This document shows, piece by piece, positions 1 through 64,000 of a DNA stretch of 64,000 bases. Numbering within the stretch: the first letter of the stretch is position 1; the number at the start of each line of letters is the position of its first letter. Origin of the DNA: Plantibacter flavus. GTDB lineage: Bacteria; Actinomycetota; Actinomycetes; Actinomycetales; Microbacteriaceae. A program made the translations under genes and the position numbers. The stretch lies in assembly GCF_900177615.1 (NCBI RefSeq), contig NZ_FXAP01000006.1, positions 248,001 through 312,000 of the forward strand. Reading direction: 5' to 3'. The notes under the pieces are model-generated. The model was not told the origin of the DNA and did not search any database. It saw nothing but the letters and a program-made list of their open reading frames with translations.

Positions 1-372
1 ACCGCCGACAGCGCGGTCCGGTTCGTGGAGGAGGTCGGGCTCGACAACGTCGGCCTGAACCCCGACGTCGCGAACCTCATCCGCCTGCACCGCCCGGTGG
101 AGGACTGGCGCGAGCTGTTCGCCAAGACCCTGCCGTACGCCAACTACATGCACGTGAAGAACTACACCCGCGACGAGGCGGCCGACGGCAGCTGGGCGAC
201 GTCCGTGCCGTCCACCATGGACGCCGGACTCATCAACTACCGCCAGGTCTTCCGCGACGCCGTCGACCTCGGCTTCAACGGCATCATCCTGGCCGAGCAC
301 TACGGCGGCGACAGCCTCGGCATGTGCTCCACCAACCAGAAGTACATCAGGACCCTGCTGCCGCAGGCCTGA
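1..372 (+). CDS. Sugar phosphate isomerase/epimerase-like TIM-barrel protein (C-terminal part)
   Basis: The frame is open from the first base of the window, so the gene starts upstream and only about the last 123 residues are seen. They contain features of the xylose-isomerase-like / AP endonuclease 2 TIM barrel: GLNPDVANL (a substrate-side strand), a HVKNYTRD strand end, and a final ILAEHYGGDS strand, where Asp, His and Glu residues usually bind a divalent metal. This family isomerises, epimerises or decarboxylates sugars and sugar acids. It lies 27 bases upstream of a dehydrogenase and an SDR, which suggests one catabolic operon. A role as a 3-oxo-isoapionate-type decarboxylase feeding the L-erythrulose enzymes nearby is possible but only a guess. 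Confidence 0.75.
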   Translation, partial: TADSAVRFVEEVGLDNVGLNPDVANLIRLHRPVEDWRELFAKTLPYANYMHVKNYTRDEAADGSWATSVPSTMDAGLINYRQVFRDAVDLGFNGIILAEHYGGDSLGMCSTNQKYIRTLLPQA

Positions 373-399
373 TCCAGACGACCACAGGAGAGCTTCATC

Positions 400-1353
400 A
401 TGACCACACACACCATCGCCGTCGTCGGATCGGGGTACATGGGCGGCGGCATCGCCCAGGTGCTCGCGCTGTCCGGCGCCACCGTCCGCATCGCCGACAT
501 CTCCGAGGAGATCGCGCGCAAGAACTACGACCGCCTCATCGCCGAGGCCGAGCAGTTCGTCGCCGACGGCCTCTTCCCCGCCGACGCCGTGGAGCGGATC
601 CGCGCCAACGTCTCGCCCGCCGCCTCCATCGAGGAGGCCGTCACCGGAGCCGACTTCATCGAGGAGGCCGTCCCCGAGAAGATCGAGATCAAGCACGAGA
701 CCCTCCGTCGCATCAGCGCCGCAGCCTCGCCCGACGCCATCATCGGCTCGAACACCTCGACCATCCTCATCGGTTCGCTCGCCGAGGCCGTCACGAACCC
801 GGAGCGGTTCCTCGGCGTCCACTTCTCGAACCCGGCCCCGTTCATCCCCGGTGTCGAACTCATCCCGCACGAGACCACCGCCGATGCGGCGATCGCCACC
901 GTCGAGGAGATCGTCGCAGCGACCGGCAAGGAGACCGCCCGCGTCAAGGACGCCACCGGCTTCGTGCTCAACCGTCTGCAGTACGCGCTGTTCCACGAGG
1001 CGACGCAACTCGTCGAGGAGGGCGTCGCGACGCCCGAGGACATCGACACGATCGTCCGCACCACCTTCGGCTTCCGGCTCCCCGTCTTCGGCCCCTTCGC
1101 GATCGCCGACATGGCCGGACTCGACGTGTACTCGTTCTGCTACGCGTCGCTCCAGACCCGGTGGCCCGAACGGTTCGCCACGCCCGACTCCCTCAAGGAG
1201 CTCGTCGACGCCGGCAAGTTCGGCACCAAGTCGGGTGCCGGCTACCTCGACGTCCCGGCCGACCGCACCCCCGAGCTGATCGCCTACCGCAACAAGGCGT
1301 ACGTCGCGATCAAGCAGCTCATGGACGAGCTCGGCCCCGCGCCCATCAACTGA
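400..1353 (+). CDS. 3-hydroxyacyl-CoA dehydrogenase-family NAD-dependent dehydrogenase
   Basis: The 317-residue protein has an N-terminal Rossmann fold with GSGYMGGGIA (residues 10-19) and an acidic residue (D33) ending the second strand, as expected for NAD binding. HFSNP at 141-145 carries the catalytic His of the family. A helical C-terminal dimerisation domain follows (about 185-300). Length fits 3-hydroxybutyryl-CoA dehydrogenase and also L-gulonate 3-dehydrogenase and other sugar-acid dehydrogenases of the same fold. The neighbours (TIM-barrel isomerase, SDR, ACS-type MFS carrier) make a hydroxy-acid or sugar-acid substrate more likely than a fatty acyl-CoA. The start follows a GGAGAG ribosome binding site about 8 bases upstream. 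Confidence 0.8.
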   Translation: MTTHTIAVVGSGYMGGGIAQVLALSGATVRIADISEEIARKNYDRLIAEAEQFVADGLFPADAVERIRANVSPAASIEEAVTGADFIEEAVPEKIEIKHETLRRISAAASPDAIIGSNTSTILIGSLAEAVTNPERFLGVHFSNPAPFIPGVELIPHETTADAAIATVEEIVAATGKETARVKDATGFVLNRLQYALFHEATQLVEEGVATPEDIDTIVRTTFGFRLPVFGPFAIADMAGLDVYSFCYASLQTRWPERFATPDSLKELVDAGKFGTKSGAGYLDVPADRTPELIAYRNKAYVAIKQLMDELGPAPIN

Positions 1354-1428
1354 GCGCCGCACCGACCTGGCGCAACGTCCGACTCGATCGGACACCAGAC
1401 TTCACCACTCCACGCAGAAAGGCCGGCC

Positions 1429-2202
1429 ATGACCGCCACCTCCTTCCCCGAATCCAAGACCGTCGTCCTCACCGGCGCAGCCTCCCCGCGCGGCATCGGT
1501 CGCGCCTCCGCCCACCACCTCGCCGAACTCGGCTGGAACATCGGGATCATCGACCTCGACGAGGCTGCGGCGCAGGCGGTCGCCGCCGAGATCGCGGAGC
1601 AGCACGGCGTGCAGGCGGCCGGCGCCGGTGCGAACGTCGCCGACGAGGCGCAGGTGCGTGCCGCGTTCGACGCGCTCGAGGCCGCCCTCCCGCAGCTCGT
1701 CGCCCTCGTGAACCTCGCGGGTGTCGCCTCACCCGTGCCCTACCTCGAGGTGAGCGCCGACGAGTGGAAGCGCGTCATCGACATCAACCTCAACGGCGTC
1801 CACTACACGACCCGCCGTGCGGTCGAATCGATGGTGTCGAACGGCGTCGGTCGCGTCGTCAGCCTGTCGTCCGTCTCCGCCCAGCGTGGCGGCGGCACCT
1901 TCAGCAAGACGGCCTACTCGGCGGCGAAGGCCGGCGTGATCGGCTTCACCCGCAGCGTCGCCCGCGAGCTCGGCCACGACGGCATCACGGTCAACGCCAT
2001 CTCGCCCGGACCCATCGACACCGACATCATGGGCGGCACCCTCACCGAAGAGCGCAAGGCGGCCATGGCCGCCGACGGCGTCCTGCCTCGCATTGGCACC
2101 CCACGCGACATCGCCGCCGCCATCGCCTACCTCATCAGTGAGGACGCCGGCTTCGTCACCGGTCAGACGCTGAACGTCGACGGCGGCCTCTACATGCACT
2201 GA
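1429..2202 (+). CDS. SDR-family NAD(P)-dependent oxidoreductase
   Basis: This is a classical short-chain dehydrogenase of 257 residues. The cofactor motif is TGAASPRGIG (15-24), a glycine-rich loop with a small insertion, followed by D42 and D44 after strand 2, which favours NAD over NADP. NLAG lies at 95-98, the catalytic Ser near 148-150, and YSAAK at 163-167. The C-terminus ends with the usual VTGQTLNVDGG. It presumably oxidises a secondary alcohol of a sugar or sugar acid in the same pathway as the dehydrogenase 75 bases upstream. The substrate cannot be told from sequence. The start has AGAAAGG about 7 bases upstream. Confidence 0.85.
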   Translation: MTATSFPESKTVVLTGAASPRGIGRASAHHLAELGWNIGIIDLDEAAAQAVAAEIAEQHGVQAAGAGANVADEAQVRAAFDALEAALPQLVALVNLAGVASPVPYLEVSADEWKRVIDINLNGVHYTTRRAVESMVSNGVGRVVSLSSVSAQRGGGTFSKTAYSAAKAGVIGFTRSVARELGHDGITVNAISPGPIDTDIMGGTLTEERKAAMAADGVLPRIGTPRDIAAAIAYLISEDAGFVTGQTLNVDGGLYMH

Positions 2203-2238
2203 TCCACCACACGCACCACGAGCGAACGGAGCAGCACC

Positions 2239-2349
2239 ATGCAGCACCTCACCGGTCAGTGGACCAAATCCCGGTTGATCTTCCTCGGCCTCGGCGTCGT
2301 CTTCGTCGGCATCGGCCTCTGGATGATCATCCCTTCGATGGTCTCCTGA
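2239..2349 (+). CDS. 36-residue single-pass membrane peptide
   Basis: A short ORF of 36 codons starts with ATG preceded by CGGAGC at a workable spacing. It encodes a polar, basic N-terminus (MQHLTGQWTKSR) and then one strongly hydrophobic helix (residues 13-34, with LGLGVVFVGIG) and a short tail. It sits in the same direction between the SDR gene and the MFS transporter gene, 36 bases after the SDR stop. The layout suggests a small membrane subunit or stabiliser of the transporter, but nothing proves function. Codon use is GC-rich at third positions, like its neighbours. I do not recognise the family. Confidence 0.6.
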   Translation: MQHLTGQWTKSRLIFLGLGVVFVGIGLWMIIPSMVS

Positions 2350-2358
2350 CCACACCCT

Positions 2359-2412
2359 TCCCGGTCACTGAGCCTGTCGAAGTGCGCCTCGACAAGCTCG
2401 GCGAGCGGGACG
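2359..2412 (+). repeat. REP-like repeat copy (inverted pair)
   Basis: After the small membrane ORF the sequence holds CGGTCACTGAGCCTGTCGAA followed within a few bases by a degenerate opposite copy (CGCCTCGACAAGCTCGGCGA). Together they can form a hairpin. The core matches the dispersed repeats found at 3.9, 6.2, 11.7, 23.0, 27.6 and 29.3-30.0 kb. Confidence 0.7.
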
Positions 2413-2455
2413 CCCAGTACGACCTACAGCACCAGTCATCTCAAAGGAGAGTGTC

Positions 2456-3829
2456 TTGTCCACACCCAATCCGCCGGCGATCGGATCGACCAACGATCCC
2501 GCGCTGAAGTCGGCGATCCGCAAGGCGTCGAAGCACCTCATGCCGATGCTCGTCATCCTGTACTTCGTCGCGTTCCTGGACCGCACGAACGTCGGCTTCG
2601 CCGAGGAGGCGCTCAGCGTCGACCGCGGCATCTCGAACGGTGCCTTCGCCCTCGGCGCCGGGATCTTCTTCATCGGCTACGCGATCTTCGAGATCCCGAG
2701 CAACCTGCTGCTGAAGAAGTTCGGCGCCCGGTTCTGGCTCGCCCGCATCGCGGTGACCTGGGGCATCGTCGCAGCGGCCTTCGCATTCACCACGAACGAC
2801 ACGATGTTCATCGTCCTGCGCTTCCTGCTCGGCGTGACCGAGGCCGGGCTCTTCCCCGGCGTCATCATGTTCCTGTCGGAGTGGTTCCCGAACAAGGTCC
2901 GCGTCCAGATGTTCTCGATCTTCTACCTGGCGCAGCCGTTCTCGCAGATGCTCGGCGCCCCGCTGAGCGGTGGCCTCATCAGCTTCGGTGACGCCCTCAC
3001 CCCGTGGCACGGCTGGCAGGTGATGTTCTTCGCCGAAGGCATGCTGGCGATCCTGGCCGGGTTCGCGGCGCTGTACTTCCTCACCAACTCGCCACAGCAG
3101 GCGAAGTGGCTGGACCAACAGGAGAAGGACTCGTTGACGGCCGCGATGGAACGCGAGGACACCGTGCGGCAGTCGGACGGCCCGACCGGTATCGCGAAGG
3201 CGATGACGAGTTGGAAGGTGTGGTACTTCACCATCATCTACTTCTGCCTGCAGATCGCGGTGTACGGCACGACGTTCTACCTCCCGCAGCAGGTGGCGAA
3301 CCTCATCGGCCAGGACGTCGGCTGGCAGGTCGGTCTCGTGGCGGCCATCCCGTGGCTCGTGGGTCTGTTCGCCTGTTACTACGTGGGCCGGAACGCGAAC
3401 ACGGTCGTCCGTCGTCGCACCTGGGGAACGATGTTCTACATCTCTACCGGCGTCTTCATCCTGGCCTCGGCCTGGGCGGGTGCGAACAACCAGCCGATCC
3501 TCGGCATCCTGTTCATCACCATCGCGGTGGCGAGCTTCCTCTCGGTCGGGCCGATCACGTGGGCCTACCCGACGGCGTTCCTCACCGGCACGGCTGCGGC
3601 GGCGGGCATCGGCCTCATCAACTCGCTCGGTAACCTCGGCGGCTTCGTCGCCCCGATCATGCGCACCGGCATCAACGAGAGCGTGCCGACCGACAGCGGC
3701 GTGTGGGGCGTGGTCTCGCTCGGGGTGTTCGCCTTCCTCGCGGCCGCGATGCTCTACTGCACCCGGTTCTTCCGTGGGGCGAAGGCGGACGAGCTGCTCG
3801 AGACGACGGTGAACCGCACGGCGCACTAG
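2456..3829 (+). CDS. MFS transporter, anion:cation symporter (ACS) type
   Basis: The 457-residue protein has about 12 hydrophobic segments. Its first loop region LYFVAFLDRTNVGFA is the signature of the ACS family (glucarate, galactonate, tartrate, 4-hydroxyphenylacetate permeases), which move organic anions with protons. The central hydrophilic loop (about 215-245) between helices 6 and 7 is typical. The start is a TTG preceded by AAAGGAG at a 6-base spacing, the best site in the region. It ends the forward catabolic operon and probably imports the acidic substrate handled by the dehydrogenases upstream. The exact solute is unknown. Confidence 0.85.
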   Translation: MSTPNPPAIGSTNDPALKSAIRKASKHLMPMLVILYFVAFLDRTNVGFAEEALSVDRGISNGAFALGAGIFFIGYAIFEIPSNLLLKKFGARFWLARIAVTWGIVAAAFAFTTNDTMFIVLRFLLGVTEAGLFPGVIMFLSEWFPNKVRVQMFSIFYLAQPFSQMLGAPLSGGLISFGDALTPWHGWQVMFFAEGMLAILAGFAALYFLTNSPQQAKWLDQQEKDSLTAAMEREDTVRQSDGPTGIAKAMTSWKVWYFTIIYFCLQIAVYGTTFYLPQQVANLIGQDVGWQVGLVAAIPWLVGLFACYYVGRNANTVVRRRTWGTMFYISTGVFILASAWAGANNQPILGILFITIAVASFLSVGPITWAYPTAFLTGTAAAAGIGLINSLGNLGGFVAPIMRTGINESVPTDSGVWGVVSLGVFAFLAAAMLYCTRFFRGAKADELLETTVNRTAH

Positions 3830-3885
3830 TCACGACGCAACGCCCGGACGGGGTCGATCGCTCAGGCGGTCGGCCCCGTTCTGCG

Positions 3886-4079
3886 CCCTTCGACAGGCTC
3901 AGGGACCGGAGGAGGGCGGCTCGGGGACCGGAGGAGGGGGGCTCGGGGATCGGAGGAGGGCGGCTCGGGGACCGGAGGAGGGCGGCTCGGGGATCGGAGG
4001 ACTCGGTCCCTGAGCCTGTCGAAGGGTGTGTGCCCGGCCCTGCGGTTGCCAGACCCCGGTCCCTAGCCTGTCGAAGGGT
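3886..4079. repeat. REP-like repeat cluster with tandem half-units
   Basis: Between the convergent MFS and GntR genes, CCCTTCGACAGGCTCAGGGA opens the cluster. Four tandem degenerate units of about 24 bases follow (GGCTCGGGGACCGGAGGAGG type). The cluster closes with the reverse copies TCCCTGAGCCTGTCGAAGGG and a shortened CCTAGCCTGTCGAAGGG. The outer copies are inverted, so the array could fold into a long hairpin. Confidence 0.8.
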
Positions 4080-4082
4080 GGC

Positions 4083-4832
4083 TCAGTGCTCGGCGTCGCT
4101 GCGGGCGCGGGTGCGCACGAGCTCGATGTGTGAGCGCATGGCCGCCGCGGCGGCGTCGGGGCCCTCGGAGAACGCGTCGAGGATGGCGCGGTGCTCGACG
4201 ACCGCCTGGTCGGCGTCGGTGACGCCCGTCTCGACCGTCTGGCGCATGCGGTGCACGCGGGTGGAGATGCCCTCGGACATGTCGAGGAGGAACGGGTTGC
4301 GGGTGCCCTCGAAGATGAGGTGGTGGAAGTTCCAGTCCACCGCGAAGTACTCGCGGAGGAGCGCGACGGGGATCTCGCCGGCCGACGCCGCGGCGCGCAC
4401 CCTGGCGGTCATCTCGACGTGCTGCTCGAGGGCGACCTCGAGGGCCGGGACGAGCTCGTCGGCGTGGGCGGCGGCCAGCGCCGTTGCGCCACTCTCGAGC
4501 ACGATGCGGGCGTCGAACAGCGACTCGAGCTGGTCGTCGGCCAGCGGTGGTGCCACCCGGTAGCCCTTGTGGGTGACCCGGGTGACGAGTCCGGTGCGCT
4601 CCAGCTGGACGAGTGCCTCGCGGACCGGAGTCGGCGAGACGTCGAGGTCGCGGGCGATGGCGTCGATCGACAGGCGGGCACCCGGTTCGATGCCGGAGCT
4701 CAGGAGCATGTCGAGCACCAGCTCGTAGACGCGGTCGCGCAGACCGCGGCGTTCGAGCGAGGAGGAGGCGCCGAGTGGGAAGACGGCATCAACCACGGCA
4801 GCCTCCGAAGGGTGTGCTCGAGGCGTCGTCAC
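4083..4832 (-). CDS. GntR-family regulator, FCD (FadR-like) subfamily
   Basis: The 249-residue protein has an N-terminal winged helix (about 28-95; LSIDAIARDLDVSPTPVREAL is the recognition region) and an all-helical FCD domain (about 105-235) with the Asp/His pattern that binds metal and an organic-acid effector. The start is a GTG with GGAGG nine bases upstream. It lies 66 bases downstream of the isomerase gene in the same direction, so it is probably co-transcribed with, and controls, the kinase/isomerase operon. The perfect palindrome at 8098-8109 is the likeliest operator. The effector may be a tetrulose phosphate or sugar acid, which is inference. Confidence 0.85.
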   Translation of the reverse strand: MTTPRAHPSEAAVVDAVFPLGASSSLERRGLRDRVYELVLDMLLSSGIEPGARLSIDAIARDLDVSPTPVREALVQLERTGLVTRVTHKGYRVAPPLADDQLESLFDARIVLESGATALAAAHADELVPALEVALEQHVEMTARVRAAASAGEIPVALLREYFAVDWNFHHLIFEGTRNPFLLDMSEGISTRVHRMRQTVETGVTDADQAVVEHRAILDAFSEGPDAAAAAMRSHIELVRTRARSDAEH

Positions 4833-4898
4833 GGAGGGGAACCTCCGGTCGAGCGGCCGCGATGATCGTCGAGGACCAGTTTACGGGGCCGCCAGGCG

Positions 4899-5702
4899 TC
4901 ATCGCGGCAGGTCGGAGCCCGCGCGGTCGAGGCCGTCCACCTCGTCGAGCACCAGCGAGAGGGCTGCCGGATCGTGGGCGAAGCGGCCGAGGAAGACCCC
5001 GTCGACCGCGTCGCCGATCGTCGTGAGTAGGCCAGGTCCGGCGCTCCCACCGTAGATGACGGCCGAGGAGGTGTCGACCAGACCCATCGTGGCGAGCGCG
5101 TCGAGGTGGCCGCGCAGCCGGAGGCACACCGCGCGGATGTGGGCTGGACTCGCGGCCTCGGTGGCGCCGATGGCCCAGTGCGGTTCGTAGGCGACGATGA
5201 CGCGGCCCACGATCCCGGCGGCGACCGCCCCTGCCAGGGCGTCGTCCAGCTGTGCGACGCATTCCGTGGCTGCCACCTCGGCGTCGCCGTGCTCGGCCTC
5301 ACCGATGCACAGCACGGGCGCGAGACCGTTGCGGAGCGCTGCGGTCGTCTTCGCGCGGACGACGTCGGGCGTCTCGCCGAACAGTCGGCGTCGCTCCGCG
5401 TGCCCGACCTCGACGACCTCGCAGCCGACCTCGCGGAGCTCTGCGCCGCTCACCTCGCCGGTGAACGCCCCGGTGTCCTCGGTCGCGAGGTCCTGAGCCC
5501 CCACGGCTGCGACGCCGCGGAGCCGCTCGACCGCGCCGGTCACCGAGAGGTATCCGGGGATGACGAACAGCTCCGCAGCGCCGGATCGGAGTGCGTGGTG
5601 CTCGGCCGACACCCCCGCGACGACCGAGCACCAGTCGAGCGTCTGCGCGTGCCCGAAGTACATCTTCAGGCTCACGCCGACGAGTCTGGGACGTCCTGAC
5701 AT
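4899..5702 (-). CDS. lerI: Triosephosphate isomerase-family protein, probable L-erythrulose-1-phosphate isomerase
   Basis: The 267-residue protein is a TIM-barrel TPI homologue. SLKMYFG (11-17) replaces the NWKMN motif but keeps the catalytic Lys13. VGHAERRRLFGE holds the catalytic His, AYEPHWAIG the catalytic Glu, and GGSAGPG the phosphate loop. The altered N-terminal motif and the operon (RpiB-like isomerase and dihydroxyacetone-kinase-like protein) point away from glycolytic TPI. They fit LerI, which turns L-erythrulose 1-phosphate into D-erythrulose 4-phosphate in tetritol and apionate breakdown. The start was chosen at ATG 5702, overlapping the upstream stop as ATGA; an upstream in-frame extension is a shadow. 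Confidence 0.78.
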   Translation of the reverse strand: MSGRPRLVGVSLKMYFGHAQTLDWCSVVAGVSAEHHALRSGAAELFVIPGYLSVTGAVERLRGVAAVGAQDLATEDTGAFTGEVSGAELREVGCEVVEVGHAERRRLFGETPDVVRAKTTAALRNGLAPVLCIGEAEHGDAEVAATECVAQLDDALAGAVAAGIVGRVIVAYEPHWAIGATEAASPAHIRAVCLRLRGHLDALATMGLVDTSSAVIYGGSAGPGLLTTIGDAVDGVFLGRFAHDPAALSLVLDEVDGLDRAGSDLPR

Positions 5703-6163
5703 CAGGACGCTTCGTATGCGCTGATCTCCTGCACCTTGTCGTTCGACGCGCTCGAGGCGTCGAACTCGTAGGTGAGCCACTCGCGCACGTTGCGGCGGGC
5801 GAGTTCGATGCCGACGACGCGCTGGCCCATGCAGAGCACCTGGGCGTCGTTCGAGAGCACTCCACGTTCGACGGAGAAGCCGTCGTGCGCGGTGACGGCT
5901 CGGATGCCCTGGACCTTGTTCGCCGCGATCGCGACGCCGAGGCCCGTGCCGCAGATGAGCAGCGCGCGGTCGGCCTCGCCGCGGGCGACGATCTCGGCCG
6001 CGGTCACCGCGACCGTCGGGTAGTTGGTGTGGCCGTCGGCGTCGACCCCGACGTCGACCACGGAGGCGACCAGGTCGCTCGCCTCGAGGTCGCGCTTCAG
6101 GATCTCCTTGTAGTCGTAACCGGCGTCATCGGAGCCGATGACGATTCGCCAGGTGCGGGTCAT
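5702..6163 (-). CDS. derI: RpiB/LacAB-family isomerase, probable D-erythrulose-4-phosphate isomerase
   Basis: The 153-residue protein has the RpiB fold: [11 protein letters not shown] near the N-terminus (phosphate and acid-base Asp), [14 protein letters not shown], and the active-site loop [13 protein letters not shown] with the catalytic Cys. In ribose 5-phosphate isomerase B this chemistry interconverts aldose and ketose phosphates. In tetrose pathways the homologue (DerI/EryI) converts D-erythrulose 4-phosphate to D-erythrose 4-phosphate, which enters the pentose phosphate pathway. Stop and start overlap (ATGA) with the TPI-like gene, so the two are translationally coupled. A plain RpiB role cannot be excluded. 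Confidence 0.78.
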
Positions 6164-6183
6164 GGTGTGCCTTTCGTGGTTGG

Positions 6184-6300
6184 CCCTTCGACAGGCTCAG
6201 GGACCGGTGTGTCGCTTCAGGGAGCGGGGTGTCTGTGCAGGGAGCGGGGTGTTTGTGCAGGGAGCGGTGTGTTTGTGCAGGGAGCGGGTCTTCTGTCGGT
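6184..6300. repeat. REP-like copy plus 21-bp tandem repeats
   Basis: CCCTTCGACAGGCTCAGGGA is followed by about four 21-base units related to GCAGGGAGCGGGGTGTTTGT. The array fills the space between the kinase stop and the RpiB-like gene start, within the operon. The tandem unit looks like a half-unit of the repeat that diverged and expanded. Confidence 0.75.
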
Positions 6301-6310
6301 GGACCGGGCG

Positions 6311-8041
6311 TCAGCGCTCGGCGAGCAGGGTGCCGACGCGTTCGACGATGAGGGCGAGGGAGACGGCTCCGGGGTCCTCGACGCCGACGGCCTTCGAGCC
6401 GTGCGAGCGGGCTCGGCCCATGCCGGGCATGAGACCGGCCGTGTCGTGTGCCGCGGTGGTTGCCGCTGCCGCCGCCGTCGTCCAGGCGGTGGAGAGGTCG
6501 TCGCCGGCGGTGACGCGTTCTGCGAGCGTGTCGGCGAACGGGACGAGGGCGTCGACGAGCGTCTTGTCGCCGACAGAGGCCTTGCCGTAGCGCATGACGG
6601 CGTCCTTGGCGGCGGTCACGCCCTCGCTCACGGCGGTGGCGGTCGGGCGCTCGGCGTCGCCGAGGCGCTCGCCGAGGGTGCGCAGCATGACGCCCCACAG
6701 GGCGCCCGAGGTCCCACCGGCGCGGTCGGACCAGGCGTCGCCCGAGCGGTCGAGCAGGGTCGCGACGCCGGCACCGGCCTCACGCAGGCGCTCGGCCTCG
6801 GTGGCAGCGGCGGTCGCCCCGCGGTCCATGCCGATGCCGTGGTCGCCGTCGCCGACGATGGCGTCGAGGCGTCCCAGCTCGTCCGCGTGCTCCGCGAGGA
6901 GCTCCTGGATCGCGGAGATCGCGTCGGCCACGACGGCCGCCGACTCCTGCGACTCGGGCGAAGCGTCCGGCACGACGAAGGCGACATCCTCGGTGTCGTC
7001 GGCGGCGACGGTCTCGAGTGCGCCGGAGTCGACGGCGCCCGTGCGGAACGCGGGCGTGTCCGCAGCAGCACTCCACAGTCGCTCCAGCTCCTCGTCCACC
7101 CAGAGCAGGGTGAGTGAGACGCCGGCCATGTCGAAGCTCGTGCAGAACTCACCGACCTGGGGGTCGACGAGGGTGATCCCGGCGTCCTCCAGCAGGGAGG
7201 CGATGCGGTCGTAGACGACGAACAGCTCCTCCGACTTCACGGAGCCGAGGCCGTTGAGGATCGGGACGACGCGTGCGCCGTTCGGCGTGACGCCCTCCGG
7301 GATCTCGGCCTCGTTCAGGAGGTGGTGCACGAACAGCTCCGCCAGTCCGTCCGCGGAGGGGATGTCGGTCTCGTCGATGCCCGGCTCGCCGTGGATGCCG
7401 AGCCCGACGGCCATGCGTCCCTCCGGCACGGAGAACAACGGTTCGTCGGCGCCGGGTAGCGTGCACCCGGAGAACGCGACGCCCATCGAACGGGTCCGGG
7501 CGTTGGCCAGGATCGCCACGCGCTCGACGTCGTCGATGGAGTACCCACCAGAAGCAGCGCCACCCGCGACCTTGAAGACGGTGAGGTCGCCCGCGATCCC
7601 GCGCCGCTTCTCGAGTTCGGTTGGCGGGGCGCTGAAGATGTCGTCGGTCACGGTGACGGTGCGGCAGTCGATGCCGTCGGCGCGCACGGCGTCCTGGGCG
7701 GCGGTGAAGTGCAACACGTCGCCGGCGTAGTTGCCGTAGCTGAGGAGGACACCCCGACCCTGTTCGCTCGCGCGGACGACGCTCTCCACCTGGTGTGCCG
7801 ACGGTGATGCGAAGAGGTTGCCCATGGCCGCACCGTGGGCGAGTCCCGGTCCGACGAGGCCGGCGAAGGCGGGGTAGTGCCCGGATCCGCCACCGATCAC
7901 GAGGGCGACCTCCGGTTCCGCGGACTTCGTGGAGCGCGACACCCCGCCGGAGACCTTGCGTACCCAGCGTCCGTTGGCCCGGACGAAGCCGTCCACCATC
8001 TCATCCGCGAAGTCGGCCGGTCGGTTCCAGAGCCTGGTCAT
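6311..8041 (-). CDS. lerK: DhaK-DhaL fused ATP-dependent ketose kinase, probable L-erythrulose kinase
   Basis: The protein has 576 residues. The N-terminal DhaK domain (about 1-330) has GGGSGHYPAFAG and SYGNYAGD, and GLGIHGEPG supplies the His that binds the carbonyl of the ketose covalently. The C-terminal DhaL ATP-binding domain (about 365-575) has GDGDHGIGMDRG, whose Asp residues hold magnesium. This is the single-chain ATP-using layout of dihydroxyacetone kinases, also used by L-erythrulose kinase LerK. The two isomerases downstream favour LerK. The second ATG of an ATGCAGATG pair was chosen because GAGGAG lies 6 bases before it. An upstream in-frame extension to 8812 is antisense to the GNAT gene region and rejected. 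Confidence 0.82.
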   Translation of the reverse strand: MTRLWNRPADFADEMVDGFVRANGRWVRKVSGGVSRSTKSAEPEVALVIGGGSGHYPAFAGLVGPGLAHGAAMGNLFASPSAHQVESVVRASEQGRGVLLSYGNYAGDVLHFTAAQDAVRADGIDCRTVTVTDDIFSAPPTELEKRRGIAGDLTVFKVAGGAASGGYSIDDVERVAILANARTRSMGVAFSGCTLPGADEPLFSVPEGRMAVGLGIHGEPGIDETDIPSADGLAELFVHHLLNEAEIPEGVTPNGARVVPILNGLGSVKSEELFVVYDRIASLLEDAGITLVDPQVGEFCTSFDMAGVSLTLLWVDEELERLWSAAADTPAFRTGAVDSGALETVAADDTEDVAFVVPDASPESQESAAVVADAISAIQELLAEHADELGRLDAIVGDGDHGIGMDRGATAAATEAERLREAGAGVATLLDRSGDAWSDRAGGTSGALWGVMLRTLGERLGDAERPTATAVSEGVTAAKDAVMRYGKASVGDKTLVDALVPFADTLAERVTAGDDLSTAWTTAAAAATTAAHDTAGLMPGMGRARSHGSKAVGVEDPGAVSLALIVERVGTLLAER

Positions 8042-8097
8042 CTGCATCTCCTCGTCATCGAGTCCGTCGATCCGGCACGAGCCGGCACATCGCGATA

Positions 8098-8109
8098 ATC
8101 CTATAGGAT
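8098..8109. promoter_or_regulatory. Candidate operator/promoter of the kinase-isomerase operon
   Basis: ATCCTATAGGAT is a perfect 12-base palindrome, 57 bases upstream of the kinase start. On the minus strand it overlaps a plausible -10 (TAGGAT). Short AT-rich palindromes of this kind are typical targets of GntR/FCD repressors, and the operon ends with such a regulator. It is conspicuous in this GC-rich sequence. Confidence 0.6.
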
Positions 8110-8141
8110 ATTGGAACCGACCGAAACCCTGGCAGTGCCCT

Positions 8142-8216
8142 AACTCAGGACCGCTGCGGCGTGTCGCCGTCCGATCGAGGGCCAGGGCCGCGACGCGCCG
8201 CGCCGATCCTGAGTTG
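8142..8216. repeat. Inverted repeat of 9-bp arms
   Basis: AACTCAGGA at 8142-8150 is matched by TCCTGAGTT at 8208-8216 around a 57-base GC-rich centre. It lies between the kinase promoter and the GNAT gene end. It may be a mobile or REP-type palindrome edge; no function is evident. The rest of 8110-8280 shows nothing else I can name. Confidence 0.45.
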
Positions 8217-8280
8217 GGGGAAGTGACAGGCAGGCGGGGGAGGCGCCGGGTGGAGGAGCGGAACGGGAGCGAAGCAGAGA

Positions 8281-8360
8281 CGCCCGTCCAGGCGGCTGAA
8301 CCTGCCGAGGTGCGTGTGGGGGAGACACGGCCCCGGCAGGTTCGGCCGCCCGGACGGGCG
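8281..8360 (-). terminator. Long hairpin directly after the GNAT stop codon
   Basis: Bases 8281-8306 and 8335-8360 pair over 26 positions with only two mismatches, around a 28-base loop. The hairpin begins one base after the GNAT stop on the minus strand, so termination or 3-prime end protection is likely. No T-run follows, as is common in GC-rich actinobacteria. Confidence 0.65.
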
Positions 8361-8361
8361 A

Positions 8362-9111
8362 TCAGCTCCGGCCGGTGCTGCCCGCCGTCCGTTCCGCACG
8401 ACGTGCGGCGAGGAGCGAGGGCGTGATCGCGAAGGTGATGCTCGACGACCGGCGCGGTGCGGCCACCCGGAGGAAGCCGAGCCGCTCGGCGAGGGCGATG
8501 GACCTGATGTTCTCCGGCTCGATGACGGCCGTCACGGTCTTCGCCCCGAGCTCGCGGAAGGCCAGGTCGATCATCGCCGCCGAAGCCTCGCTCGCGAGAC
8601 CGCGTCCGCCGACGGCGGGGTCGAGGACCCATCCGATCTCGACCGAGCGCTCTGCGGGCTGGACGTCGCGGAGGTGCAGGGAGACGTCTCCGACGAGCCG
8701 CCCGTCGTGCTCGACGGCCAGGGCGAGGAAGTCGCCCGACTGCCAGAGACGACTGTGCCGGACGCGGTGACGCAGGTGTTCGCGGGACGCCTCCCGGTCG
8801 CGGACGGGCCACGGCAGGTGCTCGACGACCTCGGGCGTGGACTGGATGCGGTACCAGGCGTCGGCATCCTCCAGCCGGTGACGACGCAGGACCAGACGGT
8901 CGGTGCGGATCGGGTGCGCGTCGACCGGGGCCTCGATCCGCGGCCCGCGGAGGAACCGAGGACGTGAGACGCCTGCCGGGAACAGAGGACGCAGCGCACG
9001 GACCGCGGCGGCGAGGCCGCTCCGGACCCGGTCCGCGGGCTCGGCCGTCGCTCCGGCCGTCCGACGACGGCGGGGGGCGAACGACGTGCCCAGGGGCTCT
9101 GCTCGGGTCAT
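8362..9111 (-). CDS. GNAT-family N-acetyltransferase (RimJ/RimL type)
   Basis: The 249-residue protein has about 75 basic, low-complexity residues first. The acetyltransferase domain follows (about 80-245): TDRLVLRRHRLEDADAWYRI is the usual opening of RimJ/RimL-like enzymes, GRGLASEASAAMIDLAF the acetyl-CoA pyrophosphate loop, and ENIRSIALAERLGF the last motif. Such proteins acetylate protein N-termini, antibiotics or small amines; the acceptor here is unknown. The start at 9111 is supported by TACCGT ending 7 bases upstream, which suggests a leaderless transcript. It faces away from the two-component genes. Confidence 0.8.
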   Translation of the reverse strand: MTRAEPLGTSFAPRRRRTAGATAEPADRVRSGLAAAVRALRPLFPAGVSRPRFLRGPRIEAPVDAHPIRTDRLVLRRHRLEDADAWYRIQSTPEVVEHLPWPVRDREASREHLRHRVRHSRLWQSGDFLALAVEHDGRLVGDVSLHLRDVQPAERSVEIGWVLDPAVGGRGLASEASAAMIDLAFRELGAKTVTAVIEPENIRSIALAERLGFLRVAAPRRSSSITFAITPSLLAARRAERTAGSTGRS

Positions 9112-9221
9112 GCCCTCCACGGTAGGCACCGCGCCCATGGGCTCGGCCTGAAAAGATATGAGGCCTCTATGAATCGCCCGTCGCTCCCGCGCCTCGCAGC
9201 TCGACGACGGATAATCGACCC

Positions 9222-10013
9222 ATGCCCTCCGACCTGCCAACGCAGATCGTCGACTCGGGGCGCCGCCGGGCGGTCCTCGCCAAGCTACCGCGGATGTACC
9301 GGGCCGACGGTTCACCCATCCGCGTCCTCCTCGTCGACGACGAAGCGGTCCTGACCGACCTCGTGAGCCTGGCCCTCGGCTACGAGGGATGGGTCGTGGA
9401 CGTCGCCACCAACGGTCGCGAGGCTGTCCAGCGCTACCGCACGGAACGTCCCGACGTCGTGGTCCTCGACATCATGCTGCCCGACATGGACGGGCTGAGC
9501 GTCCTGCGCCAGCTTCGCAGCTTCTCGCAGGCGGAGCCGGAATCGGGCACCCCGACGCTGTTCCTCACCGCTCGCGACTCGGTGGACGACCGCATCATGG
9601 GCCTCACCGCCGGCGGCGACGACTACATGACGAAGCCGTTCTCGCTCGAGGAGCTCGTGGCCCGCCTCCGTGGTCTCCTCCGCCGCACCGCGCACGTCGT
9701 GTCCGACGACGATTCCCGCATCACGATCGGCGGACTCTTCCTCGACGAGCGCAGCTACGAGGTCAGCCGCGACGGCGAGCCGGTGGCGCTCACGACGACC
9801 GAGTTCGAACTGCTCCGCTACTTCATGCGCAACCCGAAGCGCGTGCTGAGTCGTGCCCAGATCCTCGACCGCGTGTGGAACTACGACTTCGCCGGCAAGG
9901 CCAGCATCGTCGACCTCTACGTCTCCTACCTCCGCAAGAAGATCGACGCCGACCGGGCGCCGATGATCCACACCGTCCGCGGTGTCGGGTACGTGCTGCG
10001 GCCGGTCGAATGA
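9222..10013 (+). CDS. OmpR-family response regulator
   Basis: The 263-residue protein has a receiver domain (33-150) with phosphoacceptor D83 in VVLDIMLP, acidic residues D39/D40, T116 and K138 (TKPF), and a winged-helix DNA-binding domain (165-263) ending VRGVGYVLRP. A 30-residue N-terminal extension precedes the receiver. The layout resembles MprA/TcrR-type regulators of actinobacteria. A GATAAT hexamer ends 6 bases before the ATG with no ribosome binding site, so the mRNA is probably leaderless. The kinase gene overlaps its stop as ATGA. Confidence 0.92.
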   Translation: MPSDLPTQIVDSGRRRAVLAKLPRMYRADGSPIRVLLVDDEAVLTDLVSLALGYEGWVVDVATNGREAVQRYRTERPDVVVLDIMLPDMDGLSVLRQLRSFSQAEPESGTPTLFLTARDSVDDRIMGLTAGGDDYMTKPFSLEELVARLRGLLRRTAHVVSDDDSRITIGGLFLDERSYEVSRDGEPVALTTTEFELLRYFMRNPKRVLSRAQILDRVWNYDFAGKASIVDLYVSYLRKKIDADRAPMIHTVRGVGYVLRPVE

Positions 10014-11641
10014 GCACCGCATCGGTTCCGACTGCGGGCGTGCCGACACCTCGGGCGAACCGGCGGCACCCGTGGACTCTCCAGCGACGGTTGGTGACGG
10101 GCATCGCGGCGGTCATCGCCGCGGTCCTCGCGGTGTCGGGCATCCTCACGATCGTCACGGTCGAAGGGTCGGTCACGGCCGTCGTCGACACCCAGCTCAC
10201 CGGATCCATGGAGGCTTTCGAGCACTCCGTGGTGAAGTTCCACGACCAGCAGGCCGGTGCCGGAGCCGTGGTCGACCCCGATGCCACGCGCGGCGAGCCC
10301 GGCTACGTCAAGCCGTTCGTGGACTACGTCGGCCACGGTCCCGGCACGCTCATCGCGCTCGTCGCGGACGGTGGAGTCGTCGACTCCGCGCGTTTCACCC
10401 AGTCCAACGCGACGGCGCTCGACGTGCGGACGAAGGCGCTCATCGAGGAGGCCGTCGCGGCCGACAGCTCCGAGCGACAGAACATCGAGTTGGGTTCGCT
10501 CGGCGGGTACCGGCTCGACTTCCTCGACCACGGCGACGGCGAGACCCTCGTGGCCGGCGTCTCGCTCGCCACCCCGCGTGCAGCCGTGCAGCAGGAGGCG
10601 ATCGTCATCGCGATCCTCGCCGTCCTCGCGCTCGCGGTCACCATCATCGGGGCGATCATCGTGGTCCGCCTCGGGCTCCGACCGTTGTCCCGCGTGGCCG
10701 CCGCCGCCGAGGAGGTGTCCACGCTGCAACTCGAGCGCGGCGACACCGGGATCGACGTACGGGTCGATCAGGCCGACACCGATCCTCGGACGGAGATCGG
10801 CAAGGTGGGCGAGGCGCTCAACGGCCTCATCGACCACGTCGACCGCGCACTCGCCGTCCGAGCCGCGACCGACAAGCGCATGCGCCGGTTCGTCACCGAC
10901 GCGAGCCACGAACTCCGGACGCCACTCGCCGCGATCCAGGGCTACGCGGAGCTCACCCGTCAGGACAGCGAGAGCCTCCCGCCCATGACGGAGCACGCGC
11001 TCGCCCGCATCGAGTCGGAGGCGACCCGGATGAGTTCGCTCGTCAGTGAGTTGCTCCTGTTGGCGCGTCTCGACGAGGGCCAGGACCTGCACCTCGACGA
11101 CGTCGACCTGAGTGACCTCGTGGCTGCCGCCGTGAGTGACGCGGCCGTCTCGGCACCGGCGCATCACTGGTCGGTCGACGTGCCCGAGCGCGCGATCATC
11201 GTGCTGGGCGACCGCGAGCGTCTCCACCAGCTCGTCGTGAACCTGCTGTCGAACGCAGCCGTGCACACCCCGGCCGGCACCTCCGTGGTCACCCGTATCA
11301 GTGCACCGAAGAGTCCCGACGAGCCGCAGCGCGCCTCGCTGACGATCGCCGACGACGGACCCGGCATCGACGAGGCCTTCCTCCCCGAGCTCTTCGACCG
11401 ATTCGCCCGGGCGGACTCGTCGCGCTCGCGTGCCGCCGGCAGTACGGGCCTCGGCCTGGCGATCGCGCTGTCCATCGCCGAAGGCCACGAAGGCTCGATC
11501 GAGGTCGCCTCGTCATCCGCCGGCACCACGTTCACGGTGACGCTGCCGTGGTCGGGTCCGTCCGAGGAGCACCCCGCGGTCCGGCCGGCGGCGGACGCCA
11601 CCGGGACGCGGCCGGAGGCGGTCACCTCGACGCGAGGTTGA
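10010..11641 (+). CDS. Sensor histidine kinase, HAMP/HisKA type
   Basis: The 543-residue protein has a first membrane helix at about 31-51, an extracytoplasmic sensor region to about 200, a second helix (about 203-222), HAMP, and HisKA with FVTDASHELRTPL (H300). The ATPase domain carries the N-box NLLSNAAVHTP (about 411) and DDGPGIDE (about 448). It should phosphorylate the upstream regulator, with which it shares an ATGA overlap. The signal is not obvious. The tail is Pro/Ala-rich and probably disordered. An in-frame ORF extending back to 9389 is a shadow over the regulator. Confidence 0.92.
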   Translation: MSTASVPTAGVPTPRANRRHPWTLQRRLVTGIAAVIAAVLAVSGILTIVTVEGSVTAVVDTQLTGSMEAFEHSVVKFHDQQAGAGAVVDPDATRGEPGYVKPFVDYVGHGPGTLIALVADGGVVDSARFTQSNATALDVRTKALIEEAVAADSSERQNIELGSLGGYRLDFLDHGDGETLVAGVSLATPRAAVQQEAIVIAILAVLALAVTIIGAIIVVRLGLRPLSRVAAAAEEVSTLQLERGDTGIDVRVDQADTDPRTEIGKVGEALNGLIDHVDRALAVRAATDKRMRRFVTDASHELRTPLAAIQGYAELTRQDSESLPPMTEHALARIESEATRMSSLVSELLLLARLDEGQDLHLDDVDLSDLVAAAVSDAAVSAPAHHWSVDVPERAIIVLGDRERLHQLVVNLLSNAAVHTPAGTSVVTRISAPKSPDEPQRASLTIADDGPGIDEAFLPELFDRFARADSSRSRAAGSTGLGLAIALSIAEGHEGSIEVASSSAGTTFTVTLPWSGPSEEHPAVRPAADATGTRPEAVTSTRG

Positions 11642-11688
11642 CGGCCCCTCCGCGGTCGTCGAGTTCCATCCGGTGACCGAGCCGCACC

Positions 11689-12024
11689 CGGTCGCCGAGC
11701 TTGTCGAGGCGCCCTTCGACAAGCTCAGGGACCGGAAAGGGTCGCTCAGGGACCGGAGCTGACGGGGCGCCCTTCGACAAGCTCAGGGACCGGAAGGGGT
11801 GGCTCAGGGACCGGAAGGGGTGGCTCAGGGACCGGAGCTGACGGGGCGCCCTTCGACACGCTCAGGGACCGGACGGGGTCGCTCAGGGACCGGAATGGGT
11901 CGCTCAGGGACCGGAGCGGACGGGGTGCCCTTCGACAAGCTCAGGGACCGGACGGGGTCGTTCAGGGACCGGAAGGGGTCACTCCGGGACCGGAAGGGGT
12001 GGCTCAGGGACCGGACTGGGCGCC
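11689..12024. repeat. REP-like repeat cluster with about eight truncated 21-bp units
   Basis: The convergent gap between the kinase and the FCD regulator starts with an inverted pair (CGGTCGCCGAGCTTGTCGAG then CCCTTCGACAAGCTCAGGGA). It continues with two more full units in the same orientation, each followed by tandem half-units of 21 bases (GCTCAGGGACCGGAAGGGGT type). Nothing else was found in this gap. Confidence 0.85.
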
Positions 12025-12663
12025 TCAGGGGGCCGGCCGGCGGAGTGCGATGAGCTGCTCCGCCGAGTGCGCGAGATGGGCGCGGAGCTCCTCCTCGCCG
12101 TGGTCGCCGATGAGCGCGTCGACGAGTCGGTCGTGCTGGTCGATGAGTTCCTCTGGCGGGAGGACGCTTCGGAGCTGCACCATGAACAGGCCGAGCTCGG
12201 CGAGCAGGGCAGCGTGCGCCTCGCTGAGTCGGGGGCTCCGGGCCGCGGCGACGATCGCGTGGTGCAGCTCGGCGTGCGCGACCTCGATGGCACGGTGATC
12301 GCCGGGTCGGTCGATGCAGATGCGTCGGAGGCTGTCGTGCGCCGTGATGATCGAGTCAGGTGGGCGCGACGACGGTTCCGCGCGCGTTCGCAGCAGCCGG
12401 ACCGCCTCGGCCTCGACCGCCGTCCGGTACTCCATGAGGGCGAGCACGTCCGCATCGCTGAACGACCGCACCCGAGCACCGCGGTAGGCCTCGAATGTGA
12501 CGAGGCGCTCCGCCGCGAGCGCCTGGAGCGCCGCTCGGACGGTGTGCCGGTTGACGCCGAACCGGGTGGTGAGGGCGGTCTCCCGCAACGGCTCGTCCGC
12601 GCCGAGCCGTCCGTCGAGGATGTCCTCCCGGAGCGCGTCGGCGACGGCGTCGACCGCGGTCAT
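12025..12663 (-). CDS. GntR-family regulator, FCD subfamily
   Basis: The 212-residue protein has an N-terminal winged helix (about 1-70; TTRFGVNRHTVRAALQAL is the recognition helix region) and an FCD helical domain with a metal-binding pattern (Asp in HAELHH region and later His). It is shorter than the FCD regulator at 4.1 kb but of the same type. The ATG overlaps the EamA stop (ATGA), so regulator and transporter are one operon. The site GATTGT-GTA-ACAATC at 13653-13667, upstream of that operon, fits the FCD consensus TNGTNNNACNA, which implies self-control. Confidence 0.85.
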   Translation of the reverse strand: MTAVDAVADALREDILDGRLGADEPLRETALTTRFGVNRHTVRAALQALAAERLVTFEAYRGARVRSFSDADVLALMEYRTAVEAEAVRLLRTRAEPSSRPPDSIITAHDSLRRICIDRPGDHRAIEVAHAELHHAIVAAARSPRLSEAHAALLAELGLFMVQLRSVLPPEELIDQHDRLVDALIGDHGEEELRAHLAHSAEQLIALRRPAP

Positions 12664-13634
12664 CCGGCGACCTCGCGACGATCGGTGCGCTTCGGCACGA
12701 CGAGGATCGCGAGTCCGGCCACGAGCAGCGCGGCGCCGACGACGGTGGACGACCCGAAGGACTCGCCGAGGAGCAGGATGCCGAGGAGCGTCGCCGTCAG
12801 GGGTTCGAACAGCGTGAGCGTCGCGACTCGAGACGCGGGCAGCCCGCCGAGCGCGTAGCCGAACAGCAGGTACCCCGCCACCGTGTTCACGAGCGCGAGC
12901 CACGCGACCGCGAGGGCGCCGGGCGCGGTGAGGATCCAGGCCGTCTCGGTGGTGAGGAGGATCGGCACCGAGACGAGCGCCGCTGCGCCGAAGAGCGCCG
13001 CCATGGTGCCGAGCGGTGTCCACCCGTGCTCGATGAGTGCCTTACTGCAGAGCGTGTACAGGGCGTACGAGGCTCCGGCTCCGACGGACGCGAGCAGCCC
13101 GTCCACCGAGACGGTCCCGATCCCGCCGCCCGTCACCCCGGACAAGACGGCGACTCCGGCTGCGGCGACGATCGTTGCCAGGAACCAGCGGCCGCTCGGG
13201 CGCCGGCGGTGGATCGCCCATTCGAGGAGGCCGGTGATGGCCGGTGCGGAGCCGAGCGCGGTGAGGGTCCCGATCGCGACACCGTTGCGTTCCGCTCCGA
13301 GGAAGAAGAACGGCTGGTACGTCGTGACACCGATCGTGCCGACGACGACGGCGACGATCAGGGCGGGCCTCCCGAGTTCCGCTGCGCGGGTTCGAGACGG
13401 CCTCGTGGACGTGGAGCGGTGGGCGAGCGCCACCCGGACGAGGACGAGGAGCGCCCCGCCGAAGACGATGCGTGCGGCGCCGAAGGCGACCGAACCCACC
13501 TCGATCGGCAGGAGCGCGTGAGCCGTCCCCGTCGTCCCGAAGCACACGGCGGCCAGGATCGCGGCGGCGACGGGCAGGCGCCCTGCGGCGGTGCTGCTGA
13601 CGGTCCTCGGGGTCTCCGTAGGCGAACGGGTCAT
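12660..13634 (-). CDS. EamA/DMT-family transporter
   Basis: The 324-residue protein has ten predicted membrane helices in two EamA repeats (about 18-150 and 165-310). The second repeat carries EPLTATLLGILLLGE, the classic EamA end motif. DMT proteins of this kind export amino acids, nucleobases or drugs. It is first in an operon with an FCD regulator whose consensus site overlaps its promoter 19 bases upstream, so the exported compound may be the regulator ligand. The start ATG follows CTGTCCCC rather than a clear ribosome binding site. Confidence 0.85.
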   Translation of the reverse strand: MTRSPTETPRTVSSTAAGRLPVAAAILAAVCFGTTGTAHALLPIEVGSVAFGAARIVFGGALLVLVRVALAHRSTSTRPSRTRAAELGRPALIVAVVVGTIGVTTYQPFFFLGAERNGVAIGTLTALGSAPAITGLLEWAIHRRRPSGRWFLATIVAAAGVAVLSGVTGGGIGTVSVDGLLASVGAGASYALYTLCSKALIEHGWTPLGTMAALFGAAALVSVPILLTTETAWILTAPGALAVAWLALVNTVAGYLLFGYALGGLPASRVATLTLFEPLTATLLGILLLGESFGSSTVVGAALLVAGLAILVVPKRTDRREVAG

Positions 13635-13652
13635 GGGGACAGCTTGCCGCAG

Positions 13653-13667
13653 GATTGTGTAACAATC
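13653..13667. promoter_or_regulatory. FCD-type operator upstream of the EamA operon
   Basis: GATTGTGTAACAATC is a perfect inverted repeat of 6-base arms around a 3-base centre. TTGTGTAACAA inside it matches TNGTNNNACNA, the known consensus for many FadR/FCD regulators. It lies 19 bases before the transporter start, overlapping the probable -10 region. Confidence 0.72.
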
Positions 13668-13700
13668 AACGGCTGATCGGCATGTCCGGGGGACACGACA

Positions 13701-13735
13701 CGACGCCCGCCCGCTCGAGGAGCGGACGGGCGTCG
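13701..13735 (-). terminator. Hairpin after the DUF4190 gene
   Basis: CGACGCCCG and CGGGCGTCG pair as the outer stem, with an inner CGCTC/GAGCG stem. It lies 15 bases beyond the stop of the minus-strand DUF4190 gene, before the EamA promoter. Confidence 0.75.
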
Positions 13736-13749
13736 GGTGGGAGATCGGG

Positions 13750-14199
13750 TCAGCCGGCGTAGCCGCTGCTGATCACCGACACTCCGAGCAGCAGGGCTGC
13801 GCCGGCGGCGACGATCAGCGCCAGGGCCAGCATGGTGCCGGAGATGATGACCGCGGTGAGGGCGAAGCCCTTCGACTTCGGCTTGCGGGCGAGCGCGATG
13901 ATGCCGAGCACGAGCGAGGCGATCGGCAGGAGGACGAATGACGGCGCGACGACCGCGGCGATCGACAGGGCGAACGCGATGATCGACAGCGTTTGGGTGG
14001 AGCTCTCGCGGTCGGCGGCCGTCGCGGCAGGTGCGGGTGCGAGGGGCACGGGGGTCGTCGGCTGTGTCGGTGCGACCTCCTGCACGGGCGTGGCCTGGGT
14101 GAGGGGTTCGGAGCCGAAGGCTTCGGTCGGGGCGTCTGCCAGGGTCACGTCCTCGGCGGGCGAGATCGTGGTGGACTCGGTGGTGGCTGAGGCGGACAT
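13750..14199 (-). CDS. DUF4190-like small membrane protein
   Basis: The 149-residue protein has a Thr/Pro/Ala-rich soluble N-terminus (1-70) and two hydrophobic helices (about 72-102 and 112-145). They are separated by a short basic loop, LARKPKSKGFALT, typical of DUF4190 proteins. The function of this family is not established; they are common small membrane proteins in actinobacteria. The start at 14199 has GGAGGAAGGAAA upstream. An in-frame extension to 14439 runs through a tandem hairpin repeat and is unlikely to be translated. Three such hairpins precede the ribosome binding site and could influence expression. Confidence 0.75.
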   Translation of the reverse strand: MSASATTESTTISPAEDVTLADAPTEAFGSEPLTQATPVQEVAPTQPTTPVPLAPAPAATAADRESSTQTLSIIAFALSIAAVVAPSFVLLPIASLVLGIIALARKPKSKGFALTAVIISGTMLALALIVAAGAALLLGVSVISSGYAG

Positions 14200-14215
14200 G
14201 AGGTGGGTTTCCTTC

Positions 14216-14275
14216 CTCCGCGGTGGCGGAGCTTCCTCCGCGGTGTGCGGAGCTGTCTCCGCGGTGTGCGGAGCT
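14216..14275. repeat. Three tandem copies of a small hairpin
   Basis: CTCCGCGGTGTGCGGAG (CTCCGC pairing with GCGGAG) is repeated three times at about 20-21 base spacing, directly upstream of the DUF4190 gene ribosome binding site. The first copy lacks one base. In the transcript these would be three consecutive stems in the 5-prime leader. Confidence 0.75.
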
Positions 14276-14481
14276 GATCGGTTGATGGTTCCAGCCTCCT
14301 CGGATCGCCGCCGGTGCGCGTCGCCCGTGCGCCCGATCTCCCGTCCTCCCGCGGGATGATCCTGCGCGCCCACCTCATGGGTCTCCGGTGCCGTCGCCGT
14401 CGTTACCACGGTTCGGGCTGACCCTCGGAAACGGGACACAGGGCTTCCGCAGGCGACAGATGTGTGTTTATCCTGACGCCC

Positions 14482-16731
14482 ATGACCCGTCGCATCGGAG
14501 CCGCTGTGCTCGCCCTGCTCGGAGCCTCCGCGCTCGCTCTTACCGCAGCCGTCCCGGCGGCGTCTGCCGCGACCACCTCGAGCTGGGCGACGTGGCCCAC
14601 GTTCTCCGGTGGATCGGGGTCGTATCAGGGCACGATGACCCTGGCCGGTCAGCCCGCCCTCACCGCGGCGTTGACGAGCGACTCGGTCGGGGGCGGTGGC
14701 ATCGGCGTCATCTCGGGCGCCTCGACCTGGCTGGCGGCGTCGACCCCGGTCGGCGCGAAGTACGGCAGCAGCCGCGATCAGCCCTACCTGAACCTCCGAC
14801 CGAAGGCGAACAACGCGGCGTCGCCCTCGACCACGACCTACTCATTCGCGTCGCCGACACCGCCGTCCGGCTGGACCTTCGTCCTCGGCGACATCGACGC
14901 CGACCAGGTCACCGTGACGGCGATCGGGCCCGACGGCTCGGCACTCACCCCCGACGAGCTCGGGTTCAACGGAGGCTTCAACTACTGCGCTCCGGGCCTG
15001 GTCGGCAAGCCGTCCTGCACCGGTTCCGCGACGGACGTCCCCACCTGGGACCCGGCGACGCAGGTGCTCCGCGGCAATGACGCCGCATCGGACACCGCCG
15101 GCGCGGCAGGGTGGTTCGAGCCCTCAGCGCCGATCTCCAGCCTCACCTTCTCGTTCCGGCAGCGGTCGGGCGCGCCGGTCTACCAGGCGTGGTTCGCGTC
15201 GATCGCACGTGACGTGACCGGCACCGTGACCGACCAGACCAGCGGCCCGCTGGACGGTGTCGGCGTCCGGCTCATCGACCGCGACGGTCGGGTCGTGGCG
15301 TCGACCACGACCGCCGGAGGCGGTGCGTACGCCTTCGCTGGCTACTTCGCGACCGACGGCTACACCGTGCAGCTCGTCCCGCCGACCGGCAAGATCGCCG
15401 TCGGTCCCGCACGAGCCGCCGCGGACCTCACGGACGCCGACGCCGTCGCGGACTTCACCGTCCGTGACATCGTGCCCGTCGCCGTGTCCGGCACCGCGCT
15501 CGACACGGACGGTGCGCCGATCGTCGGAGCCACGGTCACCATCGACGGCGTCGGCAGCGTCACCACCGACACCGACGGGAACTACCTCTTCGACACCGTG
15601 CCGGTCGGCGACCACACGGTCGTCATCACGCCGCCCGCGGGCTACGCGGTGCAGAGCCCGCCGAACGTCTTCACGGTCCCGGCCGGCAGCGAGACTCCCA
15701 TCACCGAGCAGGACTTCGTGCTCGTCGCGAACCCCAGTCTCGGTGGGGTGATCTCGTCCGGCGGGGTCGGTGTGGCCGGCGTCACCGTGAGCGTCGACGG
15801 TCCGAACGGTGTCGAGAGCGCCGTCACGGCAGCCGACGGTTCCTACCGCTTCCCACTCCTGTCTGCGGGGTCCTACGCGGTCTCGGTCGTCGCCCCGGAG
15901 GGGTACGTCGTCTCCGGAGCGGCCACCCGGGAGGAGGAGCTCGCCGGCACCGATCTCGACGCGGTCGACTTCGAGCTCGCCCGACTCGGCACCGTCATCG
16001 GCGACGTGCGGACGGACACCGACGCCCCGGTGCCCGCAGCGACGGTCACGGTGACGACGCCGGGCGGCCCGGTCGCCCTGACCACGACGGCCGAGGGGTC
16101 TTACGGGCTCGCCGACCTGGCGCCGGGCAGCTACGAGGTCACGCTGACCGTCCCGGCCGGGTACTCCGTGCCCGCGGGCGGCGCCACGACCGCCACCGTC
16201 GTCGTCGGCACGGACGGCGCGGTCCAGACGGTGCCCACCTTCGTGCTCGTCGCCGACGCGGTGCTCGGCGGCCTCGCCGGAACGGTCGAGACGGACGCCG
16301 GCGCTCCGGTCGCCGATGTCGCCGTCACCGTCGAGAACCCGGCCGGCCCGGTCGACCTCACGACGGACGTCGAGGGCGCCTACGACCTCGACGGTCTCGC
16401 GCCAGGCTCCTACCAGGTGTCCGTGACGGTTCCGGAGGGCTACACCGCCGAGGGCGCCACGACGGCGACCGTGGTCGTCGCCGCAGACGGTTCCGTGGCC
16501 TCGGTGCCGGCCTTCGTCCTCGTTCCCGACGCCGCAGTACCCGTGCCGTCGGCGAACCCGAGCGACCCGGCCGTTCCGAGTGGCTCGGGTCGTCTGCCCT
16601 CGACCGGTGCTGACGCGATGCCGTGGATCGTCGCAGCAGGAGCCCTCTTCGTGCTCGGTGCCGCGGGTGTCGTCACCGCGGCCGTCCTGCGTCGCCGCCG
16701 CGCGAACCGGGACGAGCTGTCCGGCGAATGA
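14482..16731 (+). CDS. LPxTG cell-wall-anchored protein with Cna-B/SpaA-like repeats
   Basis: The 749-residue protein has a Sec signal peptide (MTRRIGAAVLALL, cleavage after ...PAASA near 29) and a unique N-terminal region (30-245) with two Cys (NYCAPGLVGKPSC). Five or so beta-sandwich repeats of 75-90 residues (about 248-715) follow, each with GSYxLxxLxPGSYxVxVxxPxGY. The C-terminus is a sortase signal: LPSTG, a hydrophobic helix, then RRRR. It should be attached to peptidoglycan and act as a surface stalk or adhesin. No sortase lies in the window. The ATG fitting the signal peptide was chosen over an in-frame GTG 18 bases upstream. Confidence 0.85.
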   Translation: MTRRIGAAVLALLGASALALTAAVPAASAATTSSWATWPTFSGGSGSYQGTMTLAGQPALTAALTSDSVGGGGIGVISGASTWLAASTPVGAKYGSSRDQPYLNLRPKANNAASPSTTTYSFASPTPPSGWTFVLGDIDADQVTVTAIGPDGSALTPDELGFNGGFNYCAPGLVGKPSCTGSATDVPTWDPATQVLRGNDAASDTAGAAGWFEPSAPISSLTFSFRQRSGAPVYQAWFASIARDVTGTVTDQTSGPLDGVGVRLIDRDGRVVASTTTAGGGAYAFAGYFATDGYTVQLVPPTGKIAVGPARAAADLTDADAVADFTVRDIVPVAVSGTALDTDGAPIVGATVTIDGVGSVTTDTDGNYLFDTVPVGDHTVVITPPAGYAVQSPPNVFTVPAGSETPITEQDFVLVANPSLGGVISSGGVGVAGVTVSVDGPNGVESAVTAADGSYRFPLLSAGSYAVSVVAPEGYVVSGAATREEELAGTDLDAVDFELARLGTVIGDVRTDTDAPVPAATVTVTTPGGPVALTTTAEGSYGLADLAPGSYEVTLTVPAGYSVPAGGATTATVVVGTDGAVQTVPTFVLVADAVLGGLAGTVETDAGAPVADVAVTVENPAGPVDLTTDVEGAYDLDGLAPGSYQVSVTVPEGYTAEGATTATVVVAADGSVASVPAFVLVPDAAVPVPSANPSDPAVPSGSGRLPSTGADAMPWIVAAGALFVLGAAGVVTAAVLRRRRANRDELSGE

Positions 16732-16757
16732 CCGTCCCGGGTGGCCCTCGGGGACGG
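16732..16757 (+). terminator. Hairpin after the wall-anchored protein gene
   Basis: CCGTCCC (16732-16738) pairs with GGGACGG (16751-16757), directly after the stop codon. No long T-run follows. A TAGACT hexamer near 16775 may start the next transcript. Confidence 0.6.
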
Positions 16758-16835
16758 GAGGGCGCGGCTCATCCGTAGACTTGGGCGAGCCGCGCCCCGC
16801 CCGGGAGCGCGGTTCGCACTGCTGAACGGGGATCC

Positions 16836-18113
16836 GTGGACATCATCGGGTGGGTGAACGACATCGCCTCCGTGCTGCCCGACCCGGTGGTGTGGGTGTT
16901 CGGATTGCTGTTCGCGTTCGTCGAGTCGGGACTCGGACTCGGCTTCTTCGTGCCCGGCGAGACGATCGTGCTGCTCCTGTCCGCGACGCTCGACAGCCCG
17001 ACGGCGGCACTGGTGATGCTCCTCGTCGTGGCCGTCGGAGGTTCGCTCGGCGACCACGTCGGTTACCTCCTGGGCCGCCGGTTCGGTCCGCGCATGCGTT
17101 CCACGAAGGTGATCCGCCGCCTGGGCGTCGGTAACTGGGACCGCGCGGTCGAGGCGCTGGAGCGCCGAGGGGCGCTCGCGGTCTTCCTGACCCGCCTGGT
17201 ACCCGTGATCCGGACGCTCACCCCGGCTGCGGCCGGAGCCGCCCGTGTCCCGTACCGCGCGTTCCTCCCCGCGTCCCTCGGCGGTGCCCTCACCTGGTCG
17301 CTGGTGTACGTCGGCGTCGGCTTCCTCGTCCGATCATCGCTCGACGTCGTGCAGCGGTACCTCGGAGCAGGAGGCTGGATCCTGCTCGTGATCGTCGCAG
17401 TCGTGGTCGTGATCGTCGCCATCGTCCGGAGTCGTCGCGGGAAGGCCATCCCGGGTGACGAAGCGATGATCCCGGTGACCCTGCACGAGAAGACCCCGCT
17501 CGCGCGCCTGCGGACACAGCTGTTCTCCGACGACGACTGGAGGAACCTGCCGAACGCCATCACGGCCGGGCGCATCCTCCTGCTCCCGGTCTTCGCCGGC
17601 CTGGTGATCGCCGGGCTCTACTGGGCGGCGCTCTTCGTCGGAGCCGTCGTGTTCCTCAGCGATGTCGCCGACGGGCAGATCGCGCGTCGCATGGGCACGG
17701 TCTCCGCGCTCGGCACCTGGCTCGACGGGGTCGCCGATCGGCTGACGGTCGTCGTCGTCGCCGCGTCGTTCGCCATCGCCCAGATCATCCCCTGGCAGGT
17801 GTTCGTGCTCATGATCGTCCCCGACCTCCTGCTCGCCTTCATCGCCGTCGTCGCGTTCCGTGGGACGCCCGAGGTCCCGGTGAGCGTCGCGGGCAAGGTC
17901 CGGACCGTCCTCCTGTTCGTCGGCTTCTTCCTGCTCCTCGGCGGACTCGCCGTGGGCGGTGGGGATTCGACGTCGGGTCTCTACCGGCTGTTCGGCGGTG
18001 TCGGGTTCGTGGCCATCCTCCTGGGGCTCGTCGGTCACTACGTCGCAGCGATCCAATATGCGCGACGCATGGTCGTCACCTGGCAGCGCCAGGGTGCACG
18101 CACCGCCCGCTGA
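16836..18113 (+). CDS. DedA-family membrane protein fused to a CDP-alcohol phosphatidyltransferase
   Basis: The 425-residue protein joins two families. Residues 1-200 are DedA: FAFVESGLGLGFFVPGE, LGDHVGYLLGR and FLTRLVPVIRTLTPAAAG are the conserved blocks of these putative phospholipid flippases. Residues 240-425 form a CDP-alcohol phosphotransferase with the complete motif DG-x2-AR-x8-G-x3-D-x3-D (DGQIARRMG...GTWLDGVAD), which moves a phosphatidyl group from CDP-diacylglycerol to an alcohol. Linked in one chain, the parts could make and flip a phospholipid, which is inference. The start is GTG after GGGGA. No frameshift is seen at the junction. Confidence 0.88.
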   Translation: MDIIGWVNDIASVLPDPVVWVFGLLFAFVESGLGLGFFVPGETIVLLLSATLDSPTAALVMLLVVAVGGSLGDHVGYLLGRRFGPRMRSTKVIRRLGVGNWDRAVEALERRGALAVFLTRLVPVIRTLTPAAAGAARVPYRAFLPASLGGALTWSLVYVGVGFLVRSSLDVVQRYLGAGGWILLVIVAVVVVIVAIVRSRRGKAIPGDEAMIPVTLHEKTPLARLRTQLFSDDDWRNLPNAITAGRILLLPVFAGLVIAGLYWAALFVGAVVFLSDVADGQIARRMGTVSALGTWLDGVADRLTVVVVAASFAIAQIIPWQVFVLMIVPDLLLAFIAVVAFRGTPEVPVSVAGKVRTVLLFVGFFLLLGGLAVGGGDSTSGLYRLFGGVGFVAILLGLVGHYVAAIQYARRMVVTWQRQGARTAR

Positions 18114-18194
18114 CCACCGCCGTCGGCCGTCGTCGGAGACCACCACCGGATGGCGCACGGCCACAGTGCAGGCGCCGTCGTTTAGGCTCGGAGC

Positions 18195-18878
18195 ATGCCA
18201 GTCGACTATCCGGACCTCGTCATCTTCGACTGCGACGGCACGCTCGTCGACACGGAACGCATCTCCGTCCGGGTGAACCTGCAGCTGCTCAACGAGGTCG
18301 GCGGCGACTACACCGAGGCCGAGGTGCGGGAGCTCTTCGTGGGCGCCTCGCTCGAGACGTACGCGACGCTCGTCGAGCAGCGCCTCGGGAAGCCGCTCGA
18401 GGCCGACTGGATCCAGCGCTGGAGTGACATGTTCCGCGGCATCTGCGAGCGCGAACTCGAGGCGGTCGACGGGGTCGTCGACGCCCTCGACGGCATCGCT
18501 GCGACCGGGGTGCCGCTGTGCGTCGCCTCGAACGGGATGCTGCATGACGTCGTCCGCAACCTCGGGCAGGTGGGCATCCACGACCGCTTCGACGGGCGCA
18601 TCTTCAGCGCGACCGACGTCGCCGTCGGCAAGCCCGCACCCGACCTCTTCCTGCACGCCGCCGCCGACTTCGACACGGCCCCCGAGCGGTGCGCAGTCGT
18701 CGAGGACAGTGTCGTCGGCGTCCTGGCTGCGCGAGCGGCCGGCATGACGGTCTACGCCTACGCCGGTGGCATGACGCCCGCCGAGCGGCTCATCGGCGAC
18801 GGCACCCACGTCTTCGACGACATGCGTCTGCTGCCCGACCTCATCCGCGACACCTGGGCGACCTCCGCGGCACGCTAG
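18195..18878 (+). CDS. HAD-superfamily hydrolase (beta-phosphoglucomutase-like)
   Basis: The 227-residue protein has motif I FDCDGTLVDTE (nucleophile and acid-base Asp), a helical cap (about 20-90), motif II VASNG, motif III lysine in VGKPAPDLF, and motif IV VEDSVVGVLAARAAG. This is the subgroup with a helical cap, which includes phosphoglycolate-, sugar-phosphate phosphatases and beta-phosphoglucomutases; the substrate is not predictable. TAGGCT ends 6 bases before the ATG with only GGAGC in between, so the mRNA may be leaderless. Confidence 0.85.
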   Translation: MPVDYPDLVIFDCDGTLVDTERISVRVNLQLLNEVGGDYTEAEVRELFVGASLETYATLVEQRLGKPLEADWIQRWSDMFRGICERELEAVDGVVDALDGIAATGVPLCVASNGMLHDVVRNLGQVGIHDRFDGRIFSATDVAVGKPAPDLFLHAAADFDTAPERCAVVEDSVVGVLAARAAGMTVYAYAGGMTPAERLIGDGTHVFDDMRLLPDLIRDTWATSAAR

Positions 18879-18888
18879 CCGCGCTGCG

Positions 18889-19398
18889 CTAGCTGCGACT
18901 GCGGAGCTCGGGGAAGCCGTCCTCGTCGTCGGGGACGGCCTGCGTCGTGACCGTCGGCGCCGGTACCGTATCGGGCGACGTCGACGCGTCGTGCTCCTCG
19001 GCGCGACGTCGGGTGCGTTCGCCGCCGCGCTTGACAGCACGGTCGAACAGTTGTGGTCCGGTCGTCGCCAGGCGCCTCCAGGGGAGGGTACCCTCGATCT
19101 CGATCTGCAGGGAGAAGCTCAGCAGGGTGCGGATGACGACGATGATCGCGAGGACGAGTGCGTCGGTCAGTGAGGGTGTCGACGTGACCGTCTTCACGAG
19201 GTCGGCGGCCACGAGGATCTCCAGCCCGAGCAGGATGACCGAGCCGATCGTCTCCCGCAGCATCCGGAAGGCCCGTGCGCCGTCGCGCGTGCTCCACCAC
19301 AGGCGGGCCGAGAGGGTGACGGCGATCACGAAGCCCACGACCATCGCCCCGACGCCGGCGACCTCGAAGACGATGGTGACCAGCTCGAAGAAGTCCAT
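18889..19398 (-). CDS. DUF1622-family membrane protein
   Basis: The 169-residue protein has three hydrophobic segments (about 3-28, 45-66, 75-98) in the DUF1622 pattern: FEVAGVGAMVVGFVIA, LRETIGSVILLGLEILVAADL and a final AIIVVIRTLLSFSLQIEIEG. The cytoplasmic tail (100-169) is charged and probably disordered. Function is unknown. It converges on the HAD gene with a 10-base gap. The ATG at 19398 is preceded by GATGAT and GGAGGG immediately, so the start may be leaderless. It is divergent from the thiamine operon. Confidence 0.8.
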   Translation of the reverse strand: MDFFELVTIVFEVAGVGAMVVGFVIAVTLSARLWWSTRDGARAFRMLRETIGSVILLGLEILVAADLVKTVTSTPSLTDALVLAIIVVIRTLLSFSLQIEIEGTLPWRRLATTGPQLFDRAVKRGGERTRRRAEEHDASTSPDTVPAPTVTTQAVPDDEDGFPELRSRS

Positions 19399-19460
19399 CC
19401 CTCCATCATCCTCGCCCGCCCGCTGGACGGGAAGCCAGGCCGACCCGCTAGGGTGGTCGC

Positions 19461-19545
19461 GAGTGACACGGGGTGCCGATCCCACGACGATCGGCTGAGA
19501 ACACACCCGTCGAACCTGATCTCGTTAGTCCGAGCGAAGGGATGT
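19461..19545 (+). promoter_or_regulatory. TPP (THI-box) riboswitch
   Basis: The conserved blocks are all present and in order: CACGGGGTGCC, CGGCTGAGA, ACCCG, ACCTGATCTCGTTAGT and GCGAAGGGA. They match the thiamine pyrophosphate aptamer upstream of thiamine genes. The end of the aptamer (GAAGGGA) is also the Shine-Dalgarno sequence of thiM, so ligand binding should block ribosome access when TPP is plentiful. Confidence 0.95.
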
Positions 19546-19550
19546 CGCGA

Positions 19551-20402
19551 ATGAGCATTCGCACACCGCAGCAGTCTGCCCACCCGTCCACCGACGACTC
19601 GTCCGTCGGCGAGTTCGCGAGCGCCTCGGGGGACCTCCTCGACCGCCTGCGCGAGCGCACGCCGCTCGTCCAATCGATCACGAACGCCGTGGTGACCAAC
19701 TTCACCGCGAACGTCCTGCTGGCTGTCGGCGCCGCTCCGGCGATGACCGACATCCCCACCGAGGCGGGACCGTTCGCGCGCATCGCCTCCGGGGTGCTCC
19801 TCAACCTCGGGACGCCGCAGGCGGAACAGCGCGCGGCCATGGTCGAGGCCGCCACCGCCGCGAACGACGCCGGCACCCCGTGGGTGCTCGACCCCGTCGC
19901 CGTCGGCTTCCTGCCGGTGCGGACGGCGCTCGCCGCCGAACTCCTCGCCCTCCGGCCGACGATCGTCCGTGGCAACGCCAGCGAGATCATCGCGCTCGCC
20001 GGACTGGGCGCCGGCGGTCGCGGGGTCGACAGCACCGACTCGGTCGACAGCGCGATCGAGGCGGCCACCGCGATCGCCCGCACCTCGGGTGCCGTCGTCG
20101 CGATCTCCGGCCCGACGGACGTCATCACCGACGGTGAACGCATCGTCCGCTGCTCGAACGGACACGCCTGCCTCACCCGCGTGACGGGCGGTGGCTGTGC
20201 CCTCGGTGCCGTACTCGCCGCCTTCGCGTCACTCGACGACGACCGGCTGCTGACGACGGTCGCGGCGACCACCGCGTACACGGTCGCCGCGCAGCTTGCG
20301 GCTGCGGAGAGCCGCGGCCCCGGCTCCTTCGCTCCCGCCTTCCTCGACCACCTCCACCTCCTCGACGCCGACACCGTCCGCAGCCTGGCGGTGATCGTGT
20401 GA
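19551..20402 (+). CDS. thiM: Hydroxyethylthiazole kinase
   Basis: The 283-residue protein phosphorylates 4-methyl-5-(2-hydroxyethyl)thiazole in thiamine salvage. Family marks are [22 protein letters not shown] near the N-terminus, [16 protein letters not shown] and the anion hole/active-site TGGGCALGA. It is the first gene behind the TPP riboswitch. The ATG at 19551 was chosen because the aptamer-embedded GAAGGGA is nine bases before it; an in-frame ATG at 19542 abuts that site and is less suitable. It overlaps thiE by GTGA. Confidence 0.93.
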
Positions 20403-21109
20403 GCGCCTCGACCACCGCGGACCGGGTCCTCGCGGCCCGTTCGCACGCCGAGCTCGTGCGCCGCGGCATCGCAACCTACCTCGTCACGGACGCCTCGGCC
20501 AGCGGTGATCGCGGTGTCCTCGACGTCGTGCGCCGGGCCGTCGACGGCGGGGTGACCGCGGTCCAGCTGCGGGAGAAGACCGCGTCGGCGCGGGAGCTGT
20601 TCGATCTGACCGTGCGGGCGGCGGAGGTCGTCGCCGGGCGGGCGCTGCTCCTCGTCGACGACCGGGTCGACGTGTTCCTCGCGGCCCGTTCCGCCGGTGC
20701 CGTCGTCCACGGCGTCCACGTGGGTCAGAGCGATCTCCCGGTCGACGCCGTGCGCCGCATCGTGGGGCAGGCCGCCGTCGTGGGGCTGACGGCGAACACC
20801 CCGGCGCACCTCGACGCCGTCGCGGCCCTGCCACCCGGGACGGTCGACTACCTGGGCGTCGGCGTCATCCGCCCGACGACGACCAAGCCGGACCACCCGG
20901 AGCCGCTGGGCATGGAGGGGTACGCCGCGATCGCCGCCGCGACCCCGCTCCCGTGCGTCGCGATCGGCGGTGTCTCGCTGGAGGACACCGCCGAGCTCCG
21001 CGCCTCGGGCGCCGCTGGTCTCGCCGTCGTCTCCGCCATCTGCGCCGCCGACGATCCGGCGGCCGCAGCACGGGCGTTCCGCGCGGCCTGGACCGAGGTC
21101 TCGGCATGA
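20399..21109 (+). CDS. thiE: Thiamine phosphate synthase
   Basis: The 236-residue TIM barrel couples HMP pyrophosphate with thiazole phosphate. Visible blocks are [15 protein letters not shown] (pyrophosphate and substrate binding), [36 protein letters not shown] and AIGGVSLED. Some 20 extra residues precede the barrel. It starts with GTG overlapping the thiM stop and ends overlapping the next gene as ATGA, so the operon is translated as a coupled unit under the riboswitch. Confidence 0.93.
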
Positions 21110-22674
21110 CCGCGGTGGAACAGACGACGACTCCGGCGGCGTCGACCTCGAACCGGGTGCACGATCGACGACCCGTCACGGTCCGGGACACACCGCGAGT
21201 GCTGAGCATCGCCGGCACCGACCCGACCGGTGGGGCCGGGATCCAGGCCGACCTCAAGAGCATCGCCGCGAACGGCGGATACGGCATGGCGGTCGTCACC
21301 GCGCTCGTCGCGCAGAACACCCGGGGCGTCCGGTCCGTGCACACCCCGCCCGTCGGGTTCCTCCGCGAGCAGTTGCACGCGGTCGCGGACGACGTCGTGA
21401 TCGACGCGGTCAAGATCGGGATGCTGGGCGACGTCGCGATCATCGACGCCGTGTCGACCTGGCTGCAGGAGACGGTGACCGGACCCGTCGTCCTCGACCC
21501 GGTGATGGTGGCGACGAGCGGCGACCGCCTCCTCCGCCGCGACGCCGAGGCGGCCATGCGCGCGCTCCTGCCGCACGTCGACCTCGTGACCCCGAACCTG
21601 CCGGAGCTCGCGGTCCTCGCGGACGAGCCGGTGGCGACGAGCTGGGCCGACGCACTGGCCCAGGCGGAACGGGTCTCGGCGCAGGCGGGCGTGATCGTGC
21701 TCGTGAAGGGCGGGCACCTGACGGGGACGACCGCGTGCCCGGATGCGCTCGTCGACGCCACCGGAGGCCTGGGTGGCGACCGATCACTCATCGAGTTCGA
21801 CGGTCTTCGAGTCGACACACGGAACACCCATGGGACCGGATGCTCCCTGTCGAGCGCGATGGCCACCCTCGTCGCCCGGTCGGGGTCCTGGACCGAGGCG
21901 CTCGGCGACGCGAAGACGTGGCTCACGTCGAGCCTCCGGCATGCGGACGCCCTCGAGGTCGGTTCGGGCAACGGACCGATCAACCACTTCGCCGAGCTGT
22001 GGGTGTCGTCCGGGATGACCTCGGGCCGGCAGGACGGTGCCGGCATCCTCTCGGGTTGGTGGGAGGACATCGCCGAGGTGCGGACGCGGATCGACCGCCT
22101 GCCGTTCGTGACGACGCTCGCGGACGGCACCCTCGATCCGGCCCGGTTCGCCTGGTATCTGCAGCAGGATGCGATCTACCTGCGGGCCTACTCGCGGGTC
22201 CTCGCGAGAGCGAGTGCCTTGGCGCCGACGGCCGAGGAACAGGTGTTCTGGGCGACCGGCGCGGCGGGCTCCATCGAGGCCGAGATGGAGCTGCACCGCA
22301 CCTGGCTCAGGACGTATGCCGTCAGCGGTATGGAGGTAGAACCGTCGGCGACGACCACGGCGTACCTCGACCACCTGCACGCGGCGACGGTCGACGGCGA
22401 CTACGGGCGGGTGGTCGCCGCCGTGTTGCCCTGCTACTGGATCTACCAGGATCTCGGTGAGCGACTGGTCGGCGCATCGCACGCGGAGCACCCCTTCGCC
22501 GCGTGGCTCGACACCTACGCCGACCCCGCCTTCGCGACGGCGAACGCCCGGGCGATCGAGATCGTCGCCGGGGCGGTGGCTCGTGCGAACGAGACCGGCC
22601 GCGACACGATGCGTCGGGCGTTCCTGGCCTCGGCCGCGCACGAGGAGGCGTTCTTCGCCGAGCCGATACGATGA
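21106..22674 (+). CDS. thiD: ThiD-TenA fusion: HMP/HMP-phosphate kinase plus aminopyrimidine aminohydrolase
   Basis: The 522-residue protein has a ThiD domain (about 31-290; SIAGTDPTGGAGIQADLKS, KIGMLGD, DPVMVATSG, NTHGTGCSLSSA) that phosphorylates HMP twice. A TenA domain follows (about 310-520) with the catalytic Cys443 in VLPCYWIYQDLG and a late Glu in HEEAFF. TenA frees HMP from degraded thiamine precursors. The fusion lets salvage and phosphorylation of HMP happen in one chain. With ThiM and ThiE the operon covers salvage to thiamine phosphate; the de novo genes thiC and thiG are not in the window. Confidence 0.92.
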   Translation: MTAVEQTTTPAASTSNRVHDRRPVTVRDTPRVLSIAGTDPTGGAGIQADLKSIAANGGYGMAVVTALVAQNTRGVRSVHTPPVGFLREQLHAVADDVVIDAVKIGMLGDVAIIDAVSTWLQETVTGPVVLDPVMVATSGDRLLRRDAEAAMRALLPHVDLVTPNLPELAVLADEPVATSWADALAQAERVSAQAGVIVLVKGGHLTGTTACPDALVDATGGLGGDRSLIEFDGLRVDTRNTHGTGCSLSSAMATLVARSGSWTEALGDAKTWLTSSLRHADALEVGSGNGPINHFAELWVSSGMTSGRQDGAGILSGWWEDIAEVRTRIDRLPFVTTLADGTLDPARFAWYLQQDAIYLRAYSRVLARASALAPTAEEQVFWATGAAGSIEAEMELHRTWLRTYAVSGMEVEPSATTTAYLDHLHAATVDGDYGRVVAAVLPCYWIYQDLGERLVGASHAEHPFAAWLDTYADPAFATANARAIEIVAGAVARANETGRDTMRRAFLASAAHEEAFFAEPIR

Positions 22675-22721
22675 AGGCCGGATCCGCCGCCGCGGTCCCG
22701 GACCACGATGAGAGGCCCCTG

Positions 22722-23018
22722 ATGCTGACCAGCAACGAGTACTTCGACGGCAACGTGAAGTCGATCGGCTTCACCACGAACGAGCCCGGTGCGGAGTCGG
22801 CCAGCGTCGGAGTGATGGAGCCGGGGGAGTACACCTTCACGACGGGCAAGGCCGAGGAGATGTCCGTGATCTCCGGCAAGCTCCGTGTGCTGCTGCCGAA
22901 CACGAGTGCCTGGCAGGACTTCGGGCCCGACGCGCAGTTCAGTGTCCCGGGGAGCAGCAGCTTCCAGGTCGAGGTCGAGGTCACCACCGCGTACCTCTGC
23001 CGGTACCTCAACATCTGA
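22722..23018 (+). CDS. ppnP: Pyrimidine/purine nucleoside phosphorylase
   Basis: The 98-residue protein is a small cupin of the former DUF1255 family. It shows NEYFDGNVKSIGF at the N-terminus, VMEPGEYTFTTGKAEEMSVISG in the middle, and the FxVPxxSSFQVEVEVTTAYLCRYL end. Characterised members split many ribonucleosides with phosphate into base and ribose 1-phosphate. It starts 47 bases after the thiamine operon, with GAGAGG upstream, and may be the last gene of that transcript or a separate unit. Confidence 0.88.
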   Translation: MLTSNEYFDGNVKSIGFTTNEPGAESASVGVMEPGEYTFTTGKAEEMSVISGKLRVLLPNTSAWQDFGPDAQFSVPGSSSFQVEVEVTTAYLCRYLNI

Positions 23019-23025
23019 GCGCCCT

Positions 23026-23183
23026 TCGACAGGCTCAGGGACCGGTTGGGGTGCGCCCTTCGACGGGCTCAGGGGCCGGTGGGGTGCGCCCTTCGACGGG
23101 CTCAGGGGCCGGTGGGGTGCGCCCTTCGACGGGCTCAGGGGCCGGTGGGGTGCGCCCTTCGACAGGCTCAGGGACCGGTAGGA
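23026..23183. repeat. Five tandem 33-bp REP-like units
   Basis: A 33-base unit (GCGCCCTTCGACGGGCTCAG then GGGCCGGTGGGGT) is repeated almost perfectly. The two outer copies keep the common core CAGGCTCAGGGACC, and the three inner copies share the variant GGGCTCAGGGGCC. It fills the convergent gap between ppnP and the lipoprotein gene. Confidence 0.88.
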
Positions 23184-23194
23184 GCGTCCCCGGC

Positions 23195-23596
23195 TCAGGA
23201 CCGGTCGACGACCTCGAGCGTGAGGACGACGGTCGAATCGTCGGAGCTGTTCGTCAGCGTCACCGTCGTGCTGCCGACCTCGAGCGGCTGCAGACCGGGG
23301 TTGAACGACGCGCCGCCGCGGGAGCCGCCCGGCACGTACTCCGCGATCGACGGATCCTCAACCTTCGCGGACCAGACGGTCGGATCGACGGCGACGAGGT
23401 CCACGACGTTGTCGAGGCCGACGGTGATGGTGCGGCCGTCCTGATCGACGAGCTGCACGATGACGGGTGCGATCACGCCGGCCTCGCTCGCGGAGCTCTG
23501 ACCGGAGGGCGAGTCCGCGCCACCGGTGCAGGCACTCGTACCGAGCACGGCGCCGACGATCGCGATCACGGTCAGCCCACGGGTCGCACAGCGCAT
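23195..23596 (-). CDS. Small secreted lipoprotein
   Basis: The 133-residue protein has a lipoprotein signal peptide (TRGLTVIAIVGAVLGTSAC) with a good lipobox, so it should be lipid-anchored on the outer membrane face of the cell membrane. The mature part starts with a Ser/Gly-rich linker and contains one beta-rich domain (about 45-133; repeated Val/Thr strands, LEVGSTTVTLTNSSDDSTVVLTLEVV at the end) like small Ig-type or protease-inhibitor folds. The function is unknown. AGAGGA precedes the ATG at 23596 by 6 bases; an in-frame start nine codons earlier is less good. Confidence 0.75.
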   Translation of the reverse strand: MRCATRGLTVIAIVGAVLGTSACTGGADSPSGQSSASEAGVIAPVIVQLVDQDGRTITVGLDNVVDLVAVDPTVWSAKVEDPSIAEYVPGGSRGGASFNPGLQPLEVGSTTVTLTNSSDDSTVVLTLEVVDRS

Positions 23597-23647
23597 GGCG
23601 GTCCTCTCTCGACGTGACCTCACCCTACCGCCGGGCGACGGTTGACC

Positions 23648-24352
23648 TCAGGACCGCAGGGCCAGCGCGTCGGCGGCGTCGCTGAGCCGACCGTCCTCCA
23701 TGACGAGCACCTGGTCCATGCGGTCGAGGTGGCTCCGATCGTGGGTGACCAGCAGCGTCGCGGCGCCCGAGGTCGCGGTGAGTTCGAGGATGAGCTCGAT
23801 GATCGCGGACCCGCGTTCGTGGTCGAGGGCACTGGTCGGCTCATCCACGACGAGAGCGTCGGGCTCGTTCATGAGGGCGCGAGCGATGTTGACCCGCTGC
23901 CGCTGACCGCCGGAGAGCTGGTGGGGCCGCTTGCCCGCCTGGTCGGCGAGCCCGACGGCGGCAAGCAGCATCGCGGCCCGCTCGCGGGTGCGGGTCCGGT
24001 CGGCCCGCGACGAGCGGCCGCCGAGCGTCCCGAGGACGCACAGCTGCTCGAGGGCAGTGAGCGACGGCAGCAGGTTGGCCTGCTGGAACACGATGCCGAG
24101 CCTCGTGCGGCGGAAGTCGGTGGCCGCACGGCGGTCGAGGGAGGTGACGTCGACCCCGGCCACCTCCACGAGGCCGCTGTCGGGCCGGATGAGTCCGGCC
24201 GCGACGGCGAGCACGCTCGACTTCCCGGAGCCCGAGGGCCCGGTGAGTGCGGTGACGGTCCCTGCCGGGACGGTGAGGGTCGCGTGGTCGACGGCGGTGA
24301 CGCGGTGGTCGCCGTCGGGGAAGGTGAGGGTGACGTCGGTGAGCGAGATCAT
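23648..24352 (-). CDS. ABC transporter ATP-binding protein (MacB/LolD type)
   Basis: The 234-residue ATPase has Walker A GPSGSGKS (38-45), Q-loop VFQQANLLPS, signature LSGGQ (146-150), Walker B VVDEP (168-172) and the switch His in VTHD. Sequence type matches ATPases paired with FtsX-like permeases that act mechanically or export peptides and lipoproteins. The permease gene lies 61 bases upstream in the same direction. A two-component system is transcribed divergently and may sense the same stress, as in bacitracin-type detoxification modules; that is inference. Confidence 0.92.
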   Translation of the reverse strand: MISLTDVTLTFPDGDHRVTAVDHATLTVPAGTVTALTGPSGSGKSSVLAVAAGLIRPDSGLVEVAGVDVTSLDRRAATDFRRTRLGIVFQQANLLPSLTALEQLCVLGTLGGRSSRADRTRTRERAAMLLAAVGLADQAGKRPHQLSGGQRQRVNIARALMNEPDALVVDEPTSALDHERGSAIIELILELTATSGAATLLVTHDRSHLDRMDQVLVMEDGRLSDAADALALRS

Positions 24353-24413
24353 GCGGAGACTCCGGTGGTGACGAGGGTGGGTGCGAGGTAGGAGGCAGGG
24401 AGGTCGGGCGCGT

Positions 24414-25499
24414 TCAGCGGTTGCCCCCGAGCGCGGTCAACGGATCGGCCGAGAGGATGGATCGCAGGGCGAACGCCGCGCCGATCAGGCCGAGGGCGAT
24501 CATGATCACCCCGGGCACGAGCGTCGTCAGAGGGCTGAGCACGAACGGCAGCGCCGTGCCCGCCGCGGAACCGAGTGCGGCGGTGATGCCGATGCCGAGC
24601 CCGACGCCGAGGACGAGGAGGACGAGCGCCTGGCCGAGCGCATCCAGCGAGAGCCGACGGGTCGTCGCGCCCAGCGCTTTGAGGATCGCGACGTCGCCCG
24701 CGCGTTGCATGGTCCACACCGTGAAGAACGCCCCGATGACGAGCGCGGAGATCCCGAACAGCATGGCGACCATGAGGAGGAGCGATCCGATCTCAGAGCG
24801 GAACGAGCCGATCGCGAGCAGGGAGGACAGGACGTCCTTCGACACCGTGCCGGTGGCCTGCTCCGCTCCCGTCACCGCAGCGGCGCTCGGGTTCCCGGTG
24901 ATGGCGAGCGCGGTCGCTCCGTCGCCGGGGGATCCTTGCGCGGCCTGCAGCGACCGCCACTCCGACAAGCTCGTCCAGACGACCGGCGTGTGGCTGTACC
25001 ACTGGTCGTCGACGACCGAACCGACCCGGAGTTCGCTGCCACCGATCGAGACGGTGTCGCCTCGGGAGACGTGGAGGGCCTCCGCGGCGGTCCGACTCAG
25101 GCGGGCGGTCCCGTCGGCGGGCACGTCGGCGGCGTGACCCGCGACGGCGTCACCGCTGATCCCGAACAGTGCCACGGAGGTGCGCGCATCGTCCGTGGTC
25201 ATCCGCGTCTGGCTGATACCGAGCTCCTGGACGCCGTCCACCCCGGGGACCGCAGCCCACGTCGTGGCCGCGTCCGCGTCGATCGCGGAGTCCGCGAACG
25301 TCGCCTGCTCGCCGTCGGACGGGGCCGCGAGGACGATGCTCGACGCACCCAGCCCGGTGATCGCCGAGATGTTCTGGTTCGCCAGGCCTGCAGTGAGGCC
25401 GCTGAGGAATCCGACGAGCAGGGTGATGAGGGCGACGACCGCCCCGATCAGCACGAAGCGACCGGTGGCGAAGCGCATGTCGCGCCAGGCGACGAACAT
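24414..25499 (-). CDS. FtsX-like ABC transporter permease
   Basis: The 361-residue protein has one N-terminal membrane helix (about 17-37), a large extracytoplasmic MacB-PCD-like domain (about 40-235), and three C-terminal helices (about 240-270, 290-315, 325-350). The FtsX coupling sequence AILKALGATTRRL precedes the last helices. This is the MacB/LolC topology. It forms a transporter with the ATPase downstream. The ribosome binding site AAGGAG lies just before the ATG. Confidence 0.9.
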   Translation of the reverse strand: MFVAWRDMRFATGRFVLIGAVVALITLLVGFLSGLTAGLANQNISAITGLGASSIVLAAPSDGEQATFADSAIDADAATTWAAVPGVDGVQELGISQTRMTTDDARTSVALFGISGDAVAGHAADVPADGTARLSRTAAEALHVSRGDTVSIGGSELRVGSVVDDQWYSHTPVVWTSLSEWRSLQAAQGSPGDGATALAITGNPSAAAVTGAEQATGTVSKDVLSSLLAIGSFRSEIGSLLLMVAMLFGISALVIGAFFTVWTMQRAGDVAILKALGATTRRLSLDALGQALVLLVLGVGLGIGITAALGSAAGTALPFVLSPLTTLVPGVIMIALGLIGAAFALRSILSADPLTALGGNR

Positions 25500-25675
25500 G
25501 GGGACTCCTTGTCAGCCGCCCGACGGCGTCTCCGTGGTGCGGCAGGATTCCAGCCTCGTCGCGTCGCCGACTCCGGACATCGTCGGACGGGACGGTCCTC
25601 CGGCGCGTTCGGGTGGAGGCGACGTTCCACCTTTCTGATGATTCGCGATGACGATCCGCGCCGTACGCTGGGCGG

Positions 25676-26941
25676 ATGAAGCACTCGGCACTCAGCCCCG
25701 TGTTCACCGGCCTGCAGCTCGGCCTCCACGGACTCGTCATCGCACTCATCGTGCTCGTGATCGGGCGATCCGTCTCGGTCGGTGGCCAGGCGGCCCTGGC
25801 GGCGATCGTCCTCGCCGTCGTCATGCTGCTCACCTACGCCGCCGGCGCGATCCTCGGCGGTCGGGTCCGCCGTGCGGTGGCCGCCAGCGGAGGGACCGAC
25901 CGCGCCACCGCGCCGGCGGGCGTCCGTCGAGGTCGGGTGTCCGTCCTGGCCTGGTTGGTGGTACTCAGCGTCGAGTGGGTGGTCCTCGTCCTGCTCAGCC
26001 CGGATGCCGCCTACCTCGTCTTCCCGTTGTTCTTCCTCTACCTGCACCTCCTGCCCAGAGCCGTCGCGGTGCCCGCCGTGGTGATCGCCACCGTCGCCGC
26101 GGTCGTGGCGATCGGTCTGCACGCCGGCTTCAGTGTCGGTGGCGTCGTCGGCCCGCTCGTCGGTGCTGCCGTGGCCGTCGCGATCGGACTCGGCTACGAG
26201 GCGCTGGCCCGTGAGGCGGCCGAGCGGGAGCGACTCATCGCCGAGCTCGTCGCAGCACGCGAGGAGCTCGCCGAGCGTGGTCGGCAGGCGGGCAAGTTGG
26301 CTGAGCGCGAGCGCCTCGCCGCAGACCTCCACGACACGGTCGCCCAGGCCCTGTCCAGCATCCAACTGCTCCTGCACGCGGCCGAACGATCCGCGGCCGA
26401 GCAGCCGGGCACGAAGCAGCTGCGTTCGCACATCGGGCTGGCACGGGATGCCGCAGCGACGGCCCTCGCCGAGACGCGCAGCCTCATCGACGAGCTGAGC
26501 CCGCCGGCCTTGGTGGGTGCGACGATCTCGGACGCGCTCGGACGGCTCGCCGAGACGACGACCGCCCAGAGCGGCACGCCGGTCTCCACGACCGTCACCG
26601 GCGATGCGTTCGTCCTCGGCACGCCGGTGACGACCGCGCTCCTCCGCGCCGCGCAGAGCAGTCTCGCGAACGTCGTCCGGCATGCCGGAGCGAGCCGGGC
26701 GGACGTCACCCTCACCTACCTCGACGAGGAGGTCATCCTCGACATCGACGACGACGGAGTGGGGTTCGATCCGGCGAGGGTCGCCGAGCGCACTGCGGGC
26801 GGTTCGTTCGGCATGATGTCCATGCGCCGACGCATCACCGAACTGGGTGGCGAGGTCGAGGTGCGCAGCGCGCCGGGCGCCGGCACGACCATCACCGTGC
26901 GGTTCGCGGCACCAGGAGCGGAAGGGGACGCCCATGCGTGA
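25676..26941 (+). CDS. NarL-type sensor histidine kinase
   Basis: The 421-residue protein has five or so membrane helices in the N-terminal 165 residues, a coiled coil (about 175-215), HisKA_3 with LAADLHDTVAQALSSIQ (phosphorylatable His) and a HATPase domain with DIDDDGVGFDP and GGSFGMMSMRRR. It resembles DesK/LiaS kinases, which sense membrane or wall state through membrane helices. TACGCT ends 6 bases before the ATG without a ribosome binding site, so it is probably leaderless. Its stop overlaps the response regulator start by 8 bases. Confidence 0.92.
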   Translation: MKHSALSPVFTGLQLGLHGLVIALIVLVIGRSVSVGGQAALAAIVLAVVMLLTYAAGAILGGRVRRAVAASGGTDRATAPAGVRRGRVSVLAWLVVLSVEWVVLVLLSPDAAYLVFPLFFLYLHLLPRAVAVPAVVIATVAAVVAIGLHAGFSVGGVVGPLVGAAVAVAIGLGYEALAREAAERERLIAELVAAREELAERGRQAGKLAERERLAADLHDTVAQALSSIQLLLHAAERSAAEQPGTKQLRSHIGLARDAAATALAETRSLIDELSPPALVGATISDALGRLAETTTAQSGTPVSTTVTGDAFVLGTPVTTALLRAAQSSLANVVRHAGASRADVTLTYLDEEVILDIDDDGVGFDPARVAERTAGGSFGMMSMRRRITELGGEVEVRSAPGAGTTITVRFAAPGAEGDAHA

Positions 26942-27590
26942 CGATACGGCCGATGCCGGGGAGCCGCCGGTCATCCGGGTCGTGGTGGCGGACGACCACC
27001 CGATCGTCCGAGCCGGACTCCTCGCGGTCCTCGCCCCGATCGCCGACATCGCGGTGGTCGGGACCGCGTCGACGGCAGCCGAGGCCGTGGACGCCGCACC
27101 CGGCGCCGACCTCGTCCTCATGGACCTGAGCTTCGGCGACGGTCCGACCGGGATCGACGCGACGAGGGAGATCGCGTCGCTGCCGGGCGGTCCGTCGGTC
27201 CTCGTGCTGACGAATTACGACTCCGACGCCGACATCCTCGGCGCGATCGAAGCCGGGGCCGCGGGGTATCTGTTGAAGGACGCCGCCCCGGAGGACCTCA
27301 TCGACGGCATCCGTTCGGCGGCCGGCGGGAACTCGGTGCTCGGGCCGGCCGTGGCGACCCGGCTGGTCGCTCGGGTGAGTGCACCGCAACAGGCGCTGAG
27401 CGCGCGGGAGATCGAAGTGCTCGCGCGGGCGGCCGAGGGGCTCACCAACCTGGAGATCGCCGGGCGGCTCCATGTGGGGGAGACGACGGTGAAGTCGCAC
27501 CTCGCGCACATCTACACGAAGCTCGACGTGTCGAACCGCTCGGCGGCGATCGCCGCGGCCCAACGCGCCGGTCTCTTCCGCACCCGCTGA
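26934..27590 (+). CDS. NarL/LuxR-family response regulator
   Basis: The 218-residue protein has a receiver (about 14-130) with DD at 20-21 and the phosphoacceptor Asp in LVLMDLSFG, then a LuxR-type HTH (about 155-215; LSAREIEVLARAAEGLTNLE and VGETTVKSHLAHI). It is the partner of the kinase whose stop it overlaps. The divergent FtsX-type transporter is the obvious candidate target. GAAGGGG lies 6 bases before the ATG. Confidence 0.93.
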   Translation: MRDDTADAGEPPVIRVVVADDHPIVRAGLLAVLAPIADIAVVGTASTAAEAVDAAPGADLVLMDLSFGDGPTGIDATREIASLPGGPSVLVLTNYDSDADILGAIEAGAAGYLLKDAAPEDLIDGIRSAAGGNSVLGPAVATRLVARVSAPQQALSAREIEVLARAAEGLTNLEIAGRLHVGETTVKSHLAHIYTKLDVSNRSAAIAAAQRAGLFRTR

Positions 27591-27591
27591 G

Positions 27592-27825
27592 CGCCCTTTG
27601 ACAGGCTCAGGGACCGGCGTATCCGGTCCTGAGTCTCATCCCGGTCGCTGAGCCCCACCCCGGTCGCGATCCCCACCCCGGTCCCTGATCCCCACCCCGG
27701 TCCCTGAGCTTGTCGAAGGGTCGACTGTCTCAGGGCCGATCCACCCGGTCGCTGAGCCCCACCCGGTCCCTGAGCCCCACCCCGGTCCCTGAGCCCCACC
27801 CCGGTCCCTGAGCTTGTCGAAGGGT
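27592..27825. repeat. REP-like repeat cluster with half-units
   Basis: The convergent gap between the response regulator and the photolyase begins with a forward copy (CCCTTTGACAGGCTCAGGGA) and holds at least two full reverse copies (CGGTCCCTGAGCTTGTCGAA). Between them are about seven reverse half-units such as CCCACCCCGGTCCCTGAG at 20-24 base spacing. Confidence 0.85.
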
Positions 27826-27845
27826 CGATGGACGACGAGCCGGAG

Positions 27846-29216
27846 CTACGCCCCCTTGACCTGCTCGTACGCCGCGAGCGCGGCCTGCCTCGTCTCGCCG
27901 AGGTCGACGATCGGCTCGGGGTAGTCGGGCGTCCCGAACTCGGGCACCCACTGTTTGATGTACGCGTCGTCGGCGTCGAAGCGTTCGCGCTGCCGTTCCG
28001 GGTTGAAGATCCGGAAGTAGGGCGAGGCGTCGAAGCCGCTGCCGGCCACCCACTGCCAGTTGAAGGGGTTGGAGGCCGGGTCGGCGTCGACGAGCGTGTC
28101 CCAGAACCAGTCCTCGCCGAGCTTCCAGTGGATGAGCAGGTTCTTGGTGAGGAACGACGCCGTCACCATCCGGATCCGGTTGTGCATGGTGCCCGTCGCC
28201 CACAACTCCCGCATGCCGGCGTCGACGAGCGGGATCCCGGTCTTCCCGGCGGTCCACGCGTCGAAGGCGTCCTGGTCGACGTCCGGCCAGGGGAACCGGT
28301 CGAAAGCCTGACGCCAGTTGCGCGTCGCGAGGTCGGGGAAGGCGAAGAGGCAGTGGTATGCGAAGTCGCGCCAGCCGAGCTCCTTGAGGAAGGTGGCGCC
28401 GTCGTCGCCGAGGTGCCGGCGGCCGTCGCGAGCGGTGTGCCAGATCTGCGGTGAGCTGATCTCGCCGAAGCGGAGGTGCGGAGAGAGCCCGGAGGTCGAC
28501 GGCTGGGCCGGGAAGTCGCGGTCCTCCGCGTAGCCTGTGACGCCGCCGTCGAGGAACTCGGCGAGCCGTTCGTCGGCGCCGGCCTCGCCGGGTGTCCACT
28601 GTTCACGGAGTCCGGCTGCCCAGTCCGGCTTGGTCGGGAGCAGTTCCCACGACCCGAGCTCGTCGCCCGCTGGCGGATCGGACATGGCCGTCAGTGTGGT
28701 CGGTGCGGGGAGGGGGTGTCTCGGCGGGTTCGCCGCGTGCCGTTGGAGCGACGCCTTCCAGAACGGGGTGAACACCGAATACGGCTGCCCCTGTCCGGTG
28801 ACGATCTCCCACGGCTCGGCGAGGAGGTTCGCGGCGAAGCTGCGAGCGTCGAGCCCGGCGTCCTTCAGCTCCGACTTGATCCCGGCGTCGATCTCACGCT
28901 CGGCCGCGCCGTAGCGGCGGTTCCACAGGACGGCACCGGCACCGATCGAGTGGGCGAGTTCGGGCACGATGGTCGCGGCGCTCCCGGACCGCAGGAGGAG
29001 CGTGCCGCCGAGACCGCGGATGTCGTCGCCGAGCGCCTCGAGGCTGTGGTGCAACCACCATCGAGACGCGCCGCCGAGCGGTCGCAGCTCGTCGCTGTCG
29101 TCGAGGACGAACAAGCAGAGGATCGGCGCGCCGAGCTCGACCGCTGTATGCAGTGCGGGGTTGTCCGCCAGGCGGAGGTCGTCGCGGAACCATACGATCG
29201 TCGGGGCAGCAGCCAT
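27846..29216 (-). CDS. phr: Deoxyribodipyrimidine photolyase (class I)
   Basis: The 456-residue protein repairs UV-induced pyrimidine dimers with light. The N-terminal antenna Rossmann domain (1-130) begins with IVWFRDDLRLADNPAL. The C-terminal FAD domain (about 200-450) has SGLSPHLRFGEIS, WRDFAYH, MHNRIRMVTASFLTKNLLIHW and the FAD/dimer-pocket NWQWVAGSGFDASPYFRIFNP. Length and motifs fit CPD photolyases rather than cryptochromes. It is preceded by the largest repeat array in the window and lies beside other repair genes (Ogt, Ada-AlkA). There is no clear ribosome binding site at the ATG. Confidence 0.93.
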   Translation of the reverse strand: MAAAPTIVWFRDDLRLADNPALHTAVELGAPILCLFVLDDSDELRPLGGASRWWLHHSLEALGDDIRGLGGTLLLRSGSAATIVPELAHSIGAGAVLWNRRYGAAEREIDAGIKSELKDAGLDARSFAANLLAEPWEIVTGQGQPYSVFTPFWKASLQRHAANPPRHPLPAPTTLTAMSDPPAGDELGSWELLPTKPDWAAGLREQWTPGEAGADERLAEFLDGGVTGYAEDRDFPAQPSTSGLSPHLRFGEISSPQIWHTARDGRRHLGDDGATFLKELGWRDFAYHCLFAFPDLATRNWRQAFDRFPWPDVDQDAFDAWTAGKTGIPLVDAGMRELWATGTMHNRIRMVTASFLTKNLLIHWKLGEDWFWDTLVDADPASNPFNWQWVAGSGFDASPYFRIFNPERQRERFDADDAYIKQWVPEFGTPDYPEPIVDLGETRQAALAAYEQVKGA

Positions 29217-29275
29217 CCCGTCAGCCTACGCGGACGATCGAACCGGACCGGAGGGTTGACCGGACCCGCCCGCCT

Positions 29276-30016
29276 CCGGTCACTGTGCGGTCCTCCGGTC
29301 ACTGTGCGGTCCTCCGGTCACTGTGCGGTCCTTCGGTCACTGAGCTTGTCGAAGTGCCCACGGGTGACGCCGCCCTTCGACAGGCTCAGGGACCGTGGGA
29401 GGGTTCTCCCGTCTGGACGGGTGCCCTCGTGCTTCGGTGTCTCTTCCTCCGGTCACTGTGCCATTCTTCGGTCACTGTGCCCGCCTTCGGTGCCTGTGCG
29501 GTCCTTCGGTGACTGTGCGGTCCTTCGGTGACTGTGCGGTCCTTCGGTCACTGAGCTTGTCGAAGTGCCCACGGGTGACGCCGCCCTTCGACAGGCTCAG
29601 GGACCGTGGGAGGGTTCTCCCGTCTGGACGGGTGCCCTCTTGCTCCGGTGTCTCTTCCTCCGGTCACTGTGCCATCCTTCGGTCACTGTGCCCGCCTTCG
29701 GTGACTGTGCGGTCCTCCGGTCAGTGAGCTTGTCGAAGTGCCAACGGGGAGACGTAGCCCTTCGACAGGCTCAGGGACCGTGGGAGGGTTCTCCCCGTTT
29801 GGACGGGTGCCCTCGTGCCCCGGTGTCTCTTCCTCCGGTCACTGTGCCATCCTTCGGTCACTGTGCCCGCCTTCGGTCACTGTGCCCGCCTTCGGTGACT
29901 GTGCGCTCCTTCGGTCACTGAGCTTGTCGAAGTGCCAACGGGGAGACGCAGCCCTTCGACAGGCTCAGGGACCGTGGGAGGGTGCTCAGGGACCGGGGAT
30001 GGGTCCTCAGGCACCG
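29276..30016. repeat. Large REP-like array of four higher-order units
   Basis: About 740 bases hold four units of 173-211 bases. Each has reverse core CGGTCACTGAGCTTGTCGAA, a 14-17 base spacer, forward core CCCTTCGACAGGCTCAGGGA, then GTGGGAGGGTTCTCCC and GACGGGTGCCCT, and several 17-18 base truncated units (CTTCGGTCACTGTGCGG type). The two cores can pair over 23 bases with four mismatches. Spacing differs between units because the number of truncated units varies. The array lies between the photolyase start and the ogt stop. No gene lies in 29217-30041. Confidence 0.88.
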
Positions 30017-30041
30017 CGGGGGTTTCCCTCCCCGTGCTCAC

Positions 30042-30602
30042 TCAGCTCAGCGCGGCCTCGCGGTCGAGCAACGACCGCTTGACGTCGAGTCCCCAGGCGA
30101 ACCCGCCGAGCGTCCCGTCGGTCCGGAGGACGCGGTGGCACGGGACGAACAGGGCGGGGGCATTCGTCGCGCAGGCGCTCGCCGCAGCGCGCACCGCCGA
30201 CGGCCGACCACTCGCCGCGGCGAACTCCGTGTACGTCACCGGGCGCCCTGCGGCGATCGTCCGCAGCACCGTCCAGGCGTGGGTGCGGAACGGGCCGCCG
30301 AACTGGGCGACCGGTACGAGGTCGATCGCCGCCAGGTCGCCGTCGTAGTACGCGCGGACGGCGTCCATCGCCGCAATCGTCCCCGCCACGGTCTCGCGGG
30401 GGCGGTCGGCTGGCCTGATCCGTTCGAGCATGACGCCGATGTCGTCCGACCACCCGGAGGAGAGGACCGCCCCGTCCTCCCGCGCGAGGATCGTGAAGGG
30501 GCCGTCCGGGGTGTCGACGGTCTGGCTGGTCGCGGTGAGCCGCGCGCCGGACGCCCGGTCGTCACCGTGGCGGGCGCTCGTGCTGGAGAGGATGGTGGTC
30601 AT
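30042..30602 (-). CDS. ogt: Methylated-DNA--protein-cysteine S-methyltransferase
   Basis: The 186-residue suicide protein takes the methyl group from O6-methylguanine. The active site is PCHRV with acceptor C155, preceded by [21 protein letters not shown], the DNA-binding helix-turn-helix with the arginine finger. About 20 unconserved residues extend the N-terminus. It overlaps the Ada-AlkA gene as ATGA and is translated after it. AAAGG lies about 10 bases before the ATG. Confidence 0.93.
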
Positions 30603-32101
30603 GCTGCTGGACCTTTCTCGAGGGCTGAGGGTGCGGCGGACGGCGCCGGTGTGGAGGCCGCCTTCCACAGGTGGAGGCAGAGGTAGGAGCGCCACGGGGC
30701 GAAAGCGTCCGCTTCCGCGGTGAGGGTGCGGGCGTCGGAGGGCAAGCCGAGCCGGCCGGCACCGGTGCGGACGGCGACGTCGCCGGGCAGGAATGCGTCG
30801 GGGTTGCCGAGCACGCGCATGCTGACGTAGTCGGCCGTCCACGGGCCGATCCCCTTCATGGCGAGCAAGCTGGTGCGGAGCTCCTCGCGGTCGTCGCCGA
30901 AACCGATCGCGAGTTCACCGGACACGAGTGCCCGCGCGACGCCGAGCAGGCTGTCGATCCGCGCCCGGGGCCCGACGAGGGCGGCCTCCCCGCCGTTCGC
31001 GATCTGCATCGCCGTCGGGAAGAGCCGGTGCAGCCCGTGTCGTTCGGGGACCGTCGTACTCACCTCGTCCGCGAGACGGCGGAGCTGGGTGCGCGCCGCG
31101 GCCACAGTGATCTGCTGGCCCACCATCGCCCGGACCAGCATCTCCTCCGGGTCGACCGCCCCGGGGAGTCGGATGCCCGGTGTGGCCGCGACTGAGGCGG
31201 CGAGACGCGGGTCGGTCGCGAGGACGGCGTCGGCGGACGTCGGGTCGGCGTCGAGGTCGAAGAGCCGACGGACCCGCGAGACGAGCACGGGCAGGTCGGC
31301 GAGGTCCGTCACCTCGGCGGTGAGTCGGAGGTCGTCGCCGACCTGCCGGACCTCGAACCACGCCGTGCCGCCGGGGAGGGCGAGGAGCCGGGCGTAGTGG
31401 TCGGGGCCTGCGAGCTCGACGCCGTCCACCGCCCGTGGCGCGAGCCAGGCGAAGACGCCCGCTGCGTCGAACGGGCGGCGGAACGGCAGCGACAGGGTGA
31501 TCGACCCGGGGGCGTGTTCGCCGACCGTCCGGTGTTTCGCGCGCAGCTCGCCGGGGGTGAGCTCGAACACCTCCCGCATCGTGTCGTTGAACTGCCGGAT
31601 GCTCGAGAACCCGGCGGCGAAGGCGATGTCACCGAAGGGGAGGTCGGTGCCGGTCAGCAGCTGCCGAGCACCCTGCGCGCGATGGGCCCGAGCCAGGGCG
31701 AGTGGACCCGCGCCCAGCTCGGCGCTGAGGATCCGCGTCAGATGCCGGCTCGAGTACCCGAGGCGCGAGGCGAGTCCCGGGACACCCTCGCGTTCGACGA
31801 CACCGTCGGCGATGAGGCGCATGCTGCGCGCGGCGACGTCGTTGCCGAGGTTCCAGGCGGGCGTGCCCGGGACTGCCTCGGGCAGGCACCGCTTGCACGC
31901 GCGGAAACCGGCCTCGTGCGCCGCAGCGCTCGTCGCGTAGAAGGTGACGTTCTCCGGCTTCGGGGTCCGAGCCGGGCAGGACGGCCGGCAGTAGATCCCC
32001 GTGGAGCTCACGGCCGTGATGAACTGCCCGTCGAAGCGCTGGTCGCGGGCTTGGATCGCGCGGTAGCGTTCGGCGAAGTCCATGCTCCGGGTGTCGTCCA
32101 T
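30599..32101 (-). CDS. alkA: Ada-type regulator fused to AlkA DNA-3-methyladenine glycosylase
   Basis: The 500-residue protein has three parts. The Ada metal-binding domain (about 8-80) holds C38, C42, C69 and C72, the same numbering as E. coli Ada, where Cys38 takes methyl groups from phosphotriesters. An AraC-type HTH follows (about 85-185). The rest (about 200-490) is AlkA with the HhH motif [18 protein letters not shown] and catalytic Asp in LPGDVAVR. It thus senses alkylation, controls transcription and excises damaged bases. With ogt it forms a complete adaptive-response operon. ATG 32101 is used; ATG 32083 is possible. Confidence 0.93.
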
Positions 32102-32190
32102 GATCCGAGTCTGACATGGACCACCGGGTCGGACGAGCGGAAATCGGACACGACAGTGGGGGCCGTGCGTGCCGGGTCAGTGGGCGCGGC

Positions 32191-32622
32191 TCACGCTCCG
32201 CGGAGCTTGTCGCTGAGCGCCGCGAGGGTCGCCATCTCCTGCGGGCTGAGCGAAGTGGTCACGCGTTCGGCGATCGTCGCACCGTGGGCGATGGCGACGG
32301 CGCGGTAGACGTCGTAACCCGCGTCGGTCATGCGGACGAGGGTGCCGCGGCCGTCGTCCGGGTCGGGGCATTTGCCGACCAGCCCGCGCGCGACGAGCCG
32401 ATCGACGAGACGACTGATACTCGGCTGCGAGAGCAGCACACTCGAATTGAGGTCGCGCAGACGGATGCGACGATCGGGCTCCCGCGACATCGTGTGCAGG
32501 ACGTCGTACTCGTTGAGTGAGATGCCGTGGCTCGGGAAGTCATGCGAGATGTGGCGCATCACGTCGACCTGCGCGCGGAAGAGCGACTCCCACGCGGCGA
32601 TCGCGAGTCGCCTCTCGTCCAT
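32191..32622 (-). CDS. MarR-family transcriptional regulator
   Basis: The 143-residue protein has the MarR helical dimer and winged-helix DNA-binding core: ISLNEYDVLHTMSREPDRRI, LNSSVLLSQPSISRLVDRLVARGL (recognition helix) and DPDDGRGTLVRMTDAG (wing). The ligand is unknown. The ATG at 32622 has GGGAG five bases upstream. A GTG at 32652 lies 6 bases after TAGATT, so a leaderless longer form is possible. No obvious target is adjacent; Ada-AlkA lies 90 bases downstream in the same direction. Confidence 0.85.
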   Translation of the reverse strand: MDERRLAIAAWESLFRAQVDVMRHISHDFPSHGISLNEYDVLHTMSREPDRRIRLRDLNSSVLLSQPSISRLVDRLVARGLVGKCPDPDDGRGTLVRMTDAGYDVYRAVAIAHGATIAERVTTSLSPQEMATLAALSDKLRGA

Positions 32623-32732
32623 ACCTGCTCCCGCTGCCGTCCGACGATCCACCACCTGAATCTATCCTGGACGGCCGTCGAGCGGTGCGTCGAGGTGGGG
32701 CGGTTGCGCTCCGTATCGTCTCCGGACATGAC

Positions 32733-32765
32733 GAGAGCCGGTCGCAGAGGCTACGACCGGCTCTC
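32733..32765 (+). terminator. Strong hairpin with partial T tail, no gene upstream on this strand
   Basis: GAGAGCCGGTCG and CGACCGGCTCTC pair perfectly over 12 bases around a 9-base loop. TTTCCCTT follows on the plus strand, which fits intrinsic termination. No plus-strand gene ends here, so it may end read-through or an unrecognised short RNA, or act for the minus-strand sigma/Asp23 operon. Confidence 0.6.
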
Positions 32766-32813
32766 TTTCCCTTGCACCAAGAGTGTCCTGCAATCACATT
32801 CCGTCAGCTGCCA

Positions 32814-32890
32814 CAGCAAAACAACTAACGTTCCAAAACCATATAACGGATCGGTAACGAGCGGTAGTTATCAGAACGTTATTTTTGCTG
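32814..32890. repeat. AT-rich inverted repeat element of 77 bp
   Basis: CAGCAAAA and TAACGTTC in the left arm pair with GAACGTTA and TTTTGCTG in the right arm (16 pairs with one bulge), around a 40-base centre that itself has ATAAC/GTTAT. At well under half GC it stands out sharply from the surroundings. It lies beyond the Asp23 operon end. It could be a miniature mobile element, a bidirectional terminator, or an attachment-like remnant. Confidence 0.55.
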
Positions 32891-32948
32891 GGAGTTGTCC
32901 GAGTGCGCTACTGGCGCGGAGCGCGGTCGCAGGGTGACCACCTGGTAG

Positions 32949-32975
32949 CAGGACGGAACTCGAGCAGTTCTCCTG
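32949..32975 (-). terminator. Hairpin after the Asp23 operon
   Basis: CAGGA plus GAACT pair with AGTTC plus TCCTG (one two-base bulge, loop CGAGC), 27 bases past the last stop of the minus-strand operon. Confidence 0.55.
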
Positions 32976-33002
32976 TGGCGGAGCGGAACTCCTGGTGCCG
33001 CG

Positions 33003-33371
33003 TCAGTCCTGCGAGCCGCTCGGGACGACGTCGATCACGCGGACGGTGATGGACGGCGTGGCCCCTCCGACTGACGAGGTGATCCGCTCCGCGATGGCGC
33101 GGTGGACCGCCTGCGCGACGGCAGGAGAGGCAGCCTCTGCCGCCACGGAGATGTTGGCGTGGACGGTGAAGACGTCGCGGACGCGCTTGACCCGCACCCG
33201 AGCCTGCTGGTCGGCTGAGCCGAGCACAGCGCCCACGCCCTCCCGCGCGGCTCGGAGCAGTGCGGGCTCGACCGCGGTCAACCCGACCACGCCCGGCACC
33301 GCCTGCACGACGTCATCGAGCGAGCTCGCGAGCGCGACGAGGTCGTCGTCCGTCTCCGTCAGGTCACTCAT
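33003..33371 (-). CDS. Small Asp23-like protein
   Basis: The 122-residue protein is the third gene of the sigma factor operon. Its pattern of alternating hydrophobic strands and helices (AVPGVVGLTAVEP, VRVKRVRDVFTVHANISVAAEAASPAVAQAVHRAIAERI cut by strands) resembles a single Asp23/Gls24 domain without catalytic residues. Asp23 proteins bind membranes and respond to envelope stress. The start at 33371 overlaps the upstream gene by 8 bases. An upstream in-frame extension to 33416 has no ribosome binding site and was not used. Function is inferred mainly from context. Confidence 0.65.
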   Translation of the reverse strand: MSDLTETDDDLVALASSLDDVVQAVPGVVGLTAVEPALLRAAREGVGAVLGSADQQARVRVKRVRDVFTVHANISVAAEAASPAVAQAVHRAIAERITSSVGGATPSITVRVIDVVPSGSQD

Positions 33372-33987
33372 CGTCCCCCACCTCTCCGATCTCGTCGGCC
33401 TCGAAGTGCAGATCATCGACGACGACGTCGAGTCCCGCCACCACCAGGTCCGTGTGCTGCTGGAGGCTGGCGGCGACCTCCTCGCGGAACAGCGACACCG
33501 TCTCGGCGACCGATTTGCCCCAACCGATGCTCACCGTGACGTGGAGCCTGATCGGTTCGCCGACGACGGCGACGTCGCCCTCGAGCACGCAGCGACCCAC
33601 GAGCACACCCGGGGTGCGGTCGCCGGCGCCGCGGACCAGCCCGCGGACCGTTCCCTCCGTGATGACGAGCGCCGCGTCGTCGCCTGACGCGGCGAACGGG
33701 ATGTCGCGTCCGGCCTTCGCCTCACGGCCGATGTTCTCCATGATCCCGCGGATCCAGTCCTGGTCGAGTGCGGTGACCGCCGCTTCGTCCGCCTCCAGCA
33801 ACGGCGTGGCGAGCGAGCGCACCCGTCGCAGGGACCGGAGGATCCGCTGGCATTCGGGCGACTCGTCGATCGACGGGTCGGCCGGCAGCATGTCGCGTTC
33901 GAGGTAGTCCGTGAGGGCGTCGATGCCGTGCGCGCAGCCGTCCGGTTCACCCGGTCCGGGGCCCGGAGTATCCGTGTTCATCGCCAT
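33364..33987 (-). CDS. Asp23/Gls24 envelope-stress protein with N-terminal zinc-finger-like anti-sigma segment
   Basis: The 207-residue protein has two parts. Residues 15-75 read CAHGIDALTDYL...SPECQRILRSLRRV, like the zinc-binding anti-sigma (ZAS) helical hairpin, though the central His-Cys pair is missing. Residues about 90-200 are the Asp23 domain (ALVITEGTVRGLVRG, RLHVTVSIGWGKSVAETVSLFREEV, LDVVVDDLHFE). It directly follows and overlaps the ECF sigma gene by 10 bases, the usual place of an anti-sigma factor. It may hold the sigma factor inactive at the envelope; this is inference. AAGGAG lies 8 bases before the ATG at 33987. Confidence 0.75.
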   Translation of the reverse strand: MAMNTDTPGPGPGEPDGCAHGIDALTDYLERDMLPADPSIDESPECQRILRSLRRVRSLATPLLEADEAAVTALDQDWIRGIMENIGREAKAGRDIPFAASGDDAALVITEGTVRGLVRGAGDRTPGVLVGRCVLEGDVAVVGEPIRLHVTVSIGWGKSVAETVSLFREEVAASLQQHTDLVVAGLDVVVDDLHFEADEIGEVGDDE

Positions 33988-34553
33988 CCCTCCATCTCCT
34001 TGACCAGTGTCGCCCTGGCTCGTGCGAGACTCCCTCGGACGCTGGCGACGCTCTGTCCGAGTTGTTCGGCGATCTCCTCGTACGAGTATCCGCCGATCTC
34101 GCGGAGCACCCAAGCCTGGTGCTGTCCGTGCGGCAGTCTGTCGAGCGCGGCTGACAGTGCTCCCAGCTGCGACGACGCCTCGGCTCGCCGCTCGGGTCCG
34201 TCACGTTCCGGCGCCTCCACCATGACGTCGTCCGTGGATTCGGTGTCCTTGCGCTGTCGCATGAGGTCGATCGCCCGGCGGCTGACGATACGCATCAGCC
34301 AGCTCTTCACCATCGCGCCGTCCTCGAGCGTGTCGATCCGCTTCCAGGCCGAGATGAGCGCCTCCTGGACGACGTCGTCGCCGTCCGCCGAGGAGCGCGT
34401 GAGCCGCACGGCATACGCCTTCATCATCCGGCCGTAGCGCGTGATGAGCACCTGGAACGCACGGGTGTCGCCGTCGACGCACCGTTCGACGAGGGTCCGG
34501 TCGGTCGCGTGCTCGAGGAGGCCACCCGACGTGCCCACTGGATCGACACCCAC
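33978..34553 (-). CDS. ECF-type RNA polymerase sigma factor
   Basis: The 191-residue protein has region 2 (about 20-85; FQVLITRYGRMMKAYAVRLTRSSADGDDVVQEALISAWKRI in pieces) and region 4 (about 125-185; LDRLPHGQHQAWVLREIGGYSYEEIAEQLGQSVASVRGSL). There is no region 1 or 3, as in ECF sigmas. GTG 34553 was chosen because AGAGAGG lies nine bases before it; ATG 34619, with GGAG twelve bases upstream, would add 22 residues. TACAGT near 34640 may be the -10. The two Asp23-type genes downstream are coupled to it. Confidence 0.85.
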   Translation of the reverse strand: MGVDPVGTSGGLLEHATDRTLVERCVDGDTRAFQVLITRYGRMMKAYAVRLTRSSADGDDVVQEALISAWKRIDTLEDGAMVKSWLMRIVSRRAIDLMRQRKDTESTDDVMVEAPERDGPERRAEASSQLGALSAALDRLPHGQHQAWVLREIGGYSYEEIAEQLGQSVASVRGSLARARATLVKEMEGWR

Positions 34554-34718
34554 CGCCTGCCACCTCTCTGTGCCGGCCGAGACAACTTCCGGCGGTTTCG
34601 TCACACCCGACCGTGACATCTGCGAGCCGGGCTCCGTCTCACTACTGTAGGCACAGAGCGGCGATCCATGTGAACGCCCCCAGCACCACGATCGCATCAC
34701 CACCGAGGAGACCGCACG

Positions 34719-35993
34719 ATGAAGACCCCCAAACTCCGGTTGCCCGGGTTCTCCTCCACCCCGGAGGAGCGCGAGGCCAGGCGCGCCAAGCACCAGGAGG
34801 CCAAGCAGGAACGCGCGGCGAAGGCCGCAGCCTCCTCACCGCCGTCGGCCGCCGTGGTCGCGGCCCTCCAACCCTCGGCTCCGAGCGTGCGCATCAACGC
34901 GTTCCGCATCGGCCTCGTCGGCGGTATCGGCGTGCTCGTCGCGCTCGTGATCGGCAGCATCGTCACGCAGCTCAGCACCACGCTCATCTACGTCGGCGTC
35001 GCACTGTTCATCGCGCTCGGCCTGGACCCGCTCGTGTCCTGGTTGGAGCAGAAGCTGCCGCGTGGCCTCGCCATCGCCGTCGTCTTCCTCGCCGTGATCG
35101 GCGCGTTCGTCGGGATCATCTTCGCGATCGTGCCGCTGCTCGTGACGCAGATCTCGAACTTCGTGAGCGACTACCCCCGGATCTCGCAGCAGTTCCTCAA
35201 CAGCGACTTCGTCGCGTGGGTGCAGAACACGATCGGGAACACGCTCGACATCGACTCGGCGCTCAACGACGCGTTCTCCTTCCTCAAGGACCCCAACAAC
35301 CTCCTGAACATCGGTGGCGGCATCGTCGCGGTCGGTGCGGGCGTCGCATCGGGCATCACCGGCTCGATCATCGTCCTCATCCTGACCCTGTACTTCCTTG
35401 CGTCGCTGCGCTCGATGAAGGCCGTCACGTACCGCTTCCTCCCCGCCTACCGCCGCGAGGGCTTCGCGCAGGTGCTCGAGGAGATCACGCAGGCCGTCGG
35501 ACGCTACGTCGTCGGACAGGTCGGGCTCGCGCTCGTCAACGGTGTGCTGAGCTTCATCTTCCTCAGCATCATCGGAGCGCCCTTCCCGCCGCTGCTCGCC
35601 CTGCTGGCGTTCATCGGCTCGATGATCCCGCTCGTCGGAACGCTGAGCGCCTCGATCGTGAACAGCGCGCTCTGCCTCTTCGTCTCGCCGGTCACCGCGC
35701 TCATCGCGATCATCTACTACCTGATCTACATGCAGCTCGAGGCGTACGTCCTGAGCCCGCGGATCATGAACAAGGCGGTCGCGGTCCCCGGCGCGCTCGT
35801 CGTCATCGCGGCCTTCGGCGGCGGCGCACTCGGCGGCATCCTCGGCGCCCTCGTCGCGATCCCGGTCGCCGCGTCGATCATCATCATCGTGCAGAAGGTC
35901 GTCTTTCCGAGCCAGGACTCCAAGGTGGTACCGGAGAACAAACTCGGTGACGCCGAGACGGCGGCCGTCGGCACGAGCGCGGCGGCGAAGTGA
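34719..35993 (+). CDS. AI-2E-family (PerM/YdiK-like) membrane transporter
   Basis: The 424-residue protein has a charged Lys/Glu/Ala-rich N-terminus (1-45), seven to eight membrane helices, and the family marks ALGLDPLVSWLEQ, EITQAVGRYVVGQ, PLVGTLSASIV and QLEAYVLSPRIMNKAVAVPG. Members export autoinducer 2, act as sodium/proton antiporters or are uncharacterised. The start has GAGGAG 8 bases upstream. It ends overlapping the next gene by one base (TGATG). It diverges from the sigma factor gene, so the sigma factor may drive it. Confidence 0.87.
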   Translation: MKTPKLRLPGFSSTPEEREARRAKHQEAKQERAAKAAASSPPSAAVVAALQPSAPSVRINAFRIGLVGGIGVLVALVIGSIVTQLSTTLIYVGVALFIALGLDPLVSWLEQKLPRGLAIAVVFLAVIGAFVGIIFAIVPLLVTQISNFVSDYPRISQQFLNSDFVAWVQNTIGNTLDIDSALNDAFSFLKDPNNLLNIGGGIVAVGAGVASGITGSIIVLILTLYFLASLRSMKAVTYRFLPAYRREGFAQVLEEITQAVGRYVVGQVGLALVNGVLSFIFLSIIGAPFPPLLALLAFIGSMIPLVGTLSASIVNSALCLFVSPVTALIAIIYYLIYMQLEAYVLSPRIMNKAVAVPGALVVIAAFGGGALGGILGALVAIPVAASIIIIVQKVVFPSQDSKVVPENKLGDAETAAVGTSAAAK

Positions 35994-37000
35994 TGGCGGC
36001 GACCTCGTTCCCGGTCCTCGCGGCCGGCGCCCTGCTGCTGTCGGGCACCACCGGCATCGTCGCGCAGTCCGCGCGGGCCGCGGTCGATCTCGACATCCCC
36101 GCGATCAGCGTCACGCCGTACCAGGCGATCGGCATCCCGATCGCCCTCGTCGGTGCCTTCTTCCTGGCGGTGGGGACCCAGCTCCAGTCCCGAGGTGTCG
36201 GGAAGGTCGAGGCGGCCTCGTCGGCGTTCGGGCTGAAGCAGCTCCCGCAGCTGCTCGGTCGTCCGTCCTGGCTCATCGGGACCCTGCTGCTCGGTCTGGC
36301 CATCGTCTTCCAGCTCGTCGCGCTGGCCTTCGCGCCGCTCATCGTCGTGCAGCCGCTCGGGGCGATCGCCCTCGTGATCACGGCGCTGTTGAACGCCAGG
36401 GTCACCCGGGTGAAGATCACCAAGGAGCAGACCCGCGCGATGGTGCTGTGCGTCGCCGGTATCGGCCTCTTCGTGATCGTCGCCGCGCTCTACGCGGTCG
36501 AGGAGCCGATCCGTCAGCCGCAGCTCATCATCATCCTCATCATGCTGACCGTGGTGACCCTCGCCCTCGCGGGTGCCTATGCGCTGTGGCGCCGGAAGCT
36601 GCACACGGTGTTCTACGTGGTCGCGGCAGGCGTCCTGTACGGCTTCGTCGTGACCCTCGCGAAGGTCGTCATCAACCGGGTCATCACGCAGAACTTCGAG
36701 GGTCTCACCGTCGTCGGCATCATCGCATTGCTCGTCGCCGCCGGGGTGGGCGGGTTCTTCGTCCAGAAGGCCCACCAGAGCGGACAGCCGGACCTGGTGG
36801 TCGCGGGCCTCACCGTCGTCGACCCACTCGTCGCCGTCGGCATCGGCATCGTCGTGCTCGGTGAGGCGGCCAGTGCGCCCTGGTTCGCGCTCGTGCTCTT
36901 CGTCGTCGCCGGCGCGATCGCCGTCTTCGGCGTGTGGAAGCTCGCGATGCGCCCGGTCCCGGCACCGGGCGAGAAGCCGAAGAAGCCGCGCGTCATCTGA
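35993..37000 (+). CDS. DMT-superfamily (NIPA-like) membrane transporter
   Basis: The 335-residue protein has about nine to ten hydrophobic helices. The arrangement (AIGIPIALVGAFFLAVGTQLQSRGV; LLGLAIVFQLVALAFAPLIVVQPLGAIALV; DPLVAVGIGIVVLGE) resembles NIPA-type magnesium transporters and related DMT proteins of actinobacteria. The cargo is not known. ATG 35993 overlaps the AI-2E stop by one base, so the two genes are coupled. A GTG three bases earlier is an alternative start. The cytoplasmic tail is Pro/Lys-rich. Confidence 0.82.
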   Translation: MAATSFPVLAAGALLLSGTTGIVAQSARAAVDLDIPAISVTPYQAIGIPIALVGAFFLAVGTQLQSRGVGKVEAASSAFGLKQLPQLLGRPSWLIGTLLLGLAIVFQLVALAFAPLIVVQPLGAIALVITALLNARVTRVKITKEQTRAMVLCVAGIGLFVIVAALYAVEEPIRQPQLIIILIMLTVVTLALAGAYALWRRKLHTVFYVVAAGVLYGFVVTLAKVVINRVITQNFEGLTVVGIIALLVAAGVGGFFVQKAHQSGQPDLVVAGLTVVDPLVAVGIGIVVLGEAASAPWFALVLFVVAGAIAVFGVWKLAMRPVPAPGEKPKKPRVI

Positions 37001-37011
37001 CGCAGGACGTC

Positions 37012-37054
37012 CGACGGGCCCGGCGAGTGGAACACCCACTCACCGGGCCCGTCG
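37012..37054. terminator. Bidirectional hairpin between convergent genes
   Basis: CGACGGGCCCGG and CCGGGCCCGTCG pair, extended by GAGTGG/CCACTC with one bulge, 11 bases after the DMT stop and 26 bases from the regulator stop. TCTCGTCCC follows on the plus strand. Confidence 0.8.
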
Positions 37055-37080
37055 TCTCGTCCCTGGGACGCCGATCCGGC

Positions 37081-37788
37081 TCAGAACAGGTCGGGCGACG
37101 GGGTGCTGGCGTAGCGGATGGAGACGTCCGCGTGGCGGTCGAAGCGGTAGCCGACGCCGCGCACGGTGCGGACGATGTCCTCGTAGCGGCCGAGCTTGGC
37201 GCGGAGGCGACGCACGTGGACGTCGATGGTCCGCTCGTTCGGGACCTCTTCGTCGTCGCCGGCGCGCCACAGGGAGGAGATGAGTTCGGCGCGCTCGATC
37301 GTGCGACCCTCGCGGAGGACGAGGTACTGGAGGAGCTCGAACTCCTTGTACGTGAGCGGCGCAGCCTCGTTGTCGAGGACGAGGCGCTTCCGGGAGATGT
37401 CGACGACGACACCGGCGTGGGCGCGGTCCTGCTCCTCCTCGTCGACCTCGTCGCGGTGGGCCGCGAGTGCCGACGGGTCCTGGAGGGCGAGCCGGACGAC
37501 GTCGAGGTCGCGTCCGCCGGCACCGCGAGGCGCGAGGGCGACGGCAGCGTGCGTCTCGGCCTCCGGAGCGAACTGGGCTGTCAGGGCCTTGATGGCCTCG
37601 ACGATCTCACCGAGGCTCGTGCCTGCGGCCGCCGCCTTCGCCTCGTCGAGGCCGACGTAGAGGACGAAGCCTCGGGCTTCGGGGCCGGCCGGAACGGCGC
37701 GGACGTGCGGGGTCGCGGCCCGAGGTGCGTCCTCGACGGCGGTGAGCTGGCGGGTGGGGCGGGTGGTCTGAACGGCTGCAAGAGACAT
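37081..37788 (-). CDS. Winged-helix (OmpR-type C-terminal) transcriptional regulator without receiver domain
   Basis: The 235-residue protein has an unusual N-terminal part (about 37-110; FVLYVGLDEAKAAAAGTSLGEIVEAIKAL) with no phosphoacceptor motif. A typical OmpR winged helix follows (about 125-222; LTYKEFELLQYLVLREG, RTIDVHVRRLRAKLGRYEDI, VRTVRGVGYRF). It therefore is not an ordinary two-component regulator and no kinase is nearby. It lies 236 bases downstream of a possibly leaderless Cys-rich leader peptide, which suggests control by cysteine supply and perhaps a role in sulfur metabolism. GAGG lies about ten bases before the ATG. Confidence 0.8.
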   Translation of the reverse strand: MSLAAVQTTRPTRQLTAVEDAPRAATPHVRAVPAGPEARGFVLYVGLDEAKAAAAGTSLGEIVEAIKALTAQFAPEAETHAAVALAPRGAGGRDLDVVRLALQDPSALAAHRDEVDEEEQDRAHAGVVVDISRKRLVLDNEAAPLTYKEFELLQYLVLREGRTIERAELISSLWRAGDDEEVPNERTIDVHVRRLRAKLGRYEDIVRTVRGVGYRFDRHADVSIRYASTPSPDLF

Positions 37789-38024
37789 GAGTGCGAGGTC
37801 CTCGGGAGTGATGATGCTACGACGGATCGTGCGCGATGCGCTCGGGGTGATCCCGCCTGCCGGTGGGCAGTTGCGGTCCCGCGATCCGGGAAGTGGCGCG
37901 TCGGCCGGGTACGGACGGGTACGTCCGGGAGTCGGCTCACCTGGTGGGGGAGCGGCGGACTCGGAGGTGCTGGGAGCAGTCGAGCGGATCCGTGTGGATC
38001 GCTACCGGTGCTGGAGGAGTCGGA
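37789..38024 (-). other. Probable untranslated leader between the Cys peptide and the regulator
   Basis: This 236-base stretch has no convincing ORF on the minus strand. It contains several short inverted repeats (GATCC/GGATC near 37988, CTGCC/GGCAG near 37858, GGAC/GTCC near 37915) that could take part in attenuation. Nothing else is recognisable. Confidence 0.4.
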
Positions 38025-38126
38025 TCAGCGACACATTCGACAGCACATGACAGCGCGGCCGGGCATCATCATGCCGGCGTTCCCAGGGGCCTCGAAGGAG
38101 GTCGGGGTGGGCGCGTTGGTCGTCAT
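38025..38126 (-). CDS. 33-residue Cys-rich leader peptide, probably leaderless
   Basis: The ORF reads MTTNAPTPTSFEAPGNAG and ends in MCCRMCR before TGA. Its ATG is about 8 bases downstream of a TTGTAT -10 that is paired with a perfect TTGACA -35 at 18-base spacing, so transcription should start at or next to the ATG. Three cysteine codons among the last six before the stop are the design of cysteine-responsive attenuator peptides known from mycobacteria. Stalling of ribosomes there under cysteine shortage would change expression of the winged-helix regulator downstream. That role is inference; promoter and peptide are visible directly. Confidence 0.6.
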   Translation of the reverse strand: MTTNAPTPTSFEAPGNAGMMMPGRAVMCCRMCR

Positions 38127-38134
38127 AGTCCGCA

Positions 38135-38164
38135 ATACAACAGGAATCCCCCGGATCCTGTCAA
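38135..38164 (-). promoter_or_regulatory. Consensus promoter for the Cys-rich leader peptide
   Basis: On the minus strand TTGACA (38164-38159) is followed after 18 bases by TTGTAT (38140-38135). It is the best -35 match I noticed in the window. The predicted start point coincides with the peptide ATG. Confidence 0.7.
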
Positions 38165-38223
38165 GTGCGAGCGGAAGATGACGTCGTGTTACTCGGGGAT
38201 TGCCAGCCGGCGGCACAACTGAG

Positions 38224-38272
38224 ATGAGGCGGATCGTCGTCCATCGCGGGGATGGACGACGATCCGCCTCAT
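38224..38272 (-). terminator. Perfect 22-bp hairpin after upp
   Basis: Bases 38224-38245 (ATGAGGCGGATCGTCGTCCA then TC) pair without mismatch with 38251-38272 around a 5-base loop. It lies 18 bases beyond the upp stop and upstream of the leader peptide promoter, so it insulates the two units. Confidence 0.8.
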
Positions 38273-38289
38273 GTCGGCGGGAGCAGGGG

Positions 38290-38922
38290 TCAGACGACGC
38301 CGTAGAGGCGGTCGCCGGCGTCGCCGAGCCCGGGGACGATGTAGCCGTTCTCGTCGAGCTTCTCGTCGAGGGCGCCCAGGACGATGGTGACGTCCTTGCC
38401 GGCCGTCTCGGCCTCGAGGCGCTCGAGGCCCTCAGGAGCGGCGAGCAGGCAGATGGCGGTGACGTGCATCGCGCCGCGCTGGAAGAGGAAGTCGATGGCC
38501 GCCGCGAGCGAGCCGCCGGTCGCGAGCATCGGGTCGAGCACGAAGCACTGGCGGTCGGACAGGTCGTCGGGGAGGCGCTCCGCGTAGGTGGTGGGTTCGA
38601 GGGTCTCCTCGTTGCGCACCATGCCGAGGAAGCCGACCTCCGCGGTGGGGAGCAGCTTCACCATGCCCTCGAGCATGCCGAGGCCGGCCCGCAGGATCGG
38701 GACCACGAGCGGACGCGGCTCGCTGATCTTGACGCCGACCGTCTCGGTGACGGGCGTCTGGATCGTGATCTCCTCGACCGTGACACCGCGTGTCGCCTCG
38801 TAGGCGAGCAGTGTGACGAGCTCCTCGGTGAGGGCACGGAACACCGGTGACGGTGTGGTCTTGTCGCGGAGCACCGTGAGCTTGTGGGTGATGAGTGGGT
38901 GGTCGGCTACGTGCACTCGCAT
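38290..38922 (-). CDS. upp: Uracil phosphoribosyltransferase
   Basis: The 210-residue enzyme makes UMP from uracil and PRPP in pyrimidine salvage. Marks are [19 protein letters not shown] at the N-terminus, [14 protein letters not shown], the PRPP loop [19 protein letters not shown], and the uracil-binding [15 protein letters not shown] at the C-terminus. TAGATT ends 6 bases before the ATG with no ribosome binding site, so the transcript is probably leaderless. It diverges from tadA. Confidence 0.95.
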
Positions 38923-38973
38923 ACGATCAATCTAGTCGCTCGCGCGGCGACCAGGATTTCGGGGAGATGACGG

Positions 38974-39450
38974 ATGCACGCACCGGCCGAGTTCGCCGTG
39001 TGGATGGACCTCGCCATCGCCGAGGCCGAGGCGGCCCTGGCCAGCGACGACGTCCCGGTGGGCGCGGTGCTCGTCGCCCCGGACGGCACGGTCGTCTCCG
39101 TCGGGCGTAACGAGCGCGAACTGCACACCGATCCGACCGCCCACGCCGAGGTGGTCGCCATCCGCGCCGCCGCGACCGCGCTGGCCGACTGGCACCTCAC
39201 GGAGCTGACGCTCGTCGTCACGCTCGAACCCTGCGTCATGTGCGCCGGCGCGATCCTCGCCGCCCGGATCCCGCGGGTCGTCTTCGGAGCCTGGGACGAG
39301 AAGGCGGGCGCGGTCGGTTCCGTCTACGACGTCCTGCGCGACCGGCGACTGCAGCACCGTGTCGAGGTCTACGCGGGCGTGGAGGCCGAGCGCTGCTCGA
39401 CGCTCCTCACCGACTTCTTCCGAGGCGCGGGCGGCGTCGGAGCCCCCTGA
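38974..39450 (+). CDS. tadA: tRNA-specific adenosine deaminase
   Basis: The 158-residue enzyme converts the wobble adenosine 34 of tRNA-Arg(ACG) to inosine. Zinc ligands and catalytic Glu are H57-A-E59 and C87/C90 in TLEPCVMCAGAI; VPVGAVLV and ARIPRVVFGAWDEKAGAVGS are further family blocks. GGGGAG lies 6 bases before the ATG. A degenerate REP-like copy (CTCGGCAGGCTCGGTGACCG near 39480-39499) follows the stop. Confidence 0.93.
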   Translation: MHAPAEFAVWMDLAIAEAEAALASDDVPVGAVLVAPDGTVVSVGRNERELHTDPTAHAEVVAIRAAATALADWHLTELTLVVTLEPCVMCAGAILAARIPRVVFGAWDEKAGAVGSVYDVLRDRRLQHRVEVYAGVEAERCSTLLTDFFRGAGGVGAP

Positions 39451-39560
39451 GGGCGCACAGGCCCCGGAGATCCCAGCGCCTCGGCAGGCTCGGTGACCGG
39501 ATGCGGCCGCTCCCAGCACTTCCGGAGCCCGTTGTCGGCGGGTGATGGCAGGATCGCAGG

Positions 39561-40748
39561 ATGCAACCCGGCGTGATCCTCGACATCATCCTCGTCGTCG
39601 TCCTGATCGGCTTCCTGATCCGCGGGTGGCGTGCGGGGCTCCTCGGGAGCCTCGGCGGGCTCGTCGGGCTGGCAGCCGGTGGGGTCGGCGCCTTCTTCGC
39701 GATCCCGCTCGTCGCCTCGTGGGTGCCGGACGCGGCCTGGCGTGGCTGGGCGGCGGTCGCGGCGGCGGTGGTCGTCCTCGCCGTCGGCTACACGATCGGT
39801 GCGTTCATCGGCGGCGCCATCGGCTCCGTCGTCCGCAAGACCCCGCTGCGCGGTCTGGAGCGGCTGCTCGGGGCCGCCCTCAACCTCGTCGTCACCGCAC
39901 TCGTCCTCGTGACCGCGGCCCTCGGTGTCGGATCCCTCGGCATCCCGCTGCTCGCCCAGGCGGTCGGGTCGTCCGCGGTGATCGGCACGATCGACCGCGT
40001 CACGCCCGTGCAGGTGAAGAGCACGCTCGCGCAGCTCCGCTCCACGGTGGTCGACGGTGGGGCCCAACGCGTCATCGAGGCCTTCGGTGGAACCGCGGAC
40101 GTGCCCGCCGCCCCGCAGCTCGACACCTCGACGCCGGCGCTGCAGACGGCCTCCGCGTCCGTGGTGCGCATCAGCGGCACCGCCGAGTCCTGCTCGCGGA
40201 GCCTCACCGGAAGCGGCTTCGTCTTCGCCGACGACCTGGTCATGACGAACGCGCACGTCCTCGCCGGCGTGACGAACCCGGTCGTCGAGGTCCCGGGGGC
40301 CATGCCCAGGGAAGGGCGGATCGTCTACTTCGATCCGGTCGACGACCTCGCCGTCATCCGCGTCGACGACCTCGGCGCCCGATCGCTGCCGCTCGCACCG
40401 AACCCTGCTCCCGGTTCGAACGCCGTCGTCGCCGGGTATCCGTTCGGTGGTCCGTACACGGCCGGCGGCGCACAGGTCATCGTGGTGGGGCCGAGCCTCG
40501 TCGCCGACATCAGCGGGAACAACCCGACGAGCCGTCAGGTCGTGACGCTGTCCGGGACGGTGCAGCCGGGCAACTCCGGTGGCCCGCTCCTCACCGAGTC
40601 CGGTGAGGTGGCCGGCGTGATCTTCGCCCGCGACGCGAACTCCGCGCCGGTCGGGTACGCGCTCGCGATGGACGAGGTCCTGCCCGTCGTCGCGCTCGCC
40701 GGGTCGCTGCAGTCCGCGGTCCCGTCGGGCGCCTGCCTCGCCGACTGA
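39561..40748 (+). CDS. marP: MarP-like membrane serine protease (CvpA domain plus trypsin-like domain)
   Basis: The 395-residue protein has four membrane helices in a CvpA/colicin V-like domain (1-135), then an extracytoplasmic chymotrypsin-fold protease. The triad is H232 (TNAHV), D262 (DDLAVIRV) and S339 (GNSGGPL). C211 near the domain start and C392 near the end could form the disulfide that stabilises mycobacterial MarP, a protease needed for acid resistance. The start may be leaderless (CAGGAT ends 6 bases before ATG). It stands alone between tadA and proC. Confidence 0.88.
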   Translation: MQPGVILDIILVVVLIGFLIRGWRAGLLGSLGGLVGLAAGGVGAFFAIPLVASWVPDAAWRGWAAVAAAVVVLAVGYTIGAFIGGAIGSVVRKTPLRGLERLLGAALNLVVTALVLVTAALGVGSLGIPLLAQAVGSSAVIGTIDRVTPVQVKSTLAQLRSTVVDGGAQRVIEAFGGTADVPAAPQLDTSTPALQTASASVVRISGTAESCSRSLTGSGFVFADDLVMTNAHVLAGVTNPVVEVPGAMPREGRIVYFDPVDDLAVIRVDDLGARSLPLAPNPAPGSNAVVAGYPFGGPYTAGGAQVIVVGPSLVADISGNNPTSRQVVTLSGTVQPGNSGGPLLTESGEVAGVIFARDANSAPVGYALAMDEVLPVVALAGSLQSAVPSGACLAD

Positions 40749-40796
40749 GCCGGCCGCGCACGTGCCGCCGAGCATGCAGGTGCCTAGACTCGCAGG

Positions 40797-41639
40797 GTGA
40801 GTGAAACGATCAGCCTGCCCAGCATCGCCATCCTCGGAGCCGGTTCGATGGGAGGGGCCGTCCTCCGCGGTCTCGTCCAGCCGGGTGTCGAGGTCGACGG
40901 TGGCATCACGGTGACGAACCGGACCATCGCCAAGGCGGAGGCTCTGGCCGAGCTGCCCGGCGTCACCTCGATCGCCCTCGAGCAGGACGCCGACGGCAAC
41001 CGTCGGGCGGCAGCCGCGGCGAAGATCGTCCTGATCGGCGTGAAGCCCTACCTGGTCGCCGACCTCCTTGCCGAGATCGCCGACGCGTTGCAGCCTGGCA
41101 CGATCGTCGTGAGCCTCGCCGCCGGCATCCGCGGTGCGGCCTTCGAGGCCGCCCTGCCGGAGTCGGTGTCGGTCCTCCGCTCCATGCCGAACACCCCGTC
41201 CTACGTCGGGCTCGGCGTCACCGGGCTCGCGCCGGGTACCCGGTCGAGTGAGGACGACCTCGCCGTCGTCACCGCGCTCTTCGAGACCGTCGGCCAGGTG
41301 GTCGTCATCCCCGAATCGAAGATCGACGCCCTCAGTGCCATCTCCGGTTCCGGTCCGGCGTACGTCTACTACCTCATCGAGGAACTGACCCGGACGGCGA
41401 TCGGCCTCGGATTCACCCCCGAGCAGGCGTCCGTGATGGTCAACGGAACCTTCCGCGGCGCGACGGAACTCCTCGCGACGACGGGGGAGAGCGCCGAGCA
41501 GCTGCGGATCAACGTCACGAGCCCCAAGGGGACGACGGAACGGGCGCTCGCCGTGCTCGCCGAGGCGGGCTTCAGCGAGACGTTCGACCGCGCCACAGCA
41601 GCCGCCATCGCGCGCGCCGAGGAGCTGTCGGCGTCCTGA
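40797..41639 (+). CDS. proC: Pyrroline-5-carboxylate reductase
   Basis: The 280-residue enzyme makes the last step of proline synthesis with NAD(P)H. The dinucleotide fold starts IAILGAGSMGGAVLRGL, VLIGVKPYLV and SMPNTPSYVGLGVTGL follow, and the C-terminal dimer domain has SAISGSGPAYVYYLIEEL and NVTSPKGTTERAL. It starts with GTG; TAGACT ends 6 bases upstream and no Shine-Dalgarno is present, so it is probably leaderless. Confidence 0.95.
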   Translation: MSETISLPSIAILGAGSMGGAVLRGLVQPGVEVDGGITVTNRTIAKAEALAELPGVTSIALEQDADGNRRAAAAAKIVLIGVKPYLVADLLAEIADALQPGTIVVSLAAGIRGAAFEAALPESVSVLRSMPNTPSYVGLGVTGLAPGTRSSEDDLAVVTALFETVGQVVVIPESKIDALSAISGSGPAYVYYLIEELTRTAIGLGFTPEQASVMVNGTFRGATELLATTGESAEQLRINVTSPKGTTERALAVLAEAGFSETFDRATAAAIARAEELSAS

Positions 41640-41655
41640 GCCGACGGCGACCCGA

Positions 41656-42159
41656 TCAGTCGAAGGTCCGCACGAAGCAGTCGAGGCCGGGTCTGCCGTC
41701 CCAGGAAGCGACCGCCACGAAGCCGGACCGCCGGTAGAGCGCGATCGCGGCGGAGCGCCAGTGCCACACGGAGAGACGCACGGTGTCGTCGCCCCGCAGC
41801 CGCGAGACGGTCGTCGCGGCCTCGAGCAGGGTTGCGGCCACGCCCCTGCGACGAGCGTCGGGGGCGACCCAGAGTCGCTTGAGCTCCGGCGACGGGCCGT
41901 CCGTCAGGACGGCGCAGCCGAGCACCCGGTCGTCCTCGACGGCCAGGAGGATCTCCTCGGAGGCGAAGGCGGTGCTCGGGTCGGTGATCTCGACCCGGTA
42001 GCGGTCGGGGAGGGTGATCGTCGGAGCGGAATCCTCCGGACGCGGTTCTCGGCCGAGGAGCTTCTCGTGCTCGGTCCGGCGGTGGTACTCCTCGAGGAGC
42101 TCGGCGAATCGCTCGCGACGATGAGCCGGAGCATCCGCCCACCGTTCCACGACGATCAC
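41656..42159 (-). CDS. GNAT-family N-acetyltransferase
   Basis: The 167-residue protein opens with a helical segment and then a GNAT fold (about 55-165): LKRLWVAPDARRRGVAATLLEAA is the acetyl-CoA loop and ALYRRSGFVAVASWDG the end motif. It overlaps the TetR-family gene upstream as GTGA, so both are one operon. A second GNAT gene is divergent from that operon. The acceptor substrate is unknown; resistance to a small amine is possible. Confidence 0.82.
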   Translation of the reverse strand: MIVVERWADAPAHRRERFAELLEEYHRRTEHEKLLGREPRPEDSAPTITLPDRYRVEITDPSTAFASEEILLAVEDDRVLGCAVLTDGPSPELKRLWVAPDARRRGVAATLLEAATTVSRLRGDDTVRLSVWHWRSAAIALYRRSGFVAVASWDGRPGLDCFVRTFD

Positions 42160-42755
42160 ACCTGACCCGTCCCGTCGAGCCCGAGGATGAGCAGTAGCCG
42201 GTCCAGCGCGGCGAGCTGGGCCGAGGCGTCGTAGTGGTCGTCGTCGGCTGTGCTCAGGGTGCTGACGCCCTCGATGAAGCCGACGACGACGGTGGCCGTC
42301 GCGGCGACCTCGGCCTCGGTGAGCTCGGGGCGGATCCCGGCCACGAGGCGCCGGGTGCGGGCGACGAACACGCCATGACCCGCACGGTGCCGTTCGGCCA
42401 GGACCTCGTCGTCGAGGGCCGCCGCGAGGTAGCCGAGCCAGACCCGGGCCTCCTGGCGCGTCTCGTCCGTGAGTGAGAGGGCCTGCCGGAGGACGGCGCG
42501 CAGCGCGTCGCGCGGGGTCGCGGCTTCGGCTTCGAGCGCCTCGGTCCGCGCCGCCGTCCGGTCGTGGAGCAGGTCTCTAGCGTGCAGCAGGAGCGCGCGC
42601 TTGTCGGGGAAGCGATGGAGGACGAGACCGGTCGTGCACCCGGCCTGCTCCGCGACCGCGCGGAGGGTCAACCCGTGCGGCCCGCGTTCACCCAGTACCT
42701 CCCAGACCGCGCGCGAGATCCGCGCCTGGGCATCGGGGTCCATCGTCCTGGCCAT
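42156..42755 (-). CDS. TetR-family transcriptional regulator
   Basis: The 199-residue repressor has the N-terminal TetR HTH (about 12-58; GLTLRAVAEQAGCTTGLVLHRFPDKRALL) and a helical ligand domain. The palindrome CCGTAA-6-TTACGG between it and the divergent GNAT gene is the likely operator, so it should control both GNAT genes and itself. AGGTGG lies 8 bases before the ATG. The ligand is unknown. Confidence 0.87.
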   Translation of the reverse strand: MARTMDPDAQARISRAVWEVLGERGPHGLTLRAVAEQAGCTTGLVLHRFPDKRALLLHARDLLHDRTAARTEALEAEAATPRDALRAVLRQALSLTDETRQEARVWLGYLAAALDDEVLAERHRAGHGVFVARTRRLVAGIRPELTEAEVAATATVVVGFIEGVSTLSTADDDHYDASAQLAALDRLLLILGLDGTGQV

Positions 42756-42782
42756 GTCGTCACCACCTCGGAACCGATGTTA

Positions 42783-42800
42783 CCGTAATGCTTGTTACGG
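42783..42800. promoter_or_regulatory. Candidate TetR operator
   Basis: CCGTAATGCTTGTTACGG has 6-base inverted arms around a 6-base centre, midway between the divergent TetR and GNAT starts (28 and 19 bases away). It is AT-rich relative to the region. Confidence 0.62.
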
Positions 42801-42818
42801 AATAACTGGAGGACACGC

Positions 42819-43277
42819 ATGACGATCAGGATCAGCCGGGTGGCGTGGGACGACGAGGCGGGAACCGCGCTGCGGGCCGCCCAACGCCGCGAACTCGACG
42901 CGCGATACGGAAGCGACGATCACGAACCCGGGACACCGCCGACCGCAGCCGACATCACGCTCTTCCTGGTCGCCAGCGACGTCGACGACGCCCCGCTCGG
43001 TTGCGGCGGCCTGCGGATGCTCGGCGAGGGGAGCGCGGAGATCAAGCGCATGTACGTCGTCGAGCACGCCCGGGGGACCGGCGTCGCCATCGCGCTCCTC
43101 CGTGCACTCGAGGACGAGGCGCGGCGGCTCGGACTGGGGCAGCTCCTCCTCGAGACCGGCACGGAGCAGCCGGACGCGATGCGCTTCTACGAGCGCGAGG
43201 GGTACCACCCGATCGAAGCGTTCGGGCCGTACGTCGACGAGCCCCGGTCGCGCTGCTACGCGCGCGACCTGGGCTGA
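42819..43277 (+). CDS. GNAT-family N-acetyltransferase
   Basis: The 152-residue protein is a compact GNAT enzyme: GCGGLRML (beta strand before the loop), IKRMYVVEHARGTGVAIALLRALEDEA (acetyl-CoA loop) and TGTEQPDAMRFYEREGYHPI (final motif). It resembles small-molecule acetyltransferases. GGAGG lies 8 bases before the ATG at 42819; an in-frame TTG nine codons earlier would sit inside the operator. It is divergent from the TetR operon and probably controlled by it. Confidence 0.85.
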   Translation: MTIRISRVAWDDEAGTALRAAQRRELDARYGSDDHEPGTPPTAADITLFLVASDVDDAPLGCGGLRMLGEGSAEIKRMYVVEHARGTGVAIALLRALEDEARRLGLGQLLLETGTEQPDAMRFYEREGYHPIEAFGPYVDEPRSRCYARDLG

Positions 43278-43281
43278 GGCC

Positions 43282-43953
43282 TCAGCCTTCGAGCGAGGCG
43301 AAGCGTTCGATGTCGGCGGACGTGCCGGAGACGATGATGAGGTCGTGGTTCGACACGACGGTGTCGGCGGTCGCGTAGGTGAACGGCTTCCCCGGTGACT
43401 TCACCCCGACGACGGTGATCCGGTACTTGGTGCGGACGCCCGACTCCGTCAGGTTCAGCCCGCGGATGGGCTTCGGCGGGTACATCTTGACGAGCGCGAA
43501 GTCGTCGTCGAACTGGATGAAGTCGAGCATGCGGCCCGACACGAGGTGGGCGACGCGTTCGCCGGCCTCGCGCTCGGGGTAGATGACGTGGCTCGCCCCC
43601 ACCCGGGCGAGGATCTTGCCGTGCGACTGCGAGACGGCCTTGGCCCAGATCTGCGGGATCTTGAGGTCGACGAGGTTGGCGGTGATGAGCACGCTCGCCT
43701 CGATGGAGGAGCCGACCGCGACGACCGCGACCGAGAAGTCCTGCGCGCCGATCTGCCGGAGTGCCTCGATGTTCTTCGCGTCGGCCTGCACGGTGTGCGT
43801 GACCCGGTCGGACCACTTCTGCACGAGGTCGGAGTTGTCGTCGATCGCGAGCACCTCGCGGTCGAGGCGGTCGAGTTCGCCGGCACAGGCCGCACCGAAC
43901 CGACCGAGTCCGATGACGAGGACCGGGGCGTCGTGCTTGATGCGGTCAACCAA
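43282..43953 (-). CDS. ktrA: KtrA/TrkA-family potassium channel regulatory subunit
   Basis: The 223-residue cytosolic protein has an RCK N domain (LVIGLGRFGAACAGEL dinucleotide loop, AIDDNSDLVQKWSD, AVVAVGSSIEASVLITANLVDL) and an RCK C domain (about 140-220). It gates the KtrB channel in response to nucleotides. The start is TTG with AGAGAGG seven bases upstream, overlapping the ktrB stop by 8 bases. It converges on the GNAT gene with only a few bases between them. Confidence 0.92.
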   Translation of the reverse strand: MVDRIKHDAPVLVIGLGRFGAACAGELDRLDREVLAIDDNSDLVQKWSDRVTHTVQADAKNIEALRQIGAQDFSVAVVAVGSSIEASVLITANLVDLKIPQIWAKAVSQSHGKILARVGASHVIYPEREAGERVAHLVSGRMLDFIQFDDDFALVKMYPPKPIRGLNLTESGVRTKYRITVVGVKSPGKPFTYATADTVVSNHDLIIVSGTSADIERFASLEG

Positions 43954-45388
43954 CGATGGGCCTCTCTTCGGGTCGTTTGAACAGCTGGCCGCTCTGACTC
44001 GCGGCCACGGCTGCAGCGAGTGTCACTGTACCAACGCGGCCCAGGAACATGGTGACGGCGAGGACGTACACTCCGGCGTCGGGCAGGTCCGCGACGAGTC
44101 CGGTGCTCAGCCCGACGGTCGCGAAGGCGGAGATGACGTCGAACAGCACGTGGTCGAGCGGAGCCTTCGTCATCTGCAGGATGACGATCGTCGACAGGGC
44201 GACGATCGTCGCACCCCAGAGGACGACGCTGACCGCGACGCGGAGCACGTCCTGCGGGATCCGGCGGCGGAAGACCTCGACACCCTCGCGGCCCCGGGCC
44301 TCGGCGAACGCGGCCAGGAACAGCACGGCGAGCGTCGTGACCTTGATGCCGCCGGCGGTCGAGGCGGAACCACCGCCGATGAACATGAGCATGTCGGCGA
44401 CGAGCAGGGTCGAGCCGTTGAGGTCGCCGATGTCCACGGTGGAGAAGCCACCCGACCGCGTCATGGCCGACAGGAAGAACCCCTGGAAGATCGTGTCCCA
44501 GAGGTTCCACTTGTTCCAGGTCTCGGGGTTGTTGAACTCGAGCAGGATGAAGGCGAGCGCCCCGGCGAAGAACAGGATGATCGTCGTGACGAGCGTGAGC
44601 TTGACGTGCAGCGACCAGCGGCTCGGCCGACGGAAGTTGCGGCTCAGCGCGTAGATGACCGGGAAGCCGATGCTGCCGAGGAAGACCCCGAGCATGAGGA
44701 TGCTGAGGAACCAGTAGTCGTTCTCGAAGGCCGCGAGGCCCTCGGCGTTCGGCGTGAAACCCGTGTTGGTGAAGGCCATGGCGGCGTAGTAGACGCTGTT
44801 CCAGGCGGCGTCCCAGGGGTTGATGCCGTCGAGCAGCATGCGCGGGAAGAGCAGGACCGCCAGGGCCGCCTCGATCACGAGGGCGCTGACGGCGACGGTG
44901 ACGAGCAGGTTGCCGATCTCCCCGAGCCGGACGGCCTGACCCTCGGCGACGGGGCCGTGGTGCGACCGCAGGGGGTTCGTGTCGCTCGCCGCCATGAGCT
45001 TCTGGCGGAGCCCGAGTCGTCGTGCGATCACGAACCCGAGGATCGAGGCCAGGGTCAGGACGCCGAGCGCGCCGATCTGGACGCCGATGAACACGAGCAC
45101 GTGACCGAAGAGCGACCAGTGCGTGGCCATGTCGACGGTCGAGAGCCCGGTGACGCAGATGACGGAGACGGCGGTGAAGAGCGCGTCGGCGATCGGGGTC
45201 ACCTGGCGGTCGGCGCTCGCGATGGGGAGCGAGAACAGCATCGTGAAGACGAAGATCAGGAAGCTGAACACGAGGATGGCGAACCGCGAGGTCGACTTCG
45301 CGGCGAAGTCGCTGACGGCCTCCCTGACCCTCGCGAGTCCGTGACGGACGGTGATCGAGGGACGACGACCCATGGCATTGCCGCTCAT
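43946..45388 (-). CDS. ktrB: KtrB/TrkH-family potassium transporter
   Basis: The 480-residue membrane protein has the four pore repeats of the TrkH/Ktr family. Filter regions are visible at SVICVTGLSTVD, AFTNTGFTP, AMTRSGGFSTVD and FATVGLSTG. It imports potassium, probably with sodium, together with KtrA. GAGGGG lies 5 bases before the ATG at 45388. An in-frame extension to 45658 lies antisense to the ArsR gene and was rejected. Confidence 0.92.
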   Translation of the reverse strand: MSGNAMGRRPSITVRHGLARVREAVSDFAAKSTSRFAILVFSFLIFVFTMLFSLPIASADRQVTPIADALFTAVSVICVTGLSTVDMATHWSLFGHVLVFIGVQIGALGVLTLASILGFVIARRLGLRQKLMAASDTNPLRSHHGPVAEGQAVRLGEIGNLLVTVAVSALVIEAALAVLLFPRMLLDGINPWDAAWNSVYYAAMAFTNTGFTPNAEGLAAFENDYWFLSILMLGVFLGSIGFPVIYALSRNFRRPSRWSLHVKLTLVTTIILFFAGALAFILLEFNNPETWNKWNLWDTIFQGFFLSAMTRSGGFSTVDIGDLNGSTLLVADMLMFIGGGSASTAGGIKVTTLAVLFLAAFAEARGREGVEVFRRRIPQDVLRVAVSVVLWGATIVALSTIVILQMTKAPLDHVLFDVISAFATVGLSTGLVADLPDAGVYVLAVTMFLGRVGTVTLAAAVAASQSGQLFKRPEERPIVG

Positions 45389-45460
45389 CTGACCCCTCAA
45401 CACCTCAGGACTGCGCCGGAGGCAATGGTACTCCGTGCGCTCCATCACTATCGTTGGAGC

Positions 45461-45865
45461 ATGGCCGACATTTTCGACGTGATCGCTGACACCACCAGGC
45501 GGGACATCCTCGCGCTGCTGCTCGAACGGCACGGTGGCACCGGGACGAGCGTCTCCGAGATCGTCGCGCAGCTCGGCCTCAGCCAGCCGACGGTGTCCAA
45601 GCATCTCAAGGTCCTGCGCGAGGCAGAGCTCGTGGAGGTGCGCGAGGAGGGCCAGCACCGCTACTACAGCCTGGACTCGGCGCCGCTCGAGGACGTGGAG
45701 GACTGGCTCATCCCGTTCCTCAGCGTCGACTACCAGGACGACGGTGTCGATTTCGCGGCGCTGTCACTCCCGGACCAGGCCAAGGCGGTCGCGGGATCGG
45801 TCGGCAAGGTCGCCGCGGACGTGACCCATGCGGTGCAGTCGGTCACGAAGAAGCTCCGCCCGTAG
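45461..45865 (+). CDS. ArsR-family winged-helix regulator
   Basis: The 134-residue protein has an ArsR-type HTH (about 1-85): IADTTRRDILALLLE, SVSEIVAQLGLSQPTVSKHLKVLREAELV and a wing EEGQHRYYSLD. No metal-binding Cys cluster is visible. The C-terminus (about 85-134) is amphipathic and contains VGKVAADVTHAVQSVTKK. TATCGT ends 6 bases before the ATG. It diverges from ktrB, whose control it might share, but nothing proves this. Confidence 0.85.
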   Translation: MADIFDVIADTTRRDILALLLERHGGTGTSVSEIVAQLGLSQPTVSKHLKVLREAELVEVREEGQHRYYSLDSAPLEDVEDWLIPFLSVDYQDDGVDFAALSLPDQAKAVAGSVGKVAADVTHAVQSVTKKLRP

Positions 45866-45986
45866 CCTGCCCCCCGTTCACACAGGGGATGTACAGGGCG
45901 GGCGTCGGCCCTCTAGAGTTGCCATGCGGCGTTCCGGTCCTCGGGGCGCCGTTCAAGCGGGTTTCCAGAGGCGCGGGAGGGGTTCG

Positions 45987-46181
45987 ATGACGCAGGACAC
46001 TGCCGACGTCCGCTTCCTCACCGTGGCCGAAGTCGCCGAGATGATGCGGGTGTCCAAGATGACCGTGTATCGCCTGGTGCATTCGGGGGAGCTCCCGGCC
46101 ATCCGGTTCGGGAAGTCGTTCCGGGTGCCGGAGACCGCCGTCGACGCCGTCCGGCAGCGCCCGGTCGCCGACGTCGGCTGA
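45987..46181 (+). CDS. Excisionase-type helix-turn-helix DNA-binding protein
   Basis: The 64-residue protein is a single winged HTH: FLTVAEVAEMMRVSKMTVYRLVHSGELPAIRFGKSFRVPE. It matches the short MerR/excisionase-like proteins found next to the bS22 gene in actinobacteria (in M. tuberculosis the pair is Rv0500A-Rv0500B). GGGAGGGG lies just before the ATG. Its conserved position suggests a housekeeping regulatory role, not phage excision. Confidence 0.87.
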   Translation: MTQDTADVRFLTVAEVAEMMRVSKMTVYRLVHSGELPAIRFGKSFRVPETAVDAVRQRPVADVG

Positions 46182-46320
46182 GGCGTTTCCCGCTCCTAGC
46201 AGCCTGCAGGCGTACGGCGTGTGAACGACGCGCGCTGCAATCGGCTAGACTGGCAACAAGACTTGTTCTCTTCGGTCGCGATCCCTGCGGCCAAGCCCCC
46301 CAATTCTGTGAGGTAAATCC

Positions 46321-46419
46321 GTGGGTTCTGTTATCAAGAAGCGCCGCAAGCGTATGGCGAAGAAGAAGCACCGCAAGCTGCTTCGCAAGACCCGTCACCA
46401 GCGCCGCAACAAGAAGTAG
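46321..46419 (+). CDS. Small basic ribosomal protein bS22 (AURKAIP1/COX24-like)
   Basis: A 32-residue ORF starts with GTG and reads MGSVIKKRRKRMAKKKHRKL then LRKTRHQRRNKK. This is the small 30S subunit protein of actinobacteria, rich in Lys and Arg. GAGG lies 8 bases before the start. A TAGACT -10 at 46246-46251 begins a leader of about 65 bases. Its codons are less GC-rich than most neighbours, as in highly expressed genes. A terminator hairpin follows. Confidence 0.93.
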   Translation: MGSVIKKRRKRMAKKKHRKLLRKTRHQRRNKK

Positions 46420-46463
46420 CCGGCTGCTCCGTTCGGAGCGCCTGACGACTCTTCGTCCACCGG

Positions 46464-46492
46464 AAGCGCCTACCCATTGGGGTAAGGCGCTT
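46464..46492 (+). terminator. Intrinsic terminator after bS22
   Basis: AAGCGCCTACCC pairs with GGGTAAGGCGCTT (one bulge), followed by TTCTGG. It lies 45 bases after the bS22 stop. From 46493 to 46664 I see nothing further except the next promoter. Confidence 0.8.
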
Positions 46493-46664
46493 TCTGGCGT
46501 TGTCGAGGTGCTCGTCTCGTTCGCCGGTCGTGGCGGGGGTCTCCGCGGGTCGAGTGGCGTCGAGGTTCCTCCACAGGCGAGGCCGGACGGGACTGATCCA
46601 CAGCGCGTCGCGGCACGCGGTCCGTCGCCCCGAGATCGTCGGCGGTCCTTCGTAGGTTCGTCGC

Positions 46665-46973
46665 ATGACCCGCGATCTCCCGCCAACCGTCCACCGCAAC
46701 CGACGCGAGCTCGCGTACCGGGTGCCGTTCGTCGTCGAACGAGACGACGCACCTCGCTATCGACTCCGGAACGTCGGTGACGAAGCCGTGCACTGGGTCG
46801 TGCTGCGCCTGATCGGGCCCGGACTCCTCGCCCCACTGGAACCGTGTCGGTTGACGCCGGGGAGCGCCCTGGAGTTCGAGGTGTTGGGCACCGAGCTGGC
46901 CCGCGCGACCAGTGTGCAGGTGTCCTGGTTCCGTCCCGGTGGTCACCAGTACCTCTGGCGGGTCACCTTCTGA
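46665..46973 (+). CDS. Uncharacterised 102-residue protein
   Basis: The protein has no family I recognise. It has no signal peptide or membrane helix and looks beta-rich (AYRVPFVVERDD, YRLRNVGDEAVHWVVLRLIG, ALEFEVLGTELARATSVQVSWFRPGG, YLWRVTF), as in small Ig-like or DUF domains. TAGGTT ends 6 bases before the ATG and no ribosome binding site is present, which supports it as a real leaderless gene. Codon use matches its neighbours. It converges on the XRE regulator. Confidence 0.65.
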   Translation: MTRDLPPTVHRNRRELAYRVPFVVERDDAPRYRLRNVGDEAVHWVVLRLIGPGLLAPLEPCRLTPGSALEFEVLGTELARATSVQVSWFRPGGHQYLWRVTF

Positions 46974-47015
46974 TGGACGCCGGCGGGTGGAGGGGAGTGG
47001 TCTCCGACGCGCGGG

Positions 47016-47315
47016 TCAGCGTTCCTGGTCGCGGCGAGCGGCCAGCAGATCGCGTGCCGTCAGCTTGTGCGCCCGCCCCGGGTACATGTCGGCGTTGAGG
47101 CCCGTGATGAACGGGGCCGGGTCGAGGTCGAGCGCGGTACTCAGCCGGACGAGCGTCTCCACGCTCGGGTGCACCTGCCCTCGCTCGATCTTGCCGATGT
47201 TCGTCCAGTGCATCCCGGCCAGCACGCCCAGGTCCTCGAGGGTCAGCTGTCGCTCGTTGCGGGCGGCCCGCAACCGCTCGCCGAGGATGGTCGCGGCTTC
47301 CGAATGTGTAGGCAT
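47016..47315 (-). CDS. XRE-family helix-turn-helix regulator
   Basis: The 99-residue protein has a lambda-repressor-type HTH (about 12-70): LGERLRAARNERQLTLEDLG, GMHWTNIGKIERGQVHPSVETLVRLSTAL. A short C-terminal tail follows. An in-frame GTG sits directly before the ATG. An inverted repeat (GGCATC-6-GATGCC at 47420-47437) lies 105 bases upstream and might be an operator, but it is far from the start. Targets are unknown. Confidence 0.82.
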   Translation of the reverse strand: MPTHSEAATILGERLRAARNERQLTLEDLGVLAGMHWTNIGKIERGQVHPSVETLVRLSTALDLDPAPFITGLNADMYPGRAHKLTARDLLAARRDQER

Positions 47316-47507
47316 CACTCAATGACAACGGACCTCGACCGGCGCATGCCAGAGTGTCTGAGCCTGATGGTTTCACTCCACATGGTTCTCAGTCCTGGGT
47401 TCAACGGCATCATCATTCCGGCATCGTGTCAGATGCCTTCGTGAAACACCACACGTGTCGGCTCCCTGGATGTGCTGCGACCTCGGGCACCCCGTACAGT
47501 TGTGGAG

Positions 47508-47768
47508 GTGTCCACTCTGCACGTCACGCTCATCGGCAAGCCCGGCTGTCACCTCTGCGACGACGCCCGTGCCGTGATCGACGAGGTGGTCGCAGGCCTC
47601 CCGTCCGACGGCCCGACGATCGAACGCGAGGAGCTCTCGATCCTCGACGATCCCGCGCTCCACGACCGCCACTGGGAGGAGATCCCCGTCGTCCTCATCG
47701 ACGGCAGGGTCCACAACTACTGGCGCATCGACCCCGACCGCTTGCGGTCCGCGTTGCTCGCCGACTGA
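47508..47768 (+). CDS. Glutaredoxin-like thiol-disulfide protein
   Basis: The 86-residue protein has a thioredoxin fold with redox motif C14-H-L-C17 (KPGCHLCDDA), the cis-Pro in EIPVVLIDG, and the end pattern of the DUF836/glutaredoxin-2-like family. It should reduce disulfides in the cytosol. TACAGT ends 7 bases before this GTG and the stretch between gives no good Shine-Dalgarno spacing, so it is probably leaderless. Longer in-frame starts are less likely. Confidence 0.82.
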   Translation: MSTLHVTLIGKPGCHLCDDARAVIDEVVAGLPSDGPTIEREELSILDDPALHDRHWEEIPVVLIDGRVHNYWRIDPDRLRSALLAD

Positions 47769-47808
47769 TCCGCACGTCCATCCATCCACATCGACCCTTG
47801 GGGGCCCA

Positions 47809-48117
47809 GTGACCATCCGCCACATCGTCAGTTGGAAGCTGGCAGCTACGGACGACGCCGAGCGCGACGCGGCGTTCGCCACCATGCAGTCCGAACTCGA
47901 GGCACTCGCCGGGTTCATGCCGGACGACATCGAGCGCCTCCAGGTCGGGCGCAACATCGCCTACCCCGAGAGCAACTGGGACGTCGTGCTGGTCGGCGAC
48001 TACCCGAGCCTCGAGGCGCTGGAGCGCTACCAGGTCCACCCGGAGCACGTCCGCGTGGTGCAGATCGTCCGTCAGCTCGTCGTTGAGCGCTCCGCGGTCG
48101 ACTTCCAGCTCGATTGA
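47809..48117 (+). CDS. Dabb-domain (stress-responsive A/B barrel) protein
   Basis: The 102-residue protein has the ferredoxin-like dimeric alpha/beta barrel: IRHIVSWKL at the start, ELEALAGFMPDDIERLQVGRNI, WDVVLVGDYPSLEALERYQVHPEHVRVV at the end. Members include stress proteins and small cyclases; no catalytic residue can be assigned. GTG start with GGGGG about 6 bases upstream. It follows the glutaredoxin-like gene by 40 bases. Confidence 0.87.
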   Translation: MTIRHIVSWKLAATDDAERDAAFATMQSELEALAGFMPDDIERLQVGRNIAYPESNWDVVLVGDYPSLEALERYQVHPEHVRVVQIVRQLVVERSAVDFQLD

Positions 48118-48135
48118 GCCCCGCGCGCGCAGGAC

Positions 48136-48924
48136 TCAGGCCATGACGCCGACGGCGACGGTGCCGTCGAACTCGTCGTCGCGGACGATCGACGCCGTGA
48201 GGCCCGCCGCCCGCATGAGCGCGGCGGTCTCGGGGGCCTGACGTTCGCTCGTCTCGATCAGGACGGCGCCGGTCGGCGAGAGCCAGTCGGGGGTCTGCAT
48301 GATGATCCGACGCTGCACGTCGAGCCCGTCGGCGCCGCCGTCGAGGGCGATCACGGCTTCGTGCTCCCTGGCCTCCGGGGGCATCGTGGCCATCGACGCC
48401 GACGGTACATAGGGAGCGTTCGCGAGCAGGAGGTCCACGCGCCCCGCGAGCGCCCCGGGGAGCCCGTCGAACAGGTCTCCGGGCAGGGCGTGCCCACCGA
48501 GTGGCTCGACGTTGCGCCGGGCGCAGTACACCGCGGCGAGGTCGATGTCCGACGCCCAGAGGTCGATCGGGCCGGGCGCCTCGGTGAGGAGTGCACTCCC
48601 GACGGCCGCGGCGCCGCAGCAGAGCTCGACGACTGTCGAACCGTTCCGGAGGCGTGGGAGGGCGACGTCGACCAGGAGCTCGGTCCGTCGCCTCGGCACG
48701 AAGACCCCGTCCGCGACGACCACCCGGCGGCCTCGGAACGCGACCCAGCCGAGGACGTGTTCGAGCGGCCGTCCGGCGACCCGTGCTGCGACCATCCGTT
48801 CGAGTCGTCCGTGATCAGGTGCCTCGGCCAGCAGGAGTGCCGCTTCGTCCTCGGCGAAGACGCACCCCGCGGTCCGCAGTCGCTCGACGAGCGCCGCCGC
48901 GTGCTCCGGGTCGACCTCGATCAG
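48136..48924 (-). CDS. PrmC/HemK-like protein glutamine N5-methyltransferase
   Basis: The SAM-dependent methyltransferase has VELCCGAAAVGSAL (SAM loop), LWASDIDLAAV and the NPPY-equivalent LLANAPYVP, preceded by PLEHVLGWVAFRGRRVVV and GVFVPRRRTE. The first usual start codon (ATG 48795) would remove a helical segment that reads LRTAGCVFAEDEAALLLAEA, typical of the family N-terminus. The frame continues upstream to a CTG at 48924 that overlaps the previous stop as CTGA, the likely start (262 residues). That makes a rare CTG initiation plausible. NAPY instead of NPPY is a difference from true PrmC. Confidence 0.78.
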   Translation of the reverse strand: MIEVDPEHAAALVERLRTAGCVFAEDEAALLLAEAPDHGRLERMVAARVAGRPLEHVLGWVAFRGRRVVVADGVFVPRRRTELLVDVALPRLRNGSTVVELCCGAAAVGSALLTEAPGPIDLWASDIDLAAVYCARRNVEPLGGHALPGDLFDGLPGALAGRVDLLLANAPYVPSASMATMPPEAREHEAVIALDGGADGLDVQRRIIMQTPDWLSPTGAVLIETSERQAPETAALMRAAGLTASIVRDDEFDGTVAVGVMA

Positions 48925-49103
48925 GAGTCGCGCTCGACGATCACTGCATCAGCCGCGTTGGCCCGTACGGAGGCGATGCCCTGGTGAGCCGCGGCCTTCG
49001 TCGTGTAGCTCTCGGAACTGGCGATCACCTCGCCGTTCGCCGCCTTGAGATTGAAGCGGTATCCGCCGCTCTTGTCCTGGAACACCTCGAACTTGCCAGC
49101 CAT
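48921..49103 (-). CDS. DUF1508/YegP-family small protein
   Basis: The 60-residue protein is one DUF1508 unit: GKFEVFQDKSGGYRFNLKAANGEVIASSESY, then AAAHQGIASVRANA. The family is of unknown function, linked to stress in some bacteria. GAGGAG lies 6 bases before the ATG. It is translated directly upstream of the methyltransferase, with a 4-base overlap. Confidence 0.9.
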   Translation of the reverse strand: MAGKFEVFQDKSGGYRFNLKAANGEVIASSESYTTKAAAHQGIASVRANAADAVIVERDS

Positions 49104-49192
49104 GCTGCACTCCTCGATTGCACCGCGCGAACACGCGACAGGTGTCCGTCAGAAGTCAATATAGGCCGGACCGTCGTCGGGCACCAGGGTGT

Positions 49193-49645
49193 CTACAGCT
49201 GTTCTGCGGCGGCGAGCACACCGGGCAGCCAGGCGAGCGCGACGTCCTTCTTGCGCTCGAACCCGCCGTCGTCGTGCAGACCGAACTCGCCGAAGCGGGT
49301 CGCGCCGTGCTCGGTGAGGATGGCGTCGAGCAGCGAGCTGCCCTGGTTGTACGTGTCCTCGTAGCTGCTGTCGCCCAGCCCGAAGATGGCGTACCGGAGC
49401 CCGTCGAGCTCGACGTCGGACTCCTCGAGCGCCTCGTAGAAGATCTGGCCGGTCTCACCGAGGAGGCCGTCGCCGTACGTCGACGTGATGAAGATGTGGA
49501 TCTCGTCGGTCGACAGCTCCGCGGGGTCGACGTCGCCGAGGTCGACGACGCGCCACTGGTGCTGTGAACCGATGGCCTTGCCGAGGTCGCCGGCGAGGCG
49601 TTCGGCGTTGCCGGATTCGGTCCCGTACAGGATGACGATCTGCAT
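49193..49645 (-). CDS. Flavodoxin-domain protein
   Basis: The 150-residue protein binds FMN: the phosphate loop YGTESGNAERLAGDL, FITSTYGDGLLGETG and the FMN-contacting AIFGLGDSSYEDTYNQGSSLLDAI. It resembles MioC/short flavodoxins and sulfite reductase flavin domains. It probably carries electrons to a reductase not in this window. It lies 18 bases downstream of aspS in the same direction. Confidence 0.9.
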   Translation of the reverse strand: MQIVILYGTESGNAERLAGDLGKAIGSQHQWRVVDLGDVDPAELSTDEIHIFITSTYGDGLLGETGQIFYEALEESDVELDGLRYAIFGLGDSSYEDTYNQGSSLLDAILTEHGATRFGEFGLHDDGGFERKKDVALAWLPGVLAAAEQL

Positions 49646-49663
49646 GGCGTCCTTCTTGCGGGG

Positions 49664-51004
49664 TTACGGGGCGAGGCGGGTCGGGCCGCGGAACAGGTAG
49701 GTGACCTCGCGGATGGAGGTCTCGTGCAGCATGAGCATGAGCACGCGGGCGAGGCCCATGCCGAAGCCGCCGTGCGCCGGGACGCCGTAGCGGAAGAAGT
49801 CGAGGTAGAACTCGAGCTCCTCGGGCTCCAGGCCCTTCTCCTTGGCCTGCTCGACGAGGACGTCGACGCGGTGCTCGCGCTGCGCGCCCGTGGAGATCTC
49901 GACGCCGTTGTAGATGAGGTCGTAGCTGTTGGTGAGCGAGCCGTCCTCGGCGTTGCGCATGTGGTAGAACGGCCGGATGCTCGACGCGTAGTCGGTCAGG
50001 AAGACGAAGTCGTGACCGAAGGTCTCCTTGACGTAGGCCGCGATCTGACGCTCGCCCTCGGGGTCCATGTCGTCGTCGGCGCGGGGGATCTCGTAGCCGC
50101 GCTCGGCGACGATGCGCTTGGCCTCGGCCAGCGGGATGCGCGGGAACGGACGCGACGGGACCTCGAGCTCGATGCCGAAGAGCTCGGAGATCTGCTCGCC
50201 GTGCTTGTCCTTGACCGCCGTGAAGCCGGCGACGAGGAGCTCCTCGTGCAGCTGCATGACGTCCTCGTGGGACTCGATCCAGCTGATCTCGGCGTCGACG
50301 CTCGTGAACTCGGTCGCGTGTCGGCTGGTGAACGACGGGTCGGCGCGGAACGCCGGTCCGACCTCGAACACCTTGCCGAAGCCGGCGGACTGCGCCATCT
50401 GCTTGAAGAACTGCGGGGACTGCGCGAGGTACGCCTTGCCCTCGAAGTAGTCGACCTCGAAGAGCTCGGCGCGCGACTCGCTCGCGCTCGCCATGAGCTT
50501 CGGGGTGTGGATCTCGATGAAGTCGTTGTCGATCCAGTACTGACGCAGTGCGTGCTCGAACGTCGTCTGGATGCGGAAGATCAGGGCCTGCTTCGGCTGG
50601 CGCAGGTCGAGGAAGCGCCAGTCGAGCCGCTTGTCGAGCGAGGAGTCAGCAGCGATCGGCGTCTCAGGGTTGGCGGCGGTGACGACCTCGAGCGTGGCGA
50701 CCTTGACCTCGATGCCGCCGAGCTTGACGCGCTCGTCGTGCTTGAGCTCACCGGTGACGGTGATGAAGGAGCCGTGCGCGAGGGCGGAGATGGCCTCGGT
50801 GGTGGCGAGCCGCTCGGCCGAGCCCTCGACCTCCGGGTCGACCTCGCGGACAGCCGGGTTCACCAGCTGGACGGCGCCGCTCTCGTCGCGGAGGACGACG
50901 AACTGCACCTTCTTCTGGTCGCGGACGGTCTCGACCCATCCGGAGACGGTGACGGGACCGTCGGACAGGGCGGCCAGGTTCTTCACAACGACGCGTTCAC
51001 TCAC
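49664..51004 (-). CDS. aspS: Aspartate--tRNA ligase, archaeal-type (probably non-discriminating)
   Basis: The 446-residue class II synthetase has an N-terminal OB fold (about 1-110) and a catalytic core with motif 2 (VGPAFRADPSFTSRHATEFTSVDAE) and motif 3 (GGFGMGLARVLMLML). It lacks the 100-residue GAD insertion of ordinary bacterial AspRS, so it is of the archaeal/eukaryal type. Such enzymes often also charge tRNA-Asn, which GatCAB then amidates; that is inference. The GTG start has TAAGCT ending 6 bases upstream, so it is probably leaderless. It diverges from the phosphatase gene. Confidence 0.93.
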   Translation of the reverse strand: MSERVVVKNLAALSDGPVTVSGWVETVRDQKKVQFVVLRDESGAVQLVNPAVREVDPEVEGSAERLATTEAISALAHGSFITVTGELKHDERVKLGGIEVKVATLEVVTAANPETPIAADSSLDKRLDWRFLDLRQPKQALIFRIQTTFEHALRQYWIDNDFIEIHTPKLMASASESRAELFEVDYFEGKAYLAQSPQFFKQMAQSAGFGKVFEVGPAFRADPSFTSRHATEFTSVDAEISWIESHEDVMQLHEELLVAGFTAVKDKHGEQISELFGIELEVPSRPFPRIPLAEAKRIVAERGYEIPRADDDMDPEGERQIAAYVKETFGHDFVFLTDYASSIRPFYHMRNAEDGSLTNSYDLIYNGVEISTGAQREHRVDVLVEQAKEKGLEPEELEFYLDFFRYGVPAHGGFGMGLARVLMLMLHETSIREVTYLFRGPTRLAP

Positions 51005-51089
51005 CCCGACAGCTTAGCCGTCGCTCGTGGCTCCGACCTGGACGGAGGTCACGGTGAATCCGCAGCTTGGGGAAACGTACACTTGGAGG

Positions 51090-51725
51090 GTGGTAGCCGA
51101 CCAGATCCATCTCGTGCGTCACGGCGAGGTGCACAATCCTTCTCGTGTGCTCTACGGTCGACTCCCCGCATTCCGACTGTCGGAGCTCGGCGAGCGCATG
51201 GCGCAGGCCGCCGCGGACGACCTCGTGAGCCGTGATCGCACGGTGGCCGCGCTCTACGCGTCTCCGCTGCAGCGCACCCAGGAGTCCGCAGCACCGGTCG
51301 CCGCCGCGTTCGGGCTCGCGGTCGTCTCCGAGCCGCGCGTGATCGAACCGTTCAACGAGTTCGAGGGCAAGCGCATGAGCCGCGCCCTGAAGAACCCGCT
51401 CAACTGGTCCAAGCTCCGCAACCCGTCGCGTCCGAGCTGGGGCGAGCCGTACGCGTCGATCGTCAACCGCATGACCGCGGCCGTCGAGGACGCCTGGCGG
51501 GCGACGCCGTCGGGCGACGTCGTCATCGTCAGTCACCAGCTGCCGATCTGGATGCTGCACAGCTCCGTCGTCGGGGCGCCGTATCGTCACGACCCGCGGA
51601 AGCGGCGGTGCGCCCTGTCGAGCATCACCACCTTCGAGCGGACCGAGCAGGGCTTCGTCGAGGTCGGCTACGTCGATCCGGCCGCCCGTCTGTCGTCCGG
51701 TGCGACCGATGTCGGGGCCGTCTGA
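51090..51725 (+). CDS. Histidine phosphatase-family (phosphoglycerate mutase-like) protein
   Basis: The 211-residue protein has LVRHGEVHNP with the phosphorylatable His11, YASPLQRTQESA, the catalytic acid region near EPFNEFEGKRM, and the second His in IVSHQLPIW. It is first in the cytochrome c maturation operon in many actinobacteria, but its substrate is not established. TACACT ends 6 bases before this GTG, so it is probably leaderless; a longer in-frame form to 51027 is less likely. Its stop overlaps the next gene by one base. Confidence 0.88.
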   Translation: MVADQIHLVRHGEVHNPSRVLYGRLPAFRLSELGERMAQAAADDLVSRDRTVAALYASPLQRTQESAAPVAAAFGLAVVSEPRVIEPFNEFEGKRMSRALKNPLNWSKLRNPSRPSWGEPYASIVNRMTAAVEDAWRATPSGDVVIVSHQLPIWMLHSSVVGAPYRHDPRKRRCALSSITTFERTEQGFVEVGYVDPAARLSSGATDVGAV

Positions 51726-52333
51726 TGGCCCGCAGATCGAGGACGTCCGCCGTCGCCGCCGTGCTGGCCGTCGGGGCACTCCTGCTCACGGCATGCGGGA
51801 GCGACCCGCTCGCCGACCAGTACCGCGAGGGCAGCAGCAAGGGGTACGTCGCGGGCGACGGCAGCGTGACGGAGGTCGCGCTCGACGACCGCGGTGAGTC
51901 GATCAGCTTCTCGGGCGTCGGCGAGGACGGCGAGCAGATCTCCTCCGCCGACCACGCGGGCCAGGTCCTCGTCGTGAACTTCTGGTACGCCGCCTGCGCC
52001 CCCTGCCGCGCAGAGGCCAAGGACCTGCAGGCGCTCAACGAGGCCTACACCGACCAGGGCGCCACCTTCATCGGCGTCAACGTCCGCGACACCGCCGACA
52101 CCGCGAAGGCGTTCAACGGCACCTTCGGCATCACCTACCCCTCCATCCTCGACGTCGACAGCGGGGAGGCGAAGCTCGCCTTCACGGGCAGTGTCCCGCC
52201 GAACGCGGTGCCGACCACCATCGTCCTCGACGCCGAAGGTCGGGTCGCCGCCCGCATCCTCGGGCAGCTGCAGGACCGCACCATCCTCGACACCCTCATC
52301 CGCGACACGATCGCCGAGAGCGCCCCAGAGTGA
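51725..52333 (+). CDS. resA: TlpA/ResA-like thioredoxin lipoprotein
   Basis: The 202-residue protein has a lipoprotein signal (VLAVGALLLTAC, lipidated C24) and a thioredoxin domain (about 70-195) with redox motif C91-A-P-C94 in NFWYAACAPCRAEAK. The cis-Pro lies in NAVPTTIVLD. It should sit outside the membrane and reduce the haem-binding cysteines of apocytochrome c, taking electrons from CcdA encoded next. Confidence 0.92.
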   Translation: MARRSRTSAVAAVLAVGALLLTACGSDPLADQYREGSSKGYVAGDGSVTEVALDDRGESISFSGVGEDGEQISSADHAGQVLVVNFWYAACAPCRAEAKDLQALNEAYTDQGATFIGVNVRDTADTAKAFNGTFGITYPSILDVDSGEAKLAFTGSVPPNAVPTTIVLDAEGRVAARILGQLQDRTILDTLIRDTIAESAPE

Positions 52334-53076
52334 GCCCCGGCGAGCTCGTCTACGGCGGCCAGCTCCTCGTGGCGATCCCGATCGCCATCGCGGCCGGTCT
52401 GCTGTCCTTCCTCTCGCCGTGCGTCCTGCCGCTCGTCCCCGGCTACCTCGGGTACGTCGGCGGGATGACGACGGTCGAGGAGGGGCGTTCCGGTGCGGGT
52501 CGCCGGCGCGTGCTGCTCGGCGTCAGCCTCTTCATCCTCGGCTTCACCGTCGTGTTCGTGGCGATCGCGGCGTTCGTCGGGACGATCGGCGCCTGGTTCG
52601 TCGAGTGGGAGGGCGTCATCACCCGCGTCCTCGGTGCGGTCGTGATCCTGATGGGGCTCATCTTCATCGGACAGTTCTCGCGGCTGCAACGCACGGTGCG
52701 CACCAGCTGGGCACCCGCCACCGGCCTCGCCGGCGCGCCGCTGCTCGGCTTCGTCTTCGCCATCGGCTGGACGCCCTGCCTCGGCCCGACGCTCACCGCG
52801 ATCAGCGCGCTCTCCCTCTCGGGCGGCTCCGCGTGGCGCGGGGCACTCCTCGGGCTGTTCTACTGCCTCGGTCTCGGCATCCCCTTCCTGCTCGTCGCGC
52901 TCGGACTCGGTTGGGTCACGGGGTCGTTGGCGTTCCTCAAACGGCACATCCGCACGATCAACATCATCGGCGGCGTGCTCCTCATCGTGATCGGTGTGTT
53001 GATGGTGTCTGGTCTCTGGTCCGCTTGGATGTACTCGTTGCAGGGGGTGATGAGCGGCCTTGTCACGCCCCTCTGA
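52330..53076 (+). CDS. ccdA: Cytochrome c biogenesis protein CcdA
   Basis: The 248-residue membrane protein has six helices of the DsbD/CcdA type. The two redox Cys lie in FLSPCVLPLVPGYLG and FAIGWTPCLGPTLTA, where each helix faces the other. It passes electrons from cytosolic thioredoxin to ResA. The GTG start overlaps the resA stop (GTGA). The C-terminal part overlaps resB by 17 bases. Confidence 0.93.
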   Translation: MSPGELVYGGQLLVAIPIAIAAGLLSFLSPCVLPLVPGYLGYVGGMTTVEEGRSGAGRRRVLLGVSLFILGFTVVFVAIAAFVGTIGAWFVEWEGVITRVLGAVVILMGLIFIGQFSRLQRTVRTSWAPATGLAGAPLLGFVFAIGWTPCLGPTLTAISALSLSGGSAWRGALLGLFYCLGLGIPFLLVALGLGWVTGSLAFLKRHIRTINIIGGVLLIVIGVLMVSGLWSAWMYSLQGVMSGLVTPL

Positions 53077-54724
53077 TCACATCGATTCCGCCGCCCCGGC
53101 TCCGGCCGACGGCATCAACCAGCCGAAGCTCGGCTTCGTCGGTTGGCTCCGCTTCTTCTGGCGTCAGCTCACGAGCATGCGCACGGCGCTCTTCCTGCTG
53201 CTGCTCCTCGCGATCGCCGCGGTGCCCGGTTCGCTCGTCCCGCAACGGTCGAGTGACCCGAACGGCGTCACCCAGTACTTCACCGACAACCCGGACCTCG
53301 CGCCCGTCCTCGACAAGGTGCAGGCGTTCGACGTCTACAGCTCGGCATGGTTCTCCGCGATCTACCTGCTGCTGTTCATCTCGCTCATCGGCTGCGTGAT
53401 CCCGCGGACGAAGCACCACTGGCTCGCCCTGCGCTCCCGCCCACCGCGGACGCCCGCGCGCCTGTCACGGCTCTCCGCGTTCGAGCGTCGCAGCGACGAC
53501 AGCGGGGCGACCGCCACCGAGCTCATCGACGATGCGACGAAGCAGCTGAAACGCCAGGGCTACCGCGTCGAGCGCTACGACGCGGAGGGCTCCGCATCGG
53601 TGTCCGCCGAACGAGGCTTCCTCCGCGAGACCGGCAACCTCGTCTTCCACTCGGCCCTCGTCGGCATCCTCGTGACGGTCGGCTTCGGCGGCGGTTTCGG
53701 GTTCTCCGGTCAGCGCGTGCTCGTCGAGGGTCAGACCTTCGTCAACACCCTGCTCGACTACGACTCGTTCAACCCCGGCCGCTTCTTCAACGAGTCGGAG
53801 CTGGCACCCTACAAGTTGACACTCGACGAGTTCGGCGTCACCTACGAGACCGAGAACCTCGACGCGTACGGCCAGGCGATCGACTACCGCGCGAAGGTCA
53901 CGACGACCTCGCCCGGCGGGAAGCCGCAGGACGCGACGATCAAGGTCAACGATCCGCTGCGGTTCGAGGGCACCGACGTCTACCTGCTCGGCAACGGCTA
54001 CGCGCCGACGATCACCGTCCGCGATCCCGAGGGCAAGGTCGTGTTCAGCGACTCCATCCCGTTCCTGCCGCAGGACGCCCAGCTCACCTCGCTGGGCATC
54101 GTCAAGGTCCCGGACGGACTGGCGGAGCAGCTCGGCATGATCGGGTTCTTCTACCCGACGCAGGCCGCTTCCAAGCCGCCGTTCTTCTCGTCCTACCCCG
54201 ACCTCGCCTATCCGGTGCTGACGCTCAACGTCTACTCCGGCGACCTCGGTATCAACGCCGGTGCTCCGAAGTCGGTCTACGCGCTCGACGTCGACGACAT
54301 GAAGCAGCTGACCGGTGGCGACACCGGCGTCGAGTCGATCGAACTCACGCCGGGGCAGATCACCGACCTGCCGAACGGACTCGGCACCGTCTCGTTCGAC
54401 AACGTCGCCGCCAACCCGTCGACCGAGAACTACGCCGGCTCCGTCAAGCGGTTCGCGTCGTTCGACGTGCACCACGACCCGACTCAGCTGTGGGTGCTCG
54501 CGTTCGCCATCCTCGCCCTGTCCGGCCTCATCACCTCGCTCTTCGTCGCCAGACGCCGCGTCTGGGTGAAGGCCGTGACCGGGAGCGACGGCACCGTCTC
54601 CCTCGAATACGCCGGACTCGCCCGCGGCGAGGACCCAGGCCTCGAAGCGGCCGTCGCGGCGATCGCCGAAGCGCACAGTCCAACGCCTGTCCCGTCCGAA
54701 CCCGAAGGTAGAATCACCCCGTGA
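53060..54724 (+). CDS. resB: Cytochrome c biogenesis protein ResB
   Basis: The 554-residue protein (start TTG) has three early membrane helices (including TALFLLLLLAIAAVPGSLVPQ and SAIYLLLFISLIGCVIPR), a large extracytoplasmic domain (about 200-465) and a last helix (WVLAFAILALSGLITSLFVARRRVW). It forms the system II cytochrome c synthase with CcsB, which exports haem and attaches it to CXXCH motifs. The typical start of the mature region FERRSDDSGATATELIDDATKQL is present. It overlaps ccdA and ccsB. Confidence 0.93.
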   Translation: MSRPSDHIDSAAPAPADGINQPKLGFVGWLRFFWRQLTSMRTALFLLLLLAIAAVPGSLVPQRSSDPNGVTQYFTDNPDLAPVLDKVQAFDVYSSAWFSAIYLLLFISLIGCVIPRTKHHWLALRSRPPRTPARLSRLSAFERRSDDSGATATELIDDATKQLKRQGYRVERYDAEGSASVSAERGFLRETGNLVFHSALVGILVTVGFGGGFGFSGQRVLVEGQTFVNTLLDYDSFNPGRFFNESELAPYKLTLDEFGVTYETENLDAYGQAIDYRAKVTTTSPGGKPQDATIKVNDPLRFEGTDVYLLGNGYAPTITVRDPEGKVVFSDSIPFLPQDAQLTSLGIVKVPDGLAEQLGMIGFFYPTQAASKPPFFSSYPDLAYPVLTLNVYSGDLGINAGAPKSVYALDVDDMKQLTGGDTGVESIELTPGQITDLPNGLGTVSFDNVAANPSTENYAGSVKRFASFDVHHDPTQLWVLAFAILALSGLITSLFVARRRVWVKAVTGSDGTVSLEYAGLARGEDPGLEAAVAAIAEAHSPTPVPSEPEGRITP

Positions 54725-55776
54725 CCCTCGTCGAAATCTCGAACCTCTGCCTCTGGTCGGCCGTCGCCGTCTACGCGCTGGCGTTCATCGCCTTCACGTT
54801 CGACCTCGCGCGCCGCAGCGCCGAGGTCACCGCGGCGATCGACGCGGCCGAGCGGGCCGAGCTGGAACGGTCGGCAGCCGCCGAGGAACGCGTCGGTGCA
54901 CTCGCCTCCGCCGCGGCGCGGACCGCCGCGCCCATCGTCACGAGCGACGGTGTCCCGCGCAAGACCCGCCGTCCCTCGGACGAGCCCGAGCAGCAGGCGT
55001 CGCGCAAGTCGCCGAGCCTCCGGGTCGGGGTCTCGCTCACCGTCATCGCCTTCCTGCTCCACCTCGTCGCGGACGTGACGCGCGGTATCGCCGCCGGTCG
55101 CGTCCCGTGGGCGAACATGTACGAGTTCGCGATGACGGGCACGCTGCTCATCGTCGCGGTGTTCCTCGTGGTCATCGCGCGCGTGGACCTCCGTTTCCTC
55201 GGCAGCTTCGTGATCGGCCTCGTGACCGTGCTCCTCGGCCTCGCCACCGCGAACTTCTACGTCGAGGTCGTCCCGCTGCCGCCGGCGCTGCAGTCGGCGT
55301 GGCTCGTCATCCACGTGTTCGTCGCGAGCCTCGGCACGGCGTTCTTCGCCATCGGCTTCGCGTTGAGCGTCGTGCAGCTCCTGCAGGGGCGTCGCGAGCG
55401 CCGGCTCGGACTCGTACAGCCCACCCAGAGCTCCGGGCGTCTGCGCTTCCTGCTCACCCTCCCGAACGCGGAGCGCCTCGAGAACCTCGCCTACCGTGTC
55501 AACATCATCGGCTTCATCTTCTGGACGTTCACGCTCATGGCCGGTGCCATCTGGGCGGAGCGCGCCTGGGGTCGGTACTGGGGCTGGGACACCAAGGAGG
55601 TGTGGACCTTCATCATCTGGGTGATCTTCGCCGGGTACATCCACGCCAGGGCGACGCGCGGCTGGCGCGGATCACGCGCGGCCACGCTCGCGATCATCGG
55701 CTTCAGCGCCGTGATGTTCAACTTCGTCGTCGTGAACGTGTTCTTCAAGGGTCTGCACGCCTACAGCGGCCTGTAG
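54721..55776 (+). CDS. ccsB: Cytochrome c biogenesis protein CcsB (CcsA/CcmC family)
   Basis: The 351-residue protein has about eight helices. The haem-handling WWD-type region reads WGRYWGWDTKEVWTF, flanked by conserved His in VIHVFVASLG and YIHARATRGW. An internal hydrophilic loop (about 35-90) is Ala/Glu-rich. With ResB it completes the system II synthase. TAGAAT ends 6 bases before its GTG within resB, so an internal promoter with a leaderless mRNA is possible, in addition to the GTGA overlap. Confidence 0.93.
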   Translation: MTLVEISNLCLWSAVAVYALAFIAFTFDLARRSAEVTAAIDAAERAELERSAAAEERVGALASAAARTAAPIVTSDGVPRKTRRPSDEPEQQASRKSPSLRVGVSLTVIAFLLHLVADVTRGIAAGRVPWANMYEFAMTGTLLIVAVFLVVIARVDLRFLGSFVIGLVTVLLGLATANFYVEVVPLPPALQSAWLVIHVFVASLGTAFFAIGFALSVVQLLQGRRERRLGLVQPTQSSGRLRFLLTLPNAERLENLAYRVNIIGFIFWTFTLMAGAIWAERAWGRYWGWDTKEVWTFIIWVIFAGYIHARATRGWRGSRAATLAIIGFSAVMFNFVVVNVFFKGLHAYSGL

Positions 55777-55792
55777 GTCCCTGCGCCGGGCC

Positions 55793-56770
55793 TCAGCCCA
55801 GCAAGGCGTGGGTTCGGCGGAGCCGGTCGAGCCACCACGCCGTGCGCTCCGGCGACGCCGTGAAGTGCTCGAGGAGATCGACGTCCACCTCGACGCGCCG
55901 GACGCCGATGCCGCCGTCCACGGGATCGAGCGGTGCGGTCGTCACATCGCCGCCGAGGAGCGCGGTGGTGGCGAGCCCGCAGTCGTAGTCGAGTTCCGGC
56001 AGGGCCGCCGCGAGGTGGGCACCCATGGAGATGCCGACGGAGGTGTCGAGGGCGCTCGAGACGACGATCGGCAGGCCGGCCTCGCCCGCGATGCGGAGCG
56101 CGGCGTGCACGCCGCCGAGTGGCTGCGCCTTCACGACGAGCAGGTCGGCGGCGCCGGCGCGAGCCACGGCCAGGGGGTCCTCGGCTTTACGGACGCTCTC
56201 GTCCGCCGCGATGGCGACGTCGAGTGAGGAGACCCGTTCACGGATCTCGGCGAGTTCCGTGACGGTCGCGCAGGGCTGCTCGACGTACTCGAGGTCGAAG
56301 GGTTCGAGGGCACGGATGGCGTGTTCGGCCTCGTCGACGTTCCAGTTGGTGTTGGCGTCGACGCGCAGGCGACCCTCGGGTCCGATGGCCCGCCGGACGG
56401 CGGCGACGCGCGCGACGTCGTCGGCGAGCACCTGCCCGCGCTCGGCCACCTTCACCTTCGCGGTCCGGCAGCCCGGGAAGCGGGAGAGGATCGACGGCAC
56501 GTCCGCCGCGTCCACCGCCGGGACCGTCGCGTTCACGAGGATGCGATCCCGGTGGAGGGGCGGGAGGTCCGACCAGCCGAAGTCGATGGCGGCCCGGAGC
56601 CACGCGGCCGACTCCTGGTCGTCGTACTCGACGAAGGGGGAGAACTCCGTCCACCCGGCGGGCCCGCGGAAGAGGACGGCCTCGCGGGTGTCGATGCCCC
56701 GGAACCGGACGCGGAGGGGGATGGAGACCACGCGGGCGGTGGCGAGGACGTCGTCGAGGTTCGCTTGCAT
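55793..56770 (-). CDS. menC: o-Succinylbenzoate synthase
   Basis: The 325-residue enolase-superfamily enzyme dehydrates SHCHC to o-succinylbenzoate in menaquinone synthesis. Marks are AKVKVAERGQ (catalytic Lys pair), RLRVDANTNWNVDEA, EYVEQP, IAADESVR (metal ligands) and LLVVKAQPLGG (second Lys). CAGGAT ends 6 bases before the ATG. Extension upstream to 57310 lies antisense to the following membrane protein and was rejected. It converges on ccsB. Confidence 0.92.
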   Translation of the reverse strand: MQANLDDVLATARVVSIPLRVRFRGIDTREAVLFRGPAGWTEFSPFVEYDDQESAAWLRAAIDFGWSDLPPLHRDRILVNATVPAVDAADVPSILSRFPGCRTAKVKVAERGQVLADDVARVAAVRRAIGPEGRLRVDANTNWNVDEAEHAIRALEPFDLEYVEQPCATVTELAEIRERVSSLDVAIAADESVRKAEDPLAVARAGAADLLVVKAQPLGGVHAALRIAGEAGLPIVVSSALDTSVGISMGAHLAAALPELDYDCGLATTALLGGDVTTAPLDPVDGGIGVRRVEVDVDLLEHFTASPERTAWWLDRLRRTHALLG

Positions 56771-56832
56771 GACCCCATCCTGCACCCCCGCGTCGGAAGC
56801 CGTCGCGGGACGCCCGTGACACAATCGATCCC

Positions 56833-58335
56833 GTGCCGCTGTTCTCCCGACGCAAGCCGACGCCCGGCGATCGGCGAAGCGTGCCCGCGGACGAACCAGC
56901 CGCCTTCTCGGTGCCCGAGCCGATCTTCGAGCCGAGCCCCGAGGCCGAGGTGCTCCCGGTGATCGAGAAAGCGTCCGGCGGATCCTCCGATGAGCCGCGC
57001 GATCCGAACGCACCGCCGATCCCCGGGGCGCCGCCGGCAGCCGCGTCCTCGACCGCGCCAGCGCCTGCCGCCCCGGAACGCACCCCCGAGGAGCTGGAGG
57101 CGGAGACCGCCAGGTTCCGTCGTCCGGGGTCCCGTGGACGACGGACGCCGCGGCAGCCCGCATCGCGGCAGCCGTCATCGCGGAAGCCGTCGTCGCGCCG
57201 TCGACGGAAGGCGGCGGAGCGCGCGGCTGCCTCGCAACCCAATTCCGCGGCGATCCCGGCCGACGACGGCGAGCGGAGTCCGGCGGCCCACCCGCCTGCC
57301 GCCGGTGCATCCCCGACGGGTCGGGACGGACTCGGCGCGCGGAGTCGGGGTGTCGCCGCCTCCTTCTCGCCGCTCGCCCTGCTCGGCGCGGTGGTGGCCG
57401 TCACCCTCTTCACCGTCCTGCTGGCCGTGAGCTACCGGCCCGGCGAGGGGGCCTGGGCCATCCTCGTGGCGTTCGTCCTCGTCGTCGTCGTGCAGATCGT
57501 GCTGCTCGTCGGGAGTGTCATCGTCATCCGCCGGAAGGTACGGCGCCGCTGGGGCGTGCTGGCGTTGGTGCTCATCCTCGTCGTCAACCCGGTCACGGCG
57601 ATGGCGGTCGGTGGTCTCGCCCCAGACCGGGCAGGGGATGGCTCCTCCGCCGGCGGCAGCGGCGACGAGGAGCACGACCCGATCTGGGACACCTACCCGG
57701 GATCCGCCTACGTCGACGCGAAGGAGACCCTCGACGGGCCGAGCTACGAGGACTTCGTCGGGACGTCCGACGAGATGCTCGCGGAGATCCGGACGGCGTT
57801 GACCGCCGAGTTCGGGTTCGACTGGGTGGAGCGACAGCCTGCCGAGACGGAGGTCGATCAGAACGGGTACGGCGGGGACTCCATGCTCTTCGAGTACACG
57901 GCACCGGTGTGGCAGACGACGACGACCGTGCGGACCTTCGAGGAGAAGTCGCGGGTCGTCGAGCTCATCCGGCAGGTCCTGCTCCGGTACGGCATCGCGA
58001 ACCTCGACATGCAGAACGCACCGTCCTCCTGGCGTGAGCCGGGCGAGCTCACCGAGCGGTACGGCGGCGAGACCCTCGACACCCAGGCGCTGTGGGACCT
58101 GCACACCTACAACGCCATCACGGGGGCCGGCGACTTCCGGACGAGCATCGTCGATCTCACGCTCGATTCGGCCGGCACGGTCGCGAAGGACCGCGAGTTC
58201 GACGTCGACTACTACGACATGGCGGCGGAGGGTGTCGAGCTGCACCTCGACTCGTATGCGCTCCTGAAGGAGGCGGACCGCGCCGACTACCTGGAAGCGC
58301 TCAAGCCCTACGCGGACCTCGACAAGCCGAAGTAG
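56833..58335 (+). CDS. Uncharacterised membrane protein with long disordered N-terminus
   Basis: The 500-residue protein has a Pro/Arg/Ser/Ala-rich N-terminus of about 175 residues, basic in the middle (RQPSSRKPSSRRRRKAAER). Three membrane helices follow (about 178-200, 205-230, 238-262). A C-terminal extracytoplasmic domain of about 235 residues is rich in charged and aromatic residues (EYTAPVWQTTTTVRTFEEK; STSIVDLTLDS type strands). I do not recognise it. GTG start; it is divergent from menC and just before menB. A role in envelope maintenance is a guess. Confidence 0.65.
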   Translation: MPLFSRRKPTPGDRRSVPADEPAAFSVPEPIFEPSPEAEVLPVIEKASGGSSDEPRDPNAPPIPGAPPAAASSTAPAPAAPERTPEELEAETARFRRPGSRGRRTPRQPASRQPSSRKPSSRRRRKAAERAAASQPNSAAIPADDGERSPAAHPPAAGASPTGRDGLGARSRGVAASFSPLALLGAVVAVTLFTVLLAVSYRPGEGAWAILVAFVLVVVVQIVLLVGSVIVIRRKVRRRWGVLALVLILVVNPVTAMAVGGLAPDRAGDGSSAGGSGDEEHDPIWDTYPGSAYVDAKETLDGPSYEDFVGTSDEMLAEIRTALTAEFGFDWVERQPAETEVDQNGYGGDSMLFEYTAPVWQTTTTVRTFEEKSRVVELIRQVLLRYGIANLDMQNAPSSWREPGELTERYGGETLDTQALWDLHTYNAITGAGDFRTSIVDLTLDSAGTVAKDREFDVDYYDMAAEGVELHLDSYALLKEADRADYLEALKPYADLDKPK

Positions 58336-58351
58336 TGCCTAGGCTGGACGC

Positions 58352-59278
58352 ATGAGCGATCGAGTGTCCGAACTGTTCGACCCGGAGATCTGGGACGTCG
58401 TACCGGGGTTCGAGGACCTCACCGATCTGACGTACCACGTCGCGCGCGAGGGCGGCTTCGTGCGCATCGCGTTCGACCGGCCCGAGGTGCGCAACGCCTT
58501 CCGCCCGCACACCGTCGACGAGCTGTACCGCGCGCTCGACCACGCTCGCCAGAGCCCGACGGTCGGGGTGGTGCTGCTCACCGGCAACGGTCCGAGCGCG
58601 AAGGACGGCGGCTGGGCGTTCTGCTCGGGCGGCGACCAGCGCATCCGTGGTCGCGACGGCTACCGCTACGCGAGCGACGACGCCGCGGATGACGAGACGG
58701 CGAGCGGCATCGACGCCGCGCGCAACGGTCGCCTGCACATCCTCGAGGTCCAGCGCCTCATCCGCTTCATGCCGAAGGTCGTCATCAACCTCGTTCCCGG
58801 GTGGTCCGCGGGCGGCGGGCACTCCCTCGGCGTCGTGTGCGACCTGTCGATCGCGAGTCGGGAACACGCGCGGTTCAAGCAGACCGACGCCGACGTCGGT
58901 TCCTTCGACGCTGGGTACGGGAGTGCGTACTTCGCCAAGCAGGTGGGTCAGAAGTTCGCCCGCGAGGTGTTCTTCCTCGCCCAGGAGTACGACGCGGAGC
59001 GCGCGCTGCAGGCGGGCGCGATCAACGCGGTCGTCCCGCATGCCGAGCTCGAGCAGACGGGGGTCGCCTGGGCCCGCACCATCCTCGGCAAGTCACCGAC
59101 CGCCATCCGCATGCTGAAGTTCGCCTTCAACGCCGTCGACGACGGGCTCGTCGGCCAGCAGGTCTTCGCGGGCGAGGCCACCCGCCTCGCGTACGGCACC
59201 GACGAGGCCGTGGAGGGGCGCGACGCCTTCCTGGAGAAGCGCAAGCCGGACTGGGCTCCGTTCCCCTGGCAGTTCTGA
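58352..59278 (+). CDS. menB: 1,4-Dihydroxy-2-naphthoyl-CoA synthase
   Basis: The 308-residue crotonase-family enzyme closes the second ring of the naphthoquinone. Family marks are RVAFDRPEVRNAFRPHTVDEL (as IAFDRPEVRNAFRPH), FCSGGDQRIRGRDGY, NLVPGWSAGGGHSLGVVCDL (oxyanion hole) and the catalytic QTDADVGSFDAGYGSAYFA region. TAGGCT ends 6 bases before the ATG and no Shine-Dalgarno lies between, so it is probably leaderless. Confidence 0.95.
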   Translation: MSDRVSELFDPEIWDVVPGFEDLTDLTYHVAREGGFVRIAFDRPEVRNAFRPHTVDELYRALDHARQSPTVGVVLLTGNGPSAKDGGWAFCSGGDQRIRGRDGYRYASDDAADDETASGIDAARNGRLHILEVQRLIRFMPKVVINLVPGWSAGGGHSLGVVCDLSIASREHARFKQTDADVGSFDAGYGSAYFAKQVGQKFAREVFFLAQEYDAERALQAGAINAVVPHAELEQTGVAWARTILGKSPTAIRMLKFAFNAVDDGLVGQQVFAGEATRLAYGTDEAVEGRDAFLEKRKPDWAPFPWQF

Positions 59279-59335
59279 GCTGCCTGACAGCGGGGAGTCG
59301 GCGGAGCACCGACGCACCCGGCGTACGCTGAATCC

Positions 59336-60496
59336 ATGACCCGTCAGCTGCTCCCCGTCGACGCGTCCGCCTCGGCGATGCTCGCGGCCCTGGAGACGGC
59401 GCTCGACGGTTCCGGACCCGCGGTCCTGCCGGCGCAACCCGGATCGTCCGCGGCACCGGCCGTGGTCGACGACCGGGTGGCCCTCGTGATCGAGACGTCC
59501 GGCTCGACGGGCGTGCCGAAGCGGGTCGCCCTCTCGGTTGAGGCCCTCCTGGCCAGCGCGGCGGGTTCCGCAGTGGCCCTGGGCGGCCCTGAGGCCCACC
59601 GCCGTTCCTCGCAGTGGATCCTGGCGCTCCCGACGCACTACATCGCCGGCGTGAACGTGCTGCTCCGGTCGATCGTCGCCGGGACGAGGCCGATCGAGGC
59701 CCCGGCGGGATCGTTAGACGCCCGGGCGTTCTGCGGACTCGTCGAGCGGCTCGACGCCGATGCCGGCTTCGCCGCCCTCGTGCCGGCACAACTGCGCATG
59801 CTCGTCGACGCCGCCGAGACCAGCACCTCCGTGCGTGACGCGCTCGCCGGACTCGCCGGGCTGCTCGTCGGGGGACAGGCCACCCCCGCCCCACTGCTCG
59901 AACGGTCCGCAGCGCTCGGCATCCGCGTCGTGCGGAGTTACGGCTCGAGCGAGACCTCCGGCGGCTGTCTGTACGACGGCGTGCCGTTCCCCGGTGTCGA
60001 ACCCCGGCTGGTGCACGGGGAGCTGCTCATCGCCGGACCGGTGCTCGCCGAGGGCTACCTCGGCGAACCGGACCGCACGGCGACCGCCTTCCCGGACGAC
60101 GGCGGCCGCCGGTGGTACCGCACCGGCGACACCGCCGAGCTCGTCGACGGCGTCGTCCGGGTGACCGGGCGGGCCGACAACGTGATCATCAGCGGCGGGG
60201 TGAACATCTCCCTCGACCGCGTCCAGGCGGTCGTCCGGTCGGTGCCGGGGCTGGCCGAGGCCGTCGTCGTCGCCGTCCCCGACGAGCGGTTCGGCCAGGC
60301 GTCCGTGATCGTGACGGTTGCCGGGAGGGCCTTCGACCAGCGCGCGGACGACGCGCTGCTGCAGACCGCCAGGGACACCGTCGCGGAGGCGCTCGGCCGC
60401 CCGGCGCGCCCCGCCCGACTGGTCCGTCTGGCCGAGCTGCCGCTGCTCGCGAGCGGCAAACCCGACCTCGTCGCGCTCCGCTCACGCCTGGGTTGA
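59336..60496 (+). CDS. menE: o-Succinylbenzoate--CoA ligase
   Basis: The 386-residue adenylating enzyme is shorter than typical MenE. It keeps the AMP-binding loop TSGSTGVPK (54-62), the substrate segment RSYGSSETSGGCLYDG, YRTGDTAEL, GRADNVIISGGVNIS and the catalytic Lys in LLASGKPDLV. It makes OSB-CoA for MenB, so it acts before the upstream gene product. TACGCT ends 6 bases before the ATG: another leaderless candidate. Confidence 0.93.
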   Translation: MTRQLLPVDASASAMLAALETALDGSGPAVLPAQPGSSAAPAVVDDRVALVIETSGSTGVPKRVALSVEALLASAAGSAVALGGPEAHRRSSQWILALPTHYIAGVNVLLRSIVAGTRPIEAPAGSLDARAFCGLVERLDADAGFAALVPAQLRMLVDAAETSTSVRDALAGLAGLLVGGQATPAPLLERSAALGIRVVRSYGSSETSGGCLYDGVPFPGVEPRLVHGELLIAGPVLAEGYLGEPDRTATAFPDDGGRRWYRTGDTAELVDGVVRVTGRADNVIISGGVNISLDRVQAVVRSVPGLAEAVVVAVPDERFGQASVIVTVAGRAFDQRADDALLQTARDTVAEALGRPARPARLVRLAELPLLASGKPDLVALRSRLG

Positions 60497-60602
60497 GCCC
60501 GTCCTCCGCGTGACCGCGACGGCCGGTTTGCAGGCGGTTGTCGCATAGGGCATGCTCTCCCATGCGTGTCGACGAGCGACCGCAGCCGGGGGACGACGAC
60601 AG

Positions 60603-62744
60603 GTGACAACGGGGACCGACACGGGCGCTGCGCCCACGAGGCCGACCACGGCGTTCCGCGCCGACATCCAAGGGATGCGGGCGCTCGCGGTGACCGCGGT
60701 GATCCTCGCCCACGCGACCGGCTGGCCGGCCGGCGGCTTCGTGGGCGTGGACGTGTTCTTCGTGATCTCCGGCTTCCTCATCACCGGATTGCTCCTGCGC
60801 GAGCACCAGCGTTCCGGACGCATCTCCCTACCGGCCTTCTTCGGGCGGCGGATCAAGCGGATCCTGCCCGCGTCGCTCGTCGTCCTGGCCGCGACCGCCG
60901 CGCTGGCGTCCTGGCTCTTCAACGCCCCGCGGGCGCTTGCGACCTGGTGGGACGCGCTGTCGGCCGCGCTGCTCGTCTCGAACTGGCGCTTCGAGGCGTC
61001 GGGCACCGATTACTTCCACGCGACGGACGCCGCGTCACCGCTGCAGCACTTCTGGTCCCTCTCGATCGAGGAGCAGTTCTACCTCGTGTGGCCGGTGCTG
61101 CTCGTCGTCCTGCTCGCCGTCGCGGCCCGCGGAGCCAGACCCGTGCTGCGCTCGCGCCTCGTCGTCGGTGGCGTCCTCGTCGTCCTCATCGCGGCCTCCT
61201 TCGCCGTCGCCGTGTGGCAGTCCGGCGCGGCTCCGCAGGCCGCGTACTTCGCGACCGGCGCGCGGGTCTGGGAGCTGGGGGCCGGCGCACTCCTGGCCGT
61301 GTCCGCACCGCTCCTCGGCCGGTTGCCGCTGGCGCTCCGGGTGGTTGCCGGATGGGCGGGGCTCGTCGGCATCGTCGCATCCGCGCTGCTCATCACCGGG
61401 TCGATCGGGTTCCCCGGCCCCTGGGCGGTCGCCCCCGTCATCGCCGCGATGCTGCTCATCGCCGCCGGGACCGGAGCCGGCCCGGCGTACCCGCGCTGGA
61501 TGTTCCCGCTCGCGAACCCGCTGAGCCGTGGCGTCGGAGCGATCTCCTACTCGCTCTACCTCTGGCACCTCCCGATCCTCGTGTTCGTGCCGATGCTCGT
61601 CCCCGACACCGCCCTCAGCACGGTCCCGGGGATGCTCGGGCTCATCCTCGGGGTCTCGGTCCTCTCCTTCCTGCTCATCGAACAGCCGTTGCACCGCACG
61701 CCACTCGTGGGTTCCTTCCACGGCGACCGCGACGCCAGGGACGCCGCCTGGGCCGCCTGGCGCGAGCGCTTCGCCTCCCAGTTCCTCTACTCGGCGGTCG
61801 GGCTCGTGATCGTCGCCGGGCTCGCGGTGATCGCCATCGGTCCCGCGCTCCGCATGCCGGTGACCACCGCGGGACCGGCGGCCGTCGCGGCCCCGGCCGG
61901 AGACCCGCTCCAGGGCATCGCCGCGGAGCTGCAACTCGCGAGCGAGGCCTCAGCGTGGCCCGACAACCTCTCGCCGAGCCTCGACGACGCGATCCGCGCG
62001 ACCTCGAGCACCAACCCCGCCCGGGCCTGTTTCGACCTGGGTTCGACGCCCGACGACGGCTCGTGCACCTGGGGCGATGCGTCCGCCCCGAAGCACGTCT
62101 ACCTCGTCGGCGACTCGACCGCGCTCGCCTACGCGCCGGCGTTCCGCGCGATCGCCGATCAGAGCGGTGGGGCGCTGCGGATCACGACCATCGGCCTCTA
62201 CGGGTGCCGGTTCACACAAGACCTCATCCAGAACAGCGGCGCCGGGGTCATGGACGACTGCCCGACGCGCAAGCACGACATCGCCGAACGCATCGCCGCG
62301 GACCAGCCCGACCTCGTGATCGTCTCGAACGCGTTCACCGCAGGTCGCACCACCGACGGCCGATCGCTCGACACGACGTCGATGGTCGCGTCGGCGCTCG
62401 CCGAGACGGCGGCGTATCAGGTCCCCGGCCGCGTCGTGTTCCTCGCGCCGCCGCCGCTCGGTGCGGATCTCGGGTCCTGCTACTCGAGGGTGTCCAGTCC
62501 GCAGGACTGCGCCGTCGGCGTCGACGCGGCCTGGAACGACTTCGCCGCGGCGACCGAGTCCGCGGCGGGAGCTGCCGGGGAGCGCTTCGTCTCGTCACTT
62601 CCGTTCAGCTGTGCGGATGGCGTCTGCCCGGCTTTCGCGGGGACGACGCCGACGAAGTACGACAGCGTGCACCTCACCCCGGCGTTCGCCGAGCACATCG
62701 CTCCGGCGGTCCTCCAGGCGCTCCAGGCCGCCGGGGCCTTGTGA
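60603..62744 (+). CDS. Acyltransferase-3/SGNH membrane protein (OafA-like)
   Basis: The 713-residue protein has a membrane acyltransferase domain with about ten helices (about 18-395): RADIQGMRALAVTAVILAHA, GVDVFFVISGFLITGLL, LPAFFGRRIKRILPAS and FWSLSIEEQFYLVWP. An extracytoplasmic SGNH domain follows (about 445-713) with LVGDSTALAYAPAF (Ser) and DSVHLTPAF (Asp-His). Such proteins O-acetylate wall polymers or polysaccharides. The GTG at 60603 follows GGGGGA by nine bases; an ATG at 60552 is possible. It splits menE from menA. Confidence 0.88.
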   Translation: MTTGTDTGAAPTRPTTAFRADIQGMRALAVTAVILAHATGWPAGGFVGVDVFFVISGFLITGLLLREHQRSGRISLPAFFGRRIKRILPASLVVLAATAALASWLFNAPRALATWWDALSAALLVSNWRFEASGTDYFHATDAASPLQHFWSLSIEEQFYLVWPVLLVVLLAVAARGARPVLRSRLVVGGVLVVLIAASFAVAVWQSGAAPQAAYFATGARVWELGAGALLAVSAPLLGRLPLALRVVAGWAGLVGIVASALLITGSIGFPGPWAVAPVIAAMLLIAAGTGAGPAYPRWMFPLANPLSRGVGAISYSLYLWHLPILVFVPMLVPDTALSTVPGMLGLILGVSVLSFLLIEQPLHRTPLVGSFHGDRDARDAAWAAWRERFASQFLYSAVGLVIVAGLAVIAIGPALRMPVTTAGPAAVAAPAGDPLQGIAAELQLASEASAWPDNLSPSLDDAIRATSSTNPARACFDLGSTPDDGSCTWGDASAPKHVYLVGDSTALAYAPAFRAIADQSGGALRITTIGLYGCRFTQDLIQNSGAGVMDDCPTRKHDIAERIAADQPDLVIVSNAFTAGRTTDGRSLDTTSMVASALAETAAYQVPGRVVFLAPPPLGADLGSCYSRVSSPQDCAVGVDAAWNDFAAATESAAGAAGERFVSSLPFSCADGVCPAFAGTTPTKYDSVHLTPAFAEHIAPAVLQALQAAGAL

Positions 62745-62783
62745 CGCGGTCCGCCCCGAGGCTCCGCGGGTAGACTCGCCGTC

Positions 62784-63818
62784 GTGGCACATGGAGCACG
62801 GCCGGCAGCGCCGAAACAGCAGAAGACGTCCGCACCGCGCAGCACGGCGGGTCGTGGTGCGAACGGTGGACGATCCGGCAACCCCGCACGCGGTGGCGGT
62901 CGCAAGGTCCCGCTCGCGAAGCCGGCGACCTTCGGCGACTGGGTCGGTGCGGCCCGGATCCGTACGCTGCCGATGGCCGTCGCCCCCGTGCTCATCGGCA
63001 CCGGCGCCGCCACGATCATCGCGGGCCCCGGGGTCTACCACCCGGTCCGTGCGCTGCTCTGCCTCGTCGTCGCGCTCGCGCTGCAGATCGGCGTCAACTA
63101 CGCCAACGACTACTCCGACGGCATCCGCGGAACGGACGACCTGCGGGTCGGCCCGAGCCGACTGACCGGTTCCGGCGCGGCGAAGCCCAAGACGGTCCTG
63201 ACCGTCGCCCTGGCGTTCTTCGGTATCGCGGCGGTCGCCGGCATCGTCCTCACGATCCTCACCCAGTTCTGGTGGCTGCTCCTCGTCGGGGCGGTCGCGA
63301 TCGTCGCCGCCTGGTTCTACACGGGCGGGAAGCGTCCCTACGGGTACTTCGCGCTCGGCGAGGTCTTCGTCTTCGTGTTCTTCGGCCTCGTCGCCACGCT
63401 CGGCACGACCTTCGTCCAGGTCGGGACCGTGAACCAGGAGGCATGGTTCGGCGCGATCGGCGCCGGCCTCATCGCCTGCGCGGCGCTCGTCGTCAACAAC
63501 CTCCGCGACCTCGAACAGGACAAGGCGGTCGGGAAGCGCACCCTGTCGACGTTCATCGGCCGGATCGCGTCGAAGGTGCTCTACTGCGTCCTGCTGCTCG
63601 TGCCGTTCGGCATCGCCGCGTTCCTCGCGCTCTTCTACCCGATCGCCTGGTTCACGATGTTCGCGCTGCTCGCCGCCATCCCGGCGTGCGTGATCGTGCT
63701 GTTCTCCACGACGGCCAGGGAGCAGATCCTTGCGCTCAAGCTGACGGGACTCGTACAGCTAGCGTTCGGGGTGATCCTCGGTCTGGCGTTCTTCTACACG
63801 CCGGGCATCGCCAGCTGA
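62784..63818 (+). CDS. menA: 1,4-Dihydroxy-2-naphthoate polyprenyltransferase
   Basis: The 344-residue UbiA-family membrane enzyme joins DHNA to the polyprenyl chain and makes demethylmenaquinone. After a basic 45-residue N-terminus come nine helices. The first Asp-rich motif is NYANDYSDGIRGTDD and the second is NNLRDLEQDKAVGKRTL. GTG start; TAGACT ends 7 bases upstream (leaderless candidate). Its last 60 bases overlap the 3-prime end of the opposite-strand DUF4229 gene. Confidence 0.93.
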   Translation: MAHGARPAAPKQQKTSAPRSTAGRGANGGRSGNPARGGGRKVPLAKPATFGDWVGAARIRTLPMAVAPVLIGTGAATIIAGPGVYHPVRALLCLVVALALQIGVNYANDYSDGIRGTDDLRVGPSRLTGSGAAKPKTVLTVALAFFGIAAVAGIVLTILTQFWWLLLVGAVAIVAAWFYTGGKRPYGYFALGEVFVFVFFGLVATLGTTFVQVGTVNQEAWFGAIGAGLIACAALVVNNLRDLEQDKAVGKRTLSTFIGRIASKVLYCVLLLVPFGIAAFLALFYPIAWFTMFALLAAIPACVIVLFSTTAREQILALKLTGLVQLAFGVILGLAFFYTPGIAS

Positions 63819-64000
63819 GGACGCTTCCGGTGCCGCCGCGCTCGCATCGAGCGCCGCGTCCTCGGAGTCCTCGTCATCGTGCGGCGTCGGCTTGTCGCCG
63901 TGCCGACGGGCGTAGAGCTCCTGCGCGACGGTCTCCCGCGGGGTGCGTAGGAAGATGTAGGACACGCAGAGCCCGATGATCGCGGCGATGATCGCGGCGA
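63759..64000 (-). CDS. DUF4229-family membrane protein, C-terminal part
   Basis: The gene runs in from beyond the window end; only about 80 C-terminal residues are visible. They show the end of a hydrophobic helix (AAIIAAIIGLCVSYIFL) followed by RTPRETVAQELYARRHG, the usual DUF4229 boundary, and an acidic Ala/Glu-rich tail. Function is unknown; in actinobacteria it often lies beside menaquinone genes. The tail (about the last 19 codons) overlaps the menA end in antisense. Confidence 0.75.
   Translation of the reverse strand, partial: AAIIAAIIGLCVSYIFLRTPRETVAQELYARRHGDKPTPHDDEDSEDAALDASAAAPEASSAGDARRVEERQTEDHPER

Follow-up and report, generated by a model that had tools for sequence, protein, structure and literature searches.

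Leaderless polycysteine uORFs of mycobacteria are reportedly the subject of work by Canestrari et al. (2020). The uORF of whiB7/wblC senses translation inhibitors and is not known to carry a Cys codon signature, and Rv0485 is a transcriptional regulator of the ROK family located next to mshA. Cys leaders are already known in Actinobacteria (PMC1262725, PMC4633059), and the Canestrari 2020 work on them is cited in PMC9094748 and PMC13236596. The mycobacterial uORFs of Shell et al. (2015, PMC4633059) have a leaderless start, Cys codons beside the stop, conservation in relatives and a co-transcribed downstream gene, and the locus studied here resembles them in these respects, as far as promoter placement and sequence alone can indicate. 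The Cys leader peptides of the Mycobacterium and P. acnes cys operons and of Bifidobacterium cbs (Seliverstov et al. 2005, PMC1262725) likewise have Cys codons near the stop and no terminator hairpin; for these, Rho was suggested and polyY motifs were described in the spacer (PMC1262725). In the window (the whole stretch of 64,000 nucleotides analysed), the best reading of the locus is that a cysteine-responsive, perhaps also methionine-responsive, leader governs a sulfur-starvation regulator.

The leader ORF, its promoter and its conservation

The leader is a putatively leaderless ORF of 33 codons plus TGA on the minus strand (38025..38126), with its frame conserved across Microbacteriaceae. 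It encodes MTTNAPTPTSFEAPGNAGMMMPGRAVMCCRMCR followed by the stop, ends in MCCRMCR-stop and has a combined Cys and Met share of 24%. Its ATG (38126-38124, minus strand) was read from the sequence, as was a -35 box TTGACA (38159..38164, minus strand), for which the position of TTGAC in relatives is a further basis. The -10 box TTGTAT (38135..38140, minus strand) lies 18 nt from the -35 box and 8 nt from the ATG, and the transcript start expected from TTGACA-18-TTGTAT in the window sequence is the ATG itself. Of 106 non-redundant loci, 94 have TTGAC 35-38 nt 5' of the leader ATG, the spacing expected of a leaderless start, and -10 counterparts (TTTACT, GATAGT or TTGAAT) occurred at about the same place in relatives. 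The output of a generic sigma-70 scan did not include the leader promoter, because TTGTAT has no A at position 2; conservation supports the predicted promoter despite this miss. The upp gene (38922-38290) is located upstream of the leader, and a long near-perfect inverted repeat (38219-38277) that follows upp and precedes the leader promoter is probably the upp terminator. Since this repeat separates upp, the leader and the regulator look like a unit of their own, and the gene past the regulator is convergent. The region 5' of the leader promoter was also considered as the place of an operator through which the regulator might control itself; this was rejected, as the k-mers enriched in that region seem to stem from the last part of the upp coding sequence.

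Upstream of regulator orthologs in Microbacteriaceae, the same ORF recurred in the form MTDNA..LTSFEA.G.AGMMMPG.AVMCCRMC[RA]-stop. The pattern TGYTGYCGNATGTGYNNNTRR was present in 162 of 300 Microbacteriaceae genomes, about once per genome, with essentially no match for the reversed-pattern control. Nearly all pattern loci examined precede the orphan regulator gene; the exceptions are L141 and L190, and genome G172 has a second match (L190/L293) that reads as chance. The signature CGAATG-N6-stop was found upstream of the regulator in 190/196 loci, and on the opposite strand in 2/196. Genome-wide pattern counts and the strand control ruled out a chance origin of the leader, and a search for a known Rfam family gave spurious matches only.

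Codons were counted position by position. Among 116 non-redundant signature loci, a set whose signature itself demands CGA-ATG, 104 had Cys at the first tail position, 114 at the second and 107 at the third; the last 8 codons held three Cys in 94 loci and two in 17, and the tail held at least two in 113. The 61 leaders with a length of exactly 33 codons all had Cys at position 29, encoded by TGT in some and TGC in others; position 13 was Ala through four different codons, and the stop codon was TGA in 29, TAA in 23 and TAG in 9. By these sequence comparisons, the leader is under reading-frame (coding) selection. The Arg codon of the tail (38037-38039 in the window) was CGA in 135/135 loci when any Arg codon was permitted and the tail was required to read CRM, and CGA makes up about 10% of Arg codons. 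TGT, which makes up 13% of the Plantibacter Cys codons, stood at positions 28 and 29 in 49/54 and 49/61 leaders across the family. The leader prefers rare codons, and Cys sensing by itself does not account for the constancy of CGA.

Many loci were collected with patterns that include the tail, and less bias is expected in those located solely by their regulator; most of the latter that missed the strict pattern had a related tail (RCRMCR, PCRMCR, CCRMSA, CCRMHA or LCRMCA). The N-terminal half, the length and the number of Cys codons varied among loci. Small-genome outliers gained Cys codons, with MCACRMCCCC-stop in L029 and MCMCMCMCR-stop in L198, and therefore Cys codons appear to be retained as the remainder of the leader decays in reduced genomes. 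L030, with a single-Cys leader ending RRRMCR-stop, is a counter-example, and no recognisable leader was found upstream of the regulator orthologs L192 and L194. In a second family of the order, three loci carried a GTG-start leader ending RCCRM[CH]A-stop, with CGA kept, and a regulator homolog of about 48-52% identity.

Other genes in the data also had leaders of this kind. A leaderless-looking short ORF, MRLRLSCSCCPR and a stop, lies about 95 nt upstream of Plantibacter cbs, the cystathionine beta-synthase gene (L238 in G000:C3, and L239-L244), and in another family a leader MATSERTVEMMMTAPTCCRTCR with its stop lies upstream of cysK (L277/L295 in G038), resembling the window leader in MMM followed by CCR-x-CR. 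These leaders have metabolic targets and support the reading of the tail as a cysteine sensor. The only motif common to the regions before cysK and cbs was a -10-like TAGGCT, which was discarded as a candidate.

The original prediction had described a promoter of this form that should start transcription at the ATG of an ORF of 33 codons with the end MCCRMCR-stop, and 236 nt between that ORF and a winged-helix regulator lacking a receiver domain. Both statements agree with the sequence, the Pfam search giving PF00486 only, and the conservation check that it proposed was run and showed that the frame, Cys codons and stop of the leader are kept before regulator orthologs. From the proposed cysteine switch on a transcription factor, the conserved leaderless-type Cys-codon uORF before an orphan wHTH regulator stood; the cysteine response itself we infer, as we do its direction, the part of Rho and the targets.

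The sulfur-poor regulator and its candidate targets

The orphan winged-helix regulator (37081..37788, minus strand) has 235 aa, with no Cys and no internal Met. PF00486 (Trans_reg_C) was its only Pfam match, and no receiver domain was found; the N-terminal half had no Pfam match and no PDB match outside the wHTH, and its predicted structure was of low confidence. A Shine-Dalgarno sequence GAGGA precedes the gene (37799..37803, minus strand), with AAGGA at the same place in relatives. Plantibacter sp. VKM Ac-1784 has exactly the same protein, which places the window in a Plantibacter genome, and orthologs were present in nearly all Microbacteriaceae sampled.

To place the sulfur content of the regulator, we compared it with neighbouring genes and with GlnR. 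GlnR has an atypical receiver domain, and the GlnR paralog in these genomes is the proper control. Of 117 non-redundant regulators, 107 had neither Cys nor internal Met, and the whole set of 25,094 residues held 15 Cys and Met; for upp, tadA and proC of these loci the Cys plus Met content was 1.7-3.9%. GlnR paralogs, some of which have over-long starts, had about 1.2%, and 1 of 20 was sulfur-free. The signal belongs partly to the wHTH fold, since the wHTH half of GlnR is also poor in Cys and Met (0.2%), but most of it lies outside that half; the difference from GlnR stays large (Fisher 4e-15, shared ancestry ignored). The near absence of Cys and Met from the regulator lends independent, though indirect, support to a presumed sulfur role.

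The proposal that the regulator controls sulfur assimilation was kept in part. A sulfur role gained support from the Cys- and Met-poor protein, but control of sulfate reduction did not: no PF01507 (PAPS reductase/CysD) was found in the window genome, and the family occurred in only 1 of 16 Microbacteriaceae genomes searched. A single NIR_SIR match, in a long frame beside a siroheme-type gene, is read as NirB nitrite reductase. With PF01507 absent and the NIR_SIR match assigned to nitrite reduction, sulfate reduction cannot be what the regulator controls in the window genome. Representative Microbacteriaceae lack the sulfur assimilation pathway, and a Pontimonas strain required Met and Cys in culture (PMC6106888). 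The genes cysK, cysE and cbs were present. Acquisition of organic or reduced sulfur would be the possible target.

Motif searches, including one of an 800-kb Plantibacter sample, found no target promoter or regulon of the regulator; metNIQ and SfnB-type clusters, cbs and cysK-cysE would be its first candidate targets. The same sample contained sulfur-free or sulfur-poor SfnB/DszC, NtaA/DmoA and MetQ-type proteins in two neighbouring clusters (L312 2308-20000; G004 322-341 kb). Encoded there are SfnB/DszC-like oxidoreductases that lack both Cys and Met, a monooxygenase of the NtaA/DmoA kind, and MetN/MetI together with a MetQ that is free of sulfur; the MetQ of the organosulfur cluster in the window genome lies at G000:C8:113408. 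By their composition, these clusters show that Plantibacter spares sulfur in genes that probably serve sulfur scavenging, and no shared site linking them to the regulator was found. Separately, a TGTTACG box was observed before metQ in 12 of 33 upstream regions, against 0.12 expected (L342, L343, L347, L355, L357, L359, L363-L365, L367, L368 and L373), and in many of them another GT-rich half follows at a distance of roughly one helical turn. The box could belong to GlnR or to the orphan regulator. It was not assigned to the regulator: the enrichment is real, but GlnR is present and the 800-kb scan gave no convincing sulfur-cluster match.

Spacer, RNA pairing and candidate mechanisms

Between leader and regulator lies a 236-nt spacer (37789..38024, minus strand) that is C-rich, G-poor and rut-like, as judged by its C over G excess and its missing terminator. 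C minus G was 0.199 at the window locus and averaged 0.174 (sd 0.034) in the family, compared with 0.012 (sd 0.068) in 142 other intergenic regions used as controls, and C exceeded G in the spacer of 105/105 loci. No intrinsic terminator, that is, a G+C hairpin with a T run, was found on the minus strand of 37789-38024, and intrinsic-terminator attenuation was ruled out for this reason. A C-rich, G-poor untranslated stretch is the classical look of a Rho-loading region. Because the spacer has this look, its composition and the missing terminator suggest Rho-dependent attenuation as the first choice of mechanism. C-richness could also merely keep the spacer unstructured, and a paused ribosome can increase or decrease Rho action, depending on geometry.

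We consider it slightly favoured, at a probability of about 0.55, that an amino-acid-sensing leader controls the transcription factor, with Rho-type early termination and a sulfur-sparing regulator as the output. RNA polymerase would start at the ATG, and ribosomes would load straight onto the leaderless ORF. With charged tRNA-Cys, and possibly Met-tRNA, abundant, the leader would be read through and the ribosome would leave at the stop, baring the long C-rich, G-poor untranslated spacer; Rho would then most likely end transcription early, and little regulator would be made. With cysteine scarce, the ribosome would pause by the stop on the proposed sensing codons TGC TGT CGA ATG TGT (Cys28 Cys29 Arg30 Met31 Cys32; 38031..38045, minus strand), chosen for their conserved Cys and CGA, and the spacer would be masked or refolded, allowing more transcripts to extend into the regulator gene. 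Synthesis of the regulator needs almost no Cys or Met and might be possible exactly during the shortage, and the regulator would probably tune how reduced and organic sulfur is taken up or used. That a shortage of cysteine would raise, and not lower, the amount of regulator is presumed from the behaviour of known amino-acid leaders and from the lack of sulfur in the protein.

The same RNA also offers pairings through which the leader might act on translation, as in mycobacteria. The segment ATGATGATG, formed by the Met19-21 codons (38064..38072, minus strand), has two possible partners: it may form helix P4 with CATCATCA, close to the SD of the regulator, or join a local hairpin P2, GCCGGCAU-GAUG-AUGCCCGGC (38058..38078, minus strand), the two being mutually exclusive; the GCATCATCA element 5' of the SD (37809..37817, minus strand) is the partner of ATGATGATG. 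Across loci, 97.8% of P2 cells were paired, and 2 cells were double-changed. In this alternative, which we regard as doubtful though the most serious, the position of the leader ribosome picks P2 or the long-range P4, AUGAUGAUG with CAUCAUCA beside the Shine-Dalgarno sequence, and thereby sets regulator translation without early termination. Complementarity of at least 8 bases between ATGATGATG and CATCATCA was found in 37 of 105 loci, where shuffled sequence expects 1.3, and own pairs were better than swapped pairs (P = 0.012), but swapped pairs already yielded 29.5 of the 37, so both elements may be conserved for other reasons. L134 has GATGCTG in the leader against CAGCATC at the RBS, a compensating change, and L180 likewise has a GATGCTG match, yet covariation for P4 is thin overall and the helix is limited to part of the family. 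The folding model makes a P4/P2 switch plausible, as a ribosome on the Cys codons covers the P2 3' arm and P4 rises from 0.27 to 0.43; modelled SD accessibility, in contrast, was nearly constant across ribosome positions (0.52, 0.53 and 0.55). Sequestration of the RBS was rejected, folding under ribosome masks having no effect on the SD, as was pairing of the Cys-codon region with the spacer or RBS, in which own pairs were no better than swapped ones. Translational control would also leave the C-rich spacer unexplained.

Other explanations place the signal in the peptide. Arrest of the nascent chain, with SFEA-G-AGMMM...CCRMC stalling in the exit tunnel and slow CGA helping, would respond to something other than Cys-tRNA, such as redox state, Arg, Met or an inhibitor. 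It would suit the conserved amino acids before the Cys codons with their varied third positions, an Arg30-Met31 pair more constant than any Cys, the invariance of CGA, and L030, which retains CGA-ATG-TGT with Arg replacing two Cys. L198 and L029, however, lose most of the peptide and retain Cys/Met-rich tails, the tail has two or more Cys in nearly all signature loci (113/116), and RNA hairpins can account for parts of the upstream peptide; we therefore hold arrest to be clearly improbable. Far less credible still is a Cys/Met-rich small peptide that works in trans, perhaps by binding thiols or metals, with its place before the regulator secondary. Its 24% Cys plus Met and strongly conserved tail would fit such a role, but the ORF occurs about once per genome and almost without exception in cis to this one regulator, its N-terminal half, length and Cys number are variable, and the leaders of cbs and cysK have only the tail in common with it.

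Leader and regulator may form a self-consistent sulfur-starvation circuit, in which the leader, with 24% Met and Cys codons, acts as sensor, the sulfur-shedding transcription factor is the output, and acquisition of organic or reduced sulfur is under family-wide control in bacteria mostly unable to reduce sulfate. We put this wider claim forward tentatively, at a little under even odds. The regulator would be a candidate master regulator with its own sensor in most genomes examined, and amino-acid leaders would extend from enzymes to a regulator as target. The sulfur-free protein offers an independent sequence-level sign of the condition of use, and the idea can be tested directly in easily grown strains, Plantibacter or Leifsonia among them.

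Relation to described systems

No description of sulfur regulation in Microbacteriaceae, or of this pairing for Microbacteriaceae or for a sulfur-free regulator, was found in the literature searched, which included few subscription papers. The earlier statement that no description of the pairing exists was not quite right, as a conserved Cys-rich leaderless uORF lies upstream of Rv0485/Msmeg_0932 (Shell et al. 2015, PMC4633059, Fig 7B). This is the nearest precedent, placing a Cys-rich leaderless uORF before a regulator. The two cases differ in regulator family (ROK for Rv0485) and in setting, with mshA as the neighbour there and a single-gene unit here. The attenuation of whiB7/wblC (cited in PMC13236596) offers a parallel as a uORF controlling a transcription factor in Actinobacteria. 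GlnR (PDB 8hml, 8hig and 8hih) is the closest solved winged-helix domain by sequence and fold, but is a separate paralog in the same genomes and is not sulfur-free.

The leaders of Seliverstov et al. (PMC1262725) have biosynthetic targets and polyY motifs that are not conserved, in contrast to the uniform C-over-G excess in Microbacteriaceae. The described mycobacterial polycysteine uORFs lie mostly before Cys-metabolic operons (cysA2, nirA), whereas the Microbacteriaceae leader has a lone transcription factor as its target, is also Met-rich and always uses CGA as its Arg codon.
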